From: Capniomyces stellatus
Lineage: Eukaryota > Kickxellomycota > Harpellomycetes > Harpellales > Legeriomycetaceae
Direction: 5' to 3'
NCBI GenBank assembly: GCA_001661515.1
Contig: LUVW01000001.1
Span: forward strand, 266,582 to 330,581
Length of the DNA stretch: 64,000 nucleotides
Translations under genes and position numbers: made by a program
Shown: positions 1-64,000 of the stretch, in pieces
How positions within the stretch are numbered: position 1 is the stretch's first letter
How the letters are laid out: each line of letters starts with the position of its first letter
The notes under the pieces: generated by a model
What the model saw: the letters and a program-made list of their open reading frames with translations, nothing else
What the model was told of the DNA's origin: nothing
Database searches by the model: none

Positions 1-696
1 CTGCACAACGTAGCCTATATCAGCTCAATTACCTCGTATTCTCCCAGCCTGAACCAGGTTCGAACCTTGGAATTCCCCAAACACTTCCCCCTCCACCTAA
101 CGTGTCTAAATTACATCATCAATCATTCCCTAAACATCCCCAAGTCTCTACTTATCTACCCAAAAAACTGGGACTCACTAATGCAAACATTCAACTTTCT
201 ACTTGACCATTACTCAATTTCCAACTTTCAAAACTCGGAACGCTCAACACTCTCACTAACATCCCCAGCTCCATCCTCAACACCACTCCCACCCTCAGCT
301 CTTGAGTCTTATAGCGACCTGACATACCTATACTGGCCAATAGTTATCTTTGACATGTACTTGAAAAACTTTGCAAATTCCAACATCAACACCACTTCAA
401 TTAACTCTCACCTCTTCAAATCACCAACAATTTCCAAATCCATTGCCAGGTTAATGTTTCTCATTGTTCGTGATTTTGGCTCCAACTCTAACTCCGATAC
501 CAACATATCCACCAACCGCACCGCTGAAATCTACAATCGATCTCCTAACCACCAAACCCTTCTACTGGATCTTTTTAAATTCAAATCATGCTTGAAATAC
601 GGAAATCTTTATACCAGCAACCCCAACTCTCGCAATAATGATGATATTGTTCTGAATAATGCCCACGACTATTTCAAATTCCACAAAATTTTATAG
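1..696 (+). CDS. Unrecognised protein, 3' part only (cut by window edge)
   Basis: An open frame runs from the first base of the window to a TAG at 694-696, about 231 codons, so the start and N-terminal part lie outside. The first in-frame residues read LHNVAYISSITSYSPSLNQV, with no start codon needed, which suggests a gene fragment rather than a chance ORF. The protein is Ser/Asn/Leu-rich with no clear transmembrane segment, repeat or catalytic motif. Its middle (around bases 240-310) is a Ser/Pro-rich linker. I do not recognise the family. It converges on the aspartate aminotransferase gene on the other strand, with about 245 bases of A/T-rich 3' flanking DNA between them. An intron just outside the window cannot be excluded. 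Confidence 0.6.
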   Translation: MHNVAYISSITSYSPSLNQVRTLEFPKHFPLHLTCLNYIINHSLNIPKSLLIYPKNWDSLMQTFNFLLDHYSISNFQNSERSTLSLTSPAPSSTPLPPSALESYSDLTYLYWPIVIFDMYLKNFANSNINTTSINSHLFKSPTISKSIARLMFLIVRDFGSNSNSDTNISTNRTAEIYNRSPNHQTLLLDLFKFKSCLKYGNLYTSNPNSRNNDDIVLNNAHDYFKFHKIL

Positions 697-941
697 CTAG
701 AGTACATTGCCTTGTGTAAAATAAAAATTTACATTTTTTAACCCCTATTTTCCATTGAGCCTCTTGCTTTAAAAACTTTATTGCTGTTTTTTTTCTTTTC
801 TTTTTGTGGAAGAAGAAAAAAAAAAAAGTATTTATTCGTTAATAGAGAAGGATAAAATAATCGAGAATAAAGCGCCGTCTAGTTGACTGACTTTTTATAA
901 ACTTTAGATAAAACGACAAAAAGTAAATTCAAACGCTACTC

Positions 942-2459
942 CTACAAGTTGGAGCTAAATTTAACGGATTGGAAGTTAATAACCACATCGTTAATAGCAG
1001 TAGCCACATACTCAACATTGCTGGTGTTAAGCCCAGCACACGATATTCTTCCGTTAGATGTCAGGTAGATGTGGTACTTGTTTTGTAAAACCGAAACCTG
1101 GTTTTCATTCAGCCCAGTGTAACTAAACATACCGATCTGACTAGTGATGTGGCTCCAATCTCCTGGAGTTTCCAATTTCTCCAGCTTTTCTCGAAGCAAA
1201 AGTCTCATCTCCAAAATACGCCCACTCATCAGCTTCAAACACCCCTTCCATTCCAAAAACATGTCTGGCTCGTTCAAGACAAGGCTCGCCAGCTCTCCGC
1301 AGTATCTGGGCGGTGAGCTAACAATTGCTCTTGATGTTTTGGCCAATTGGGTTGCTACTTTACTGGTTATTTCTGCACTGCTGTTCACCACGTGCAAAGC
1401 TCCGCATCGCTCCCCGTACAAACCCATGTTCTTTGCAAATGACTGTGTCACCATCATCTCCATTCCCAATTCAACAAACCTCCTAATCGCCCACACATCA
1501 TCGTCAAGATCACCTGTTGCGAATCCTTGGTATGCGCAGTCAAATATCACATAGTGCCCTCTTGCCGCTATTGCTCTGCCTATCCCCTCCCATTGCTCCC
1601 TACTTGGGTCCACTCCTGTAGGATTGTGTGCGCATGCATGCAGTATAAATACCGACTTTTGTTCCGCACTGTTGATGCTGTTTATCATACCTTCATAATC
1701 AAGCTTCTTGTTTTCCTTATCCCAGTATGCATACGTTCCTGTTGACATCCCGCTTGTCTCCACTACATTGGCGTGATTCCCCCATGATGGGTCTGATATA
1801 TACACCTTCTTCACTCCTGGGTAAAACTTTGACAAAAACGTTGCTCCAATGTTGATTGCTCCAGTTCCGGAAATTGTCTGTATACTAGACACCTACATTT
1901 TGTGTTTGATTGTCATTCTTTAGTCTTGGATCTCCTTTCCACACACATGCACACACACGCATGAATCAACCATGGATAATGGATAGAAGCTAAAATACAA
2001 CTATCAATCTTAAACTCACTCTGTTCTCTTTCAATGCTTTGCTTGATTCTCCAAACATTATTCTTGCTGATCCGCTTAAGAACCCTGGCACACCCATAAC
2101 CCCACTGTATTCGTGGTTTCTGCCCACGCGGCTTATCATCATTTGCTCGGCCTACAGTTTTAACATCGAACTCGCCTTAATTAGCATGTTATAGTATCGA
2201 TATATACGAACCACACAAAATATATTTTTATTCCATTTTTTTTTACCTTGCTGACAACTGGCAACACCCATGGCTTCCCGTTATTGTCCCTGTAAGCACC
2301 AACTCCCAGGTCCACCTTTTTGTTGTTCGTGTCTGCATTGAACATAACCGAGACTTTCAAAATAGAATCTGCTGGCGCAGCTTCAATGTGTGCAAAAGTT
2401 GAACTCACTACAATTTTCACATTTGTTTATATTTACATTTATGTTTCAGTATACATACT
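942..2459 (-). CDS. Aspartate aminotransferase, cytosolic type
   Basis: PLP enzyme that swaps the amino group between aspartate and 2-oxoglutarate; in the cytosol it serves amino-acid balance and the malate-aspartate shuttle. Exons on the minus strand: 2459 (one base), 2407-2247, 2151-2020 and 1892-942, joining to 414 residues, the family's usual length. Visible family marks are VDLGVGAYRDNNGKPWVLP near the N-terminus, NPTGVDPSREQW, and the PLP-lysine motif SFAKNMGLYGERCG. The N-terminus begins directly with the catalytic fold (MSSTFAHIEAAPADS), with no mitochondrial presequence, hence the cytosolic call. The reading phase of exon 2 (starting TG) needs one base from the previous exon. The base before a strong GTATGT donor is A, which creates ATG across a 51-base intron. 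The frame upstream holds no ATG before a TAA. The family call is very sure; the split start is inferred. Confidence 0.93.
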
Positions 2460-4760
2460 CTCCTTTCTCCCGTATTCACCGTGTTTGCTCTGACAAACAC
2501 ACCCAAACGTGCTGATTTATCCCTCTCTTGTTTTTTTTTATTCAAACGCGTGTGTTTGTCCTACTTACTCTTTTTCTTTTCGTCCTTTTTCTTCTGATTT
2601 TTGTCGTGTTGGATTTCCTACTGTTGTAACTATGATCAAGTTACTTTGCCTGTCTTTCTTTTTCTTTGTTGCCCTCTTGACTATTTCTTTATATTACAAA
2701 ACCGATCGTGCAGTGACAGAACTGGTATTTAAATAATAATTTATTTATTTGTGCTCCTGTTTATTTTATATGTTTGAGGGAGTGTACTTTTCTTCTTCTC
2801 CCTAACTCTAGGTCGACTTTATATTCTGTTGTAGTGTGCTTGCTTTGCAAAAAGGAAAATTAAAGAAAAACTAAAAGTCGACTAACTGACTTGCGGGTAA
2901 CTATTTAGAGCAGTTTTTGAAATATCTGACAATTTGGAAAACTTAAAAAAGCCAAACAAAATCCGAGTCGATAACTGAAAAACTTTATTTTCTGTTCTCC
3001 CATTGGTAAATCGTGTGCTATTTCATTTCATTGAATCTAAAATATTTAATGACTAATCTTTCATTGAACAATTCGACAACTAACCACTTTAAATTTATTT
3101 TTTAAATTTACTTTTCAAACTTTTCAAACATTGCAGTTTATTAATTAAGCGCAATTAGAGCTGACTTTATAATTGGCCTTGTGTTACACAACCTGGGCTG
3201 GTTTCATCAAATCTAACAAGCCTTCCTTAATGCAACCTGACTTTTTATCAAATTAAACGCTTAGGTTTGCGGAAATTTACACCCAGTAAAAACCTATAAA
3301 ATGCCACTCTAATACTTTGCCTCTTGGTTTCAAACACTCTGCAAACTCACATCCACTCTTTCCCCCCCCTGATAGTCTAACACACTGGCTTATTTGTGTG
3401 GGTGTTTATTTGCATCCGTATATTTACATCCGTGTTTACTTTTATACGCAGCTTCCCAAAATCTACAACAAGCACTCTCTATGTGCTAGCCACTCGTAGC
3501 TTCTAGTTTTAGCCCGTTGCATCAACAAGACAACCACCGGTCTAGAAGCTAAAGCATAAACATCTCTACTAACCAACCATTTTACCCATTCTTAACATTT
3601 ACCATACTGCTCTAGTCTGCGTAAGGTGCAATCACATTCTTCTATTTATATGCTCACCAGTGTAAATGCTAACCACATGACTATTGGTGGGCGAGATGGG
3701 GGGGAGGGGTTCATGTGTGTGCTTCATTGGCATGTGGTATGAAAGTGTGCATTTTTATACTAGTTGATTCCTTTCTCTTTAATGTAAAAAAAACCTGAAT
3801 AATTAATTTTTTAATATTTTTATTCTTATCCTTATTTGCTACGAATTTCAACTTCGTTCGTTTCGAGTTGTTACCATTCTTAAACGCCACATTTCTTGAA
3901 ACTCAATAAAAGTTAGATTGACTTTATCGTTTTTTTATTACAGTCTGGAATTCAATAATTTATCTATGTCTATTTTGTTTCTGCTAGCTATTCTGGATTT
4001 TTATATAGCGCGTCTAAAACTCCCCCCTGTTACACATATTCTTTACACTTGATTGCTCTGCAACTACTCTCTTCAGCTCAAACACATACTTTTAGCTCAT
4101 TCCTGATCCCCTTTGCTTTTCTCTATTCTGTTTCGTTTCATCTTACTTTGCCTGTTATTTGCCCAGCATTTGTAACCTTTGTAACCCTGTGTCTGTTTAG
4201 AAAGCTAACCCTTTTTTTGCCATATGGTTTTCGTTATTTCGATCAATAATTAATTTATTGGTTGTATTTCTTTGCTAATTTTATTTACTCTAGTCTGATT
4301 TTGGACAGTCAAATCCCTCTTTCTTTACTCAAACTGTTTAAATTACTCGAACCTTCGAAACTTTTGAATCTCGTTTACATTGTTGGCTCTTGGTAAGTGA
4401 AATTATTAATACTCGTATTTGTTTGTTTAGTATTTTCTTTTTGCCTTATTACTCGTTTACTTGGCTTAACGGAATCTAATTTAAGTTGCAGCATGTTTTT
4501 ACTCGAATCAGATTTCTGGAATATAACTCGATTAAATCTTTAAGTGAAAAAAGGTATCCCTTTTAATTCAGCAAGAAAACGGAGCGATTATTTATTTAAT
4601 TTGAAAAAAAATTGAAATTCACAATTGAGAAATGCTTGGTTTGCAGTATAAATTATAAAGCAATTTTAATGTTAACTCGCATGTTTCGCAACCTCAGCAC
4701 CCAATTACCTTGGCTCCTCAACGACACTATTTTTTTTCCTTTTCTTTTCATTTCCTTTTT

Positions 4761-4790
4761 TACTTTACTTTACTTTACTTTACTTTACTT
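4761..4790. repeat. TACTT pentanucleotide tandem repeat
   Basis: Six uninterrupted copies of TACTT inside a longer pyrimidine-rich tract of the intergenic region. A simple microsatellite with no evident function. Confidence 0.9.
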
Positions 4791-4944
4791 TTTCCCTTTC
4801 GATGTCATTCCTAGTTAGGCTTGGTATTCATAACCTGAGTGTTAGTATTTGGTTAGCATCGACTAGAGCTGCTCAATTTGCTGTTTAGAGGGTTAATAGA
4901 AGCTTACGCGTTTCTTTGAAAGGTTCCAACAGTCGGTTGTTCTG

Positions 4945-5325
4945 CTAGTCAAATACGTTAGCCAATAGCTTATAGCCTTTAATACTAGTTAACGATCGGG
5001 TGGATTTCAAACCATCCACCAACGCTGGAATATACTCAACCCCAATAACCATCGTACAAGCATGACTTCCTGTGAACTTCATTGCTGTTGTCCCAGGAAG
5101 CTCTTTTTCAGATTTTGGTAGACTTAGTGCAATCCAGTTCCTGCGAAATAGCTAGCCTTTGATTAAGTTATATGTTACCCAGGCACTAACGCCTATAAGA
5201 TACTTGGATTTGTGCACATTATTGGCGTACATGATAGTTGCAGCATACGTATATACTGTGTACGTCCAATTTACTGAATTGCATTTAGTGCTAAAGTTGT
5301 GACTTAATGTTGTGCATAGACAAAA
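4945..5325 (-). pseudogene. Coding-like segment with in-frame stop, family unknown
   Basis: Read on the minus strand, one frame stays open from about 5325 to a TAG at 4945-4947, except for a single TAG at 5152-5154. The downstream half reads like real protein, for example KFTGSHACTMVIGVEYIP. The upstream half holds YAATIMYANNVHKSKYLIG. Composition is richer in G+C and poorer in homopolymers than the flanks. A GT...AG pair around the stop (27 bases) would restore phase but is much shorter than any other intron seen here, so a decayed gene or mobile-element relic is more likely than a working exon. I cannot name the family. Confidence 0.3.
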
Positions 5326-5923
5326 CGTTTATATTTAGCTGTTTCTCCCACCCTTTTTAAACATCCAACTAGAATATTTGTCTATATACCAATGATAATA
5401 AAAATAATAATTAAACCAAACCCGATGTGCAGGGCCGGGATAGGTGGTTGAGTACAAAGGAATTACATTAGGTAAATCGCCATATCATACCCAATAATAT
5501 CTGACGCACAGATAATAATGACCGCTTTTAGTTTATTTATTTTAATTTTTTTTAAAGCATTACCATTGCCATTATTATTTCTGCAAAAAAAATAATTATG
5601 AACGGTATATCAAAACCAGCACTGTTGCAGTGCTTGGTTTCGTTACATTTAGCACACCCTTCCTTCTCTCCAACAGCATTTTATGTAATAACACCAGTGT
5701 GTTACTACGCCTTTAAAATCGGGTATTATATCTGGGAGTACCATCCTACTTGGCTTTTGAGTTTTAGAATCTCGATCTTTTTTCTTATTTCGAAATCTAA
5801 AAAAAAATAAGGCAATACCAAAAAGTAAATTGGCTAGAAAAAAAAAGTCGAATTCGGCCTGGAAAAAGAGGTTATAATCAAAGTAGTTTTAAAAAAAAGG
5901 ATAGACATCGAGTGATAGCAAAT

Positions 5924-7609
5924 ATGTTTGCGCTTGTAGATACGCTAGTTCATGGCTTTATAGACCTTTTTAGCAAGGTACTGACAACGATACTAAAACA
6001 AGGGCCAATTCCCAGACATGTGGGATTTATTATGGATGGCAACCGTAGATTTGCAAAGAAGAGACAGATAGCCACAAAGGACGGACATATGGCTGGCTAT
6101 CTCCGACTAGTAAATGTAATATACAAAAAGACACAGTTTAAATATAAGGACCATATCTTTTGGCTACAATTTTGATCAAGACGACTTGCTTGCGTTCAAC
6201 GATTATGCGCTTGGGCTATATTTCTATATAGAACTTATGACGCATATATAATCCAGTTTACCAGTCGGGGTTGGGCTTTACCTACTTTTGTACACCGAAT
6301 TTTATCTAATGTGCCCTTTTTGAAACTTTATTCAGATGCTAGAGTGGTGCCTGGAGCTTGATATCGAGGCTGTTACGGTTTATGCGTTTAGTATCGACAA
6401 TTTTCAAAGACCACAGGACGAAGTTAAGGCTTTAATGGAGCTGGCAAAGGAAAAAATCAAGGAACTGTCCTTCAGAAGGTATCGAAAAAGTCGATGATTC
6501 TTGTTTTAAATAAGTATATGGCTTGTTATACTTCAACTTTATAATTTGGAGCTGAAATCCAAGACCGCTTTTTCTCACCGCCTGCTATTTTTCTTTACTG
6601 TATGCTAGTGAGATAGTAAAAAAACACAACATCCGAATCAGGGTAATTGGGAGGTTGGAGCTTTTGCCTGAGGAGGTCAGGTCAATGATGGAGCACATCA
6701 ACGAAAGTACAAAAAACAATAAAGGGTAATTCGAAAATATGTTTGTATATCATTTGATAACCGATACATGCCATTCCAAAGCATATTATTTCAAATCGTT
6801 CGTTGATGGTATTAACTTGGCATTGATAAACTTTGATCAAACCTAGTCCGATTTTAAACATATGTTTCCCATACCTCTCTACCGACGAAATAACAACAGC
6901 GATTGGAAAAGTAGTAGAGGATGTACAGTCAAACAAGCTATGTGTAGAGTAAGCCTACAATATCTAAACATAACTAGTCTACTTAATCTGCATACACTCA
7001 GCTTAACCAGCCAACAGTCAAAATTAATCTTTGAAAATGTACTCATTTATATGTTTTATTTTCTCAAAAAAAAAAAAAAAAAATTATTTTTTTTTTTCTC
7101 TTTTTTTTTTTTTTTTTGCAGTGATATCACTCAGGAAGAAATTGAAAAAAATCTATTCACAAGTTGTTGCCCGGATTTGGATTTGCTAATAAGAACATCT
7201 GGCGAAACAAGACTGAGCAATTTTCTGCTCTGGCAGGTAAGCGTATGCCAAAGTGCATTTATATAAGCAGCAATTGTAGTCTATGCGTTGCCAAGCTGCT
7301 AAATAAAAACGTTTTATTCTCGTATGACGATCAGTTTTTTTTAAAAAAAATTGTTAAAGTAAAGCGGATCCTAACATATCGGCTCTGATATTTCTTTTTC
7401 TGTAGTCGTCTAAAAACACATTGATCAAGTTTGTTGAGCAGTACTGGCCAGACTTTTCGTTTTACGATCTACTAAGCGTCATACTAGACTACCAGTTATT
7501 TCGTCTGAAGTCACCTGTAAGTTTTTGGGTTTAGTATCATTTAAATAGGTTTGTACAATCAATTAACTTGCTTGCAATACCTTATCTTGTACGCTTGTAG
7601 AGAGAATAA
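5924..7609 (+). CDS. RER2: Dehydrodolichyl diphosphate synthase, catalytic subunit (cis-prenyltransferase)
   Basis: Adds isopentenyl units in cis to farnesyl diphosphate to make the dolichol backbone, at the ER membrane. Exons: 5924-6115, 6336-6478, 6609-6725, 6847-6948, 7122-7236, 7406-7516, 7601-7609, giving 262 residues, close to the family norm. [12 protein letters not shown] (about 35-46) is the substrate-binding motif with the catalytic Asp. [28 protein letters not shown] and [15 protein letters not shown] (about 209-223) are the other conserved blocks. All junctions keep phase. The short N-terminal hydrophobic helix fits membrane association. The 3' end is open to choice: a strong GTAAGT donor at 7517 joined to AGAGAATAA ends the protein in PRE, while reading through ends it six codons later at 7534. 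Eukaryotic enzymes of this class work with NUS1, whose homologue is also in this window (49840-51385). Confidence 0.93.
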
Positions 7610-8780
7610 CCGCTCACAAAGATGCTTTTCTTGACTTGGCGGCGATAACATCTGTTTAGCCACACATTTACATTTACATACCTATGATATCATTAGTTTC
7701 CTACATACTTTATTCTTTTGAATTCACCAATATAAATATTACACCATAACTTTGTTAGTTATTTTGGCTACTTTAGCCTTTCTTGATACATATTTACATA
7801 TGTGTCAATTCTAACGAAGCTGACCTCGACTTTGCTTTGAGTAAACTCCTGGTGAAGAAACCAACTGTTCAACAAAGAAGAACCCCCCCCCCCCCCCCCC
7901 NNNNNNNNNNNACCCCCCCCCCCCCCCGACTTAAAATTTGTCACTGGATAATTACAAAATAAACTACAAACTCAATAATCCAAGTTCTAATTTTTATATC
8001 AATTATGTGTATCTTCAAATCTTTTGGCCCATCTATTATTGCTATTGATTTGTGCCATTTTTGAAATTATTTTTATACGGCTGTTGGTTAGCTCTCTTGG
8101 GAACACGCTGTTTGGTGTCTCGGTCCAGAGTGGTGCTATTGTGGCAACAACTGTATAAATAAGTATGGCATTTCATACAAGAATCGGCGTTTTGGATCAA
8201 TCCTGCTTTACCAGTATAATTTTATTCCACAAGTACATGGTGTATACAAAACGTTCGATTTAATTTCATATAAAATATTATTTGACATTTAAGTCGGTAC
8301 ATAGTTTGAATGGAATACAGTAGCGAGTTACTAGAAATGTGAAAAGTGGTTTTTTATCAACTTGGTTGTAGTTTTTTATACGACACTTCGATTTCAGTTT
8401 ATTTACTTTAGTTTTATGGATTTGTATTTTGCCTAGTTAATTTTTGATTTATTTTATTTTTTCGATCTAAATTTTGATTCGAATTGATTCAATGTAAGTA
8501 GTGGGATGGATAAGAGTTGAAAGGAACACTTTTTTTTATAAGAACAATGTATTTAACCTATTAAACAACTAGAAACAACATACTAGTACACGATAACTGT
8601 GTTTATGAACTAAAGTGCAAAACCAAATTAGTTACTACAGTTATAATTGAATATAGTCAACTAATCAAAGTCCTAAGCGGACAAAGTCAACAAGCATTTG
8701 ACACAACACAAGTTAGCAGATATCGACGACTGTGGCACGTCCATTGAACTTGACCCTGTGAAGTCAGAAAATTTTAACCG
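7610..8780. other. Intergenic, with a scaffold gap
   Basis: No gene seen. AT-rich sequence interrupted by the C-run/N gap at 7883-7927. Because sequence is missing here, a gene partly inside the gap could be hidden. Confidence 0.55.
7883..7927. other. Assembly gap flanked by poly-C tracts
   Basis: Eighteen C (7883-7900), eleven N (7901-7911), one A, then fifteen C (7913-7927). Most likely a collapsed or unreadable homopolymer joined by a nominal gap; its real length is unknown. Confidence 0.95.
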
Positions 8781-8854
8781 GCTCTGTTAGCTCAGTTGGT
8801 TAGAGCGTGGTGCTAATAACGCCAAGGTCACAGGTTCGACCCCTGTACAGAGCA
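8781..8854 (+). tRNA. tRNA-Ile (anticodon AAT)
   Basis: Full cloverleaf without intron: acceptor stem GCTCTGT pairs with ACAGAGC, discriminator A at 8854. The D arm is TAGCTCAGTTGGTTAGAGC, the anticodon loop CTAATAA carries AAT (read as IAU after editing, for isoleucine), and the T arm is ACAGGTTCGACCCCTGT. The D and T arms serve as A and B boxes for RNA polymerase III. CCA is not encoded, as expected for a eukaryote. Confidence 0.97.
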
Positions 8855-8864
8855 TGTTCTATTA

Positions 8865-8871
8865 TTTTTTT
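8865..8871 (+). terminator. RNA polymerase III terminator of the tRNA
   Basis: A run of seven T begins eleven bases after the tRNA end; an oligo-T run on the coding strand is the standard Pol III stop. Confidence 0.8.
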
Positions 8872-9084
8872 GCACTTTATTTGGCCTATCAAGAGGATTC
8901 AACCTATTTATCAGCAGTAGTTGTTGGAGGGTTGTATATTGTGTTTATAGAGTATGAAGACAGTCTCAAGTGTTTTTTATTATTTTTATTTTTTGAAAGA
9001 ACAAGCAATTGATATTATACCAACAAAGTGTGGCACAAAGAGTAAATATTACTATTAAGCTAATAATTCTACAAAAATACAATT

Positions 9085-10409
9085 CTACACCTTGTTTTCG
9101 AGTGATTTGGTCGAAATGTTGTAACTTGCGTTTTTTTCAATTTCATCTTTACTCTCAATCGAGTTGTATTCAATGGAACTCTTTTTTTGTGTTGCCTTAT
9201 AAAGTACATAGTGCTGAGTTATAAATACTAAGTCAAACGCGATGCAAATCAGTCCTAAAAATAGCTTTGCCGGGTTGTCAATGACGTGGCTAATGCTGCC
9301 AATTATTAAAGCGTCCAAGAATAGCTGCGTAACGGAAAGCACACCTCCAAACACATCAAGCAGGACGTTGATAATGGACCATCCATCAGTGGATTTGTTT
9401 TTGTAGTTTGAGTATGCTTGAGGCACGTATTTGAGAATAGTCAGGCATAATTTAATGTATGACATGTTATACAATGTATTTTCCAGTTTAAAAAATCCAA
9501 AAGAGAATGCGCAAAAGATAGCTATAATAACCATAATACCGATTGCGATTTTTGATAATCTTTGGCCAGGTTCTTTCTATTTTATAGTTACAACCAACAC
9601 TGGTTATATTTTCTGTTCTTAAAGTAAAAAAATGCTGCTCGGCTATATATAATTGCCAATATGATATCCGTTATTCATTAATTGTTGTAGTTTACTTGAA
9701 ACATTGCAAAAAATAAAGTAAAAAAGAATACCTTGTAAAAGTATGTTTGAATCAGGGTTGCCAGGGTTATAGAAAGTGCGTGTGCAGCAAACACAATATC
9801 ATTGACTTTTACTAAGCCCTTTGTTTTCTCGATATCCGAGGTACCGTTGTTGTCGATTATGTAAAATCCTAAATTATACGTCTACATTGCAACAATTTAC
9901 GGTTAACATCGGTGTATCTGGTCAAAAGATATTTAAGTTGGGTCAATAGGGTATGGGTTTAACAGTATGTCAAGTGTTGGTTACCAAATAGAATACAAAT
10001 CCCAGAACGTTCAGGTAGCAGAAATCAATTGAAAGGCCCACAACACTACTCGCATTTTCAGTTCAATCAACTTGTCTGGATTAGTATATAACCTTTTTTT
10101 TTTGTTTAGTATTAGCATTCACTATTTTTATCACGGAGATTTATCTCTATGAACTATCTCTATGACTTATTTGGGTTAAATACCTTTTTCGCCTGTAATT
10201 GAGTATGAACTGAGGGTAAAAGCTTAATGTCCACGCGACAAAGTACATCTACAATGACAATAATCAAAACCAGAAGGCGTATTTAGAACTATGCCATAAA
10301 TAAATCGAGCCAGACCAGTTACAAGACCAATTATACGTACCCATCCAATAACAGAAGACGCAATCTCGCTATTTCTGCGAAATTCGCTAGAAGATTGATT
10401 ATTACTCAT
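9085..10409 (-). CDS. Cystinosin/Ers1-like PQ-loop lysosomal (vacuolar) transporter
   Basis: Proton-coupled export of cystine from vacuole or lysosome is the known role of this family. Exons: 10409-10341, 10248-10184, 10045-9985, 9881-9732, 9576-9085, all in phase, giving 278 residues. The order of blocks matches cystinosin: SSVIGWMYFVAWTLSFYPQ with the first PQ loop, LSIDFCYLNVLGFVFYL, a long loop ending VKVNDIVFAAHALSI, then the second PQ loop in KYVPQAYSNYKNKSTDGWSI and VLLDVFGGVLS. About seven membrane helices are expected. There is no large glycosylated luminal N-terminal domain like that of the human protein, so it is closer in size to yeast Ers1. The C-tail is polar (Ser/Lys/Glu-rich). 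Substrate identity is inferred from the family. Confidence 0.9.
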
Positions 10410-12295
10410 GATTTTTATAAAATACTTGAAGGTTTAGTAGTGTTGAATTACGGTGTGACTTTCAAATGTAGTAATCTTTCCGTTATCACAATAAATACAC
10501 CAACTTTAGCTATATATATATTTATTTTTTTTTTACAGTACAAAAATAAAAATAACAAATTGTGAACAGTCAAAGCGAGAAATTAGAAGCTGGACAGTTC
10601 TTTTTATTTCGGCTTTTACAAAAACAATTGTTACATCCATTATATTTTTCATCGTTACATTCCACTATTATCGATTTGCTCAGTCATGACCAACAAAAAT
10701 AAGACAACAAGTCCGTGCAATGGTTTTTGATTTGAACATAGTTTTTAAAGTAATGCCAAAAAAACAATTTATTTCAAGGCAATTCAGTCGATTGCTGCTC
10801 AGTTTCAATCCTAGATTCTTTAGATATGATAGGTATATTTGTTCATTTCTTTTTAATTGCCATTATCGTACTAACATAAAAAAAATACAATTCCCATGTC
10901 CTCTTCATAGCGTTACACAACAGGTAAACCAGTCGAATATTCTAAAACGCACAGTTTATATAGGCAAATGGGATAGCAAAGAATATCTGTTTTTAGCCAT
11001 GCTCACAAAAGGACTTGAACAAATAATATGAATGCTTACTCTTGTTGCAAGTAAGCACCCTTACCAACAATCAAGTGCTGTAATGTCTGGTTGGTATTAT
11101 CACGCCAACTCACAACTATATTGAACTAGAGCTACGCTACCAAAGAGGGTATCTGAGACTATAGTTCCTGGGGAGGGAGGGTTCTCAACAGTACGGAATT
11201 ATTGATTAGGCTGATTCCTGATTAGGTTGCAATATTTACAGATGCTGAAATAATATGAAATTAGAACAATAAAGCAGAAGACACATGACTACTCAACCTT
11301 CATATTAATTAATATATTCCAATAAATTAAATTTCAAAAAAAAACCAGATCACCAATAAATTGAAAAACTTGTTCTGCCCAATTATAGAATGTTTTGATA
11401 CTACAAAGTGTCCAAAAACTTAACCCAAAGTTGATGAAGACTATCCCATTTGGATGTTTGCAAACGAATATGCAAGATTTTTAATTGCGGTGTTGGTGGA
11501 TCAATCTTTATCGATGAAAAAGTGCAAATCGACAATTTAACTGTGGTAAACAAACATAGTCAATAGGAGAAAAGATGGGACGATGGTATGTGGTAGAGTA
11601 TTAGCAAAAGTTGATGGGGATTTTGTATTTAGTTATGATGATTGTTTTCGGTCTAGGATTTTCATTTTGATATGGCAAGTATCTATGATTGGTAGAAAAA
11701 GAAACAGTGTTAAAAAGACATGGTGTGCCTACAACTAGCCAGCTATATTCGGATTAAACAGATGTGGTGTCCATGATCGGCTATTGTCTAAACATTGAAC
11801 AGAAATTGAGAGATTGGGCGAGTTGGTGGCGATTTGTACTATAGATCAGAAACCTACGTGTTTTTTCATTTGACTCGATTTGATTTGTTCCGCTCGTTAA
11901 CATTTAGTTTTGGTCCATTACAAATTTTAGAAAAAGTGCATCCACATTTACATTCATTTTTTTAACGTTTTGTTGAATGCATTGGTATTCTAGTTCACAA
12001 TAAATAAAATAACGTATAGTCAAATTAACGGCGGAAACAAAAAGTATAAGCATTCAAGTGCTATACCAAAAACATCTGCTTCATCTAAATCTGTTTATCA
12101 ATTTTCTTTCAAAGAAAAACAATAGGTAATTTGGCAAAGTCTTTTCAATTCGAGATCTTGTTCTGTCTATTATTCTAATTACGAGCTTATTTACAGGTGT
12201 TTAATTTTTATGTCTTTTGGTTTTTAAAATTTGGCTAGCTTTGAATTCGACATCTTAGGAGAAGGCAGCAGTAAACTAAACTCGGAGGGAAAAAA
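10410..12295. other. Intergenic, no convincing gene
   Basis: Nearly 1.9 kb of AT-rich DNA between divergent genes. An open frame at 10720-11031 has no recognisable features. A short coding-like stretch near 11440-11541 (YPIWMFANEYARFLIAV) is open for only about 35 codons and cannot be tied to splice sites. Nothing else supportable. Confidence 0.5.
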
Positions 12296-14050
12296 ATGGA
12301 GAAGGCCGAAGAGTTTTATCTAAATGGGGTTGATGCTTATTTTGCCGATGATTTTAGAAAGGCGCTTTTATTTTTTACGCATTCCATTAGTATCGACAAC
12401 AAAGAGGTCAAAACTCTCATAAAGCGAGCGTATACATACAATAAGCTAGAAAAGAAGGAAGAAGCGATAGAGGATCTAAAACAAGCATTATCCTTGCTCA
12501 AAAAATCAAATGTCGATTTAAAGCTTTATTACAGAACATTGGTCCAATTGGGGTAAGTGCGGCGAAAATGGTTGTGCTTGGCTTTATGTTCTTGCTGCTT
12601 TCCGTAGTTTACACGAATATACTATTATGCTACAGATATATTGTACTTATTCAGGGGTTTATTGTTTATAGAAAATGGTATACCGAGATTAAGAATTATA
12701 AATCAGCTTTGATTATTTTCAAGAATGCGAAAAAAATCAACGGTTCTGACCCCGAGATTGTCAAGTATCTGGAAAAGATTGGGGGTAATTTGACCTTTAT
12801 TATGTTTAATATAACTGCCTTTTAAGGCAATGTAAGCAGATTAAGACACTGCTGTTGGTAGATAAAAGCGATTAACCAAAAAAAAGCATTAAGTTAGCAC
12901 TAAAGCAACACCAAAACAACACCAAAGCAGCACTAAACAAATGTAAACCTGACACTAAACAAAGGTAAAACTAACATGAAAACAATGTCACCATTTTCTG
13001 TTATTTGAATGTCTATAGCCGAAGCAAATATCAATCAGGAGCCAAGAGCAAACGAACCCAGTCTGTATAAAGTCGACAACTCGGCTATACGACCCAGGTA
13101 AGCTAACTTTGACTGGACTCATTATTCCTGAGCAGAGTAAAAGTAAAATGTCTTTGTTGATTTATAGACACGAACATTATCAAAACGATCAGTATGTCAC
13201 ACTAGAATTTTTTTCTAAAGGAGTCAACGAGGATAACTTGGAGGTCAACTTTAATAAAAACTCTGTAAGTTAAACATTTACAGCCAAACGCATTTACCTT
13301 ATTGCTTGCAAGATAGCACAGCAAACTACTTTGCAATTTGTCCTAACAATCAAATTTGTTTGTCTGATTTACTTGATGATAATACAAATGTAGCTTGAGG
13401 TGAACTTTAGGGACTCGAATAACAATGGGTTTTCTTTTAAGTTTGATCCTCTCAGACACGACATAAACGTCTCCGAGTGTAGTTACAGAGTTATGTCTAC
13501 AAAGATAGAGATAAAGTTAAAGAAAAACGTACTCGGACTATTTTGGGACTCGCTCGAGATAGTTCCTGTTAGCACAAGTCCTAATTCCAGATATGGTAAG
13601 AACACGCCACTTTTCTGCATGGAAGGTAGCCTTAACAAGCCTATCTACCATATAGTATACAGATGGAATATGCGCTATCCAACTCTAGCGGGCAGAGGTA
13701 GGGTACTAAATAAGCATGTAAAATAATGATGGGTTTGGTTAGATTATCCCACGTCCAGCGCAAAGCCAAAAGACTGGGATAGATTGTCCAAGGATATAGA
13801 AAGGGAAGAGGCCACTGGTAACGAGCAGGCCGGAATACACAAGCTTTTTGAAACTATTTATAAGGATGCTGATGACGATACTCGTCGAGCTATGGTAAAA
13901 AGCTATGTCGAAAGCAATGGGACCACACTTTCAACAAATTGGGAGGATGTGGGGAAGGGAAAGGTAAAAGTAAACCCTCCCCAAGGGATGGAATCTACAA
14001 ATGTAAGTACGCATCTATTACCAAATACTGAAAGGCCAAAACCTATTTGA
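12296..14050 (+). CDS. SGT1: SGT1 co-chaperone (Hsp90/Skp1 adaptor)
   Basis: SGT1 links Hsp90 to Skp1-containing complexes (kinetochore CBF3, SCF ligases). Exons: 12296-12552, 12672-12784, 13019-13097, 13168-13264, 13394-13595, 13743-14050. The start has an A-rich context (AAAAAATGG). Domain order is the family's own: TPR-like helices at about 1-123 (FYLNGVDAYFADDFRKALLF, KTLIKRAYTYNKLEK), a CS domain (QYVTLEFFSKGVNEDNLEV through KNVLGLFWDSLEIV), then the SGS domain (KPKDWDRLSKDIE, MVKSYVESNGTTLSTNWEDV, NPPQGME). Total about 351 residues. The very end is uncertain: a GTAAGT donor at 14003 could splice to a TAG acceptor at 14101-14103 and end with YNQ instead of reading through to 14050. The second intron is rich in a CACCAAAACAA-like imperfect repeat. 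Confidence 0.95.
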
Positions 14051-15284
14051 AATATTTGCGCTTTATTGCGGTTTAAATATTACTCTACCTCAACTAATCT
14101 TAGTACAATCAGTAACTCTACGCCGATTCTTGCTATACCACCAATCCAGGATTATACTCCCTAGCAACACTTTGACTGTATTTGGTGGCTGAAAGCAGCT
14201 AGTCAAAATTTCATTTTTTTTACACACGTCAGTAGCGCCCATTATTTCCTTGATTGGTGTTTTTAACTCAACATACTCAATAGATCAATAATAAAATATT
14301 TATATTTAGTCTCTGGCCAACTGCTTATGTAATTGTTAGCTTGAATACAGCTTAGGATTTTGGTCTAGGTTTGTATACTAGTTGAGCATTCCTGTGTTCT
14401 GTGTTTTAAATAAACTACTTGTCCCGGTATTGCTAGCAATGAATGCCTGTTTTGACCTTTGACCTTTGACCTTTGACATTTGGTAGTATAAATGCTCGAA
14501 TATGAACAATTGCTAGTAAATTTGTATTTAGCTTTCAAACAGCAATCAGTTTATTAATCCGAATCCCAAATGACAGGGAATTTATTATCAACTAATAGGC
14601 TACTTGCTAAATTGAAAATATAGACCAATGGTCTAACGATTTTGTGCAAATTTCAAATATTTCAATTTCAATTCCAATTTCAGCATTTTTTTTTCTCAGT
14701 AAAATTTACTTTGCTGGCGAAAAATCCAACAATAATTCTGCCTTATCAGCGCATTACTATACCAACTGAAACTTTTTCGAAAAAAAAACTAAATAAATAA
14801 TAAAATACAAAAGTCGACTAAAATTGTGATATTTACAGTAACGAGATACACCCTCTTTGCTTCGTGAGTCAATATAAAAGGTAAATACTATACATTTAAC
14901 ATATTTTAATATATTTAGAAATGACGATGGGAGGTAAAGCGCGAGTATCTTCAGTGAATATTTGTTACGGATTCAACTTTACGATTCAGCTCCAAGTTTA
15001 AATCAGTAACAAATAAAAAGACACATGGACGGAATATCAAGGATTTTAAGCCGGGTTTGTGTTGAAGTTTGGCTTGCAAAAAAATCGGATTCGAACGAAG
15101 TTGAATTTAAACATTGTTGTTGCCAACATCGTTAAAAGTTTTACGCCCTTGGAAAAAGATAGTTGAATCCTTTACTGACCATCGACATTTTACTCTTTAT
15201 CAACTTATGGATGTAAAAACAATACATAGTAAATACTGTTGCTAACGCTTTTTATGTTGCATATATTTCTATAGATAAAGTAAA
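14051..15284. other. Intergenic / upstream region of the eL29 gene
   Basis: No ORF of note. It holds a 7-base tandem repeat (14451-14478). A probable 5'UTR intron of eL29 may run from a GTAAAT donor at 14881 to a CTATAG acceptor ending at 15274, just before the start codon; 5'UTR introns are common in ribosomal protein genes. This is inference from splice signals only. Confidence 0.45.
14451..14478. repeat. TTTGACC 7-base tandem repeat
   Basis: Three exact copies and one with a last-base change, about 0.8 kb before the eL29 start. Could be a slippage repeat or a clustered factor-binding site; nothing in the sequence decides. Confidence 0.85.
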
Positions 15285-15655
15285 ATGGCTAAATCCAAGA
15301 ATCACACCAATCACAACCAAAGTAAGTTTAAGCACTGCTACCAGTTTAGCTAACAGATTCGTTTACACCGACTCGATGTGTATACATATTTTGTTTGGAC
15401 GTTTTAATAATGCATCGGTAATACCTGTGTCGGCATTATGATATATATATTTACGTTTTTTTTAAATGAAAAATCACCACCATAGACAAAAAGGCTCACC
15501 GTAATGGTATCAAGAAGCCAGTCAGAAACAGATTCCCATCTCTTAGAGGTGTAGATCGTAAGTTTTTGCGTAACCAACGTTACTCCAAGCGCGGATCCCG
15601 TAACGCACTCATCGCCAAGAAGATCGCAGAAAAGGCCGCTACCAAAACCAACTAA
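15285..15655 (+). CDS. RPL29: 60S ribosomal protein eL29
   Basis: Small basic protein of the large cytosolic ribosomal subunit. Exons 15285-15321 and 15486-15655 join to 68 residues. The N-terminus [20 protein letters not shown] and the following [13 protein letters not shown] segments are the diagnostic eL29 signature, and the early intron after 12 codons is common for this gene. The protein is almost entirely Lys/Arg/Asn/His, as expected for an rRNA-embedded tail. Codon use is tighter (AAG, CGT, ACC preferred) than in its neighbours, fitting high expression. A likely 5'UTR intron ends ten bases before the ATG. A long antisense open frame over exon 2 is a shadow. Confidence 0.97.
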
Positions 15656-16568
15656 ATTTTCAACCGCTAAGACTTGTTTTTGAACTCGGCTAGATTGTTG
15701 GTTTGTTAAAATATTCGACGTGTGTTTTTTACTTTTGTGCGTAAACAAACTTTTATAATTTACTGGTTTAATAATAAACTTTTACTTTAAACTGGGATTA
15801 TAACGGTTCCACTTTATTACTACAAATACAAACCCAAGTTGTGTTGTGTTTAAAGTCATGACTAGCTATTCTGCCTAGCGTTGCTATGATTTTTTAATTT
15901 CAACCCTAATAACAGTGCGCTGGTAACTACCTAGTCCGATCTTATCTTATCTGTTTGTTTGTTTGTTTTTTTTTGCGCAATGGCCTTGGGTATTTGTCTA
16001 TTTATTTTTCTGTTCATTTAAGTTGTGTGTGGTGTTGACTGATTTGCGATTACGACTTTTCTGAAAAGACTATGGCTTGTCGGTGTTTTACAACAGTCCC
16101 AGCCAACAGTAAAAACACTGAGCAGCACATAGCTTCTCGGAGAAATGTCCGTCTAATCAATCATTTTTAAGCAATGTATTTGATACAAATACTTTTGCAT
16201 TGTATCCGGGCAAGACGCCATGTATAGCATTGGCATTAGTTTGTATGGTAGTGCTTTAGTATTTGGTTTAATCGAAAGTTTGGAAAAGTAGTAATGACAA
16301 TAAAGATAATAACAAAAAGGCTATAAAACAAATACCCCCGCTAAATTAGTGGAATCAACACAGCAAGGTATGGGAGTCGAGACTAGGATAGAGAAGGCAA
16401 TAAAAGTAAATACAAGCGTGGTATGGTCATACGCAACATTGTCAATGTGCAATGGTATCGTCTTGTAGCCAAGGCGTGTATGGTAAAGCAAGGTGGATTT
16501 AAACTACTAGTGAAGCTTTAGATTCAAGGAACAAACTAGCCTCTTTTTATTTTACTGCAAAAACACAC
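15656..16568. other. Intergenic between convergent genes
   Basis: About 0.9 kb separating the ends of eL29 (+) and the DUF3128 gene (-). Holds a short TTTG tandem repeat near 15952-15966 and otherwise unremarkable AT-rich DNA. No RNA gene recognised. Confidence 0.5.
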
Positions 16569-17325
16569 CTAGTCTTTTGCCTCAGGATCCTGGTATGGAG
16601 GGAAATTTTCCAGCCGTTTTCTAAAATGATAAAATAAGACGCCAAGCTGAGTTAAACAACATTTTTCATTTGGTTCAAGTGTCAAAGAAAGGCGCTTCAG
16701 TTGTGTACTTACTCTCGTGGTGTCCACACATCGTAAACACTCGAGTTTGCTTTCTTTGCAGCTTCTAGATCGTTTTTGTACTTGGTCAGGGCCGTCTATA
16801 TTCAGCAGTGTTTGGTAAGTTGGTTAGTGCAGATTTATAAAAACTCAACAATAGGCCAAGTTTACTTTGTATAGCAAAAAGCAAAATCCATGCGTTTGAT
16901 TATATAGCCAAGAATTTGTATTAAATTAAAATTCGGTATACCTTGCGATCTTCTTTTGAATATACTTTGACCTTAGAGCATAGCTTCAATTTATCCCAGT
17001 ACTTGCTGCAGTCTTGTTTGTCGCCATACCTGTATATGTTTTTCATCTGCTTACCTACAGCTTTGTTATATTTACAGAAAATTGTATTCAAATGTTTGTA
17101 ACAAGCACGGTTGATTGCGTAGAAATGGCGCATGGAACGAGGCACGCAAGCTATGTATAGCTTCTCGATACCATAATCAAACAAACACAAACATGATCAA
17201 TTAATATCATTTAGCTTACTCCAGCAGTACAAAAGCTGATTGAATGCGTCACCAACTTTACATTCAAGCTCCTCTTTTTCTACAGTTTCATCCCAATCAA
17301 ACTTGAGATCAGAATCCTTTTGCAT
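16569..17325 (-). CDS. DUF3128 / Emi1-like small cysteine protein
   Basis: Exons 17325-17220, 17054-16942, 16795-16713 and 16620-16569 keep phase and give 117 residues. The core FNQLLYCWSKQMKNIYRYG, DCSKYWDKLKLCSK and later YDVWTPREKRLENFPP matches what I know of the DUF3128 family, which includes yeast Emi1 and vertebrate C22orf39. The three conserved Cys sit where that family has them. Members are small, soluble proteins of poorly known function; yeast Emi1 is needed for early meiotic gene induction and has been linked to mitochondria. The start ATG is chosen because it is the first in the frame and follows a T-rich leader. The family call rests on recognition of the YRYG...DCS..W pattern. 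Confidence 0.8.
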
Positions 17326-18303
17326 TTTTTGGTATTGTCTGATTCACAGTGCCGTACGAGTATGTTGTATGTCGCTATCAGTGGTTATCTAAAAACAAGT
17401 GATATTGAAGGCGGGATCAATTTTAATTATTGCTATAGTTGATTCTGATTTGAAAGCTTCTGCTCTAGAAACGTCCACTTTATTTTTACTCTTGTCTTTG
17501 CTTCTAATAAATGGGATTGTAATACAAGCAACGAGTTCTTTTGATTTGAATTCCGCTGATCTTGGCGTCTATTGGTTTAAGTCGTTTTTTTTAGTAGCCA
17601 CGATAGGTTTGAGTTGTCTTATTAGCTTTCAATTCGCTATATGCCTTTTTCTATTCACTTTTAAACACTCAAGTTTGCTCAATAGTCCCCTTTTAGCAAT
17701 TATTATTGCTCTTTTTTGAATTTTTTTTTTGTTAGAAATGGTTAATTTTTTTTTTTATGAAATAAAATGAAGTGTAGATAACTTTTGTAATGCCAATAAA
17801 TCACACAAATGAATAAGTAGCTTTTATAAAATAAATCTAAAAGTCAAACTTCAATGTAAAAGAAAACGAAAAAGCTGACTAAAAAGAACCCTATAATAAT
17901 TTTTTCAAAGATTTACTTTACCTATCTATAAGTTATCAAACACTCTCTTCAATTTTATTGGCCTTGCACGATTTAGCTATTTGAAAAAGCCCATGTGCTC
18001 CAAAACTCATCTCATTCGTGATTTAGCCCTGAGCTCAAAAGCAGAGTAAGCTAGCCTATGGTAACTCAACAAAGTAACCTCTTCGAGCATATCCAGTTAA
18101 TTCTACTTTCAAGCTTTGGAGTAAAAAAAAAAGGTCCGTTTCGCCAAATTAAGAGACCAGAATGTATAAACAGTAATGTGGCCGAGAATAAAAACAACCT
18201 CCTGTGTAAAGTTGAACTTAGTATAGCCAGTTTAGTTTAGTTTTCAAGCAAACAGTAGCTAGCCCAAGAGTTAAATTTAGTATAAATTTAATAAATAAAC
18301 AAC
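17326..18303. other. Shared upstream region of DUF3128 gene (-) and RER1 (+)
   Basis: About 1 kb divergent promoter region. The + strand has a T-rich, hydrophobic-looking open frame (about 17399-17719) with no ATG start. I regard it as composition noise. No specific control site recognised. Confidence 0.45.
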
Positions 18304-19132
18304 ATGATTAACGAAGAAACAGATAATCTTGTGTCCAAAAACCAAGGAAAGCTGGTATCCTTTAATATGGTACGGACGCTTTATATACATTCTAATAATT
18401 TGTTTGTTTATCACCATCTTTTGCTTGTAAAACATGGACTTGTATATATTTTAATTGCTGAACTGATCTTTTGCTTTTTTTTTCTTCCCTATTCTTTCTA
18501 ATTTAGAGGTACCAAGCGTTCCTTGATAAGATTACAATTTATATTATTGGGAGATGGGCGTTCACGTTGGTTTGCTTCTTGCTGTTTGGTATTAGAATTT
18601 TAACGTCTCAGGGATGGTATATTATTGCATACGGACTCGGTATATATCTTCTCAACCTATTCCTGGCGTTTCTGTCACCAAAATTCGATCCTGAGTTCAC
18701 TGATGAGGCCGAGGAGGATGAAAATGGTCCTGGTTTGCTTCCAGTAAAAAATGATGACGAGTTTAAGCCATTTATCCGAAGATTACCCGAATTTAAATTT
18801 TGGTAAGTATCCTTTGCTTGTTGCTTCATTATTTTAACAACAATCTTTAAAACGTTTATTTGTATCGACACTCGCGCTTTAACTAACCCAAAAATAACAT
18901 ATGTTTTATTTCCATTTTTTGAATTAATAGGCTCGGTACTACTCACGCGACATTGGTCTCCATTTTATGTACACTGTTCCCATTCTTAGACGTCCCAGTG
19001 TTTTGGCCCATCCTTTTGTTCTACTGGGTATTCTTGGTTGTTTTAACGATGAGACGCCAGATTGCACATATGATAAAGTACAAGTATCTGCCATTCTCAA
19101 ACTTTGGCAAAAAAACGTACAACCGTAAGTAG
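18304..19132 (+). CDS. RER1: RER1, Golgi-to-ER retrieval receptor
   Basis: Four-helix membrane protein of the early Golgi that returns ER membrane proteins in COPI vesicles. Exons: 18304-18369 (or 18354), 18507-18802, 18931-19132; about 187 residues, normal for RER1. Family marks: [19 protein letters not shown], the second and third hydrophobic spans around [19 protein letters not shown], then [14 protein letters not shown], and [20 protein letters not shown] with the C-terminal GKKTYNRK end. Exon 1 can end at either of two in-phase GT sites (18355 or 18370), adding or losing five residues; the sequence does not decide. The acidic stretch [12 protein letters not shown] after the second helix pair is typical of fungal copies. 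Confidence 0.95.
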
Positions 19133-19933
19133 TGTGTTGGCAAAACCCGAAAGCTTGAATTTTCATTTGCTTTAGTAAAGGCTACCTCTCTCGAGTATTG
19201 AGATAGCGTTCTAATTTATTTTATTTTTTTAAACTCAATACCCTTTGTCTTTTTTTTTTTTTTACATTTCTTTTTTTTATTTGTATGTGGTAATACTACT
19301 ATTTCAACATTGATAGTTGACTATAAAAGAGTTATCAACATCACTATTGAGGAGCTATCGATATTACTATAAAAGAGTTATCGACATGATCTTTTCGCTT
19401 GGTTCATAGCTTTGTGATTAAAAAACGTGTTGAACTGATTCTGTTGTATACTGTTGAATCTTCGTATAGCATCTGGTTTTCCCGGATGGTTCAGTATATT
19501 CCAAATATGTGTATTTAAGTAGCGTTGAAGTTCATTTGTACAATATCATGGGCTATACAGTCTGTTATCAGTATCAAGCCTAGGCTGTATTAAACCAATA
19601 CAGCTTTGCATCTTGTGCCTGCAACATCAAGTAGTCTATGTTTTGATTAGCCAATAAAACTGTCGTAACGAGCTTGTTTTTTTAAAAAAGATAATGCTCG
19701 TCAGAATTTCAAACAGAATATAATTTGGTTTTGCGATATCGAGGTAAACCTAGTCATTGTTACTATTCTAAATTTAATATTGTTTTTCGAAAATTTATTC
19801 AAAGGCGCTTCTTTTTTTTTCCTTACTCACAGCATCAAAACAAGCTATTATATTATAGCCCATTTTATTACAAAATAGTTTATAAATTTGCCAAACGGTA
19901 TAGTAAAAGTAAGAGACTGCGAATACATCCTAA
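19133..19933. other. Intergenic between RER1 and the Pba1-like gene
   Basis: T-rich DNA. Around 19319-19400 there are diverged direct repeats built on ACTATAAAAGAGTTATC. No gene recognised. Confidence 0.5.
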
Positions 19934-21207
19934 ATGACTGTGATTGTTGATGGAAAGGTGTCGGAAAGCAATATCCTTGCTGTTGAAAACCCAACCCAAT
20001 GTAAAGTCGAAAAAAAGGTATTTTTTTCATTCCCGGATGAAGTTAGGCTTGCTGGGTTTAGAGCGATGCTAAATCTGTGTTTGACAGACTCGAGCGGGAG
20101 AGTTGGCGATTTAAAAAAGAACTCGATTTTTTTGCCAATAAATTCGGAATTCGACTTGAAAATCGAAACGAACAGTCTATTACCAGAGCACAATGAAAAG
20201 TTGGGATTAGTAGTCGTAAACAGCCAAAATAGCAATGTACCTCCGGTAAGTGAAAATCTGGATTGATTCCAGTGCTACCTTTATGCCGTATGTTGGCTTG
20301 ATTGTTGTTGTAAATATACCTGCGATAGTAATAGCTATTTGTTTAATTCGTATTGTAGTATACAGTCTGTTTTCTCACCGGTTTGCCAGTGCCAGAGAAC
20401 TTGAATGAATTGATGGTGGAGATCGTAAATCTATTCTCAAATAACGGCGTTCAAGACATCATTGTGCCTGCATCAGTTATAATGCCGTACAAAAAAGAAA
20501 ACTTGTATAGATACCGCTTTAGCCACAAAAACCAAGGTAATATTGATTTATACATAGCCTGACGCGATTAATTTTTCTTACAGGTAGTATACGAGAACTT
20601 AAAATACGTTTTCTATAATATTCTTGGCCTGACCTGATCAGTTCTAAGTAGCTAATCAATTGACTTTTTCCTGATAGATTACGAGTCTGAAGAGAATAAT
20701 TTACAGGTTGACTCGATTGTTTCGGCTTTAGCTAGTTTATCATACCTGTCCGGAATTAACACAGAATTTCTTCTCTACTCTGATAAAAAACCATCTGGCT
20801 CTAGCAGTAAAAGAGTGTTAGTGTTTGGTGAAGATACATCTGATAAGTCTGACTCGAAGGTTAGTTATTATATGCATTATGGCTTAGTGCATTATCTGGC
20901 CAGTTACGCTAATACCAGCTAAGCTGACAATACGTATTTAAGCAGGAGGAGGGGAGGAGAGGGGATGGAGAGAGTATTCAAACAATATTGTTTTCTGATG
21001 AATAAACTAGAATCGCGAAATATCAAACAATAGTATAACATATTTTTAAAATAGGTGGTCTCGATATTGTATACTGAGCTGTGTAAGTCTGCGGAAATAC
21101 CCGGCCATGTGGAACCATCGGAGGGTGTATCAGTAACTTTGAAAAAAATTGCATCAAGCACTGACCACAATTTACAAAAGTCAGCCTTTGATAGCTACTA
21201 TATATAG
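19934..21207 (+). CDS. Possible proteasome assembly chaperone 1 (Pba1/PAC1-like)
   Basis: Exons 19934-20245, 20359-20536, 20678-20859 and 21055-21207 all join in phase, giving 274 residues, the size of Pba1/PAC1. The N-terminal half is beta-strand-rich (MTVIVDGKVSESNIL, KVFFSFPDEVRL). A central VCFLTGLPVPENLNELMVEI is followed by IIVPASVIMPYKKENLYRYR. The last exon VVSILYTELCKSAEIPG resembles the end of PAC1, and the protein ends in SYYI, which fits a C-terminal HbYX motif (hydrophobic-Tyr-any) used by Pba1-Pba2 to dock on the 20S proteasome. The exon structure makes a real gene likely. The identity is tentative, since overall similarity to what I recall of PAC1 is weak. Confidence 0.45.
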
Positions 21208-22044
21208 TTTTGCACAGATTTTACTTTTTATCAGTAGTGCGTGGCATATTCATAAGCGTTAGCGGTGCTCTAACACCAGATTAAATACAAATAATATAAT
21301 TCGATATTTGCTAGCCAGCAAGTCCCAACGCAAGTCAAAAGATATCAACAATAATAAAAAGACATTATACTTTTATTAAATAAGTAATGATAGGGTTTGA
21401 TAAATAGTATAAATAGTCGATTTGGAAGTAGAGAAGATTATTCGATTTAAAATTAAGGCTACCACGTTGTTATTATTACTTGAGCAAGCTTTTCCAATTG
21501 CTATTGCCAATGCTACTGCTGCTACTACCAACCGGTAGTTTGGTTTGGTTCTCTCAAAAAAAAAGCTCATTGACTAAAACTCTCAACTTAGTCTTCTTGG
21601 TCCCAAAATCGATTACGTAACTAGCCTTTACAGGACCTCAGAGAGCAAATCCCACTTGCTTTATCAGCGCGATGTCTATTTTACTTTTTAAAAAGTAAAA
21701 TAGACATACCCAAGAAAGTCAATAATACAGTTTTGTTAATTAAAATGCAAGCATAAATTATCATAGAGCCATAGGAATGTTTTTCTGTGCACACCAACGA
21801 CACATGTGTTGTGTTAAGGGTAGAAGGTGTGTTGTTTGTTTGTTAAGAGGCGTGGTACCGTGGTATTTAGTTTCAGATAAACATGAACAAACTATATTTT
21901 TCCCCCTTGGAGTAGATGCGCCTTTAAATGTATGTTATGTATGTTATATTCGATAGGATTGGCACAAAGGTTAAAGTGTTTGGATGTTGGTTGTCTATTA
22001 GTGATGGGTACTGCACGGCCACCATTAGTCAAAATTCTTGGCCG
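21208..22044. other. Intergenic between two convergent genes
   Basis: About 0.8 kb. Its notable feature is a perfect 36-base palindrome (21672-21707), listed separately. The rest is AT-rich with no gene. Confidence 0.5.
21672..21707. repeat. Perfect 36-base palindrome
   Basis: The half-site ATGTCTATTTTACTTTTT is followed at once by its exact reverse complement, so both strands read the same over 36 bases with no spacer. It lies between convergent genes, about 465 bases after one stop and 340 after the other. It could fold as a cruciform or hairpin, mark a shared 3' processing site, or be a relic of an inverted repeat. Confidence 0.9.
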
Positions 22045-23980
22045 TTATGACCTAGATATAAACTTTTGGATTGGAGGTAACTTGACGCTGCCTACTTGCT
22101 GTGATTGAACCCTGCCAAGCGGTGTTAGCCCTGCTTCAATGTACTTTCCATTGTTGTTATTGTTCCTGTGAGACCAATCTATGTGGTAGTTGTCGCTAGA
22201 CCGCGGGCCTGATAAGTCGGTTGGCGAATACCTGTACGAATCCCTACGATCCTCCACCATCTCGCTTTTCGATTTGTAGTCATACGAGCTGTACCTATGA
22301 TCGCGAGGCTTGGTCAAGTATCTGTCATTGTCGCTCCTAGTAGCAATTCTGTCGCTCTGAAGCACTATTGAAAGATAGCAATGGTATTAGGTAAGCAAAT
22401 AGCAACATGGTAATTGTTAGATAAGCAACACAGCTATTTATGCGTATATGATTAAAGCCGGCATTGGCATTTGGTATTATGAGTGTATTATTTTTGGAAA
22501 CCTACCATTCCCGCTACCTCTGCCCTTGGGGGACTCCATGGAAAAATCGCCCTTTTCAACAGGGTCGGATGTAGACGACTTTGGTCCATAGTATCCCTCA
22601 ACCGAGTTGCAGTCGTAGTCAATGTCAGAGTTGTTGGAGCTCCATGTGGTTTGTATGTTTGTAGACTGCGACCTATAGTACTTGAAGCTGTCTGAGGCTG
22701 TGCCATTGCTATCGTTATACTCGTTTTTGAATTTTTGGGGGATACTGCTAATATACATTTGAGAGTTGTGCAAGTCCGATGTCGAGTCCATAAGCGAATT
22801 GTACATCTCATTTCGATAGCTCCTATATTTTGGCTTTTCAACAAGTGTTCTCTGGTTTGCGCTAGAGTCAACCATCCTGTTTCTAGACTCAAACACGCCT
22901 TTTGGGGGAAGGTTTTGGTTATTTTTTAGCTTTATATGTTTACTAGGGTTTCTCATTTGGTATGATATATGTGTATGATCTAAAATCGTGCCCAAGTTAT
23001 TCATTTGAAAATTTCTTCTAATTTCCATATCAAGCTGGCTGCTTAGTTTTTCATGTGGGCTTGTAATTTCTGGATCGACGCTTTGGGACCTGTATATTTC
23101 TCTTTTCATAATGTCAGTGGCCAGCTCAGACAACATACTTAATGGCGCGTCCTGTAAATGTCTCTGTTCATACGATGGCTTCTCTTCTGAATACTTATTG
23201 CTTGAAAAGTCACTGTTATAAACCGAGACTGGTGATGATGCATCTGGTTGCACATTTTGGGGATGTATGAGATTCTTTAGCGATGCTTTTAGCTGGCTAT
23301 TAGACGCACTTAAAGTTAACCCTATTTGTTTAGTTTACACATTTTAGTTTGGATGGTCTGGTTTGCATACTTGAACCGAGCCAACAGTGATTATTTGTAA
23401 TGATCTTTGTTTTGTTCTAATTCAATTGGCATAATTAAACAGCAAGCAAACAGCTAAAGAGCTATGTATGGAATACTTACCCCCTTTATTTTTTTTTTTA
23501 TATGGGCCTCTTTTAATCCCTTTCTTTCTTTCTTTACGCTTGGAGTTTGTGCAAGTGTCGGCTATTTTCATTTTTACGCATCTGGAGCAGGGTCTTGCGT
23601 CATCGCATTTCTTGCAAGCTTTTTGGCAATTCACTATTGAGTTTGTTTCAATTTTTATATACATATTTGGAAATCAATATTTTGCTAGCTATACCGCAGT
23701 TCTTTGCCTTTTTGGGCTTAAAGAGTAATGGTATCAATTACTTTTTTTCCACACACACACACACACACACACACACTTCACTTTTTCTCACTCACTCTCA
23801 CTTTCTCTTTTGTATAAATGTTAATATATCACTCAGGGCTATTTATCTTATAAAGACTTTTTAATTACCGCATGCGTTTTTTACTTGGATCCGCTTTGGT
23901 TTTGAGCCACCTGTAAACCCCCCATTTTTGCTGCTAAACGTAGAATTGTCCGAGTTGTAATTGGACTCTTGCTCGAACAT
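22045..23980 (-). CDS. Zn2Cys6 (fungal binuclear cluster) transcription factor
   Basis: Exons 23980-23869, 23633-23481, 23321-22506 and 22364-22045 join in phase to 466 residues. The zinc cluster spans about residues 37-65 with spacing C-x2-C-x6-C-x5-C-x2-C-x8-C: ACVNCQKACKKC, then DDARPCSRCVKMKIADTC. Such clusters bind DNA as dimers at CGG-like sites. An extra Cys sits inside the first loop (CQKACKKC) where Arg/Lys is usual. Intron 1 splits the cluster between its first and second Cys. A strongly basic linker (KRKERKKGIKRGPYKKK) follows and may act as nuclear signal. The DDARPCSRC sequence is like the Ert1/Rds2/AcuK group and similar early-fungal factors. The rest is Ser/Asn/Tyr-rich and looks disordered, and I see no middle homology region. 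Target genes unknown. Confidence 0.88.
23750..23776. repeat. CA/AC dinucleotide microsatellite
   Basis: About thirteen AC units inside the first intron of the Zn2Cys6 gene. Confidence 0.95.
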
Positions 23981-26900
23981 CTATTTTTTTAAAATAAAAT
24001 AATAATAAAAAAGCAAATTGGGCTTATTAGTACTACCAACAAATAATGTATTTATATTCAGTTGTTCAATTCACATCTCATCTTGGATTAATGATCGCAT
24101 TTTATTGTACAATTTAAGAAAATTTTAATTCCCAATTTCGGATATTTTTGAGCAGATTTTACGCTTTTAATCACGATTTACAATTCTGGTTATCAAATTC
24201 GTGTAACCACTTTTTTTATAAAAAAAAATTTAACAATAGATTAAATGCTAGTAAATTGCAAGTATAATTAAGCTCTGATAATAGTTTAAAGTTATTTACC
24301 GATATAGTTTGTATCTGGTGTGGGTAAGTCAAACTTTCTTGTTTAAATGTTTTTTTTTTATGTTGGTGAGATTTATCCTCAGGTACTAAAATAAAAATCG
24401 AGCCAGTTGCTAGAACGATGATGTTTAGTGCTTGCTGAGAGTGGTTGGGACTAGTTTACAATAAATATAATATGACACTGAAATTAGTGAATATAGTAGG
24501 AGTAGTAGCAAGTTTTGTAAAGTCGTAAACTAGCTAGAGACTATACACTGTTGTATTGGGGCTGATATACTTGCGGTTTGGTTAGCGTATTGAAGTAAAA
24601 AACTTGAAAATACGTGTATATATAGGGTTAATCAATCACATAAACTTATTTGGCTTTTTAAAAAAAAGGAAGACTGGAGTAAAAAAGTAGAGAGAATATA
24701 ATTTTATAGATCAAATAATTTTGGTGAGATACAAAATTTCTTCAGCTGTCTACAAACTGTGTTGCATTTATTAGTTTAGGCTCTGCGTTTAAGTTAAAAA
24801 AAAATGACAAAAATATATTTGGAATTATTTGTATTAAAAAGTAGTTTGCAGCAAGGATTATTGTTAAAATGTAAACGAAATAAATATAGGTGCTAATGAA
24901 ATCCAATTCAAAAGCCTAGTTTTGCTTACTGAGTTGGAATCAAGAGCATTCGTACATTGTTTTAGTTGTTATTTAATGTGGTTAAACAATTGTAGTAGCT
25001 AAAATTAAAAGTAAGTGTTTTTGTTTTAATATGACGATTTCTTCGCAAAGTGTCGCTTGTATTTGTTGCAATACAGGCTTTTTTTTAGTTTCAACTTTTA
25101 ATCACTGCTGCAATTTTCCAACGCCAACTCTTATTAGCTCTAATTTTCTATTTCATGTAATCAAATTACCCAAACAATTCCCGATTGAGTAACGAAATAA
25201 ATAGGACAGTAAGCATTGGAGAGCAATATATCATTTCAAAATTTAAATTACATCAAAGCAAGTTGGATATAAATACATTTAGTTATTTTAATTGGCAATT
25301 TTAACAAATAATTTTTATGCTGCTGACATTGGATCCCCAAACACAATAGTGCCAAATATAATGTGAACAGACTTGCATCTAAAATTTGTTGAAATTTAAT
25401 ATTGTATGACAGCTCCTTCCATTACTGGAAGTCTGTTCGATGACAAGGCTTTTAGCTTATTCAATACCACAAGACTATCTGTATTAATAACAATTTGTAA
25501 AATATTAGTTTTGTTAGATAATCGAGTAACGACTTAATATACTAATGGCCAGCACTTTTGGTGGACTTTCTCAACTAATAAGCTAGCAATTCATTTTGTG
25601 TTCGAGTATAATAAGCCAGGCTGAAGCTTGGTATATTGGGGAAAAGAACAATTACATAATGGGAGGAAATGTCGGGAATACAAGGCAGTTGAAGTTCGTT
25701 TATGGAGTAGAAAAAAATATATATCATCCTAAACGAAACCTGAAATTGAACAATCGACTTTTTTTGCTGAACAAACAAGCCAATTTTAGCCTTTTTAATA
25801 TCAAAGTTGCATTTACACTACATTGTTCTATGAAAATACGATTGTATCGGAAATGCTTAGAGTAATGTTGTTGCTGGGTTTATTATGCATTGATAAAGGC
25901 TTTCTTGATAGTTTTTTTTTGAATGAAGTTGGGAGTTTTACCCATGATTCGAATTAAATGGCAAAACTTAAATTCAGCTACAAGTTTTACCAAACCGCTG
26001 AAAATCAATCAAAAACCAAAACTCCAAGTTCTTCGTACCACCTCATAAAAGCCTATCCTTTTCAGCAAACAGATAAAAAAAATCGATACAATATCAACAA
26101 TTATAGCAGCTATGAATGTGCTAGTTGGCATGTAGTGAATGTGACTTTGTTTGTTTAGCCAAAACTAATGGCAGATCCTTTTTTTTAAAAGCTAGCTCGG
26201 GTTTGCGGCCCTACATCCGCTTGTAATGTCGAATGAATTGGATATGAACTATACTCATTGCTCACTCATTGACACGCTTGTTATGACGCATATAATTATC
26301 ATGTTGGAATGATATACTAATGGTGTGCAAATATTAGAGTTCAATTTGCTACTGCCGTTTATTAGTATAATGGCTCTCTACCTGTTTTTAAATATCTAGG
26401 TTTCATGATAATGTGATTTATTCTTATAAATGAGTGATTTATTATTACAAATACTGATGAACAGCTGTCAAGAGTTGACTGTGTATTGTTACTGTACATA
26501 TTTGGCCTGATTATACAAAGGTGACAACGCCACAAAAACGGGTTTAAAACAATAAGCTGTGTCTCCCAAGGAACAAAGTGAAATGTATACCTCATATCGT
26601 TTTTACGTGTTATGTAATACAAAACACATGTAATAATTTTTTCTTGTAATCAGGCGTACCTATTGCGCCCTCCTCCCCATTCCGCTTTATTTATTCCTTG
26701 TTATTGAGATCATTTCGCTCTAATTTGGCTCTTAATGACGATTTTGTTCCCGTGAATCGATAACCATTGGTGATTTGTAATTTATAACAAACAAATAATA
26801 TATTTTAATCGAGGGATGAGGTTGCGAGATTATTAGTGTTTTTCAAGTTCCAAAAGAGATAGTTGTTATAGTTAGAGTTACACCTATGACAGCAAATGTA

Positions 26901-28861
26901 CGTATACATAGCCCAGACTGGTTACATAACATCACAATGTGACAGAGTAAAGTAGCATAGCTACGCTTGAAACCTTGAGGGCCGGAAGTAAAAATATAAT
27001 TTGCGATTCAATAGGCTCTTGTTAAAGCCGAAAAGACATCCGAAACTTTGACTTGTATATTGACACATCCAAAATATCAAATTGTACATTGACATACCTG
27101 GAGGTCGGCAGCGCTATTTCCAGCGTGACACGCTTTAGTTTGCTACTCGCTCAGAAATACAGTCTTGTTATTTATTACAGCCTTGTCTATTTATATCACC
27201 TTACCAGTCGAACTATTCTGGATTGTCATTTTTACCAATAATAGCCGCCCTCTAACACTTATTTCGCGATTACTTTTATTGCTGCTTTGCATTTGTCACG
27301 TAGGCAAGCCTTAAGAACCGAAAATATGTATTCTGCAAACTACAGAGGCAAAACCGACTACCACAGTGAGAGTTTTATCTCTAATTCAACAGTGCTTTTG
27401 CTTCTGCATTTTATTAAACGGACTTGAAGTACAAGATCAATTGTTGATCCGTGACCTCAGTTTTTCTCAATATTATACCCGGTACTTTTTTTTTAAATTG
27501 TATTTTGTCCTTTGGCAGCCTTGGGCAGCAGTTACAACTGACCAAAACCAAAGAATTCGCTTGGATATTCAGAAAAGAAAAAGAAACTATAAAATCGTTT
27601 CTATAATAATAAAAACAACAACGCATCAAATAATAGAAAGTTTACATGAGAATACTTTTCAAAGAAGACAGCCTATGTTGCAAATCCATTCCCCAAGTCA
27701 ATAAGACCAGCTCATTAGTAAACGCGGCCTTACAGCATTTTTAGTTGTTAATAAAAAGCTCGCTTTTTTCCGAATGATCGATTTATATCACACGTTTTCC
27801 TGTTCGAGTTTCGGTGCCCGTTTATAGCGGTTACACGTATTAGCGAACTATTTTACAAATAACACAACTTGCAAATATATCAAAATAGCTCGCTTTACAA
27901 AAACATAAATAAGCGTCGTCAGCAGTTTTTGAGTATCCACAACATATGACATGCTGTAATTTAATACCAAAAGCAATCTTTGTATTGCTAATGATATTCA
28001 AACCTATTGACATCAAGCTCAAACTTGGTATATATTGCCGTCGAGCTTTTATATTATATTTTTATCGGTTCGAGAGTTTATTTTTCTATCTCTGTACTTT
28101 TAATTGTGCGTATCCAAACACTCAACTACTCATTAAAGTCGGAAGGTTACACTGTTGTCTTTAATACCTTTAATGGTTGGCCAACGTCCACATCTTACTA
28201 TTTTTACAACAGTATATTGTCACGATGTTTTTTAGTATACTCCCATCCACCAGTACCCCCCAAAAAAAGTATGAGCAATGTTTTAAATGCGTTTACTATT
28301 TTGCGTACGCTATAAGTTTGCAGGGTAGCTATATTTAGGTTGGTAAATTGCGTTTTAAAAAACCACGATTATTTAAAAGCCTATTTTCGAGTGTGGATTG
28401 TACTTTTGGCAAACCAAAGTTCCACGATGAAACGGGCATGGTTTTATAACCAACCTAGCTTCATTTAGAAATGGCATGTATCGTATTGGTGTTTAGTACT
28501 ACCGAGTATTGTATGCACCAGGCTTGAGAAACTAGCTTCTTTTTGGCATCCTGTATTTAATAAACTCCAGTATAAGCTTTGTAAACAGCCCAGTTAATTA
28601 CACTGAATATTTCGAGGAAATCAAACCATTGTATAAATGTAATTGGTCGATATCATTTAATGTTTATTTTTTTTGCTCAACAAAAAAATCCAATTATAAA
28701 AAAAAATTTTAGATTCAAAAATCCGTATCATTCAACCAAAAAAATAGTACAGCGAGCAAAAAAAAAAAACAAAAAAAATGAAAGAAACAAAAGAAAATAT
28801 AACAATAATCTTGAATTTATTAACAAAGGTTTTTTTCTTTGCAGATTAAATCATAAATAAG
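23981..28861. other. Gene desert of about 4.9 kb
   Basis: Between the start of the Zn2Cys6 gene (-) and Tim10 (+). Very AT-rich, with A- and T-runs. Several short open frames on both strands (for example about 25596-25865 and 26362-26622) lack splice context, motifs or coding-like composition. No tRNA-like arms or other RNA gene could be recognised. The last part holds a probable 5'UTR intron of Tim10, with a TCTTTGCAG acceptor ending just before 28846. Confidence 0.5.
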
Positions 28862-29471
28862 ATGTTTGGAGGTATTTTTGGTGGAGGCAGCAAACCAACC
28901 AGCAACCAGCAACAGAATCCACAGCAAGGAGCTTTTACAGGTATGAATTCAAACTTTACCCCAAATAACCAGCAATCGCAGCTTGCAGCAGCTGAACAGG
29001 AAATGGACATGATCTCGGATTTGTTTGCCAGGTAAGCATTGCGAGTCGCATCAATAAAAAGTAATTATATTATAGATTTGTAAATATTTTACATGTCTGG
29101 CAGCTGATTTAGCAACATTGAAGATTTTGTTGGACTCGAACATGATTGAAATAATCAAGATACGCTTTTATTGACTGAGATTGAAATTGAGATTGAGAAT
29201 TGTTTTTAATCAGACAGATTAAAAAGCAAAGTATAGTTTGAAGTTTGACTTAGATTAGAATCTAGTGAGCTTACAGTTTTTTTTAAATTAATATTTTAAA
29301 CATAGGCTGTCAGACTCATGCTACAAAAAATGTATTTTGCTCAAGTATCCAGATGGCGAATTAACAAAAGGCGAATCAGTTTGCATTGATAGATGTGTTG
29401 CAAAGTACTTCCAAGTGAATAAAGAGGTTGGCGAGGTCCTGACAATGCTTTCTGACACAACACAGCGTTAA
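28862..29471 (+). CDS. TIM10: Tim10, small Tim chaperone of the mitochondrial intermembrane space
   Basis: Carries hydrophobic carrier precursors across the intermembrane space, as a hexamer with Tim9. Exons 28862-29031 and 29306-29471 join to 111 residues. The twin CX3C motifs CYKKC (about 62-66) and CIDRC (about 83-87) are 16 residues apart, as in the family, and form the two disulphides made by the Mia40 relay. Flanks MDMISDLFARLSDS, ELTKGESVCIDRCVAKYF and the final helix match Tim10 better than Tim9 or Tim12. An unusual Gly/Asn/Gln-rich extension of about 45 residues precedes the normal start (MFGGIFGGGSKP, then runs of NQQ). Other Tim10 proteins are near 90 residues, so the extra N-terminus is lineage-specific or the true start lies further in. 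Confidence 0.93.
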
Positions 29472-30414
29472 GGCCTTTGAGTACTGGCCGTTTACTATTA
29501 GCATTATTGATCTTGGGTAGATTGTAATTGAAAAAAAAGCAAATAAAAAAATATTGTCTAGTTTTTAAAGCAAAAAAATAAAAGTGAATTTTTAGAACTT
29601 TTGTTTAGAACACACATAAACTAAAACCGAATTGTCAAGTTATGTACCGTTTTAAAGTTAACGCCTGCTCTCACACACTCCCCAAAACAGTCACGGTGAT
29701 AAAGCAGAAAAAGTGCCATCACGCACTTGGTTGGTGGGGGGGGGGTTCTGCTAAATAGCATTTTTAGTGGGAAAATCAAGGATTTTGAGCTAGAATAGAT
29801 ATAAACCTTAACCGGCCAGAATAAATGCACTAGATATCAATATAACGTAATTTATTGGTCTAAGAACGAGCACATATACAATCTAGTTTTTTGAGTTGTG
29901 ACAAAAAGAGGCGATAAGTCGATTTTATACAAATTTACTAACAACCGATCCTTGAATGAGGAATTACGGTGTTCACTGCCATATCACCTACTCAGTTTTT
30001 AAGACGTCCAATTTTAATAGCCAAGAAAAAAAAACATGTTATCAGATCAATCATACTTATTATTGATTACTGTCAGTTTGGCCCTGTGGATCAATTTGGT
30101 TCACCAATATTGTCTCAATACTCGGATATTATGATTTGACCATATCTTCAATTGACAAAATTTTGACAATGATCTGTTTCCCAAAGGCGTTTTAAGAATT
30201 TGTTCGGGCTATATTTATATATATTTTTTCTCTTATCAAATAAAGCCCTCTTGTAAACCAAAAGCGCCAAGGCACACGATTTTTGAAAAAGCAAGAGTAA
30301 GAATGATGATAATTAATAGTAAAGAAGGAGTATGTTGGTTGTTGAGAGTTGTCATTCAGTTGTTGATATAATAGCTTTGTGGATCATTTATGCACTAGCT
30401 GCGTAGCATGTGAT

Positions 30415-30946
30415 ATGCTTATTTTAACTCGTATGACGAGTTTGTTGAGGCAACACATTGCAATGTTATCAATAAAACCAGCTAAAGGTTTGCAAAATAG
30501 GAAAACGAAGGAGGAATCTGATATAGATATACCCAAGGACTTTAATATTTGTTTGAGCATACAAGTTAAAGTTGGATTTACCATGGTCGACTATTGGGCA
30601 AGGTGGGAAGGTCTGTTACAAGATTTGAATAGAGATGGGAATGGGAATGGGGATGGAAATGGAACAACAGCTAGTGAAAATTCGAAAATCCGAAAATTCT
30701 AAAGTTCGAAAAAAAAACATCGTAAAGTTTTTTTCTATAGTGGTGCTCTTGGCAACTTTGTACTATATAGAGTTGGGTAGATCTCGCGGAAATTTTCCAA
30801 GAGGCCAATTAGACGTCCAAGCGTATTGTTCTCATTGTGGTCCTATCAAAGATATTTTTAGTGGTGTTTTAAAAGTAAGGTTGAAGCCTAGGCAATTGTA
30901 TATTGATTTTACAGCCACAAATACTTTGCAACTAATTAAAGCATAA
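30415..30946 (+). CDS. Doubtful small hypothetical gene, two overlapping frames
   Basis: One frame from an ATG at 30415 gives 95 residues beginning MLILTRMTSLLRQHIAMLS, basic and amphipathic, and ending after a Gly/Asn/Asp run coded by a GGGAAT/GGGGAT repeat. A second frame, open to 30946, overlaps it and contains a hydrophobic span (VKFFSIVVLLATLYYIELG) followed by a CSHCG motif. Together they might be one mitochondrial membrane protein broken by an indel in the repeat, or joined by an intron I cannot place. I recognise no family, and both could be chance. Confidence 0.2.
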
Positions 30947-31083
30947 ATATGTATAGTGTTTCTGTGTTCAGTGCATTAAAAGAATATCATTGGTTTGCAG
31001 TTTTAGTCAGGAATTCAAGTTAAATTAAAAGAGCTAAATTTGATTAAAAAAACTAGGGCAGCTTCCAATATATTTTTGCAAAT

Positions 31084-31131
31084 CAAAAAAAGCGTAGGAA
31101 TATCAACAAAAAAAGCGTAGGAATATCAACA
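31084..31131. repeat. Two-copy direct repeat, about 23 bases
   Basis: Two head-to-tail copies of an A-run followed by GCGTAGGAATATCAAC, in the upstream region of the PNS1-like gene. Confidence 0.85.
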
Positions 31132-31605
31132 AAAAAAAATGTTGGGTACTTAAAATAAACGTAAAAAAAATGCTGGGTGACAGGTTTAATTAGTTGTAAA
31201 CAGTGGGATTTTTATTATTCGTGATCCAAGGGTAAAGAAAAAGAAGAAAAAAAACATAAACGAGGCAATTAGTCAATTGGCGCTGTTTAAACTCTTTGAA
31301 AATAAGAAAGTCATATGGGCATCAACTATTAGTCTAAAAATTTGAAGCGAATAAAAATTAGAAACTAACTCTTAGTTTTTAATTTGAACAAAAAGCAGAA
31401 AAAAAAGCAAACTAAAGAGAATAAAGCTCTTTCTTTAAATAAAACACAAAAAAGAATCAACACTTCAGTAAAATAGTTAATAGACCAGTTCAGTAAAATA
31501 AACAAAATACGACTAATAGAAACAAACTATTACTAACACTGTGCAATCGTATAATAGAGTAAAATATAATTTTAGAGAAGCGATAGACGTTTGAAAAACA
31601 ACAAA

Positions 31606-33436
31606 ATGAGCAACTACCAAGGGCAGGGTAATTACGGGAACCAGCAGGGTTATAATCAGCAGTTTCCACAACCAAGCCATAGCAACGGCCAAAACTACAA
31701 CAACCAAGGGTATAGCGATGGTTATAATCAGGGTCAATACGGTGGCCAACAGCAGCCACAGCCACAGCAGCATCAATACCAGCAAGAACCGATAAAGAAT
31801 GTCATGTATAACCCGAGTACCAATGTGGAATATCCACCACAGCCATACCCGAGTACTGTGGCACCAAGCGGTCAGTCAGGCGCAGAGAAATATGTCAAAG
31901 TGTCCAGGTTTCGCGATTTGTGGGCGGCGATACTGTTTTTAATATGCTTGGGAGGATTTTTGGTGCTGAGTGTGGTGATACTCAAGTCACAGTCGTTGAC
32001 AGCCAAAACACCGAGTGTAGCTAATTCGTATTTAAACAGCAACACAATAGGAATTATGGTTGTAGTTGTAGTTACTTCTTTTTTGCTATCGGTAGTTTAC
32101 ATGGTTATGTGCTTAAAGTAAGTTTTAAGACTTGTATTTATGTATAGGAATTTTATTTTTGTTTTAGCCCACAGAGGGAGGTGTGGATGTGGATAAAGTT
32201 AGCTAATTGGTTTTATGGTATCTACTACTATAACTTGTGTTTGATGTTTCTTAACCTTGTTTGGTGCTGGTGATTAGATTTGCAACGGCAGTGATTGTTG
32301 TTTCTTTCTGGTTCTCGGTGGGATTCTTTTTGCTTACGGGTATATACTATGTAATAATCAAAGTGTATTTTGCAGGAGTGCTGATGATAATATTTGCGGT
32401 GCTTTATGCAATATCTTGGAGATCGTGGAAGAGACAGATACCGTTCACTAAGCTTATTTTGGAAGCGGTAGTGCAGATAATAAAGAGGTTTCCATCAACA
32501 GTGGCTTTATCGTTGGTTTGGAGCTTGCTTGGGATTGGTTTTAATGTGCTTTGGATAATGACGCTGGCGGGGTCAAACAAATACTTTGAAAAATCTCAGT
32601 CATGCAAGACTATGACGGACAGAAACGGTAGACCCTATCAATCCTGTTCAAATCCTCCGTTGTATGTCACTTGGGTTTTTATGGTATTTTGCTACTTTTG
32701 GACAATCCAGGTCATATTCAATGTTCTCCATACCACAATTTGTGGGCTTTTCGCAACATACTTCTTCTTTGACGGAACACCTGAAGGGTATCCAACCAAA
32801 CACCCACTGCTTTCTTCATTGAAGAGAGCATCGATATTTTCTTTTGGAAGTATTTGCTTTGGGTCACTGATCGTTGCGCTTTTGCAGACGCTGAGGGCAA
32901 TTGTTAGAAATGCAATGCAGTCTGAAGACAACGGAATCTTTGGAACCATCTTGTTGGTATGCGCTGATTGCATACTGGCATGTATAGAGGGTTTGGTGGA
33001 GATGTTCAACAAGTACGCCTATATCGAGATCGCTATTTACGGAAAACCGTTTATTCAAGCTGCCAGGGATACATGGAGACTAGTAACCAGCCGTGGTGTT
33101 GATGCCATTATGAATGATGTGCTGGTTGACAATGTTGTCCTAATGGGAAGTTTCACAGTTGGTGCTATCTGCGCTTTGGTGTCGTATCTTGGACTGGTTA
33201 TTCTTAAGCTTGCCATCAAAGACGATACCGCCGGTGTTATCGTGGTTGTTTTGGTTGGCTTTGTTCTAGGCGCATCAGTGTTCCTCACCATCAACGGAGT
33301 GCTCCAGTCTGGTACTTCAACAGTGTTTGTCTGCTTGTGCGAAGATCCTTATGCTCTTGCTAGATCCAAACCTGAATTGTTTTCCAAGATCGCTGACGCA
33401 TATCCAGATATAGTTCAAGGGCTATATAACAACTAG
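31606..33436 (+). CDS. PNS1: PNS1/CTL (SLC44) family choline-transporter-like protein
   Basis: Polytopic plasma-membrane protein of the choline-transporter-like family; fungal members are called PNS1, and transport of choline is not proven for yeast Pns1. Exons 31606-32117 and 32278-33436 give 556 residues, normal for Pns1. The first 90 or so residues are a cytosolic Gln/Asn/Tyr-rich tail (GYNQQ, GQYGGQQQPQPQQHQY) like that of yeast Pns1. Then come about ten membrane helices with family blocks PFTKLILEAVVQIIKRFPST, FATYFFFDGTPEGYPTKHP, the FNKYAYIEIAIYGKPF motif, and the C-terminal CEDPYALARSKPELF. The conserved Cys-rich external loop (QSCKTMTDRNGRPYQSC) is present. The single intron falls at the start of the second helix, in phase 2. 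Confidence 0.95.
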
Positions 33437-34069
33437 TCCAAGCCAGAATATATATCTGCGCCATACCGGTTGTTACTCCAACTTTTTCTTTCTTTCTTTC
33501 TTTCTTTCTTTTTTTCATTACTCCTGTCTATAAGGGTGCTATAATAGATAAATTATTTGCCTTAGTTTACCATATTTTTTTAATACCTTTAAGAGGATAT
33601 GGTATAAAGCGTTTATAACCCAAGTTGAAGAGTCAAAATAAAATAAAACTTAAATTAAGGCTGATCCAAATATTTCAATAAAAAAAAACAAGCTGATCCA
33701 AATAAGAATCTAATTCTAAAGAGTGAATTTATTATGTAATTTCAAGCTTTGATTTGAAGAAAAGAAGGAAAAGTGAGTGAAAGTATGGTGTGGAAAAGCG
33801 AAAACAAACAATGGATAATAAACAAAGCAAAAAAGAAGCCAAACTAAATAACACACCCAGACCCATTGAATTTGAAATCAATGTACGCAAAGTTCAATTC
33901 AATGCACTTTGGTAAAGTAAATTGGTTGATAGCACTCTAATTCATACAAGGGGTTGGCTTTGGGTAGCGAAATAAACGCAGCAAGGCGACATAGTGTTGT
34001 TGGGTGATAACAAGGCGACGGTTAGTGAGAGGGTAAATATATTAGGACGAGGTAAAAGCAAAAGCAAAA
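33437..34069. other. Intergenic, with CTTT repeat
   Basis: 3' flank of the PNS1-like gene and upstream region of the nucleotidyltransferase. A CTTT tandem repeat of about six units lies at 33488-33512. Nothing else recognised. Confidence 0.5.
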
Positions 34070-37000
34070 ATGCCCAGATTCAGTAAAACAAGAGAATTGT
34101 TGAGTACGGTTATAGATAGAGGCGGCGAGAAGTATGTAAAAGATAATTTTTTAGTTGCGCGAGATCTGCAAAAAGAATGTGATGGCGGGGTGGCTAAAAG
34201 TAGGAGGGAATTGGAGAATTTGGAGTTTTATCTAGCAGACTATGATTTACTAACAAATGTAAAAGATAAACAGATAAACAGCGACAAAGGCGGAATGTTG
34301 CAACACCGCAATTTAAAAGACCAGCTTTCAAAAGAGAATGCAAAATTGGTTTCAGAGCTAAAGGGCATGATGCGTTATGTTGAAAAGAATTTTCCCAAGT
34401 TGATTATTAAAGGCGAAAAGCTAAAGAGAGTTGATGGAATTGTCTTTGAGAGGCTGCCTTTGACAAAAGAAGAGGAACAGGAGCTTGAAGCAAAAAAGAG
34501 TTTGGAGGTGTTTGAGCAATTGAAGAATAAAAGGGAATTGAAAATTAAGAAAAGCAAAGCAGAAATAGAAAGAATCGTGGGGATAGGGGACGCAGAGGAG
34601 GGAGTAGAAGGAGTAAAAAGGGACGAGATTATAGAATTAGAGCAGAGGATTGAAGAATTGGAAAGGGAGATAGAGAGCTTGAATATCAGGGTGAGTGAGT
34701 GTATTAAGAAGTTGGAAGCGATAAGAGAGGAGGCAGAGAGGATACGAATAGAGAAAAAAGCAGGAGGAGAAGCGCAGGGAACTGGTATAGATGTGGAGGC
34801 AGGTGTGGCAGGGAAGGTTTTTGTTCCAGTGTCAGTGCTTACTACGCACATCAAGCAATATAACCCGTCATTTTTTGCCGGGTCGTCCAAAATCGGGAAG
34901 CAGCTACGAGTGCTAGAAAAGGTGGGTGGGAAGGTGGAAATAGTCAAAATACAGTATACTTCCAAGTCAGGTGTGTTGTGTGAGGAAGTGTACATTTGCA
35001 CAACGGATACAAACACAGTCGAAATAAGCTATGACCATAGAAGCTTTACGAGGGCCAAAAGCGAGAGCGAAAATATTATAGCAGGAGAAAAGGAAAAGCA
35101 CAGTGGGCAAATGACTAGGGCGGTAAACGAATTAAAGCAAAGTGGATCGTACAAAAGAGCAATATATTACTACACCAACAGGTCTAATTGTAGCGGTTAT
35201 AGACAAGTGGCAGGTAATATACATGTGTATATGTATACATTCTTGGTGGATGGGATACGTTATAGACAGAGATGTTGTGGGTTGGTGTGGAAGAAAGTAA
35301 ATATATGTAGACTAGTATAAATTAATATGGATATTCAATGGTAGAATACAAAGACATGATCAGTAGACTGGATGGCCATATCGAAAGGGCAATTAAGGTA
35401 ATGGTTATATGTAGAAATAGATAGTGTGGTTACCAATGGCAGTAGAGATAATGTATTGATTAGAATGGTAATATGGTGATATGGTAATTGATTAAATTGA
35501 CTAAATCGATGTTGGATAAACAGGAAGGGCAAGCGGATTCTTCATCAAGAGATATATTTGAAAAGGCGTACGAGCTTGTGGAAAGCCAGGTGAAATCTGT
35601 GCTAAGTGATGCGTCGTTTTTCGAAATTTACATTGTTGGGTAAGTGTGGTGTTTGTGATTTACGGTGTGTTTGAAATGCTGGTACAGGTAGATAGATACT
35701 GACATAGTGGCTGATTGTGTGTAGGTCGCACGAGACCAAATTGAGCACAAGTGGGAGCGATATTGATATAGTGGTTAATTTCAGCTATGAGAGTACACCG
35801 AAGGACAGCAAAAGCGACATGTTATTTCTAAAAAAACTGATGGCTCGGCTCAAAGGTAATATGGTGACTCGGTTGAAAGTGGATAAGAAAAAACAAATAA
35901 ATGTGTAAGAGTAAGAGATTAAATGCAAAAACGGTATAAATTGTAGGGGTTGGAATTGTGGGCAAAATTGTTAATGCGCGAGTTCCACTGTTGATGGCGG
36001 AGTATATATATCAATGGTAAGGCCAAAGGACTCGATTTAGTAATGTTCGATTTAGTAAGAGTGGGCGGAGCACGAGTGAATGGGTAGTTGATGCTGGACA
36101 GGCAATATACTGAGCAAATTGTGTGTGCTTTAAACGTAGGGGGCGGCTAAAGATAGATATTACGGTAAACAACACAGATTCGAAAATAAAGACAGATATG
36201 GTAAAAGCATGCATGGCAAGCGATCCAAGAGTCAGGGAAGTAGTGATGTTTATAAAGCTGTGGTGTAGCAGCCGGTCAATAGTGGACAGCACAGTGCTGC
36301 TTAATTCGTATGGGTATACGATAATGGTGATTGCTTACCTTGTCCAGGCAAAAGTGATTGAGCCAATACGGCAAAAGTGCTGCGTTAATGAGGACGGAGT
36401 TGAAATAAGCGATCACGAGGTTTACTCGATGATGGTTGACCTGGCTGCCATTGAAATTGAGCAGCTTTCCACCAACGATGTGGATGAAGCCAACTTGGGC
36501 AGGCTGAAAGATATTAGGTCCAGAATTAGCTGTGCAGGCGAAAAATGGGCTGATAATGGCAATTGCAGCAATGAAAATGGGGATGGCCACAGTGGTTGGT
36601 ATGACAGGGTGAAGCTGCTTTTGAAGGTAGGCAATGAGCAGATAGACAGGGTGATTGAGGCGTGCAATGGGGATTTTTCGGGTACAGATTTGCTCAGCAG
36701 GCGTAAGAGGTATGTGCAGTGTTTGAAACTGATGGACAAACCTTGCAGTAGTGAGAATCCATGTTGTCACAGTCACACAAAGCCAACAGGGCGGCGCAGA
36801 AACAGCCAGACAGTTGCAGAGTTGGTGATTGGATTTTTTCATTACTACGCGTACGTGCACAACTACGAGAAACACGAAATTGATCCAAAGCACAGCGAAG
36901 CTACCACAAAAGAAAGAACACAGGATGCACAGGAGGTGCACAGAAAGGATATGAACGACCCGTCAACATGGGAGGATACATTTCGGCCAATGCAGGTGGA

Positions 37001-37277
37001 CGACTTGCTGGGTGAAAAACTAAACTGTGCACGTTTTGTCCAAATTTGGTCGTTTGAGGGGTTGAGGATGGAGATGCGGAGGGCTTACCATATCTTGAAC
37101 ACGCAGCTGCTGTTTGATGGTGTTTGTGCTGTTGACGTTTTGTTTCTGTCCAACAAGATAAGCACTGTTTTGCCCTGGTACTGCTACAAACATGAGTTTG
37201 GGACGAGTTTGGGGATTTTGTATAGGGACAACAACAACAAACAACAGGATTTTCAAGTATCACAACAAGCAGCATAG
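34070..37277 (+). CDS. Cid1-type terminal nucleotidyltransferase with coiled-coil N-terminus
   Basis: Adds nucleotides to RNA 3' ends (non-canonical poly(A) or poly(U) polymerase). Exons 34070-35213, 35345-35397, 35524-35639, 35725-35904, 36140-37277, all in phase, 876 residues. Catalytic palm: GSHETKLSTSGSDIDIVV (about 438-455) gives the GS signature and first two metal Asp; KIDITVNN (about 502-509) gives the third. LNSYGYTIMVIAYLVQ is the central-domain helix, and TVAELVIGFFHYYAYVHNYE starts the PAP-associated part. The Cid1-style spacing argues against a Trf4 orthologue. Residues 1-380 are unusual: Lys/Glu-rich, strongly predicted coiled coil near 125-240 (RIEELEREIESLNIRVSECI), then a basic region. 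I know no family member with this part. A separate upstream gene is possible, but the phase-1 donor at 35214 joins both parts cleanly. U or A preference cannot be told. Confidence 0.85.
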
Positions 37278-37470
37278 ATGTTGAAAACACTTTAACTATC
37301 AATGAGTTTGTTTGCCTATTTTATATTTCTTTTTTTTGCTTTTTCCATTTACATGTATCAATAAAAGACACCGAAATTTGTACTATAAAACGAATAACAA
37401 TTAGCAAACAAAACATTCAAAGCTAATTTCAACAAGAAAGAAAATAAAAATATCCAAAATTTCGACGTTT

Positions 37471-39472
37471 CTAGTAGTATTCGCTGAAAATGTCGGGAAT
37501 TCCAAATTTGCTACAATAAACCAACGTTTGTGGGTTGTGGTAGTACGCCTTGGGAACAGCGCTGTCATTGGTGGAGCCTGGCTTTGCCATGGGGCTAACT
37601 CTGTTTCCGCTATTATTGCTATTGCCGCTATTCAACGTGTTGAATGGATAGTTTCTTGGTATTCTTGCCTCGTCGTTGGTTCCGCTACTCACGCCTGGCG
37701 CAGTAACAACAAAGTTCATTGGAATCATCAGCTTCTCTCTGCCTTCTCCAGATGCTCCAGCCAACTTGATCGCCTTGGTCTCCTTTAAAATATTCTTTCT
37801 AACTTGCACGTTGCTTTCCAGCTCGTTCCAGTACCGAAAAGTGTCCTCGTCAACTTGTCTGTGCGTTCTTGTCAAGCTTGGCTTTGGAATCCTGTGCTGC
37901 GTTGTTTTCAATATTGCCAGCCATTCTTCGTCATAGCTAAACCCATCCTCTGGTCCAGCCTCGTCTCCGCCCACTTTCCCGTCATAGCCATTATAGTTGT
38001 CATTTTTGTCTGGTGTTGGAATTGGAACGTCTATTATTTCCAGAAAGCTCCTTCCTGGAAGACACTTGTCTAACGAAAGAAACTCTGTCTTTTCTCTCCT
38101 TGCAAACTCCTCTCGACTCCTCTCGTCTTCTGCCCTCATTTCCTTCTCCAAATCCTCACTTCTCCCCTCCACTGCAGTTCCGGTCATTTCCGATTCTTTA
38201 CTTTGGATCTTATATACCACCACATCCTCGTCACTACTCTCGTTGTCCGATCCAAGGTCTATCTCATCATTGTTTTTTACAACAAGTCCGTTATCAACCA
38301 CACTGTTAGCACACCCTACCCCCATACCCTTCCCCTTCCCATTCTCAGCTCCATCAAGCTCTGCCTCCGAATCCAGATCCGAATCCAAAAACGACATTGG
38401 GATTTCATCTTCATTTTCAACCTTTTGCACAGTCCTTCCAAGCCCCCTACTCACACTGCCTGATCCTCTATTATTTCCATTTCTTGCCCCATCATATTCC
38501 CCCCAATAAATATCCGCCTTATGCCGAACATGCAGATGCGCGCTAAACCACCAACTTGGCCTGAGTATCTCCATCAACATGCTGTTCATCTCCGACCCCA
38601 ACTTCCTGCTCATCACCTCGCTTTTAAAAAACGGCTTCTTCTTTAGCAACAATCCAACATCGCCATACTGACTCGCCATCGTTGGCCAATCATGACTCAC
38701 AAACAAATCTATTTTTCCTCGATACAGCTTCAGCTTCTCCACCTCAAATTTTCTCACATGATGCATACTTTTGTTTGTGTTTCCGCTAAACGGCGGTCTC
38801 TCGTAATAACTCGCATTGTAATTATGGTCCATGTATATTCCCGATATTCCTCCTATCCTCACTCCCTTGTACTTTATCACATTGCTGCTTCCCATGTAGT
38901 ATATATTTGGCGCTACCCATCCCCCTAAATGCAACTCCCTGTTGTAATTCGACGCCTCATGGTTCCCCCCAACAAATATTGTTGGAATTGGCGCTCTTTT
39001 GGCTGAGCTGTAGTACCGATGGAATCCGCCTATCTTCTTGTATTTGTCCGGCGCTGCCAGCAAACTTAAATCTGTATAGTTCCTGATAGCCTATTATTAC
39101 CACACAAAGCAAAACCCCCCAATTTTTAATCAGTATAACTCTCCTTCCCTACTAACAACATCGTTACTTTTTTTTTTTTACTATGCAGATCCAAGTACGC
39201 TCTTTACCTGGAAATCACCACATATAATCAACAAATCTACGCTTTTATTGTCTGCCTTCTCTCTCAACTGAATCGCTTTGTATATTTTGTCAAGCTCTCC
39301 ATGACAACACCCCTCAATTGCCACCTAAGTTTTGTTTACAGTCCATTTTTCTCATTTTAATTTATTTATTTTTGCCATTTCGCTTTTTTTTTCATTTACA
39401 TAGTTTAACTTTTTTTTTATTTACTGTTTAAACTCAACAATAGATTCTTGCTTTAAGTTTTACCCTTAACAT
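37471..39472 (-). CDS. DBR1: RNA lariat debranching enzyme
   Basis: Cuts the 2'-5' bond of excised intron lariats, a metallophosphoesterase of the nucleus. Exons 39472-39464 (nine bases, MLR), 39324-39208 and 39090-37471; 581 residues. Metal and active-site motifs are intact: [12 protein letters not shown] (about 7-18, with the family's Cys), CGDFQ (38-42), [10 protein letters not shown] (about 81-90), SHDWP, and [20 protein letters not shown] and [15 protein letters not shown] are also diagnostic. The C-terminal half (after about 230) is long, acidic and Ser/Asp-rich, then ends with a conserved-looking [12 protein letters not shown] block. The first exon is inferred: exon 2 begins at VAIEGCC behind an acceptor, and ATGTTAAGG before a GT is the nearest in-phase start. 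In an intron-rich genome this enzyme should be essential in practice. Confidence 0.94.
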
Positions 39473-41077
39473 CTTGTGTATTTTTGGCATCAATGTGTCT
39501 AGTACTTTTACTTTATATTTTTCAACATAACCTATTAATGCAAAAGCAGATTGCGTGTTCCATCGTCTTTATTTATCCTTTTCAAATCCACTTTTTATTA
39601 CACGTCTTCAAATCAACAAAGTTACTCGGATAAATCTTTGGTAATTGTTGCAAAAACTTTTTATTATTATTACACTTTTAGGTCATTGAATGGCATGTCA
39701 GTTCAACCAATTAAATCATTGCCATTTTAATACCAGGGAGTTTGATATTAGTTTAGGTTTCGATTATGACTTTGGCTTTGATCTCAAGCCATGATTTTGA
39801 CTTTTTTTTTTCTCTTTTTTTTTCTCTTCTTGCGCTTGGTATTCTGTTGGGGTTTGGTGTTGAGCGTGTTCCAATAAACACAGGTCGACCACTTTAGTAA
39901 TCGCATTCAGCACCAATATACAAAAACTAGTAAAAGCCGTTGCAGCTATGCTCGAAACAATTTCTAGCCATAACACTAGTAAACTATTATTCTATCAACA
40001 AACTTTTAGTATAAACAAACTAGACTTTTGTGCTTTCCGATTAAGTTGTCCAATCTAAACGACTCGGAAATGCATAGTATATATGTTTCAATCAAGTATT
40101 TCCTTAACTTAATACACTAATCATAAACTTTTTAAATCTATTTATGTTTGATGTACAAGTTATAGCTTATTGATCTGAATTCGTAGTATATTTTGTATAT
40201 ATTCAGTGATGTGTTTTAAAACGAACACGCGTTCACCCCAAATAAGAACAATCTGGTATCGGAATGATTAAGATGCTACAAAGCTCCGGGAACTGACCTT
40301 GCGAGATAATAGCTCGTGTATAAGTAGAACCTTAGATTGCTGATGTGAGGTAATTGTTTTAATATTTTTTGATTCATGCACATTGGTCCAGTTTTAGCAC
40401 TGAGTAAAATAATATTTAAACCAAGTCGAATAAGAATAACGCTACTGTTAATTGAAAAGGGCCGAGTTTTAAAAATCACGGTCAAAGCATGAATGAGTAG
40501 TAATCAAATGGCGTTGGGCTTTAAATGATTTACTTATGGGTCGTATCACAATCTTCAAGAGTAGAATAGTACCATTCGCGATTATAGGCTAACTTTATAC
40601 CAGACCATTCTTTTAATAAACAAATCGCAATGCTCAGAATTAATAATTCCACATTGATCCGCAACTAGAAACCCAGACCCATTAATATAAATATTTAATA
40701 TATTTCCTCGAGCCTAATTTTTAACTTAAATGCACTAGACATCGAAAAAGCAATACTATGCCATGTTGAATTTAAAAAATTAAATTAAATAGAGTAAATC
40801 TACCATACAACTCTAACTTATTTACTGAGATTTACAAGGTGCTTGAATTTTCAAGCTTAAAAAACACGTTGGAAAAATAACCAGGCTTGTGGTAATAGCA
40901 CAACCGTATTCAACAATGTGGAATTGATAAACCAGGTCAAAGCAGAGTCGAAATGGGCTAACTAGTATAAATACAAAGACTTTTGGGACATTAATTTTCT
41001 TAGATTATCATCACCTTTCGGTACATTTAGATTAGATTTAGAGTACATCAATAACCAAGATACCAAATTAAATAAAC
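39473..41077. other. Intergenic upstream of DBR1 (-) and the Cys-Arg repeat gene (+)
   Basis: About 1.6 kb, AT-rich. A minus-strand open frame at 39764-39976 has a hydrophobic start and Lys/Glu-rich end but no ATG in frame. No clear gene or control site otherwise. Confidence 0.5.
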
Positions 41078-42010
41078 ATGAGGGTGTCATCAATTTCAAT
41101 TTACGCAGTAGCAATCCAGTGCTTCTCAGGACTAGTCCTCGCAAACAGCGACTATGACAGATCCGAAAGCAGTGTTGTTCTTAACAAGGACGACCTGTAT
41201 AACATGGATCTGCATCCTAACCAGTTGGACCAGCTCTTAGACAGCGACATTGGTCTCAGCAGCGCGGATAATGAAGGATTTGGATCAGTTCTCCGCTCAA
41301 GACGCAAGTCATGTTGCAAGAGCCGCAGATCATGTCACAAGAGCCGCAGATCATGCCGTAAGAGCCGCAGGTCATGTTGCAAACGTCGCAAGTCGTGCCA
41401 CAAGAGCCGCAAGTCATGCCGTAAGAGCCGCAAGTCATGCAGCATGCGCTCGTGCCGCAAGAAGTTCAAGTCATGCAGACGTAAGGTTTGCAGAAAGAAG
41501 TGCTCACGCAAGTGCAAAAAGATTTGCAAGCGCGTAGGCAAAGGAGGTAGAAAAATGACAAGAGGTAGAAAAATGAAGAGAAGTAGAAATATGAAGAGAG
41601 GAGGAAGAATGACAAGAAGGCGCGGAGGATGTCGCAGATCTTGCAAGAAATGCAGCAAATGTGTATTATCCAAAAAGTCTAAGCTTCAAGCCATGTTCAA
41701 GGACCCAAAGTTCGACGCTTTAAAGGCAGAATTCAAGAAGCTCAGGGCCGCAGGTGCCTTTAAGAGAACTAAGAAATACCAAAAGCCATCAGCATTGCCA
41801 ATAAGTGTTAGAAACAAAAGAGCCAGATATCCTACCGCAAGAAATAATATGTTTAGATCTGATAAAAGACAACCTAAACCAGCTCTAATCAGGGCTAAAG
41901 CTCCAATCAAGGCTAGAGCTGCTGTCAAGGCTAAAGCTGCTATCAAGACTAAAGCTGCTGTCAAAGTTGCAACCTCAACCCCAGCCCCAGTCAAAACCAT
42001 AAAAGCATAA
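41078..42010 (+). CDS. Secreted Cys-Arg-Lys-Ser repeat protein, copy A
   Basis: Intronless, 310 residues, family not recognised. Order of parts: signal peptide (MRVSSISIYAVAIQCFSGLV, cut likely after LVLA near 22); an acidic spacer to about 75 (NMDLHPNQLDQLLDSD); seven exact-length 7-residue repeats of the form R-[KR]-S-C-x-K-S coded at 41303-41449; a further Cys/Lys region (CRKKCSRKCKKICKR); Met/Arg/Gly-rich stretch; CRRSCKKCSKC; then a moderately conserved FKDPKFDALKAEFKKLRAAGAFKR block; and a Lys/Ala tail with AVKAKAAIKTKAAVK repeats. The mature chain is extremely basic and holds about 20 Cys in the middle third. The acidic spacer could act as a propeptide that balances charge. A secreted cross-linked matrix, adhesive or antimicrobial role is inference. 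A paralogue lies 1.3 kb downstream. Confidence 0.85.
   Translation: MRVSSISIYAVAIQCFSGLVLANSDYDRSESSVVLNKDDLYNMDLHPNQLDQLLDSDIGLSSADNEGFGSVLRSRRKSCCKSRRSCHKSRRSCRKSRRSCCKRRKSCHKSRKSCRKSRKSCSMRSCRKKFKSCRRKVCRKKCSRKCKKICKRVGKGGRKMTRGRKMKRSRNMKRGGRMTRRRGGCRRSCKKCSKCVLSKKSKLQAMFKDPKFDALKAEFKKLRAAGAFKRTKKYQKPSALPISVRNKRARYPTARNNMFRSDKRQPKPALIRAKAPIKARAAVKAKAAIKTKAAVKVATSTPAPVKTIKA
41303..41449 (+). repeat. 21-base (7-residue) tandem repeat in copy A
   Basis: Seven head-to-tail units with consensus CGCAAGTCATGCCGTAAGAGC, coding R-K-S-C-x-K-S. Unit variation lies mostly at the residue after Cys (Cys, His, Arg, Cys, His, Arg, Ser), a near-regular three-step pattern, suggesting a higher-order 63-base unit. 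Confidence 0.95.
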
Positions 42011-43322
42011 ATTGATTTATATGTTTTATTCCTTGTTTTTTTAGAATACATTCAACGTTTTGACATTTTATAAATAATCTTTTTAAGATAAACTCGTTGA
42101 AAATAATTCATGTTTAAATTCCCTCATTAAATCAAACTACTAAAACGAACAGATATAACTTGGATGCAAGTGAGTGGTAGCACTCAACTGGCTCACCGTT
42201 TATTATTACTATTACTATTACTACTAATATTATTGCTGAAATGGCGTTGCCAGTTTAACTTTTTTCTAATTTAAATATCACTTCGTTTTTCGCAACCACC
42301 CAAAATACATGCATTGAACTCAATAAAGAAAAAGTGAAATCAAACCCCTGCTATTTTGGGCTACGCGGTTAGCTAAAACAGAGTGTGTATCTGTTGTATA
42401 TACTGGGGATTGTAGCGGTCAGAATTTGGATGCAAGTATATATCACTCTGGGGTTTCAAAAGTTAGAATTGATCGACGCTGAGTGTCGTAAAAAAAGTGT
42501 GTGCTTTTTTTGTGTTTCAATTGTATTGAAAATGTGGCTATAGTTGCTTTTAAGTATCTAATGCTTTATATTACATAGCAATCTTATGGCACTGGCTCAA
42601 TTTTAGAGCTAATACTGTCAATTATAAACAAGAAACAAATAGGGTAGTATTAAAAACTTTGGTTCAATCGAGAAGAATATGTATATACATAAAAAAGCTA
42701 CAAACCCCATTTTTTTCAGATTAAATTCGTGATTGTTTGTTAAGACGGACTTATTAGATAAAAATACCAAATAAGTTTGGTGATAATTGCTGATCGCCTT
42801 TGGATAAATAATGCTGGCATAAACTCAATATATTAAAAAATCGACTTAAAATCACGCCGAGCATTTATATACCAATAACACTGGCTGCGAGCTTTAATAT
42901 AGTTATAAAGTCAACTGCACAGGTACAGTATAAAACTTGATCTACAAATATTGTAATGTAAAAATGGCAACTAAATTAAACATTCTCGATTTGGTTTAAT
43001 ATGCATGTTATATTAGTACATCTAGACTATTTACAATAGTGATATACCACCAGCATAATTGTTTTTAATCAATTAATTTGATTTTCAAAGCTAGTTAGAG
43101 ATACAAGCTGAAAATATAGCAAGTTTAGCAATACAAGCGTTAGAAGTAGCTATACTCAGTATAAGAAACACTTTCAGAAAATACAGTTAACATTGTTAAA
43201 ATGAAATGTAAAAGTATCTATAAATAGCGAGGGACCACGCCTGAAAAATAAAAGATTAAAAACTTATAGACATATTTTACTCAATACCCTAAACCACGGT
43301 AAAGGTAAAATAATAGAACATC
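42011..43322. other. Spacer between the two Cys-Arg repeat genes
   Basis: About 1.3 kb of AT-rich DNA without a gene. I see no match between the upstream flanks of the two copies; the similarity starts at or just after the start codons. Confidence 0.55.
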
Positions 43323-44456
43323 ATGAAAGTATCATCAATTTCAATCTACGCAGTAGCAATCCAGTGCTTCTCAGGACTAGTCCTCGCAAACAGCGACTAT
43401 GACAGATCCGAAAACAATGTTGTTCTTAATAAGGACGACCTGTATAACATGGACCTGCACCCTAACCAGTTGGACCAGCTCTTAGACAGCGACATTGGTC
43501 CCAGCAGCGCGGATAATGAAGGATTCGGATCAGTTCTTCGCTCAAGACGCAAGTCGTGTTGCAAGAGCCGCAGATCATGTCACGAGAGCCGCAGATCATG
43601 CCGTAAGAGCCGTAAGTCATCCTGCAGACGTCGCAAGTCATGCCACAAGAGCCGCAAGTCATGCCGTAAGAGCCGCAAGTCATGCAGCATGCGCTCGTGC
43701 CGCAAGAAGTTCAAGTCATGCAGACGCAAGGTTTGCAGAAAGAAGTGCTCACGCAAGTGCAAGAAGATTTGCAAGCGCGTAGGCAAAGGAGGTAGAAAAA
43801 TGAAAAGAGGTAAAAAGATGACAAGAGGTAGAAATATGAAGAGAGGAAGAAGAATGACAAGAAGGCGCGGAGGATGTCGCAGATCTTGCAAGAAATGTAG
43901 ACGTTGCACTCTGTCCAACAGACCAGCCATTAAAAAGATGTTTGCAAACCCTAAGTTTGATGGCTTGAAGGCAGAATTCAAGAAGCTCCAGGCTGCAGGT
44001 GCCTTTAAAAGACCCCAAGCCGTCGTCCCAAAAGCAAGAAAGCTCAACACCAAGAGGGCAGTACTACTCAAAAATGCAGCACCACTCAAAAATGTAGCAC
44101 CACTCAAAAATGCAGCACCGCTCAGAAATGCAGCACCACTAAAAAATGCAGCACCTAGCCAAAAAGATTTCCGCAAAAAAGATTTCCGCAAAAGAGTTAC
44201 ACGCAAAGGAGATACACGCAAAGGAGATACACGCAAAGCAGGTTATAAAAAAGGTGGATCCAGAAAAGCTAGAAGAAGAGTCAAGAGAAAGTTTACCATG
44301 AAGGGCAACAAATTGGGTAAAGCCTCAAGACCAACAACTAAGCCATACATTACCAGACCTGTCTTAGCCAAACCAGTTGTGTCAGCAACAGTCCCAGTAA
44401 ACTCTTCTCCAGTCAAGACAGCCCAAGCCACCACTGCAGCCAGCCCACTAAAGTAA
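43323..44456 (+). CDS. Secreted Cys-Arg-Lys-Ser repeat protein, copy B
   Basis: Intronless paralogue of copy A, 377 residues, not recognised as any known family. The first 200 or so residues nearly match copy A: signal peptide starting MKVSSISIYAVAIQCFSG, acidic spacer, seven 7-residue R-[KR]-S-C repeats (43548-43694), the CRKKCSRKCKKICKR block and CRRSCKKCRRC. A conserved ANPKFDGLKAEFKKLQAAGAFKR block follows. The tails then diverge: copy B has six copies of L-[KR]-N-[AV]-A-P (about 44069-44156), then RKKDFRKR and RKGDTRKGDTRK basic repeats, and a Pro/Ala/Thr-rich end. The chain is even more basic than copy A. Likely exported through the ER, where the Cys could pair. Recent duplication plus fast change of the tail is the simplest history; function is open. 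Confidence 0.85.
   Translation: MKVSSISIYAVAIQCFSGLVLANSDYDRSENNVVLNKDDLYNMDLHPNQLDQLLDSDIGPSSADNEGFGSVLRSRRKSCCKSRRSCHESRRSCRKSRKSSCRRRKSCHKSRKSCRKSRKSCSMRSCRKKFKSCRRKVCRKKCSRKCKKICKRVGKGGRKMKRGKKMTRGRNMKRGRRMTRRRGGCRRSCKKCRRCTLSNRPAIKKMFANPKFDGLKAEFKKLQAAGAFKRPQAVVPKARKLNTKRAVLLKNAAPLKNVAPLKNAAPLRNAAPLKNAAPSQKDFRKKDFRKRVTRKGDTRKGDTRKAGYKKGGSRKARRRVKRKFTMKGNKLGKASRPTTKPYITRPVLAKPVVSATVPVNSSPVKTAQATTAASPLK
43548..43694 (+). repeat. 21-base (7-residue) tandem repeat in copy B
   Basis: Seven units in the same number and order as copy A, with one Ser-Ser-Cys variant (AAGTCATCCTGCAGACGT) at unit 4, so repeat number was fixed before or homogenised after duplication. Confidence 0.95.
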
Positions 44457-45044
44457 TTTAGCTTGATCTGCAAATCTGGATCACTCAGTTCTAAACGACG
44501 ATAGATCAGCGTTTGGTTCTTTAAGCTCCAGCTTGGCTTGTACTAGTTTACAAAAGATTTCATTTATTTATCTAACATGCACGATATACATTTTATTTAG
44601 AATTCATTGGTATATTGTTCAGATGTCTCCATTTGGAAACACGACTTGAATTTTATATAAAAACATCTGGTAGATGTAGTTTTAAAACAATAGAACTAAC
44701 TTACAAACAATAAACAATTTACCAGCCCACTTGACAATTTACTAGAATGTAATCCAAGTGCCAAGTTGTAGTTGCAGCTTTTGCGCTAATGGCTAAATTG
44801 CATTTCTTTTTATACGACCAAAACAGGAGATTAATTATGGGAATCGTTTCTTTTTATTTATTGGAATAACGGGAATCATTTCAATCGAAAAATAAAATAA
44901 AAGAAAACTTGCGTTAATTAAAGAAAATTACACTGAATAAGAGTCCAAAAGCTTCGCGATTTAGAAAATTTGGTTTTTCTTAGAGAGTGCTGTTAAATCC
45001 AAACAATCGCAAATAATAGAAAAAAACATATTAAAGCCCTGGGA
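44457..45044. other. Intergenic before the DHX35-like gene
   Basis: About 0.6 kb AT-rich DNA; no gene or recognisable control element. Confidence 0.5.
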
Positions 45045-48000
45045 ATGGCTAGCGACGAGCAAATGGAAGCGGGAGATGACATGGATTTCATTGAGAGCCT
45101 TTACAGCAAGTCCGATTCCATCAGAGTAGAGAGAAATCGAATGAATCTGCCGATTTACAAAAAAAGTAACGACCTGGCTTAAAAATATGCAATAGAACGC
45201 GCTTGATGATAAATGATAATATAGAAAAGGACAGACAATAATTCTATTGACGTTCTTGGATTGCTTTAAAACTAACCTGGCAAATTAAAAACAAACAAAG
45301 CGATCTTGAAAACAATTTTAGGAAAAAATATACTATATGGGCTCGAGAAAGCGCAAACTTTGATAGTAACAGGAGAAACTGGCAGTGGAAAGACAACTCG
45401 TAAGCTAACAACCTTTAGTTTAAAACTGGCAGAAAGGCGCTTAACTAGGAACCAACAATATATTAACAATTGCGTAAATAGAAGTGATGCAGTATTTACA
45501 CGAAAGTGGCTGGACGGCTAATGGGAGAGTTGTTGCAGTGGCTTTGGTAAGAGAGCAACTTTATTTCAACCACGACATGCTAAGCTTAAACGTGCTATGG
45601 CATGGCTGGTTTTTAATTTTTAGTTTTAATTTTTTAGCTTTTAGTTTTCAGTTTTCAGTTTTACGTATATTTTTTATTGATATCGGGTTTATATTATTAG
45701 TTTTCGGTTTTTGGCTTATAGTTGTGTTTGTTTGTTGATATGATATGTGTGTAAAGGCTAAAACATTGTGATTGGTGCCTAATTTTTACAGCCTAGAAGG
45801 GTAGCAGTAATTTCAGCGGCCAAGAGAGTGAGTGCGGAAATGAAATGCGAGCTAGGGAAACAGGTTGGGTACTCTGTGCGGTTTGACAATAAAAGCGATA
45901 TAAACGAAACTCGGATAAAGTACTTGACTGACGGTACTTTGATGAGAGAGGTATTTGCAGACCCTTTACTGTCAACGTATTCTGTGATTATGGTTGACGA
46001 AGTTCACGAGCGCGGGATTGAAACAGATTTATTAGTAGGTATTTTAAAAAAGTAAGTGGATACGCCTTTTACGCTTTAGAATATCAAAATGGTACTTTTT
46101 CGGTTTATTATATTATTTATTTTTCATAAAGGAAGATATGGAAAGGAAAAAAAAAAATTAGGGCCAAGTAAAATTCGAGCTACATATATCATAGGATTCA
46201 GAGAAAGAGACCGGAACTTAGGGTTATAATTTCTTCAGCGACCATTGATGTTCAAACTATATACGACTACTTCAACTCCAGACCATCTAACAATGAGTCG
46301 GGGCTTCTTCCGTGCGCACTAGTCCATATATCTGAGCAACTCAGCCCAGTTGACCTGCACTATCTATCAAGTCCATGTTTAGATTATCTTGCTGAAGCTG
46401 TGGCCACAGTTATAAAAATCAATGAACAGGTACGCAGGATATATTACAAATTAATCGCATCAAGCAAATGTATAACGATGGCAGGCACTAAACTTCAGTT
46501 TGACAATTGTGATGAATAAGCTTTGTTGTCAAACTTTGTTTAATAATAAAAACAATTGGGGTTGCTTATTGGCTCGACTTAGGAAGAGGATGGAGATATA
46601 TTGGTGTTCCTGACTGGTAGAAAGGAGATAGAAAATATGGCACAGGAGTTGGTGCGATACAGAACAAAGTAACCTTATAGTTATTTCACATTAATTTGTT
46701 TATTGAAGTTGGCTGACTGCTTTATTTTTTTATTTCGGATGACTAAACATAAGCAAGTGAAAGGGAATTTCCAAACACACAGGCTGGTTGGACACGATAC
46801 ATTTGAATTGAAATAGTTGGAAAAATGAAAGTAAAAAAAGAAATAGGTTTCAAAATTATTATCGATGCTAAAAACAAACAACCTGTAGATCAAAATATAG
46901 TCTAGAGATTCTGCCATTATATTCAGGATTGGACCACGGCGAAGTATCAAATGTCTTTGAGCCATCAGCATATAACACCCGTAAAGTGGTTATTAGCACA
47001 AACATAGCAGAGGCATCGGTGACGATTGATGGGATCCGGTTTGTTGTGGATTGCGGTTTGCAAAAGGTAAAGATACAAGTGTAGTGTATACAACCCAAGT
47101 GCTGACTGGGATGCCAAATATGCATTAGTTGTTTCAGTGGCGTTGGATTGTGGGTTAAGTTGGATTATGAGTTAAGTTGGATTATGAGTTAAGTTGGATT
47201 ATGGGTTAGGTTGGGTTGTGGGTTAAATTTCATGAGCAATTATTGGCTGCTACTGTTTAAAATAGATACGAACATACGATGGAGAGGAAAATTTTGATAA
47301 ATACACTGTTTGTCCGATTTCAAAGTCGTCTGCTAGGCAAAGGGCAGGCAGAGCAGGCAGGTTTTCTAGCACATCAGCGGAAAAAATGCGCGGGAAATGC
47401 TACCGCCTTTACCCATTCAGTGTGTTTAAGGATAATATGGCAGAGTATAACATGCCTCAGTTGTACAGAACTGGAGGATCTGAGTTGGTCAAAACGCTTT
47501 TGAACCTGATTGCTGTCACAGGAAAAGTGGATATAAGTGGTTTTGATTTCTTACCGCCAGCACCCAGACCTGAGTACATTGTTTCTGCGCTAGAAGTCAT
47601 GTACCAGCTAGGCTGCATCTCTGAGAGTCTGCTGGGAGGATACAAAGCCTACAGTGTTTCCAGCGATTCAAACACGGACTTGGCTCTAGTTAGAAAGCTT
47701 GCTGTTTTGCCTCTGAATCCCGAACTCAGCATCGTGCTGTTGTCGAGTTTTGGGCTTATAGGCTCGTCAGAGAAAATGGACACCAGCAGCCCAAAGTTTG
47801 TGGGGCCGGAAATTCTATCGATTGTATCAATGTTGAATGCGGAAAATGTATTTATCAAAAGCCACGCCTCAGAAAGACAAAAGCTCAAGTTCTGTGCAGT
47901 TGAAGGCGATCACCTGACTCTGTTGAATATTATCCTGGAATTTTCGCATATACTGGACAAACATAGCTACGTCCACGGCGAACAAAAAGTCAAAGCCTGG

Positions 48001-49011
48001 TGCAACAAACACTGCTTAAATTACCAAACTCTGAACCAAGCTGTCAAAGTCAAAAACCAACTATCATCCATTCTTTTCCAGTTTGGCGTTGATAGCAGTC
48101 TATTGCGCCGTAAAAAAGCAGCTGAAAACATCAGGTCGTTCAACTTGGCTAAATCCATAGAAATCCGCAAATGTCTCATCCATGGCCTGTTCTCCAATGT
48201 CGCAGAGGCTCTTCCCGATGGATCTTATAAAAACGTCACGACGCAAAAGGTTGTTGTACATATTTAATTCCAACTTCATATTTACATGTTCTATTGACAT
48301 GCATATCCCCACATACACATACACCTGGATATATGCTCAAGTACTCTTTATATATATATATTGTTACAGATAATGCACGTCCACCCTAGCTCTGTACTTT
48401 TTCGATTCGCTCCAAAGCTTGTTCTATACTCTGAGGGTAACATATATACTTTTCTCTTTTATTCACTACACAATCTTGTATTTTGTATGCATTGACACAT
48501 CAGCCTGTTCTCAACAACAGTCTGCCTTTTTGTTTGCTATTTTGGTCAACACAGAGATCATAACTCGTGTTTTTTTTATTACTTTTATTGATATATATCT
48601 CGTATTTTTTACTTTTCTAAAAAAAAAAGTAAGGGACTTATAAATGCTTGGTATCAACATTAACTGTATTGAATTGCACTTTTCTTTTTCAAACTATGCA
48701 CAACTACTTGATTAGTCTCGCAGACCACCAAAGTATTCATGTCGAACCTATCTGAGATCGAACCCGAATGGCTAGCCGAGACTGCGTAAGTCAAATAACT
48801 TCTTCTACCTACACACATATCTCATACACTCTTTCTATTTAAAATATGGTTTAATTTCTACCTATTTATTTCTCCGATCTCTTTAACTTTTCCAATGTGC
48901 CTAAGCGCCAAATTCACTTTTACTTTATTTTATTTTATTTTATTTTACTCTATTGAAAGCCAATCTCACTTTTTTATTATATATAGACCGCATCACTACA
49001 AGCTCCAGTAA
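45045..49011 (+). CDS. DEAH-box RNA helicase, DHX35-like
   Basis: ATP-driven RNA helicase; DHX35 is found in spliceosomal C complexes. Exons: 45045-45165, 45301-45399, 45482-45546, 45792-46051, 46195-46429, 46583-46668, 46889-47066, 47266-48249, 48370-48436, 48716-48785, 48987-49011. All phases fit, 729 residues (human about 700). Motif I GETGSGKTT (65-73), Ia PRRVAVISAA, motif II DEVH (164-167; Val replaces the usual Ala), III SAT, V STNIAEASVTIDG, VI QRAGRAGR (373-380), then the winged-helix/ratchet part and OB fold with IMHVHPSSVLF and the end EVSQTTKVFMSNLSEIEPEW. That last block matches the DHX35 C-terminus, which is why I choose DHX35 over Prp2, Prp16, Prp22 or Prp43. No long N-terminal extension is present. 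Intron 7 carries a 17-base minisatellite. Confidence 0.92.
47142..47226 (+). repeat. 17-base minisatellite in an intron
   Basis: Five tandem units close to GTTGGATTATGAGTTAA, the middle ones identical, inside the intron 47067-47265 of the DHX35-like gene. Confidence 0.92.
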
Positions 49012-49839
49012 TTTACTCGAACCTGATGTTCCAACCTGCCCTTATTGAATCTGACCTGGCTAGCTCCAAATTGGTAGCAATCACCGGCCAATCCTATGCG
49101 CCAATTGCGTGTACACCGTTTATCTCATACCTTGATTCTTGCTTTTTTACCTGACCACACTGGTTCAGCAAGGCATTTTTTTTCAAAAATAAGACCATTT
49201 GTTTGTTCAGAGTGTGTTGATTACATTTAAACCGCCACAAATAATTTAGAAGCACATCATACTTTAAACCTCATTATAAAACCAACCAGACTAAGCCAGC
49301 CTATCCGTTAGGCGATCCTTAAAATCCTGACTAAAATCCAAACGTTTTTCTCAGATTAATTTTTTTTTATCGAAATGAGAGTGATTTTTGAATAAAGCAG
49401 ATGAATTTATTTTTTATTTTTCAAATTGATGAATTATAATAATCGGAAATATATACCATTTACACCGATTGATTGGCCACAATAGACTTCCTTTGGCTTT
49501 AAATCTCAAATAATTTAACTTTTTTTGTATGTGAGATGACATGTAATAGTTGTTTTTTTTTATCTCGACGTTTTAGTTTTGGAAATCATTTCAGCAAGAG
49601 TAGCGCAAAAAAAAAAAGTAAATAAAAAGACTTGAACCAGCAAATAAACGTGTAATTTAAATAAAAGATGAATAAAATGCGTCCAGTTTTTTACTTTTAT
49701 TTTTACAAGAATATATAAAACAGTCCAAAAGGACACCGTTCTTTCAGCTCTTTGAAACCCGCGCGGTATTTTTCTCCTTCTGATTGTATACGCTATAAAG
49801 CTCGACTATACTGTCCACAAGTAGAAACACATACATAAA
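49012..49839. other. Intergenic between DHX35-like gene and NUS1
   Basis: About 0.8 kb AT-rich DNA with several A/T runs; no gene recognised. Confidence 0.5.
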
Positions 49840-51385
49840 ATGGGTAAAATAGTTGATAGATTGTTTTTTACTGTGTGGTACTGTTTGCTTTGCGTGCATT
49901 ATATCCAAAACTATGTCAAATCATCTATCCAATATATTTTCCAGATTGGGTTTGTCTGGTGGAACTATGTTTTGAAAATCAAGCTTCAGAATTTATCTAA
50001 AAAGGATGTATCAACGAACCCAGGCTACAATATGGATACATTCCCCAAGTCCTACAGCGAGCTAAAGCTAAATGAATTCAAGAAAATTAGAAAGGAGAAT
50101 GAAAAGAAAAGCGAAAAGAACCTGCTGGAACTGAGCAAAACACCCCAACATTTAGCAGTTATTTTGCCAAGAGAGTACGAATCCTTCTTTGGCAGAGCCA
50201 ATAAACCGGGCGAGGACAACAGCGCTGAGTTCATATCATCTCGACAAAAGATTTTGATGTCAATTCAAAACCTGGTGGTTTGGTCTCTACTTCATAAGAT
50301 AAAGTGCCTATCGATTTACACCAAAAACGGTGAGTTGTACACATATGAATATAAATATATACATATATGAGGTATGTAAACCCAATCTCAAAACTCGCCA
50401 GTATGACTTTGGCTCTAACTTTGTATTGGCATATTTGTACCTTTGTATCAGACGAGTTTAAGGTGTACTTGCCGGAAATCATTGGATGTTTGCGAGACAC
50501 GCCAATTATGTGCCATGGATCCCAAAAGCCTGCCAAAGTTTTGATTGTCTGTGATAGAAACTCATACTACATTTTGCCTCATGAACTCCAAAATCTAAAA
50601 GAAAAAAAACTTGAACATGTAATCAACTGTGGTAAGAATATATACAACGCCTGGCTTATATGTACCGCCTATTCGATAAACTTGGCGGATTTTATGCCCA
50701 CACATTCCCAAACCCTGCTTGGTCTAATTGTCTTTTTAGCATACTCACGAATCCATCTTGCTGAATGCCCACTTTCTTTATTAAACTCATTATTGTTATT
50801 ATTGCTATTATTGAACCCTTTTAATTGAACAGATCTACAGATAAATCTGCTAACCAGAAGCGATGGGATTCCTAAAATTGTTCAGCTAACTAAAGACATC
50901 TGCAAACTTCCAAAAGGCCAAAATCTTACTCGAGACCAAATAAGTGTCAAGTTTATTAACAACCAACTAAAAGGTAAAAAAATTACTATCGTTACTACTA
51001 GTACCGCTGCTGCCACTTTTGATATTCTATATTTAAACGCACTCCATTTGTTCATATATACTGCTAACTCTTCATAAACTTTATAGACGAATTTAGTGGC
51101 ACTGAACCACAGGCAGTTGTTGTCTTTGGTGAAAATAACGTAGTTGACGAATTCCCATGTTGGAAACTGTGCCAATCCGAAATATTGTAATTATTTTTTA
51201 TGGCTATTTTTTATCTTTTAACTGTATCTTTATCTGTATTTGTAAGAAGAAAAAAGTCACAACTATTACATTAATAATTATCTTTGTGGTTCTATAGCGC
51301 GACAAACACGAACGACGTTTCATTTACTGGATTCACGTATGGTTTGCATAGATACTCGCAGAGTGTACAACGATTTGGAAAATAA
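49840..51385 (+). CDS. NUS1: NUS1 / Nogo-B-receptor-like subunit of cis-prenyltransferase
   Basis: Non-catalytic partner that activates the dehydrodolichyl diphosphate synthase at the ER. Exons 49840-50329, 50452-50631, 50833-50973, 51087-51186, 51298-51385 join in phase to 332 residues. An N-terminal hydrophobic segment (LFFTVWYCLLCVHYIQNYV) serves as membrane anchor. The degenerate prenyltransferase fold shows TPQHLAVILPREY, NLVVWSLLHKIKCLSIY, LLTRSDGIPKIVQLTKDIC and PQAVVVFGENNVVDEFPCW. The C-terminus reads SQSVQRFGK, with the R-x-G motif (329-331) that in human NUS1 completes the active site. The catalytic Asp motif (DGNRR) is absent, as expected. Its partner is encoded at 5924-7609 in this window. 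The last exon was found by its match to the RxG end and correct splice phase. Confidence 0.93.
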
Positions 51386-51768
51386 GACATCGCTACTAAT
51401 CAACATCTATTGACAAGCTGATTATATATACTTTGTCAAATTAACATTATTCAGCCAGTACTAGCAAATTAAAAGGATTGCGGGTCAATATATTCCAAAC
51501 ATCAGCACGACTGACCTTTTTTTTTTTTGGCATGCAACAAACTATAGCCTTTAAACGCGCATACCATTTTATTCTTTGTTTTTACTAGCCTTTGCTTCAT
51601 CAATTATACCTTTTTGGTTCATTCAAGCTTATTTATTCTCATTGTATATAAATATTTCAACAGGCGGTATATAAAAAAGAAGGGGTGCGCTATTAAACAC
51701 AGGTGAACACAAAAGGTATTGTTTTATTGAAAAATTAAAATCAAAGCAAAATGCTGACGGCTCAAGTT
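51386..51768. other. Intergenic between convergent NUS1 and RING genes
   Basis: About 0.4 kb 3' flanking DNA; nothing recognised. Confidence 0.5.
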
Positions 51769-54528
51769 CTACGACAACTTTAACTCGTTGACAAACCCTC
51801 TTATGTCAACCAACGAGTCTTTTTTGTTTTTACTGTTGCTACGTTTCAGCCTTGGTGGAAGTTTTATCTGGTTATGAACAGCCATGTTGATGTTTTGCGA
51901 TGTCTCGGGCTGGTGGTGGCTTCTTAATTCAAGCATAGCCCCACTCACTCTGCTATATATGTTTAACCCATTGAAAGTGCTGCTTTGCTGCCCAGATTTT
52001 GTGCCTTTGATCCGGAGAACTTTGCCAAGCTCTCTAATTGGTTCCGTATCCACCGATATTTCTGAATCTGCAGCAGTATAGCCGTCTTCAAAGCATGCTA
52101 CAATGCTAACATGACCTACGCTATCCGATACCTCTGCTCCGCCTGGCGATCGACCAGCCAGTCTGCTTGCTGTGGCTTCTGGCCCTGCTTCTGTTTGAGC
52201 TGGCTTTTTGGCAAATGAATAGAAAACTCTTCTTGGCAAATTAACCAATGCACGCAATACAGAAGCTAGATAGCATGCGGAAGAAGCAATCTTGCTATAG
52301 CTCATTTTTGATACACTCTTTACATTTTGAAATGCATATTTTGCAAACATTACGCAACCCGGTTTAATTTTTTTCACTGAATCCCATACTTTTTTGGTTG
52401 GTTTTTTAAGCGAAACCCAATGCTTCTTTAATCCCAAATTCAGCTTCTCGGTTAGCTTAAGCCCCCGATCAAACTCTGTCTCTTCCGACTCTTCGGCACT
52501 TACATTCTTTTCCAAGCTATATATCTTATCCAGGATAACCTTTAGGTTCTGGTTGACATCTCGCTTGCATACTGGGCAACAACATTCAGACTCTTTGTTC
52601 TTTAGCCATGGATCAATACAGCACTGGTGAAACGCATGTCCACACGGGAGCAGTCGAAGAAGCTCAACCGCACTGTCCAATGTTTCGTACTGCTCCAAAC
52701 AAATCGAACACGACCTTTCGTAAATAAAAGAGTACGACGATGTCGCTCTAGTCATGTCTGTTATCTGGTTTGTTACTTGTCTCAGCAGCTTGTTGTACGG
52801 GTCAGAGATTCTGGCTACCAACTTGTGTCTGTTGTCATAAAACAATATCTTTGAACTCTTATCTGCAATATCAACCGTGTGTTTAAAAGACTCATTGCGA
52901 GTGTCCATACAATCAGCCATGTTTTTAAGCGTGGTGATCACTGGTGATGCAGACCTTACCGCCTCTACTTCGATTTTGGTGCCGCACCTATCTTCTAATG
53001 GGACCGAGCTGCTCCTGATTGTTGGCGCATATCTTTCTGATGAGTAGAATTCAATTAGCGGAAGCATCTCCAAAACACTGTCTTTGATGGACTTGTTAGG
53101 TTCTGGTTTGGCATAGTTGCCTATTTGCTGCGAGCTATACAAATCATCTGAGCCAAATACATAAATCTCGCTGCCCTCACTTTCGTTGCTGCACTGAACA
53201 ATACAATGTGCAATCAGCCATAACAGCGCATACATTGTGGTGATTATGATAAAAGCAAACACTATTCCTATCTCCATATACCCCTCCTGACCAACCCCAA
53301 CTATTTTTCTTGTATTGTCTTCGTTTTTGCGATTTTTCCCGAGCTCTATAAACATTCCCGAGTTGCTATACAATATATCATTGTTTTTTCCATTTTGGAT
53401 TGTGAGATAAGTATACCTCCCAGTTCCAAGCTTGTCCAAGCTAAAATCGCTGCTGATTTGTTTTGTTGTTGGGTTAAGAACTCTGCTAAGCCTTTCCTGG
53501 TTTGTTTTATACTTCTCCTTCTTGCTACTACTTCTTTTTTCGTACTCGCTGACCGGCCTGCCAAGCCCGTAATTGGTCTTTTTTTGTGAGCTCCTAGTCA
53601 ATAAAATCATGTCTTTTATGCTATTCTCTAGTTTTTCTGATATCACCACCAGTGGAACCTCCAACAGGTCACGTCCATAGTGCTTGTTTGATTTACTGGA
53701 TTTTTTTGGCACCATGGAGTGTTTTGGTATCATAGAGCGCTTCAATATCCCCCAGTCGAACTTTGGCTTTTTCTGTATACGACTTCTATAATAATCGGAC
53801 AACATCTTTGTGTACTTGGTTTCACCACAAATACCGTCGTTTTCAATAGACATAACCTCATTGCTATTGCCGTTTATTTTTGCAACTATACCGGCATTTC
53901 CTGTTATTAATACTGCACCCGCACCATTGATCTTTGCTATTTTCAACTTGTCTTTAATCGAACACCCACCGCAGTCAAGCAATAGAATGGTGCTTTGTAT
54001 TCCAGATTCTTTATTCTGACTCTGAAGCTGCCTTTTTATTTTGATGTCACCGACACTACACCCTGTTCCTCCATAAAGTATTCTTCCCTAACAACCACAA
54101 TAACAATAACAGTTAAATTTGACTTACCCCCTTATTTGATCTACCAAACCAATATCTACTGCCGCTTTTTTTTGACTGCAATAAAATGTGCATCAACGAG
54201 TAATTACCTTTAACTCGTGTTCTACCCGATTGTTTTGCTGCATTAAAATAAAATCATCTTTATAAAATGTATCCCCGCTGCGTGCAAGTTTACACGGTTC
54301 GGAATTGTTAAAATGGCACTTGATTTCGGCTTTTAATCGTATGCTAGCAACCTTGGTTATAATGGCAGAGAAAATCATCATTTTAACAATTCCCATGAAA
54401 ACATGTCTGCTTATACTTTGTGTTTTTGATGGGTTGCTAAAATTTGTACTCCTTTCAGAAATAATGTCCTTGGCTCTCTCCTGCCCCGAGCATATGATAT
54501 TACCACGAGACTCTGGTTTGTTGTTCAT
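51769..54528 (-). CDS. PA-TM-RING-type E3 ubiquitin ligase
   Basis: Exons 54528-54208 and 54087-51769, in phase, 879 residues. A hydrophobic signal/anchor ([15 protein letters not shown], about 45-60) leads to a luminal protease-associated-like region with [29 protein letters not shown] and [10 protein letters not shown], typical of PA domains. One membrane helix follows ([20 protein letters not shown], about 379-398). The RING-H2 finger lies at about 567-616: [25 protein letters not shown], then CPVCKRDV, all eight ligands present. This order is that of RNF13/RNF167 and plant RMR proteins, which work on endosomes, vacuole or ER. Unusual are long insertions: a basic stretch inside the luminal part, about 160 residues between helix and RING, and about 260 residues after it with Lys/Ser-rich, probably disordered sequence. 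Substrates unknown. Confidence 0.88.
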
Positions 54529-56528
54529 GGTAACTTGGTATTAAGTAATTTCTCAGTGCTTATTAGTACTTTAATACGTCAGTACCAAAAATAGAATAAT
54601 GTTTCCTTGTTTCGGTTTTGTATATCTATGATGCAGGCTTTGATGCAATGATAATCTGGGCGTAAATCTAATTCCAAGTCTATATAAAGTTTATATAAAC
54701 AAAACGAACCACGAACATAAGTATCCATGTACTCGCACGTCTGTAAATTTGCGTACACACAGCTCTACATAATCTACATAAAAAGCTACAAAAAGGGTTT
54801 TGATGATCGTTATGATCTTACCATTCGGTGATTATTCTCTTGGTGCCTGAAACTCTGTTTGTATAGCTATATCAGCCTACTTTTCAGTTAGTGATACCGT
54901 CCGTTAACCGTTTTTTGCTCCTTGTTACTCGAGCCCTTTTATTAGCTCCTAACACCCAGATTATTTGTCGATTGTTTTATGTAGAATGTTTACTGTTGGT
55001 TATGAAATGTACTATTTTGCTTTAAATATAGTTTATAATGGCTAAATAGAGTGTCGATAATACTAGTTGGTGATGGATGGATGTAGATACTAATTGGTGA
55101 AGTACCAGCACTGCAATACTGGTTGATGTTTTGTATAATAAAAGGTTGGTATGGCTGAAAAAAAAAGGTTAAGAGTTGGTTAATTCTATTTGAGTTTATG
55201 AGTTTTTAGGGTTGTGATTTTGAGTTGTTTTTTAGAGTTGTGGTTTTTTAGGGTTTGTGAGTTGTGTTTTTTTGAGTTTTGAATAAAAGGTGAGAGAATA
55301 TAGTTATGAGCTCCAAGTTTTTTTTTAGTTGTGAGTTTGCGCATGTGTTTATAATACACGCCAAAATATGAAAAATAGATTATGTATGTTTACAACATAA
55401 ACACTGTAAAATGCAATACAGCTTCGGTATAATTAATTAGTTCTTTGATAAAAATAATGCAGCAGCTAAATGGATTTGATATTCGTTTTAAAAAAAAATC
55501 TGTTGATGTGCCAAGAAACGCGAGAGTTTAATCCCCCAGCAAATCCATAATATGTTTTTCATAGCGGGTTGGCTTTGACTACTATTTGGATTTGGGTATT
55601 GTACTAGTCAATAATCCGCAAATTCTCAAAATTCGTTGATGTTTAAAGTTTACAAAGCCCAATCTTGGATCGTTTATGCAAATTTATTCGAGCGGAATGC
55701 ATTGTGATTTTTATAGTGCTGTTGATTTCGCAAATTGTGGCTTTGCATATATCGCTGAAATCCAAAAGGGTAAGAGGGCTAGTTGATTCCTACATGATTT
55801 GACCATTATCGTTTATATTGATTTATCAAGTGTCAGAGGCACCATTTCATGGCAGTTTATTTGGCCTTTACAAGTGCGTGTAATTAAAACTTGACAGTCA
55901 ACAGTATAAACTCTTCATAAAAACCAAAAGAAAAACAAAATTTGCTTTGTTAGATGGCTTTTTTTTTGTGTATTATCAAGCCTCAACAAACGAATAAATT
56001 TGGTGTTTAATATTTTATATTTCAGCTATTTATCTGAACCAGTGTGCTGAATAACAATATTATGGCGTATTACTAGTAAACGGGACTTTGGATACAACCA
56101 CAATCGCCTGCTTACACATTCCTACAAATGGATGCTGTTCACTTTACTTTTGATCGCTAGCTCAGTTAGAAACAAGCGTTGGCCGTAATGGATTGTTCTA
56201 CACAAAACCCTTGTACACATAGTATACTGTTTGAAGTAAACTCAAAGTCACAAGCTGCTATTGGTCTCTTAAACTTAGAATCGAAGCAGTTATACTAACA
56301 GCATTTAACACACATATGAAAAAGATAGGGCAAATCGCAATACAAAAATAGTTATGTGGCTTCAAAAATATGTTACATGTACCCTTATTCCATACAGTAA
56401 CTTTGAATTATATATCTTTTTTTTTAAGAAAAAAATGAATGTATATTAGTTGAAATATAAGTGAGGATAATAAGGCTACAAAATTAGTTTGAATTTATAA
56501 ACCCATCTATACATTGAAGGAATAGCAT
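54529..56528. other. Intergenic, about 2 kb
   Basis: Between the RING gene start (-) and the Air1/2-like gene end (-). G/T-rich tract near 55175-55330 on the + strand with repeated GAGTTGTGGTTTTT-like pieces. No gene recognised. Confidence 0.5.
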
Positions 56529-58442
56529 TTATCTATCGCGCCCACGCTGGTGAGCTCTCTTGTTTCTATAATCAACTTTGGGGGCTGAGTTAAAGCCACC
56601 GTTGCCCTGGTTATAAGAATCTCTATTGCCATAGCTGCTATAGTTGCTGTTTGACTTTTGAAACTGGAACTTGGACCTAGAGTCAAAGTGATCGATGTAG
56701 TTGTCGTTATAGTTGGTGTTGTGTCTGCTGTTTTGGTCTCTGCTGTAGTATCTGTCGTTGTAGCTCGCCCGATCATTAGACCATTTGTTCTTTCCGTGTC
56801 TGAAGTCGTCGTCATCACTGTACTGCATATTGAAGCCATTGGTGGGCTTGTTGAACCCTCTGCTCCTATTAGAATCTTTGTAAGGTCTTTTGTTTGAGTT
56901 GTACCCTCTGCCACTAAACTCGCGGCTACTGTGGCTGTTTCTTTGGTCGTCATCTGAATCACTGTAGTATCTATCATGCGAGTTCTTTGGAGTTAGTTCA
57001 GGAAAATTGCGGCGATTGAACGCGGTGCTGTCTTCGTATGTTGTCCAGTAAGCATATCTGGCGTTGCAGTCATCGCCAAAGTGAGAGCTTGAAGCACAGT
57101 TGTAACAGTATGATTTCAACCCATCGGTGATCTAAAAGCACAAATCGAACATAGATTTATATAAATGTTTCATAACCTGTAATGCAATATATGTATAGGT
57201 TGGAATTAGCTGAGTTAAAAGTATTACGTTAGGAGGATTGCTGATGAATGTGTACTGTCGCCAAATCTCTGGACATTCGTCGGTATGGTGAAAAGCCGCA
57301 TCGCATCTCCTACACCGTTCAGGACCCGATCTGACTCTGGGGTTGGGGCAGTTCATCGATATGTGGCCCCTTTTGTTGCAGTTGTGGCAAACAATTGTTT
57401 GGTTTTTGCATTCACGAGACAAATGGCCTTCTTTCCCGCAAATTATACACTTCTGGTTGGGACAGTCTTTGGCTATGTGGCCTGGTTTTTGGCAGGTCCT
57501 GCACAGCTTTTCTTGTTTTTCCAAGTAGTATCTGTTCTTGTTGCTATACTCTACTTCGTCCAAGTACGAGTAGTTTTCATCTGATTCATTCTTTTCCTTA
57601 GGCTCCAGATGTTTTATACTTGGCTGGCTGTTTAGCTCGGAAAGATCAAGAGTTTGCTGCGAATACTCTGTCTGCTTCATCTTACTGTTCTCTGTCTCTC
57701 CATCTTTACTTGTATCACCAGCAACCTCGTTGCTATCACCTCCATTTTCCTTATTACTTATAACATTCTCTCTATCTTTGTTGCCTTTTAAATCGCACGA
57801 AACGCTGCTTTCGGTAGTAGAGTCTTGAATATCCGCATTCGCTTTCACCACTTTGCCAATATCTTCAGCATCACTGTTTAACAATCCGGAATCTGCACTC
57901 TCGCTGCTACTATCGCTACTATTATCAATCTCGATATACTTGCTGTCCTTTTTTTCGTTGCCTAGGGTCGTCTTGGTAATGTTGTTCGTATTGCTCTTTT
58001 TGCCTTTTATGGCGTACCTGCTAAGGTCTTCTTTATTGTCGTATTGTGAACTACTTACTCTCACCCCTTTAACCTCCCCCTCCTCTGACCCACTGCTATC
58101 CTGCTCCATTTGTCCAGCTCGCAAGTGTATGCTCTCCTTCACTTTGTCTGAGCCGCCTTTAATTCCAATTCCTGGATTAGCGACTATACGATCAATCACT
58201 TTTTCTGATTTATTCGTTTGCCTAGTAATCCCCTCACTATCGTTTTCTACCTCGGGCCGTTTATCTTGACTAGTACCTACTGCCTTCGGATCTACACTTT
58301 TGACTAAATCACTGTTGCTTTGGTAGTATAAATGTCCCAGAATCTTTTCTTCCTCATCGCTATCAAGCATGTCCTCTTCGGCCTCCTCTTCATTATAAAG
58401 CAAATCGTCATATTCATCAACATTATCTGGATCTCCGTACAT
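56529..58442 (-). CDS. Air1/Air2-like zinc-knuckle protein (TRAMP complex)
   Basis: In yeast, Air1/2 are the RNA-binding subunits of TRAMP, which with Trf4/5 and Mtr4 feeds nuclear RNA to the exosome. Exons 58442-57228 and 57131-56529 join in phase to 605 residues. Five CCHC knuckles follow one another: CRTCQKPGHIAKDC, CIICGKEGHLSREC, CHNCNKRGHISMNC, CRRCDAAFHHTDEC and, across the intron, CYNCASSSHFGDDC. Number and spacing match Air1/2 and human ZCCHC7. The linker between knuckles 4 and 5 (ECPEIWRQYTF) is the part that holds Trf4 in yeast, and IWRQY is kept. The first 310 residues are acidic and Ser-rich (DEYDDLLYNEEEAEEDMLD). The C-terminus is Arg/Ser/Tyr/Asn-rich, ending KRAHQRGRDR. Both tails are longer than in yeast. 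Confidence 0.92.
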
Positions 58443-59316
58443 TGTAGTTATTAAATTTTATATGCCTCGCTATCGCCTATTTTTTTAAAAATAAATTTCT
58501 ATCTTGTATAGAATTTAATGGCTGGTCTCGGTAAGAAATAAAATGCAGTTAATTATAGTAGCTGTGCTGTCTCTATATTCTAAATCTATCTGTTTGTTTG
58601 TTTTGGAGTAAAATATAATTACTCAATTTACAAGGAAATGTTATTAAATATTTAACTCGGCTGTTATAAACACGATAATATCAGTGATTTCATGCTAATT
58701 AAATTGTTTTTTTTAAGCAGTTAAAAACTGAAATGAAAATAAAACAAAACGCAGTGAAAAAAGAAAAAAATAAATTCAAAAATTCAAGAAGAAAAAAAAA
58801 CAATTCCAAAATCCTTTTAATTTTACCCAACAAACCCAGCTACTGTTGCCAATAAATCGCATAATTAAATAAATAATCCAGCTACTCAACTTTGCAAGTA
58901 AACTTAAAGTTACAACGCTGGTTTATTGAACTTGAACTGCTTTGTTTTTTTTTTATATAATTGAAACTACCTTATTCTTTTAATATGCTCTATTTAAAAA
59001 GTCTCGAGACCAAACTACGTTGGGGTCCAAGGACTTACTGGCTAATGTAAATGTAGATGTAATCGTAATCGTAAATATAAATAAATATGAAATCTAATAA
59101 ATAAATAAACTGCACTATAAAAAGTAAAAAGTAAAAGCAGGGCTAAACGCAGGACTAGAGACTGTTATAACATTCCAAGAATGAGCTTTTGGGCTCAAGC
59201 CTCATATTTCTTGCCTTCCATTTTACTTTACTATTATGCCTTTTCTTTCTTTCTTCCTTTCTTTTCTTTTGCTCTTAGTTCTCTCTATTTCTAGCTTTGT
59301 CTCTTGAACTCTGGTA
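58443..59316. other. Intergenic
   Basis: About 0.9 kb of AT-rich DNA between the Air1/2-like gene start (-) and the end of the coiled-coil gene (-). No gene recognised. Confidence 0.5.
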
Positions 59317-62300
59317 TTATAAAAAGAACTTTTTCTCCCTCAATTTTATGATTTTCTTTAGAATAACCCTCGAGTTTTGGATTTTTTGGGCCTTCTTGAT
59401 CTCAGACTCTTTTAATTCGGCTTCTTTGGCTTCTTCCTTAGCTACAGCCTTTTTCTTCGCAGTTTGGGCAACTTTCAACTCGGCCTTTTTTGCTGCCTCA
59501 TTTTTGGCCTCAACAACCTTTGCTTTTTTTGCAACCTCAAGCTGCTTTTTTTTGGCATTTTTTAATTCTGACGCTTTTTTGCCTAGTTTCTTGATGAAAT
59601 TGATCTCTTCTGATAGCTCTAACTCATCCTGGTTTACTTGAAGCTCGGCCTTTGCTGCTTCCTCCAGATCATCTTTTGCTTCCTCCTCTCTTTCTTTTGC
59701 TTCCTCTTTGGCCTTCATTGCCTTAAACAACTCTTCAGATTTTTTCTTCTCAGCCAATTGTGCCTCTTCCATTGTTTTCTTTGCCCTTTCCAACTCCTCT
59801 GCCCTCTTTCTTACCAATTCCTCTGATCTCTTTTTTGCTTCGTCCTCGGCCTTCTTTGCCGCTACCAGCACTGCAGCCTTTTTATCTGCCTCAGCTTTGG
59901 CCTTTTCTTTGGCTGCCTTCTCCTTTGCCATCTGCTCCTCCATCAATTTTTTAACCTCATTTCTTCTTTTCTTTTCTGCTTCTTCCCTGGCTTTTCTTTC
60001 CTGCAGCTCTTTCTCCTCCTTGATTTTTTTCTGTCTTACTGCCTCCTCTTTGGCTTTTTTGATTTCAGCCAGCATTTTAGCCTGTTTCGCCTTTTTCTCT
60101 TCATCTTTCTTATTTAGGTTGCTCAGCATCTCCATTATATCACTTTTTCTTTGTTTCTCAACAACTTTCTTTGCTTTTTTCAGTTCCCTTTTGGCTTTTT
60201 TCAAGTCTGCAACCCTCTTAGCCTCAACAGCCTTATCATCCGCCTTTTGCTTTTCCAATGCTTTCTTTGCTGCTTCCAGATCTGCAGCTACTTTTTTCTC
60301 GGCGGCTTTATCTTTTGCCTTCTGCGTCTCCAATGCCCTCTTTGCCTTCTCTAAATTCTCAGCTATTTTCTGTTCTGTAGCTTTATCTTTTTTCATCTTT
60401 TCCTTCAGCTTTTTTTTCATCTTTTTAATTCCTTCCGTTTTTTTTTGTTCAATGATCCTGTCCCTTTTCTTTTGTATATCAAGTGCTAATTTGGCTGCTT
60501 CCAAATTTGCAATTTTGTTTCTCTCAACAGCTATATTTTGGTTGATCGAGTTTTTCTGTGTTCGATCTACCTTAGCAGCGATCTGCTGTTGAGAATCTAG
60601 TTTTTTGGAGTTTGCTTGCTTGTTGTACCTCTGGCAGCCCTTACAACCGCCCCTTGGTCGCTGAGTTGCTTAATCAACTGCTCTCTTTTGGCCTTGGCTG
60701 AAGTTCTGAAATCAGCCAATTCTTTCTTGGCAGTTGTGTAGTTAACAGTATTCTTTTCTAAAACAGCTTTATCTTTTATTTTTTGATCCTCCATGGCTTT
60801 GACAAGTTTTTTAATGGCATCAACTCTAGCTTTCACCTCAGCTTCTGATTTTGCTTTCTGGCTTTTCATTTCTTTCTGTGCAGCTTTGGAAGCTGCTTTT
60901 TTCTTCATTATCGTGGTTTTGTTAACATCCTTTAACTTTGTCAACGCCTCGTCGGCTTCCTTCACTTTGGCCTCTTTTTTCTGCTCGCTTTCGGTATTGC
61001 TGGCTATCTGCTCCTTCAATGCCTTTTCTACATCTTCCAAGGCCTTGATATGTTTATCTATAAGGAGTTTAGCCTTTGCATCATGCTCCTGCTCTGCTTT
61101 TTTGATTGCCTCGGCATTCTCCTGCCTTTTTTTATCATCAATGTCTTCTTGGCTATCTTGCTCGCTTTTTAGCTTTTTAACCAACATACTCTTTGTTCTG
61201 CTAGCTTTTTTTTTGGTTGTCTTTAGTTTTCTGTTTGCTGTCTTCACATCATCAGCTTTCTTCTTTTCAGCAGCTCTATTGCTTTCTTTCTGCTCTTCCA
61301 ACTCTTGCTTGGCTGTCTCCAAAGCCTCTTCACTTTTGGACTCAGCAGCAGAGTTGGCCACTTTACTATCCTGAATTACCTTTAGAGATTCTTTGATGCT
61401 ATTGACTCTTTTTTGGTGAGCTGCCTTGATTTTTTCTTTGAACTCAGCTAATGATTTTTTCTTGTCTGCCAAAATTATTTTTTTCTTTTCTCTAGCAGCT
61501 TTAGAAGCTGCCCTAAAATCATCTAAAACTTTTTTGACTCTTCTGACATTGGCTGTTCTGTTTTGGGCAACTGCTTTGTCCTTGGCAAGCTGGCCTTTCA
61601 ATTTTACTTTAAGGGTATTGAGCTTTGATACCGCAGCTGCTATGTCGACAGCTGGTGTAATAGTAACAGCAGCTCCGCCTACTTTGATACTAAGATTTTT
61701 AGGAACATTGGCGCCACTAACTGGCGACGCTTTTGGGATGTCTACTGTAGCTGAGGCCGTAGCTATTGGCCTTATGTCACTTACGGATGTCATCATTGGT
61801 CGAACAGATGGCTTAATTGGCATCACTGAGGAAATGGGTCGAACAGATGGCCGAATCGGTCTAGGAAGGATTGGCTTTACAGCACCTCCAGATGTTCCGC
61901 TTCTGGCATCTTTCCCGTTGGGAAAAATAGCGTCAACAAAGTCGTCTCCAAGGGCCATTATCAGGGTCATGATCTCTTTGTTGGTGAGGTGGCCATTAAC
62001 ATTGCTACGCAGACCTCTCGACGTGTCTCTGGCAACTCTGCTGCTCTCTCTTCTTGAGCCGCGTCTAGGCGGACGTCTGCTCAGCCTACGTCTAAATGAT
62101 CCACGTGTTCTCATGTCACGGTTGCCTGTGATTCCTGCGTTTGGATCATCTATCGCAATCACTGGTTTGTTTTTGACAGATCTTGCGCCAGCTCTGTTCA
62201 AGTTGGCTTTTTTTGGAATGGCTTGGTTAAAGTCGTGTCTGTTGTACTTTTCTCTGCTAAAAGTACGTCTATTGTAGTTACGCCTGTTTAAGTTTGCTCT

Positions 62301-62516
62301 GTTGTACCTGGTCCTGCTTTTGAAAATGTTGGTGTTTGAAGCAGCCGATTTTGCAATTGTAGAGGCAGCTGGCATGACTACTGGAGTAGCGGCAGAAGCA
62401 AAAGTGGCAGCTGCTGCCAATGTAGTCCCATTTGACTTGGCGATACTGGTTGTGCTGGCATTTATAGAATGTACAACTGCCAAGTTCACTAAAGCATAGT
62501 GTAGTGATACTTTCAT
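59317..62516 (-). CDS. Secreted Lys/Ala-rich 25-residue-repeat coiled-coil protein, frameshifted
   Basis: Intronless and not recognised as a known family. The first frame (62516-60597) codes 639 residues: signal peptide (MKVSLHYALVNLAVVHSINA), Ala/Thr stretch, an Asn/Arg/Tyr-rich basic region (RYNRANLNRRNYNRR) and an Arg-rich block (RRRLSRRPPRRGSRR). Next come a short folded-looking part (NKEIMTLIMALGDDFVDAIF), a Pro/Ser region with PIRPSVRPI repeats, then coiled coil. A stop follows a run of six A (60606-60601). The other frame continues to 59317 for about 427 more residues with the same repeat (NQNIAVERNKIANLEAAKLA), so both frames were almost surely one gene of about 1066 residues. The repeat period is about 25 residues, for example KDKAAEKKVAADLEAAKKAL and KDKATEQKIAENLEKAKRAL. 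The indel may be a sequencing error, a null allele or programmed slippage. Two separate genes are unlikely, since the second frame has no start of its own. Confidence 0.75.
60601..60606. other. Homopolymer at the frame break
   Basis: Six T on the + strand (six A on the coding strand) directly before the TAG that closes the first frame. A one-base length difference here is enough to connect the two frames. Confidence 0.7.
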
Positions 62517-64000
62517 TTTTGTTTTATTTTGCTTTGTTCTTGTTGTTTCCTTTTTCTTTATTCTTGGTGTTTTTGCGGCTTTACATGGGGTATTGAATGT
62601 TTTAGTATATGTGTTTATATATATATATATATATGCGCAGATATCTCTATAGCTATCTGATATAATATATGTTATATTATATGGTTTAGTCTACGGTTTA
62701 TTCTATGGTTCGGCTTGTTGGATGTATTTATGCTACTCTATTTATGTCTACTTTGGTTTGTTTCTTAGGCGGTTTGCTATATGTGGCTATAATGAAGAAG
62801 GGATTCTGCCAAAATGACCAAGTAAAGCGAATAAGTATAGCAGTAGGTGCTTTACTGTTAAATAACCATGGGATGAGGAATATTTTCAAAAACTTATGCT
62901 GTATGTGTGTATGCATATATATATATATATACATACTAATCCTATTTAGTTTTGCCAATAACTTTATTTATCCATTTACTTGGGTATAATTTACTCCTCT
63001 GATTGCACTAGTACAGAATAATATAAACACAAATTTATGGATCAGCCGATATTAAATTTATAATTTTAAAACGCTCTTGTTCACTTGAAAATGAATTAAA
63101 TTTTTCACACTAAATATTTCTAATATTGGTTTTGAAAATAAAGTAAAAATAAATAAAAATAAAGACTTGTAGATCCATTGCTAGATTAATAAACATATAT
63201 AAGCAGCTTTTTTGTATATATAGCGAGTCTCGTTTTTAGTCGTGGAAATTTGATCTGCCCGTTCGAGTTTTGACCGCACGATAATAGAAATCAAAATTTC
63301 CAAGAACGTCCATATACACGACACTTGAATCACCGTTTATCAATACCCAATATACACATACTAGACCTGTGTGTACTTGATGTTATTGTTATAAGCATAA
63401 ATATCTTATATTGTTTTTTTGATCTGCTTCTTTACTAGAATCATAATTTAAATCCTTTTTAAAACTTATGCACACTACTCTACATTGTTTCCATTTATAT
63501 TAGCCCTAAAGGCCGGATACATTTTTTAGATTATGGCATTACTGTGCAAGTAATTCTTTATTGTAACTTCAAATTAAATTTTACTAATCTAGGCAACAAA
63601 AGAAGAAAAAAGCAAATATAATTTTGTTAAATTAAAACAAACATAACCGTAATTAAACCGATCTAGACTTTCAGATCCAAGAGCCCAGAAACTTTTTAAA
63701 ATAAACATATAAACCTTAAGCAGATCATGTCCAACACAGTACAATAATACACTTTACATATTACAATTAACCAAATTAATTCAATACCATTTCCTAAAGA
63801 GCAATCTACCCAAAAAAAAAAAAGTATGATAAACATATATACCCATCGAATATAATATACAGTCCAATGCGCATATTGGATTGTCTTCGATGAAACCAAT
63901 TTTGGAGTTTCATGGCACAATATTTTCTATATGAGAAGCTTTTTTTTTATTTACTTTTTCAAGATAGAACTATATTTTCACAGTGGCTCGCCAACTTTAA
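62517..64000. other. Gene-free right end
   Basis: AT-rich DNA upstream of the coiled-coil gene. Contains TA-repeats near 62616-62634 and 62919-62930, and pyrimidine-rich DNA just before the start codon. A + strand open frame at 62705-62989 runs into the TA-repeat and has no support. Confidence 0.5.

Follow-up and report, generated by a model that had tools for sequence, protein, structure and literature searches.

Proteins that are secreted, repeat-built and basic and that set into a matrix are known from the silaffins, which have modified Lys pairs and phosphoserine and bind silica, and from mussel and sandcastle-worm cements; in DOPA-based cement proteins the mature chain is Tyr-rich. Protamines, which are rich in Arg and Cys, are small nuclear proteins without a signal peptide. 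In the order Harpellales, thalli carry a secreted holdfast, described for other genera in the available part of an account that does not name Capniomyces there (PMC7270078), while excerpts of a second study state that spores give off glue at certain pH and propose the fasciclin-domain protein FISCoG.g2 as an adhesin (PMC5954228). As far as these portions of the two papers go, gut-fungus glue is known by morphology, and the fasciclin-domain candidate is the single protein proposed for it (PMC5954228, PMC7270078). A family of secreted, cationic proteins built on Cys repeats would offer a concrete, testable glue candidate in an insect-gut fungus.

The window analysed here, a stretch of 64,000 nucleotides, had been expected to be fungal and belongs to the Harpellales insect-gut fungus Capniomyces stellatus, placed phylogenetically as sister to Zancudomyces (support 100/99). 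It contains, in the standard code, the two intronless ORFs that had been called in it, genes A and B (Table 1). Elsewhere in the same genome (24.5 Mb in 59 contigs), contig C50 carries a third paralogue, C, of 277 aa. Paralogue C, the Met-containing basic array, the C-x3-C-x2-C-x2-C cluster, the conserved C-terminal block and the fast-changing tails are additions to the original prediction.

Table 1. Features of genes A and B, with positions in the window
Feature	Position	Strand	Basis
TATA box (TATAAAT) of A, 112 bases upstream of ATG	40966..40972	+	motif scan
Gene A, 310 aa, intronless	41078..42010	+	ORF; conserved with B and C
Tract of A near-identical to B, codons 1-191	41078..41650	+	codon comparison
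Signal peptide-like, A, codons 1-22	41078..41143	+	hydrophobic core and V-x-A/N site
Acidic conserved segment, A, codons 23-73	41144..41296	+	pI 4.1, net -8
Seven 7-residue Cys-basic units, A, codons 76-124	41303..41449	+	translation; TRF
Cys-Lys block, A, codons 126-152	41453..41533	+	alignment
Met-containing basic 6-residue repeats, A	41540..41617	+	TRF period 18
Four-Cys cluster C-x3-C-x2-C-x2-C, A, codons 185-195	41630..41662	+	alignment
C-terminal conserved block, A, codons 196-230	41663..41767	+	22/34 residues (196-229) identical to C
Fast-evolving basic tail, A, 6-residue Ala-Lys repeats	41768..42007	+	TRF 41888-41964
TATA box (TATAAAT) of B, 104 bases upstream of ATG	43219..43225	+	motif scan
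Gene B, 377 aa, intronless	43323..44456	+	ORF; 77% aligned identity to A
Tract of B near-identical to A, codons 1-191	43323..43895	+	codon comparison
Signal peptide-like, B, codons 1-22	43323..43388	+	hydrophobic core and V-x-A/N site
Acidic conserved segment, B, codons 23-73	43389..43541	+	pI 4.1, net -8
Seven 7-residue Cys-basic units, B, codons 76-124	43548..43694	+	translation; TRF
Cys-Lys block, B, codons 126-152	43698..43778	+	alignment
Met-containing basic 6-residue repeats, B	43785..43862	+	TRF period 18
Four-Cys cluster C-x3-C-x2-C-x2-C, B, codons 185-195	43875..43907	+	alignment
C-terminal conserved block, B, codons 196-230	43908..44012	+	20/34 residues (196-229) identical to C
Fast-evolving basic tail, B, LKNAAP and TRKGD repeats	44013..44453	+	TRF 44058-44155, 44187-44238

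Alignment gives all three paralogues the same domain order: after a signal-like N-terminus come a conserved acidic segment of 51 residues, a strongly basic Cys domain and a C-terminal block. The signal peptide that had been proposed is predicted in 3/3, judged by hydrophobicity and the -3/-1 rule rather than by a trained predictor such as SignalP; the -3/-1 residues are V/A in A and B and V/S in C, and outside the leader no 19-residue stretch has a mean hydrophobicity above 0.83. The body that follows the acidic segment is basic and Cys-rich as described, with 204-304 residues, a net charge of +90 to +106, no Trp, and, per mature chain, 18 to 22 Cys and 2, 2 and 0 Tyr in A, B and C, respectively. 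The proposal that the acidic spacer is a charge-masking propeptide must be abandoned, since its net charge of -8/-9 is far too small and balances 10% or less of the basic charge. The segment is conserved residue by residue (33/51 identical in A/C and likewise in B/C), which suggests a sorting or folding element rather than a mere spacer. At the acidic/basic boundary A and B have RSRR and C has RSRH, so a cut at RSRR is not conserved.

Seven repeats of the form R-[KR]-S-C-x-K-S had been reported in A and B; the seven units are there, but by eye only 5/7 in A and 4/7 in B match the motif exactly, and TRF places the arrays at 41303-41444 in A and 43548-43685 in B, with a period of 21 bases. Cys recurs every 7 residues in A and B and every 10 in C. 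Pairs of Cys at the repeat spacing were matched by 17/10000 composition shuffles for A, by 304/10000 for B, where the signal is weaker, and, at spacing 10, by 0/10000 for C; pairs at spacing 4 are weakly above shuffles (385/10000 and 296/10000 reach the observed count). Four Cys at spacing 4 (C138, 142, 146 and 150 in A numbering) are conserved in A, B and C, and all four Cys of the C-x3-C-x2-C-x2-C cluster are invariant, whereas the Met-containing basic array of A and B is absent from C. The C-terminal block has no excess amphipathic-helix moment, the observed value being equalled or passed in 396 to 553 of 2000 shuffles.

The repeat unit differs between A/B and C, yet the basic-Cys character is alike. 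Cys is retained in 17/19 (A/C) and 16/18 (B/C) aligned columns and acidic residues in 10/11, matches that the alignment itself favours. Basic-to-basic swaps do not exceed the shuffle mean (A/C 17, mean 18.7; B/C 16, mean 18.6), so we make no claim of selected K/R exchange. Synonymous and non-synonymous changes between A and B do not follow the random pattern on which, joined to a lack of transcript, the original prediction would have fallen: dN/dS is 0.37 overall, with weak constraint in the Met-basic stretch (0.62 over 30 codons), and A/C dN is 0.25-0.28 with synonymous sites saturated. From these comparisons the protein sequence is under constraint. Of the supposed tandem pair, the two genes are real and the similarity is uneven, codons 1-191 being near-identical and the remainder diverged. 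Among amino-acid-identical codons, 158/171 use the same codon up to codon 191 as against 14/24 in codons 192-230 (Fisher P 5e-5, nominal, the break point being the best of 200 tried), and the tails have a dS of about 2.5. A recent simple tandem duplication was rejected, because tails and flanks have diverged while codons 1-191 are near-identical; the abrupt change looks like the outcome of gene conversion, and the pair would make an apparently clean small case, with leader and repeats kept alike and tails diverging.

No described family had been recognised, and our searches agree: there was no above-cut-off match in Pfam or NCBIfam and nothing convincing among PDB sequences. At E<=10 the sole Pfam report was RRP7, for A but neither B nor C, and its 13.6 bits fell short of the 23.3 required; the PDB search gave 13 sequences at E<=10, led by PARP1 zinc fingers (E 0.027 to 1.3). 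We judged the RRP7 and PARP1 matches to be compositional. A match to a protamine or ribosomal family, which had been named as fatal to a secreted reading, did not appear above cut-off; with the conserved signal-like leader, this led us to reject a nuclear protamine or ribosomal protein. No orthologue of A, B or C was found at E<=10 in a set of 5.8 billion proteins, and scans of viral contigs and prokaryote genomes gave none, as expected for a fungus.

All three genes have a TATA box within -104 to -113 (-113 in C). In the matching stretch of 8 other window ORFs, an imperfect control as some are internal exons, TATAAAW occurs in 0/8 and TATATAT in 3/8. Codon usage of A, B and C is nearer that of elongation factors than is the usage of any of the 8 window ORFs taken as background (mean log-odds per codon -0.03 to -0.08 against -0.32 to -0.65), still well short of the elongation factors themselves, and hints at good expression. 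Their CAI values (0.44-0.46), however, do not set them apart from the two pieces of the coiled-coil gene (0.42 and 0.45) and are far lower than those of EF1A (0.83) and EF2 (0.75).

We tentatively read A, B and C, at somewhat less than an even chance, as prepro-proteins of one small secreted family, crosslinkable extracellular-matrix polycations that are plausibly a spore or holdfast glue. The leader would route the protein to secretion; the acidic segment would act as a sorting or folding pro-piece, perhaps removed in A and B by a cut at RSRR; polyanion binding could pack the cationic chains into secretory material; and after release the Cys might oxidise, or react with quinones, so that the matrix sets and crosslinks on the surface of the spore, wall or holdfast. 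Disulphide linkage, a glue, a wall role and antimicrobial action are each something that we infer. The single most likely use would be a glue or coat attaching trichospores and thalli in the host gut. In favour of the main reading stand the domain order common to all three paralogues, the charge, Cys content and signal-like leader, the retained Cys and acidic positions, the constraint on the protein, the basic-Cys character kept across different repeat units, the TATA boxes, the codon usage, and the secreted holdfast and spore glue of Harpellales. If the glue served holdfasts throughout the order, orthologues would be expected in other Harpellales, unless it evolves very fast or is missed as low complexity; the protein set searched includes Zancudomyces, Furculomyces and Smittium proteins, and its lack of an orthologue tells against the glue reading. 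So does the fasciclin-domain adhesin already put forward in the accessible part of PMC5954228, fasciclin-domain loci being present in this genome (C2, C30 and C34). Also against the main reading are the near absence of Tyr from the mature part, which leaves the chains no DOPA chemistry of their own, the RSRH of C and the unremarkable CAI. If the reading is true, the underwater adhesive or coat would be based on Cys and charge, almost without Tyr.

A bolder version, which we consider doubtful, is that the family would be the first molecular component of Harpellales holdfast glue: a pre-packed, charge-condensed polycation, released at a gut pH change and cured by Cys oxidation or tyrosinase-made quinones. 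On this proposal a large tyrosinase family would provide the curing enzyme. The genome has 21 tyrosinase domain matches, of which one is some 6 kb away from paralogue C. We do not take this linkage as proof of tanning, as the family is large and 6/21 matches fall in the first 25 kb of a contig; near A and B there is no such neighbour among the matches listed, the only one on contig C1 sitting about 1 Mb away.

The same prepro layout, acidic and then basic and Cys-rich, would suit antimicrobial polycations whose acidic pro-piece is removed and whose basic chain or fragments kill or agglutinate competing gut bacteria. The gut is rich in bacteria, and the basic part of C, with 20 His in 165 residues, recalls histatin-like peptides. 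A body of this length is, however, long for such peptides, the acidic part offsets little of the charge, Cys spacing is not conserved (7 versus 10) and no antimicrobial family was matched in Pfam or NCBIfam; we regard this reading as unlikely but credible. A leader and a cationic body would also suit a matrix protein that condenses polyanions such as polyphosphate or acidic glycans and stays inside the cell, in a vacuole or a secretory granule of the spore, without ever being exported; the hint of good expression may count for this as well. The many Cys per chain would better suit an oxidising, hardening use, no such family was matched in Pfam, NCBIfam or PDB sequences, and we think internal retention distinctly improbable.

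Processing by Kex2, in which the Golgi protease would free many short peptides from a repeat precursor (KEP), gains from the KR plus RR sites that follow the acidic part; these number 16 (A), 20 (B) and 24 (C) and also speak against a whole-chain reading, as Kex2 could shred the chain. In silico cuts give HRH four times and SCA three times from C, and KSCCKS, SCHKS and SCRKS from A, so that by eye C yields at least three alike fragments and A is borderline; B yields only two loosely alike ones (KSCCKS and SCHES), no repeated fragment is common to C and A/B, later A/B units have RK where KR or RR is needed, and any Arg-rich repeat nearly satisfies the formal rule. We hold such processing to be very unlikely. 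Still harder to credit is a protein of chromatin or DNA packing, similar to protamine or H1, whose N-terminus misleads: the Arg/Lys/Cys-rich body and the Ala-Lys-rich tail of A recall protamine and H1 tails in composition only, and against this stand the signal-like leader, which has a suitable cleavage site in 3/3 at a low A/B dN/dS, the conserved acidic segment, and the lack of any protamine or histone among the Pfam families reported at E<=10.

The matrix-polycation reading that we prefer places A, B and C beside several known systems. With protamines they share an Arg/Cys-rich basic composition, and differ in the signal-like leader, the conserved acidic segment and the lack of a Pfam match. 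They resemble silaffins and the mussel and sandcastle-worm cements in general build, but have almost no Tyr, unlike the Tyr-rich DOPA-based cements, and Cys in nearly every unit, and no homology was found; for a disulphide-crosslinked matrix each mature chain would bring 18 to 22 Cys. Microsporidian spore-wall proteins with heparin-binding motifs, in the part of the source available (PMC5848443), are spore-surface proteins of a fungal lineage whose basic clusters tether the host; A, B and C have no BAR2 or other match, and their counts of XBBXBX (4, 0 and 1) and XBBBXXBX (0, 0 and 1; X being any uncharged residue) indicate that the heparin-binding motif is not conserved. FISCoG.g2, as excerpted in PMC5954228, is likewise secreted, from Harpellales and proposed for gut attachment, but none of the three has a Pfam fasciclin (Fas1) match and the fasciclin loci of the genome are separate. 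Fungal KEPs, from what the accessible text of PMC6339444 describes, are similar in being secreted precursors with internal repeats and many KR/RR sites, and the secretory signal peptide that defines them is predicted here too; in A, B and C the repeat fragments are not conserved among paralogues and the flanking domains are, and these proteins more probably work as a whole chain than as KEP-like fragments.

The original prediction described two intronless neighbours in this window, and both open reading frames, here A and B, lie where it had placed them. A search of the organism's own genome (G000; 24.5 Mb in 59 contigs, the window being G000:C1:266582-330581) with A returned B plus one further gene, C. 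Queries with A residues 1-74 (leader and acidic part) and with the basic part of C recovered no fourth gene there at E≤10, and because they return solely A, B and C, the family has three members within reach of own-genome searches.

Positions of the features discussed
Feature	Location	Strand	Basis or remark
Gene A, 310 aa, intronless ORF	window 41078-42010	+	translation
Gene B, 377 aa, intronless ORF	window 43323-44456	+	translation
Gene C, 277 aa	contig C50, 17627-18460	minus	own-genome search with A
tRNA-Ile (AAT)	window 8781-8854	+	sole Rfam match at gathering threshold in window
Aspartate aminotransferase exon	window 945-1748		
Coiled-coil-like gene	window 59317-62516	minus	
Tyrosinase-domain ORF	C50:24195-25685		

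Codons 1-22 are hydrophobic in all three genes, with V-x-A or V-x-S preceding a conserved N-S, so that each has a signal-like leader that the sequence supports well. An acidic segment (51 residues, pI 4.1) is common to the three, A and C being identical at 33 of its 51 residues. The basic Cys domain spans 124, 124 and 165 residues in A, B and C, with 19, 18 and 22 cysteines; a four-Cys cluster is always present, and the C-terminal block retains the invariant residues MF-x2-PKFD-x2-KAE-x-KKL-x3-GAFK. Beyond this block a basic tail continues for 81 residues in A and 148 in B, and C ends after 7. Net charge is -8, -8 and -9 in the acidic part and +91, +106 and +90 in the remainder. Since the Cys repeat measures 7 residues in A and B versus 10 in C, the array has probably expanded separately or been replaced, its character preserved.

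Similarity between A and B is uneven. Excluding Met and Trp, the same codon is used at 158 of 171 amino-acid-identical positions in codons 1-191 and at 14 of 24 in codons 192-230, and dS is near 2.5 in the tails. The simplest account would be an old tandem duplication followed by gene conversion across the 5′ part; unequal exchange between the two genes would be expected to leave a similar pattern. The substitution pattern is that of real genes, dN/dS for the pair being 0.12 (codons 1-74), 0.15 (codons 75-152) and 0.62 (the next 30 codons). Against C, synonymous sites are saturated, and A has a dN of 0.25-0.28, B one of 0.26-0.34.

In all three genes the ATG is preceded, at a distance of 104-113 bases, by a TATA box (TATAAAT or TATAAAA); a fraction of 0.188 of random 160-base stretches contain TATAWAW. 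In the matching stretch of eight other window ORFs, some of them internal exons, TATATAT was found in three and TATAAAW in none. The flanks, compared over 600 bases between A and B, gave no alignment better than E 0.3. Codon usage of A, B and C is nearer to that of EF1A/EF2 than is that of any of eight background window ORFs, a set that leaves out the two pieces of the coiled-coil-like gene (scores -0.25 and -0.32); A, B and C themselves all score slightly below zero. Their CAI is 0.44-0.46, like that of the coiled-coil pieces and far below EF1A (0.83) and EF2 (0.75). Codon usage thus gives a weak hint of good expression, weakened further because tandem repeats copy their own codons.

The family gave nothing over curated cut-offs in Pfam or NCBIfam; matches to PDB sequences were weak and judged compositional. 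Against 5.8 billion proteins, A had no match at E≤10 among 1815 candidates, which had to share exact words, and the three-row A/B/C alignment had none at E≤10 among the best 8000 word-sharing candidates; basic repeats may displace true candidates in such searches, so these nulls are no proof of absence elsewhere. Zancudomyces, Furculomyces and Smittium are represented in that set, at least in part, although such genes may lie uncalled by gene predictors there. The open-licence full-text listings, passages and sections consulted do not describe such a protein.

The fungus is placed by the aspartate aminotransferase exon, whose closest relative is Zancudomyces culisetae (67%), its sister in a 15-row tree (support 100/99). 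In P0002, the aspartate aminotransferase entry of a stick insect (Timema), the C-terminal part is duplicated, which suggests a chimera made by the gene model or the assembly. Capniomyces stellatus inhabits the stonefly hindgut, and its assembly has 72 scaffolds, 24.8 Mb, an N50 of 596 kb and 37.8% GC (PMC4974312); an excerpt of PMC5954228 gives 72 scaffolds, 24.85 Mb and 37.82% GC and puts it in the non-Smittium clade. Window GC is 36.5%.

Some 15 kb from B, a long gene rich in Lys and Ala looks coiled-coil-like; its N-terminus is signal-like and its first part Arg-rich, and it possibly encodes another secreted structural protein. At an A-run near 60600 the coding sequence breaks into two frames, owing to a sequencing error or to a genuine disruption. 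It has no Pfam match, and its first 292 residues have no second copy in the own genome at E≤1.

A tyrosinase-domain ORF lies about 6 kb from C, and chemically it is plausible that quinones would cure chains rich in Cys and Lys. The genome holds 21 tyrosinase-domain matches, a few being pieces of one gene, on contigs including C29, C2, C56, C50, C53, C31 and C5; six are on C29, and six others lie no more than 25 kb from the first base of a contig. Because the linkage is a single locus in a large family, it is weak evidence. The C40 entry holds two in-frame stops. The matches at G000:C2:20206-20733 and G000:C56:20206-20733 have identical coordinates and scores on different contigs, which suggests a duplicated contig end or assembly copy.

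Once exported by the leader, we infer, the chain, with its charge of about +90 or more and its 18-22 cysteines, should be a strong binder of polyanions and could crosslink after oxidation. Several findings argue against a glue or coat: the 5.8-billion-protein search (E≤10) detected no orthologue in relatives that also form holdfasts, the RSRR boundary between acidic and basic parts of A and B, a possible cut site, is not preserved in C, KR/RR sites are dense, and the genome carries fasciclin-domain loci, a published candidate adhesin class. Holdfast ultrastructure is the subject of papers by Horn, listed among the references of PMC7393158. The fasciclin domains (7 matches) fall at three loci, G000:C2:240419, C30:98911 and C34:577129; PMC5954228 proposes this class as the Harpellales gut adhesin. 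A glue or coat, broadly defined, is nonetheless our leading, if tentative, guess, because the chain is polycationic and Cys-rich and because Harpellales attach in the gut through a secreted holdfast (an excerpt of PMC7270078, on other genera) and their spores give off glue at certain pH (an excerpt of PMC5954228).
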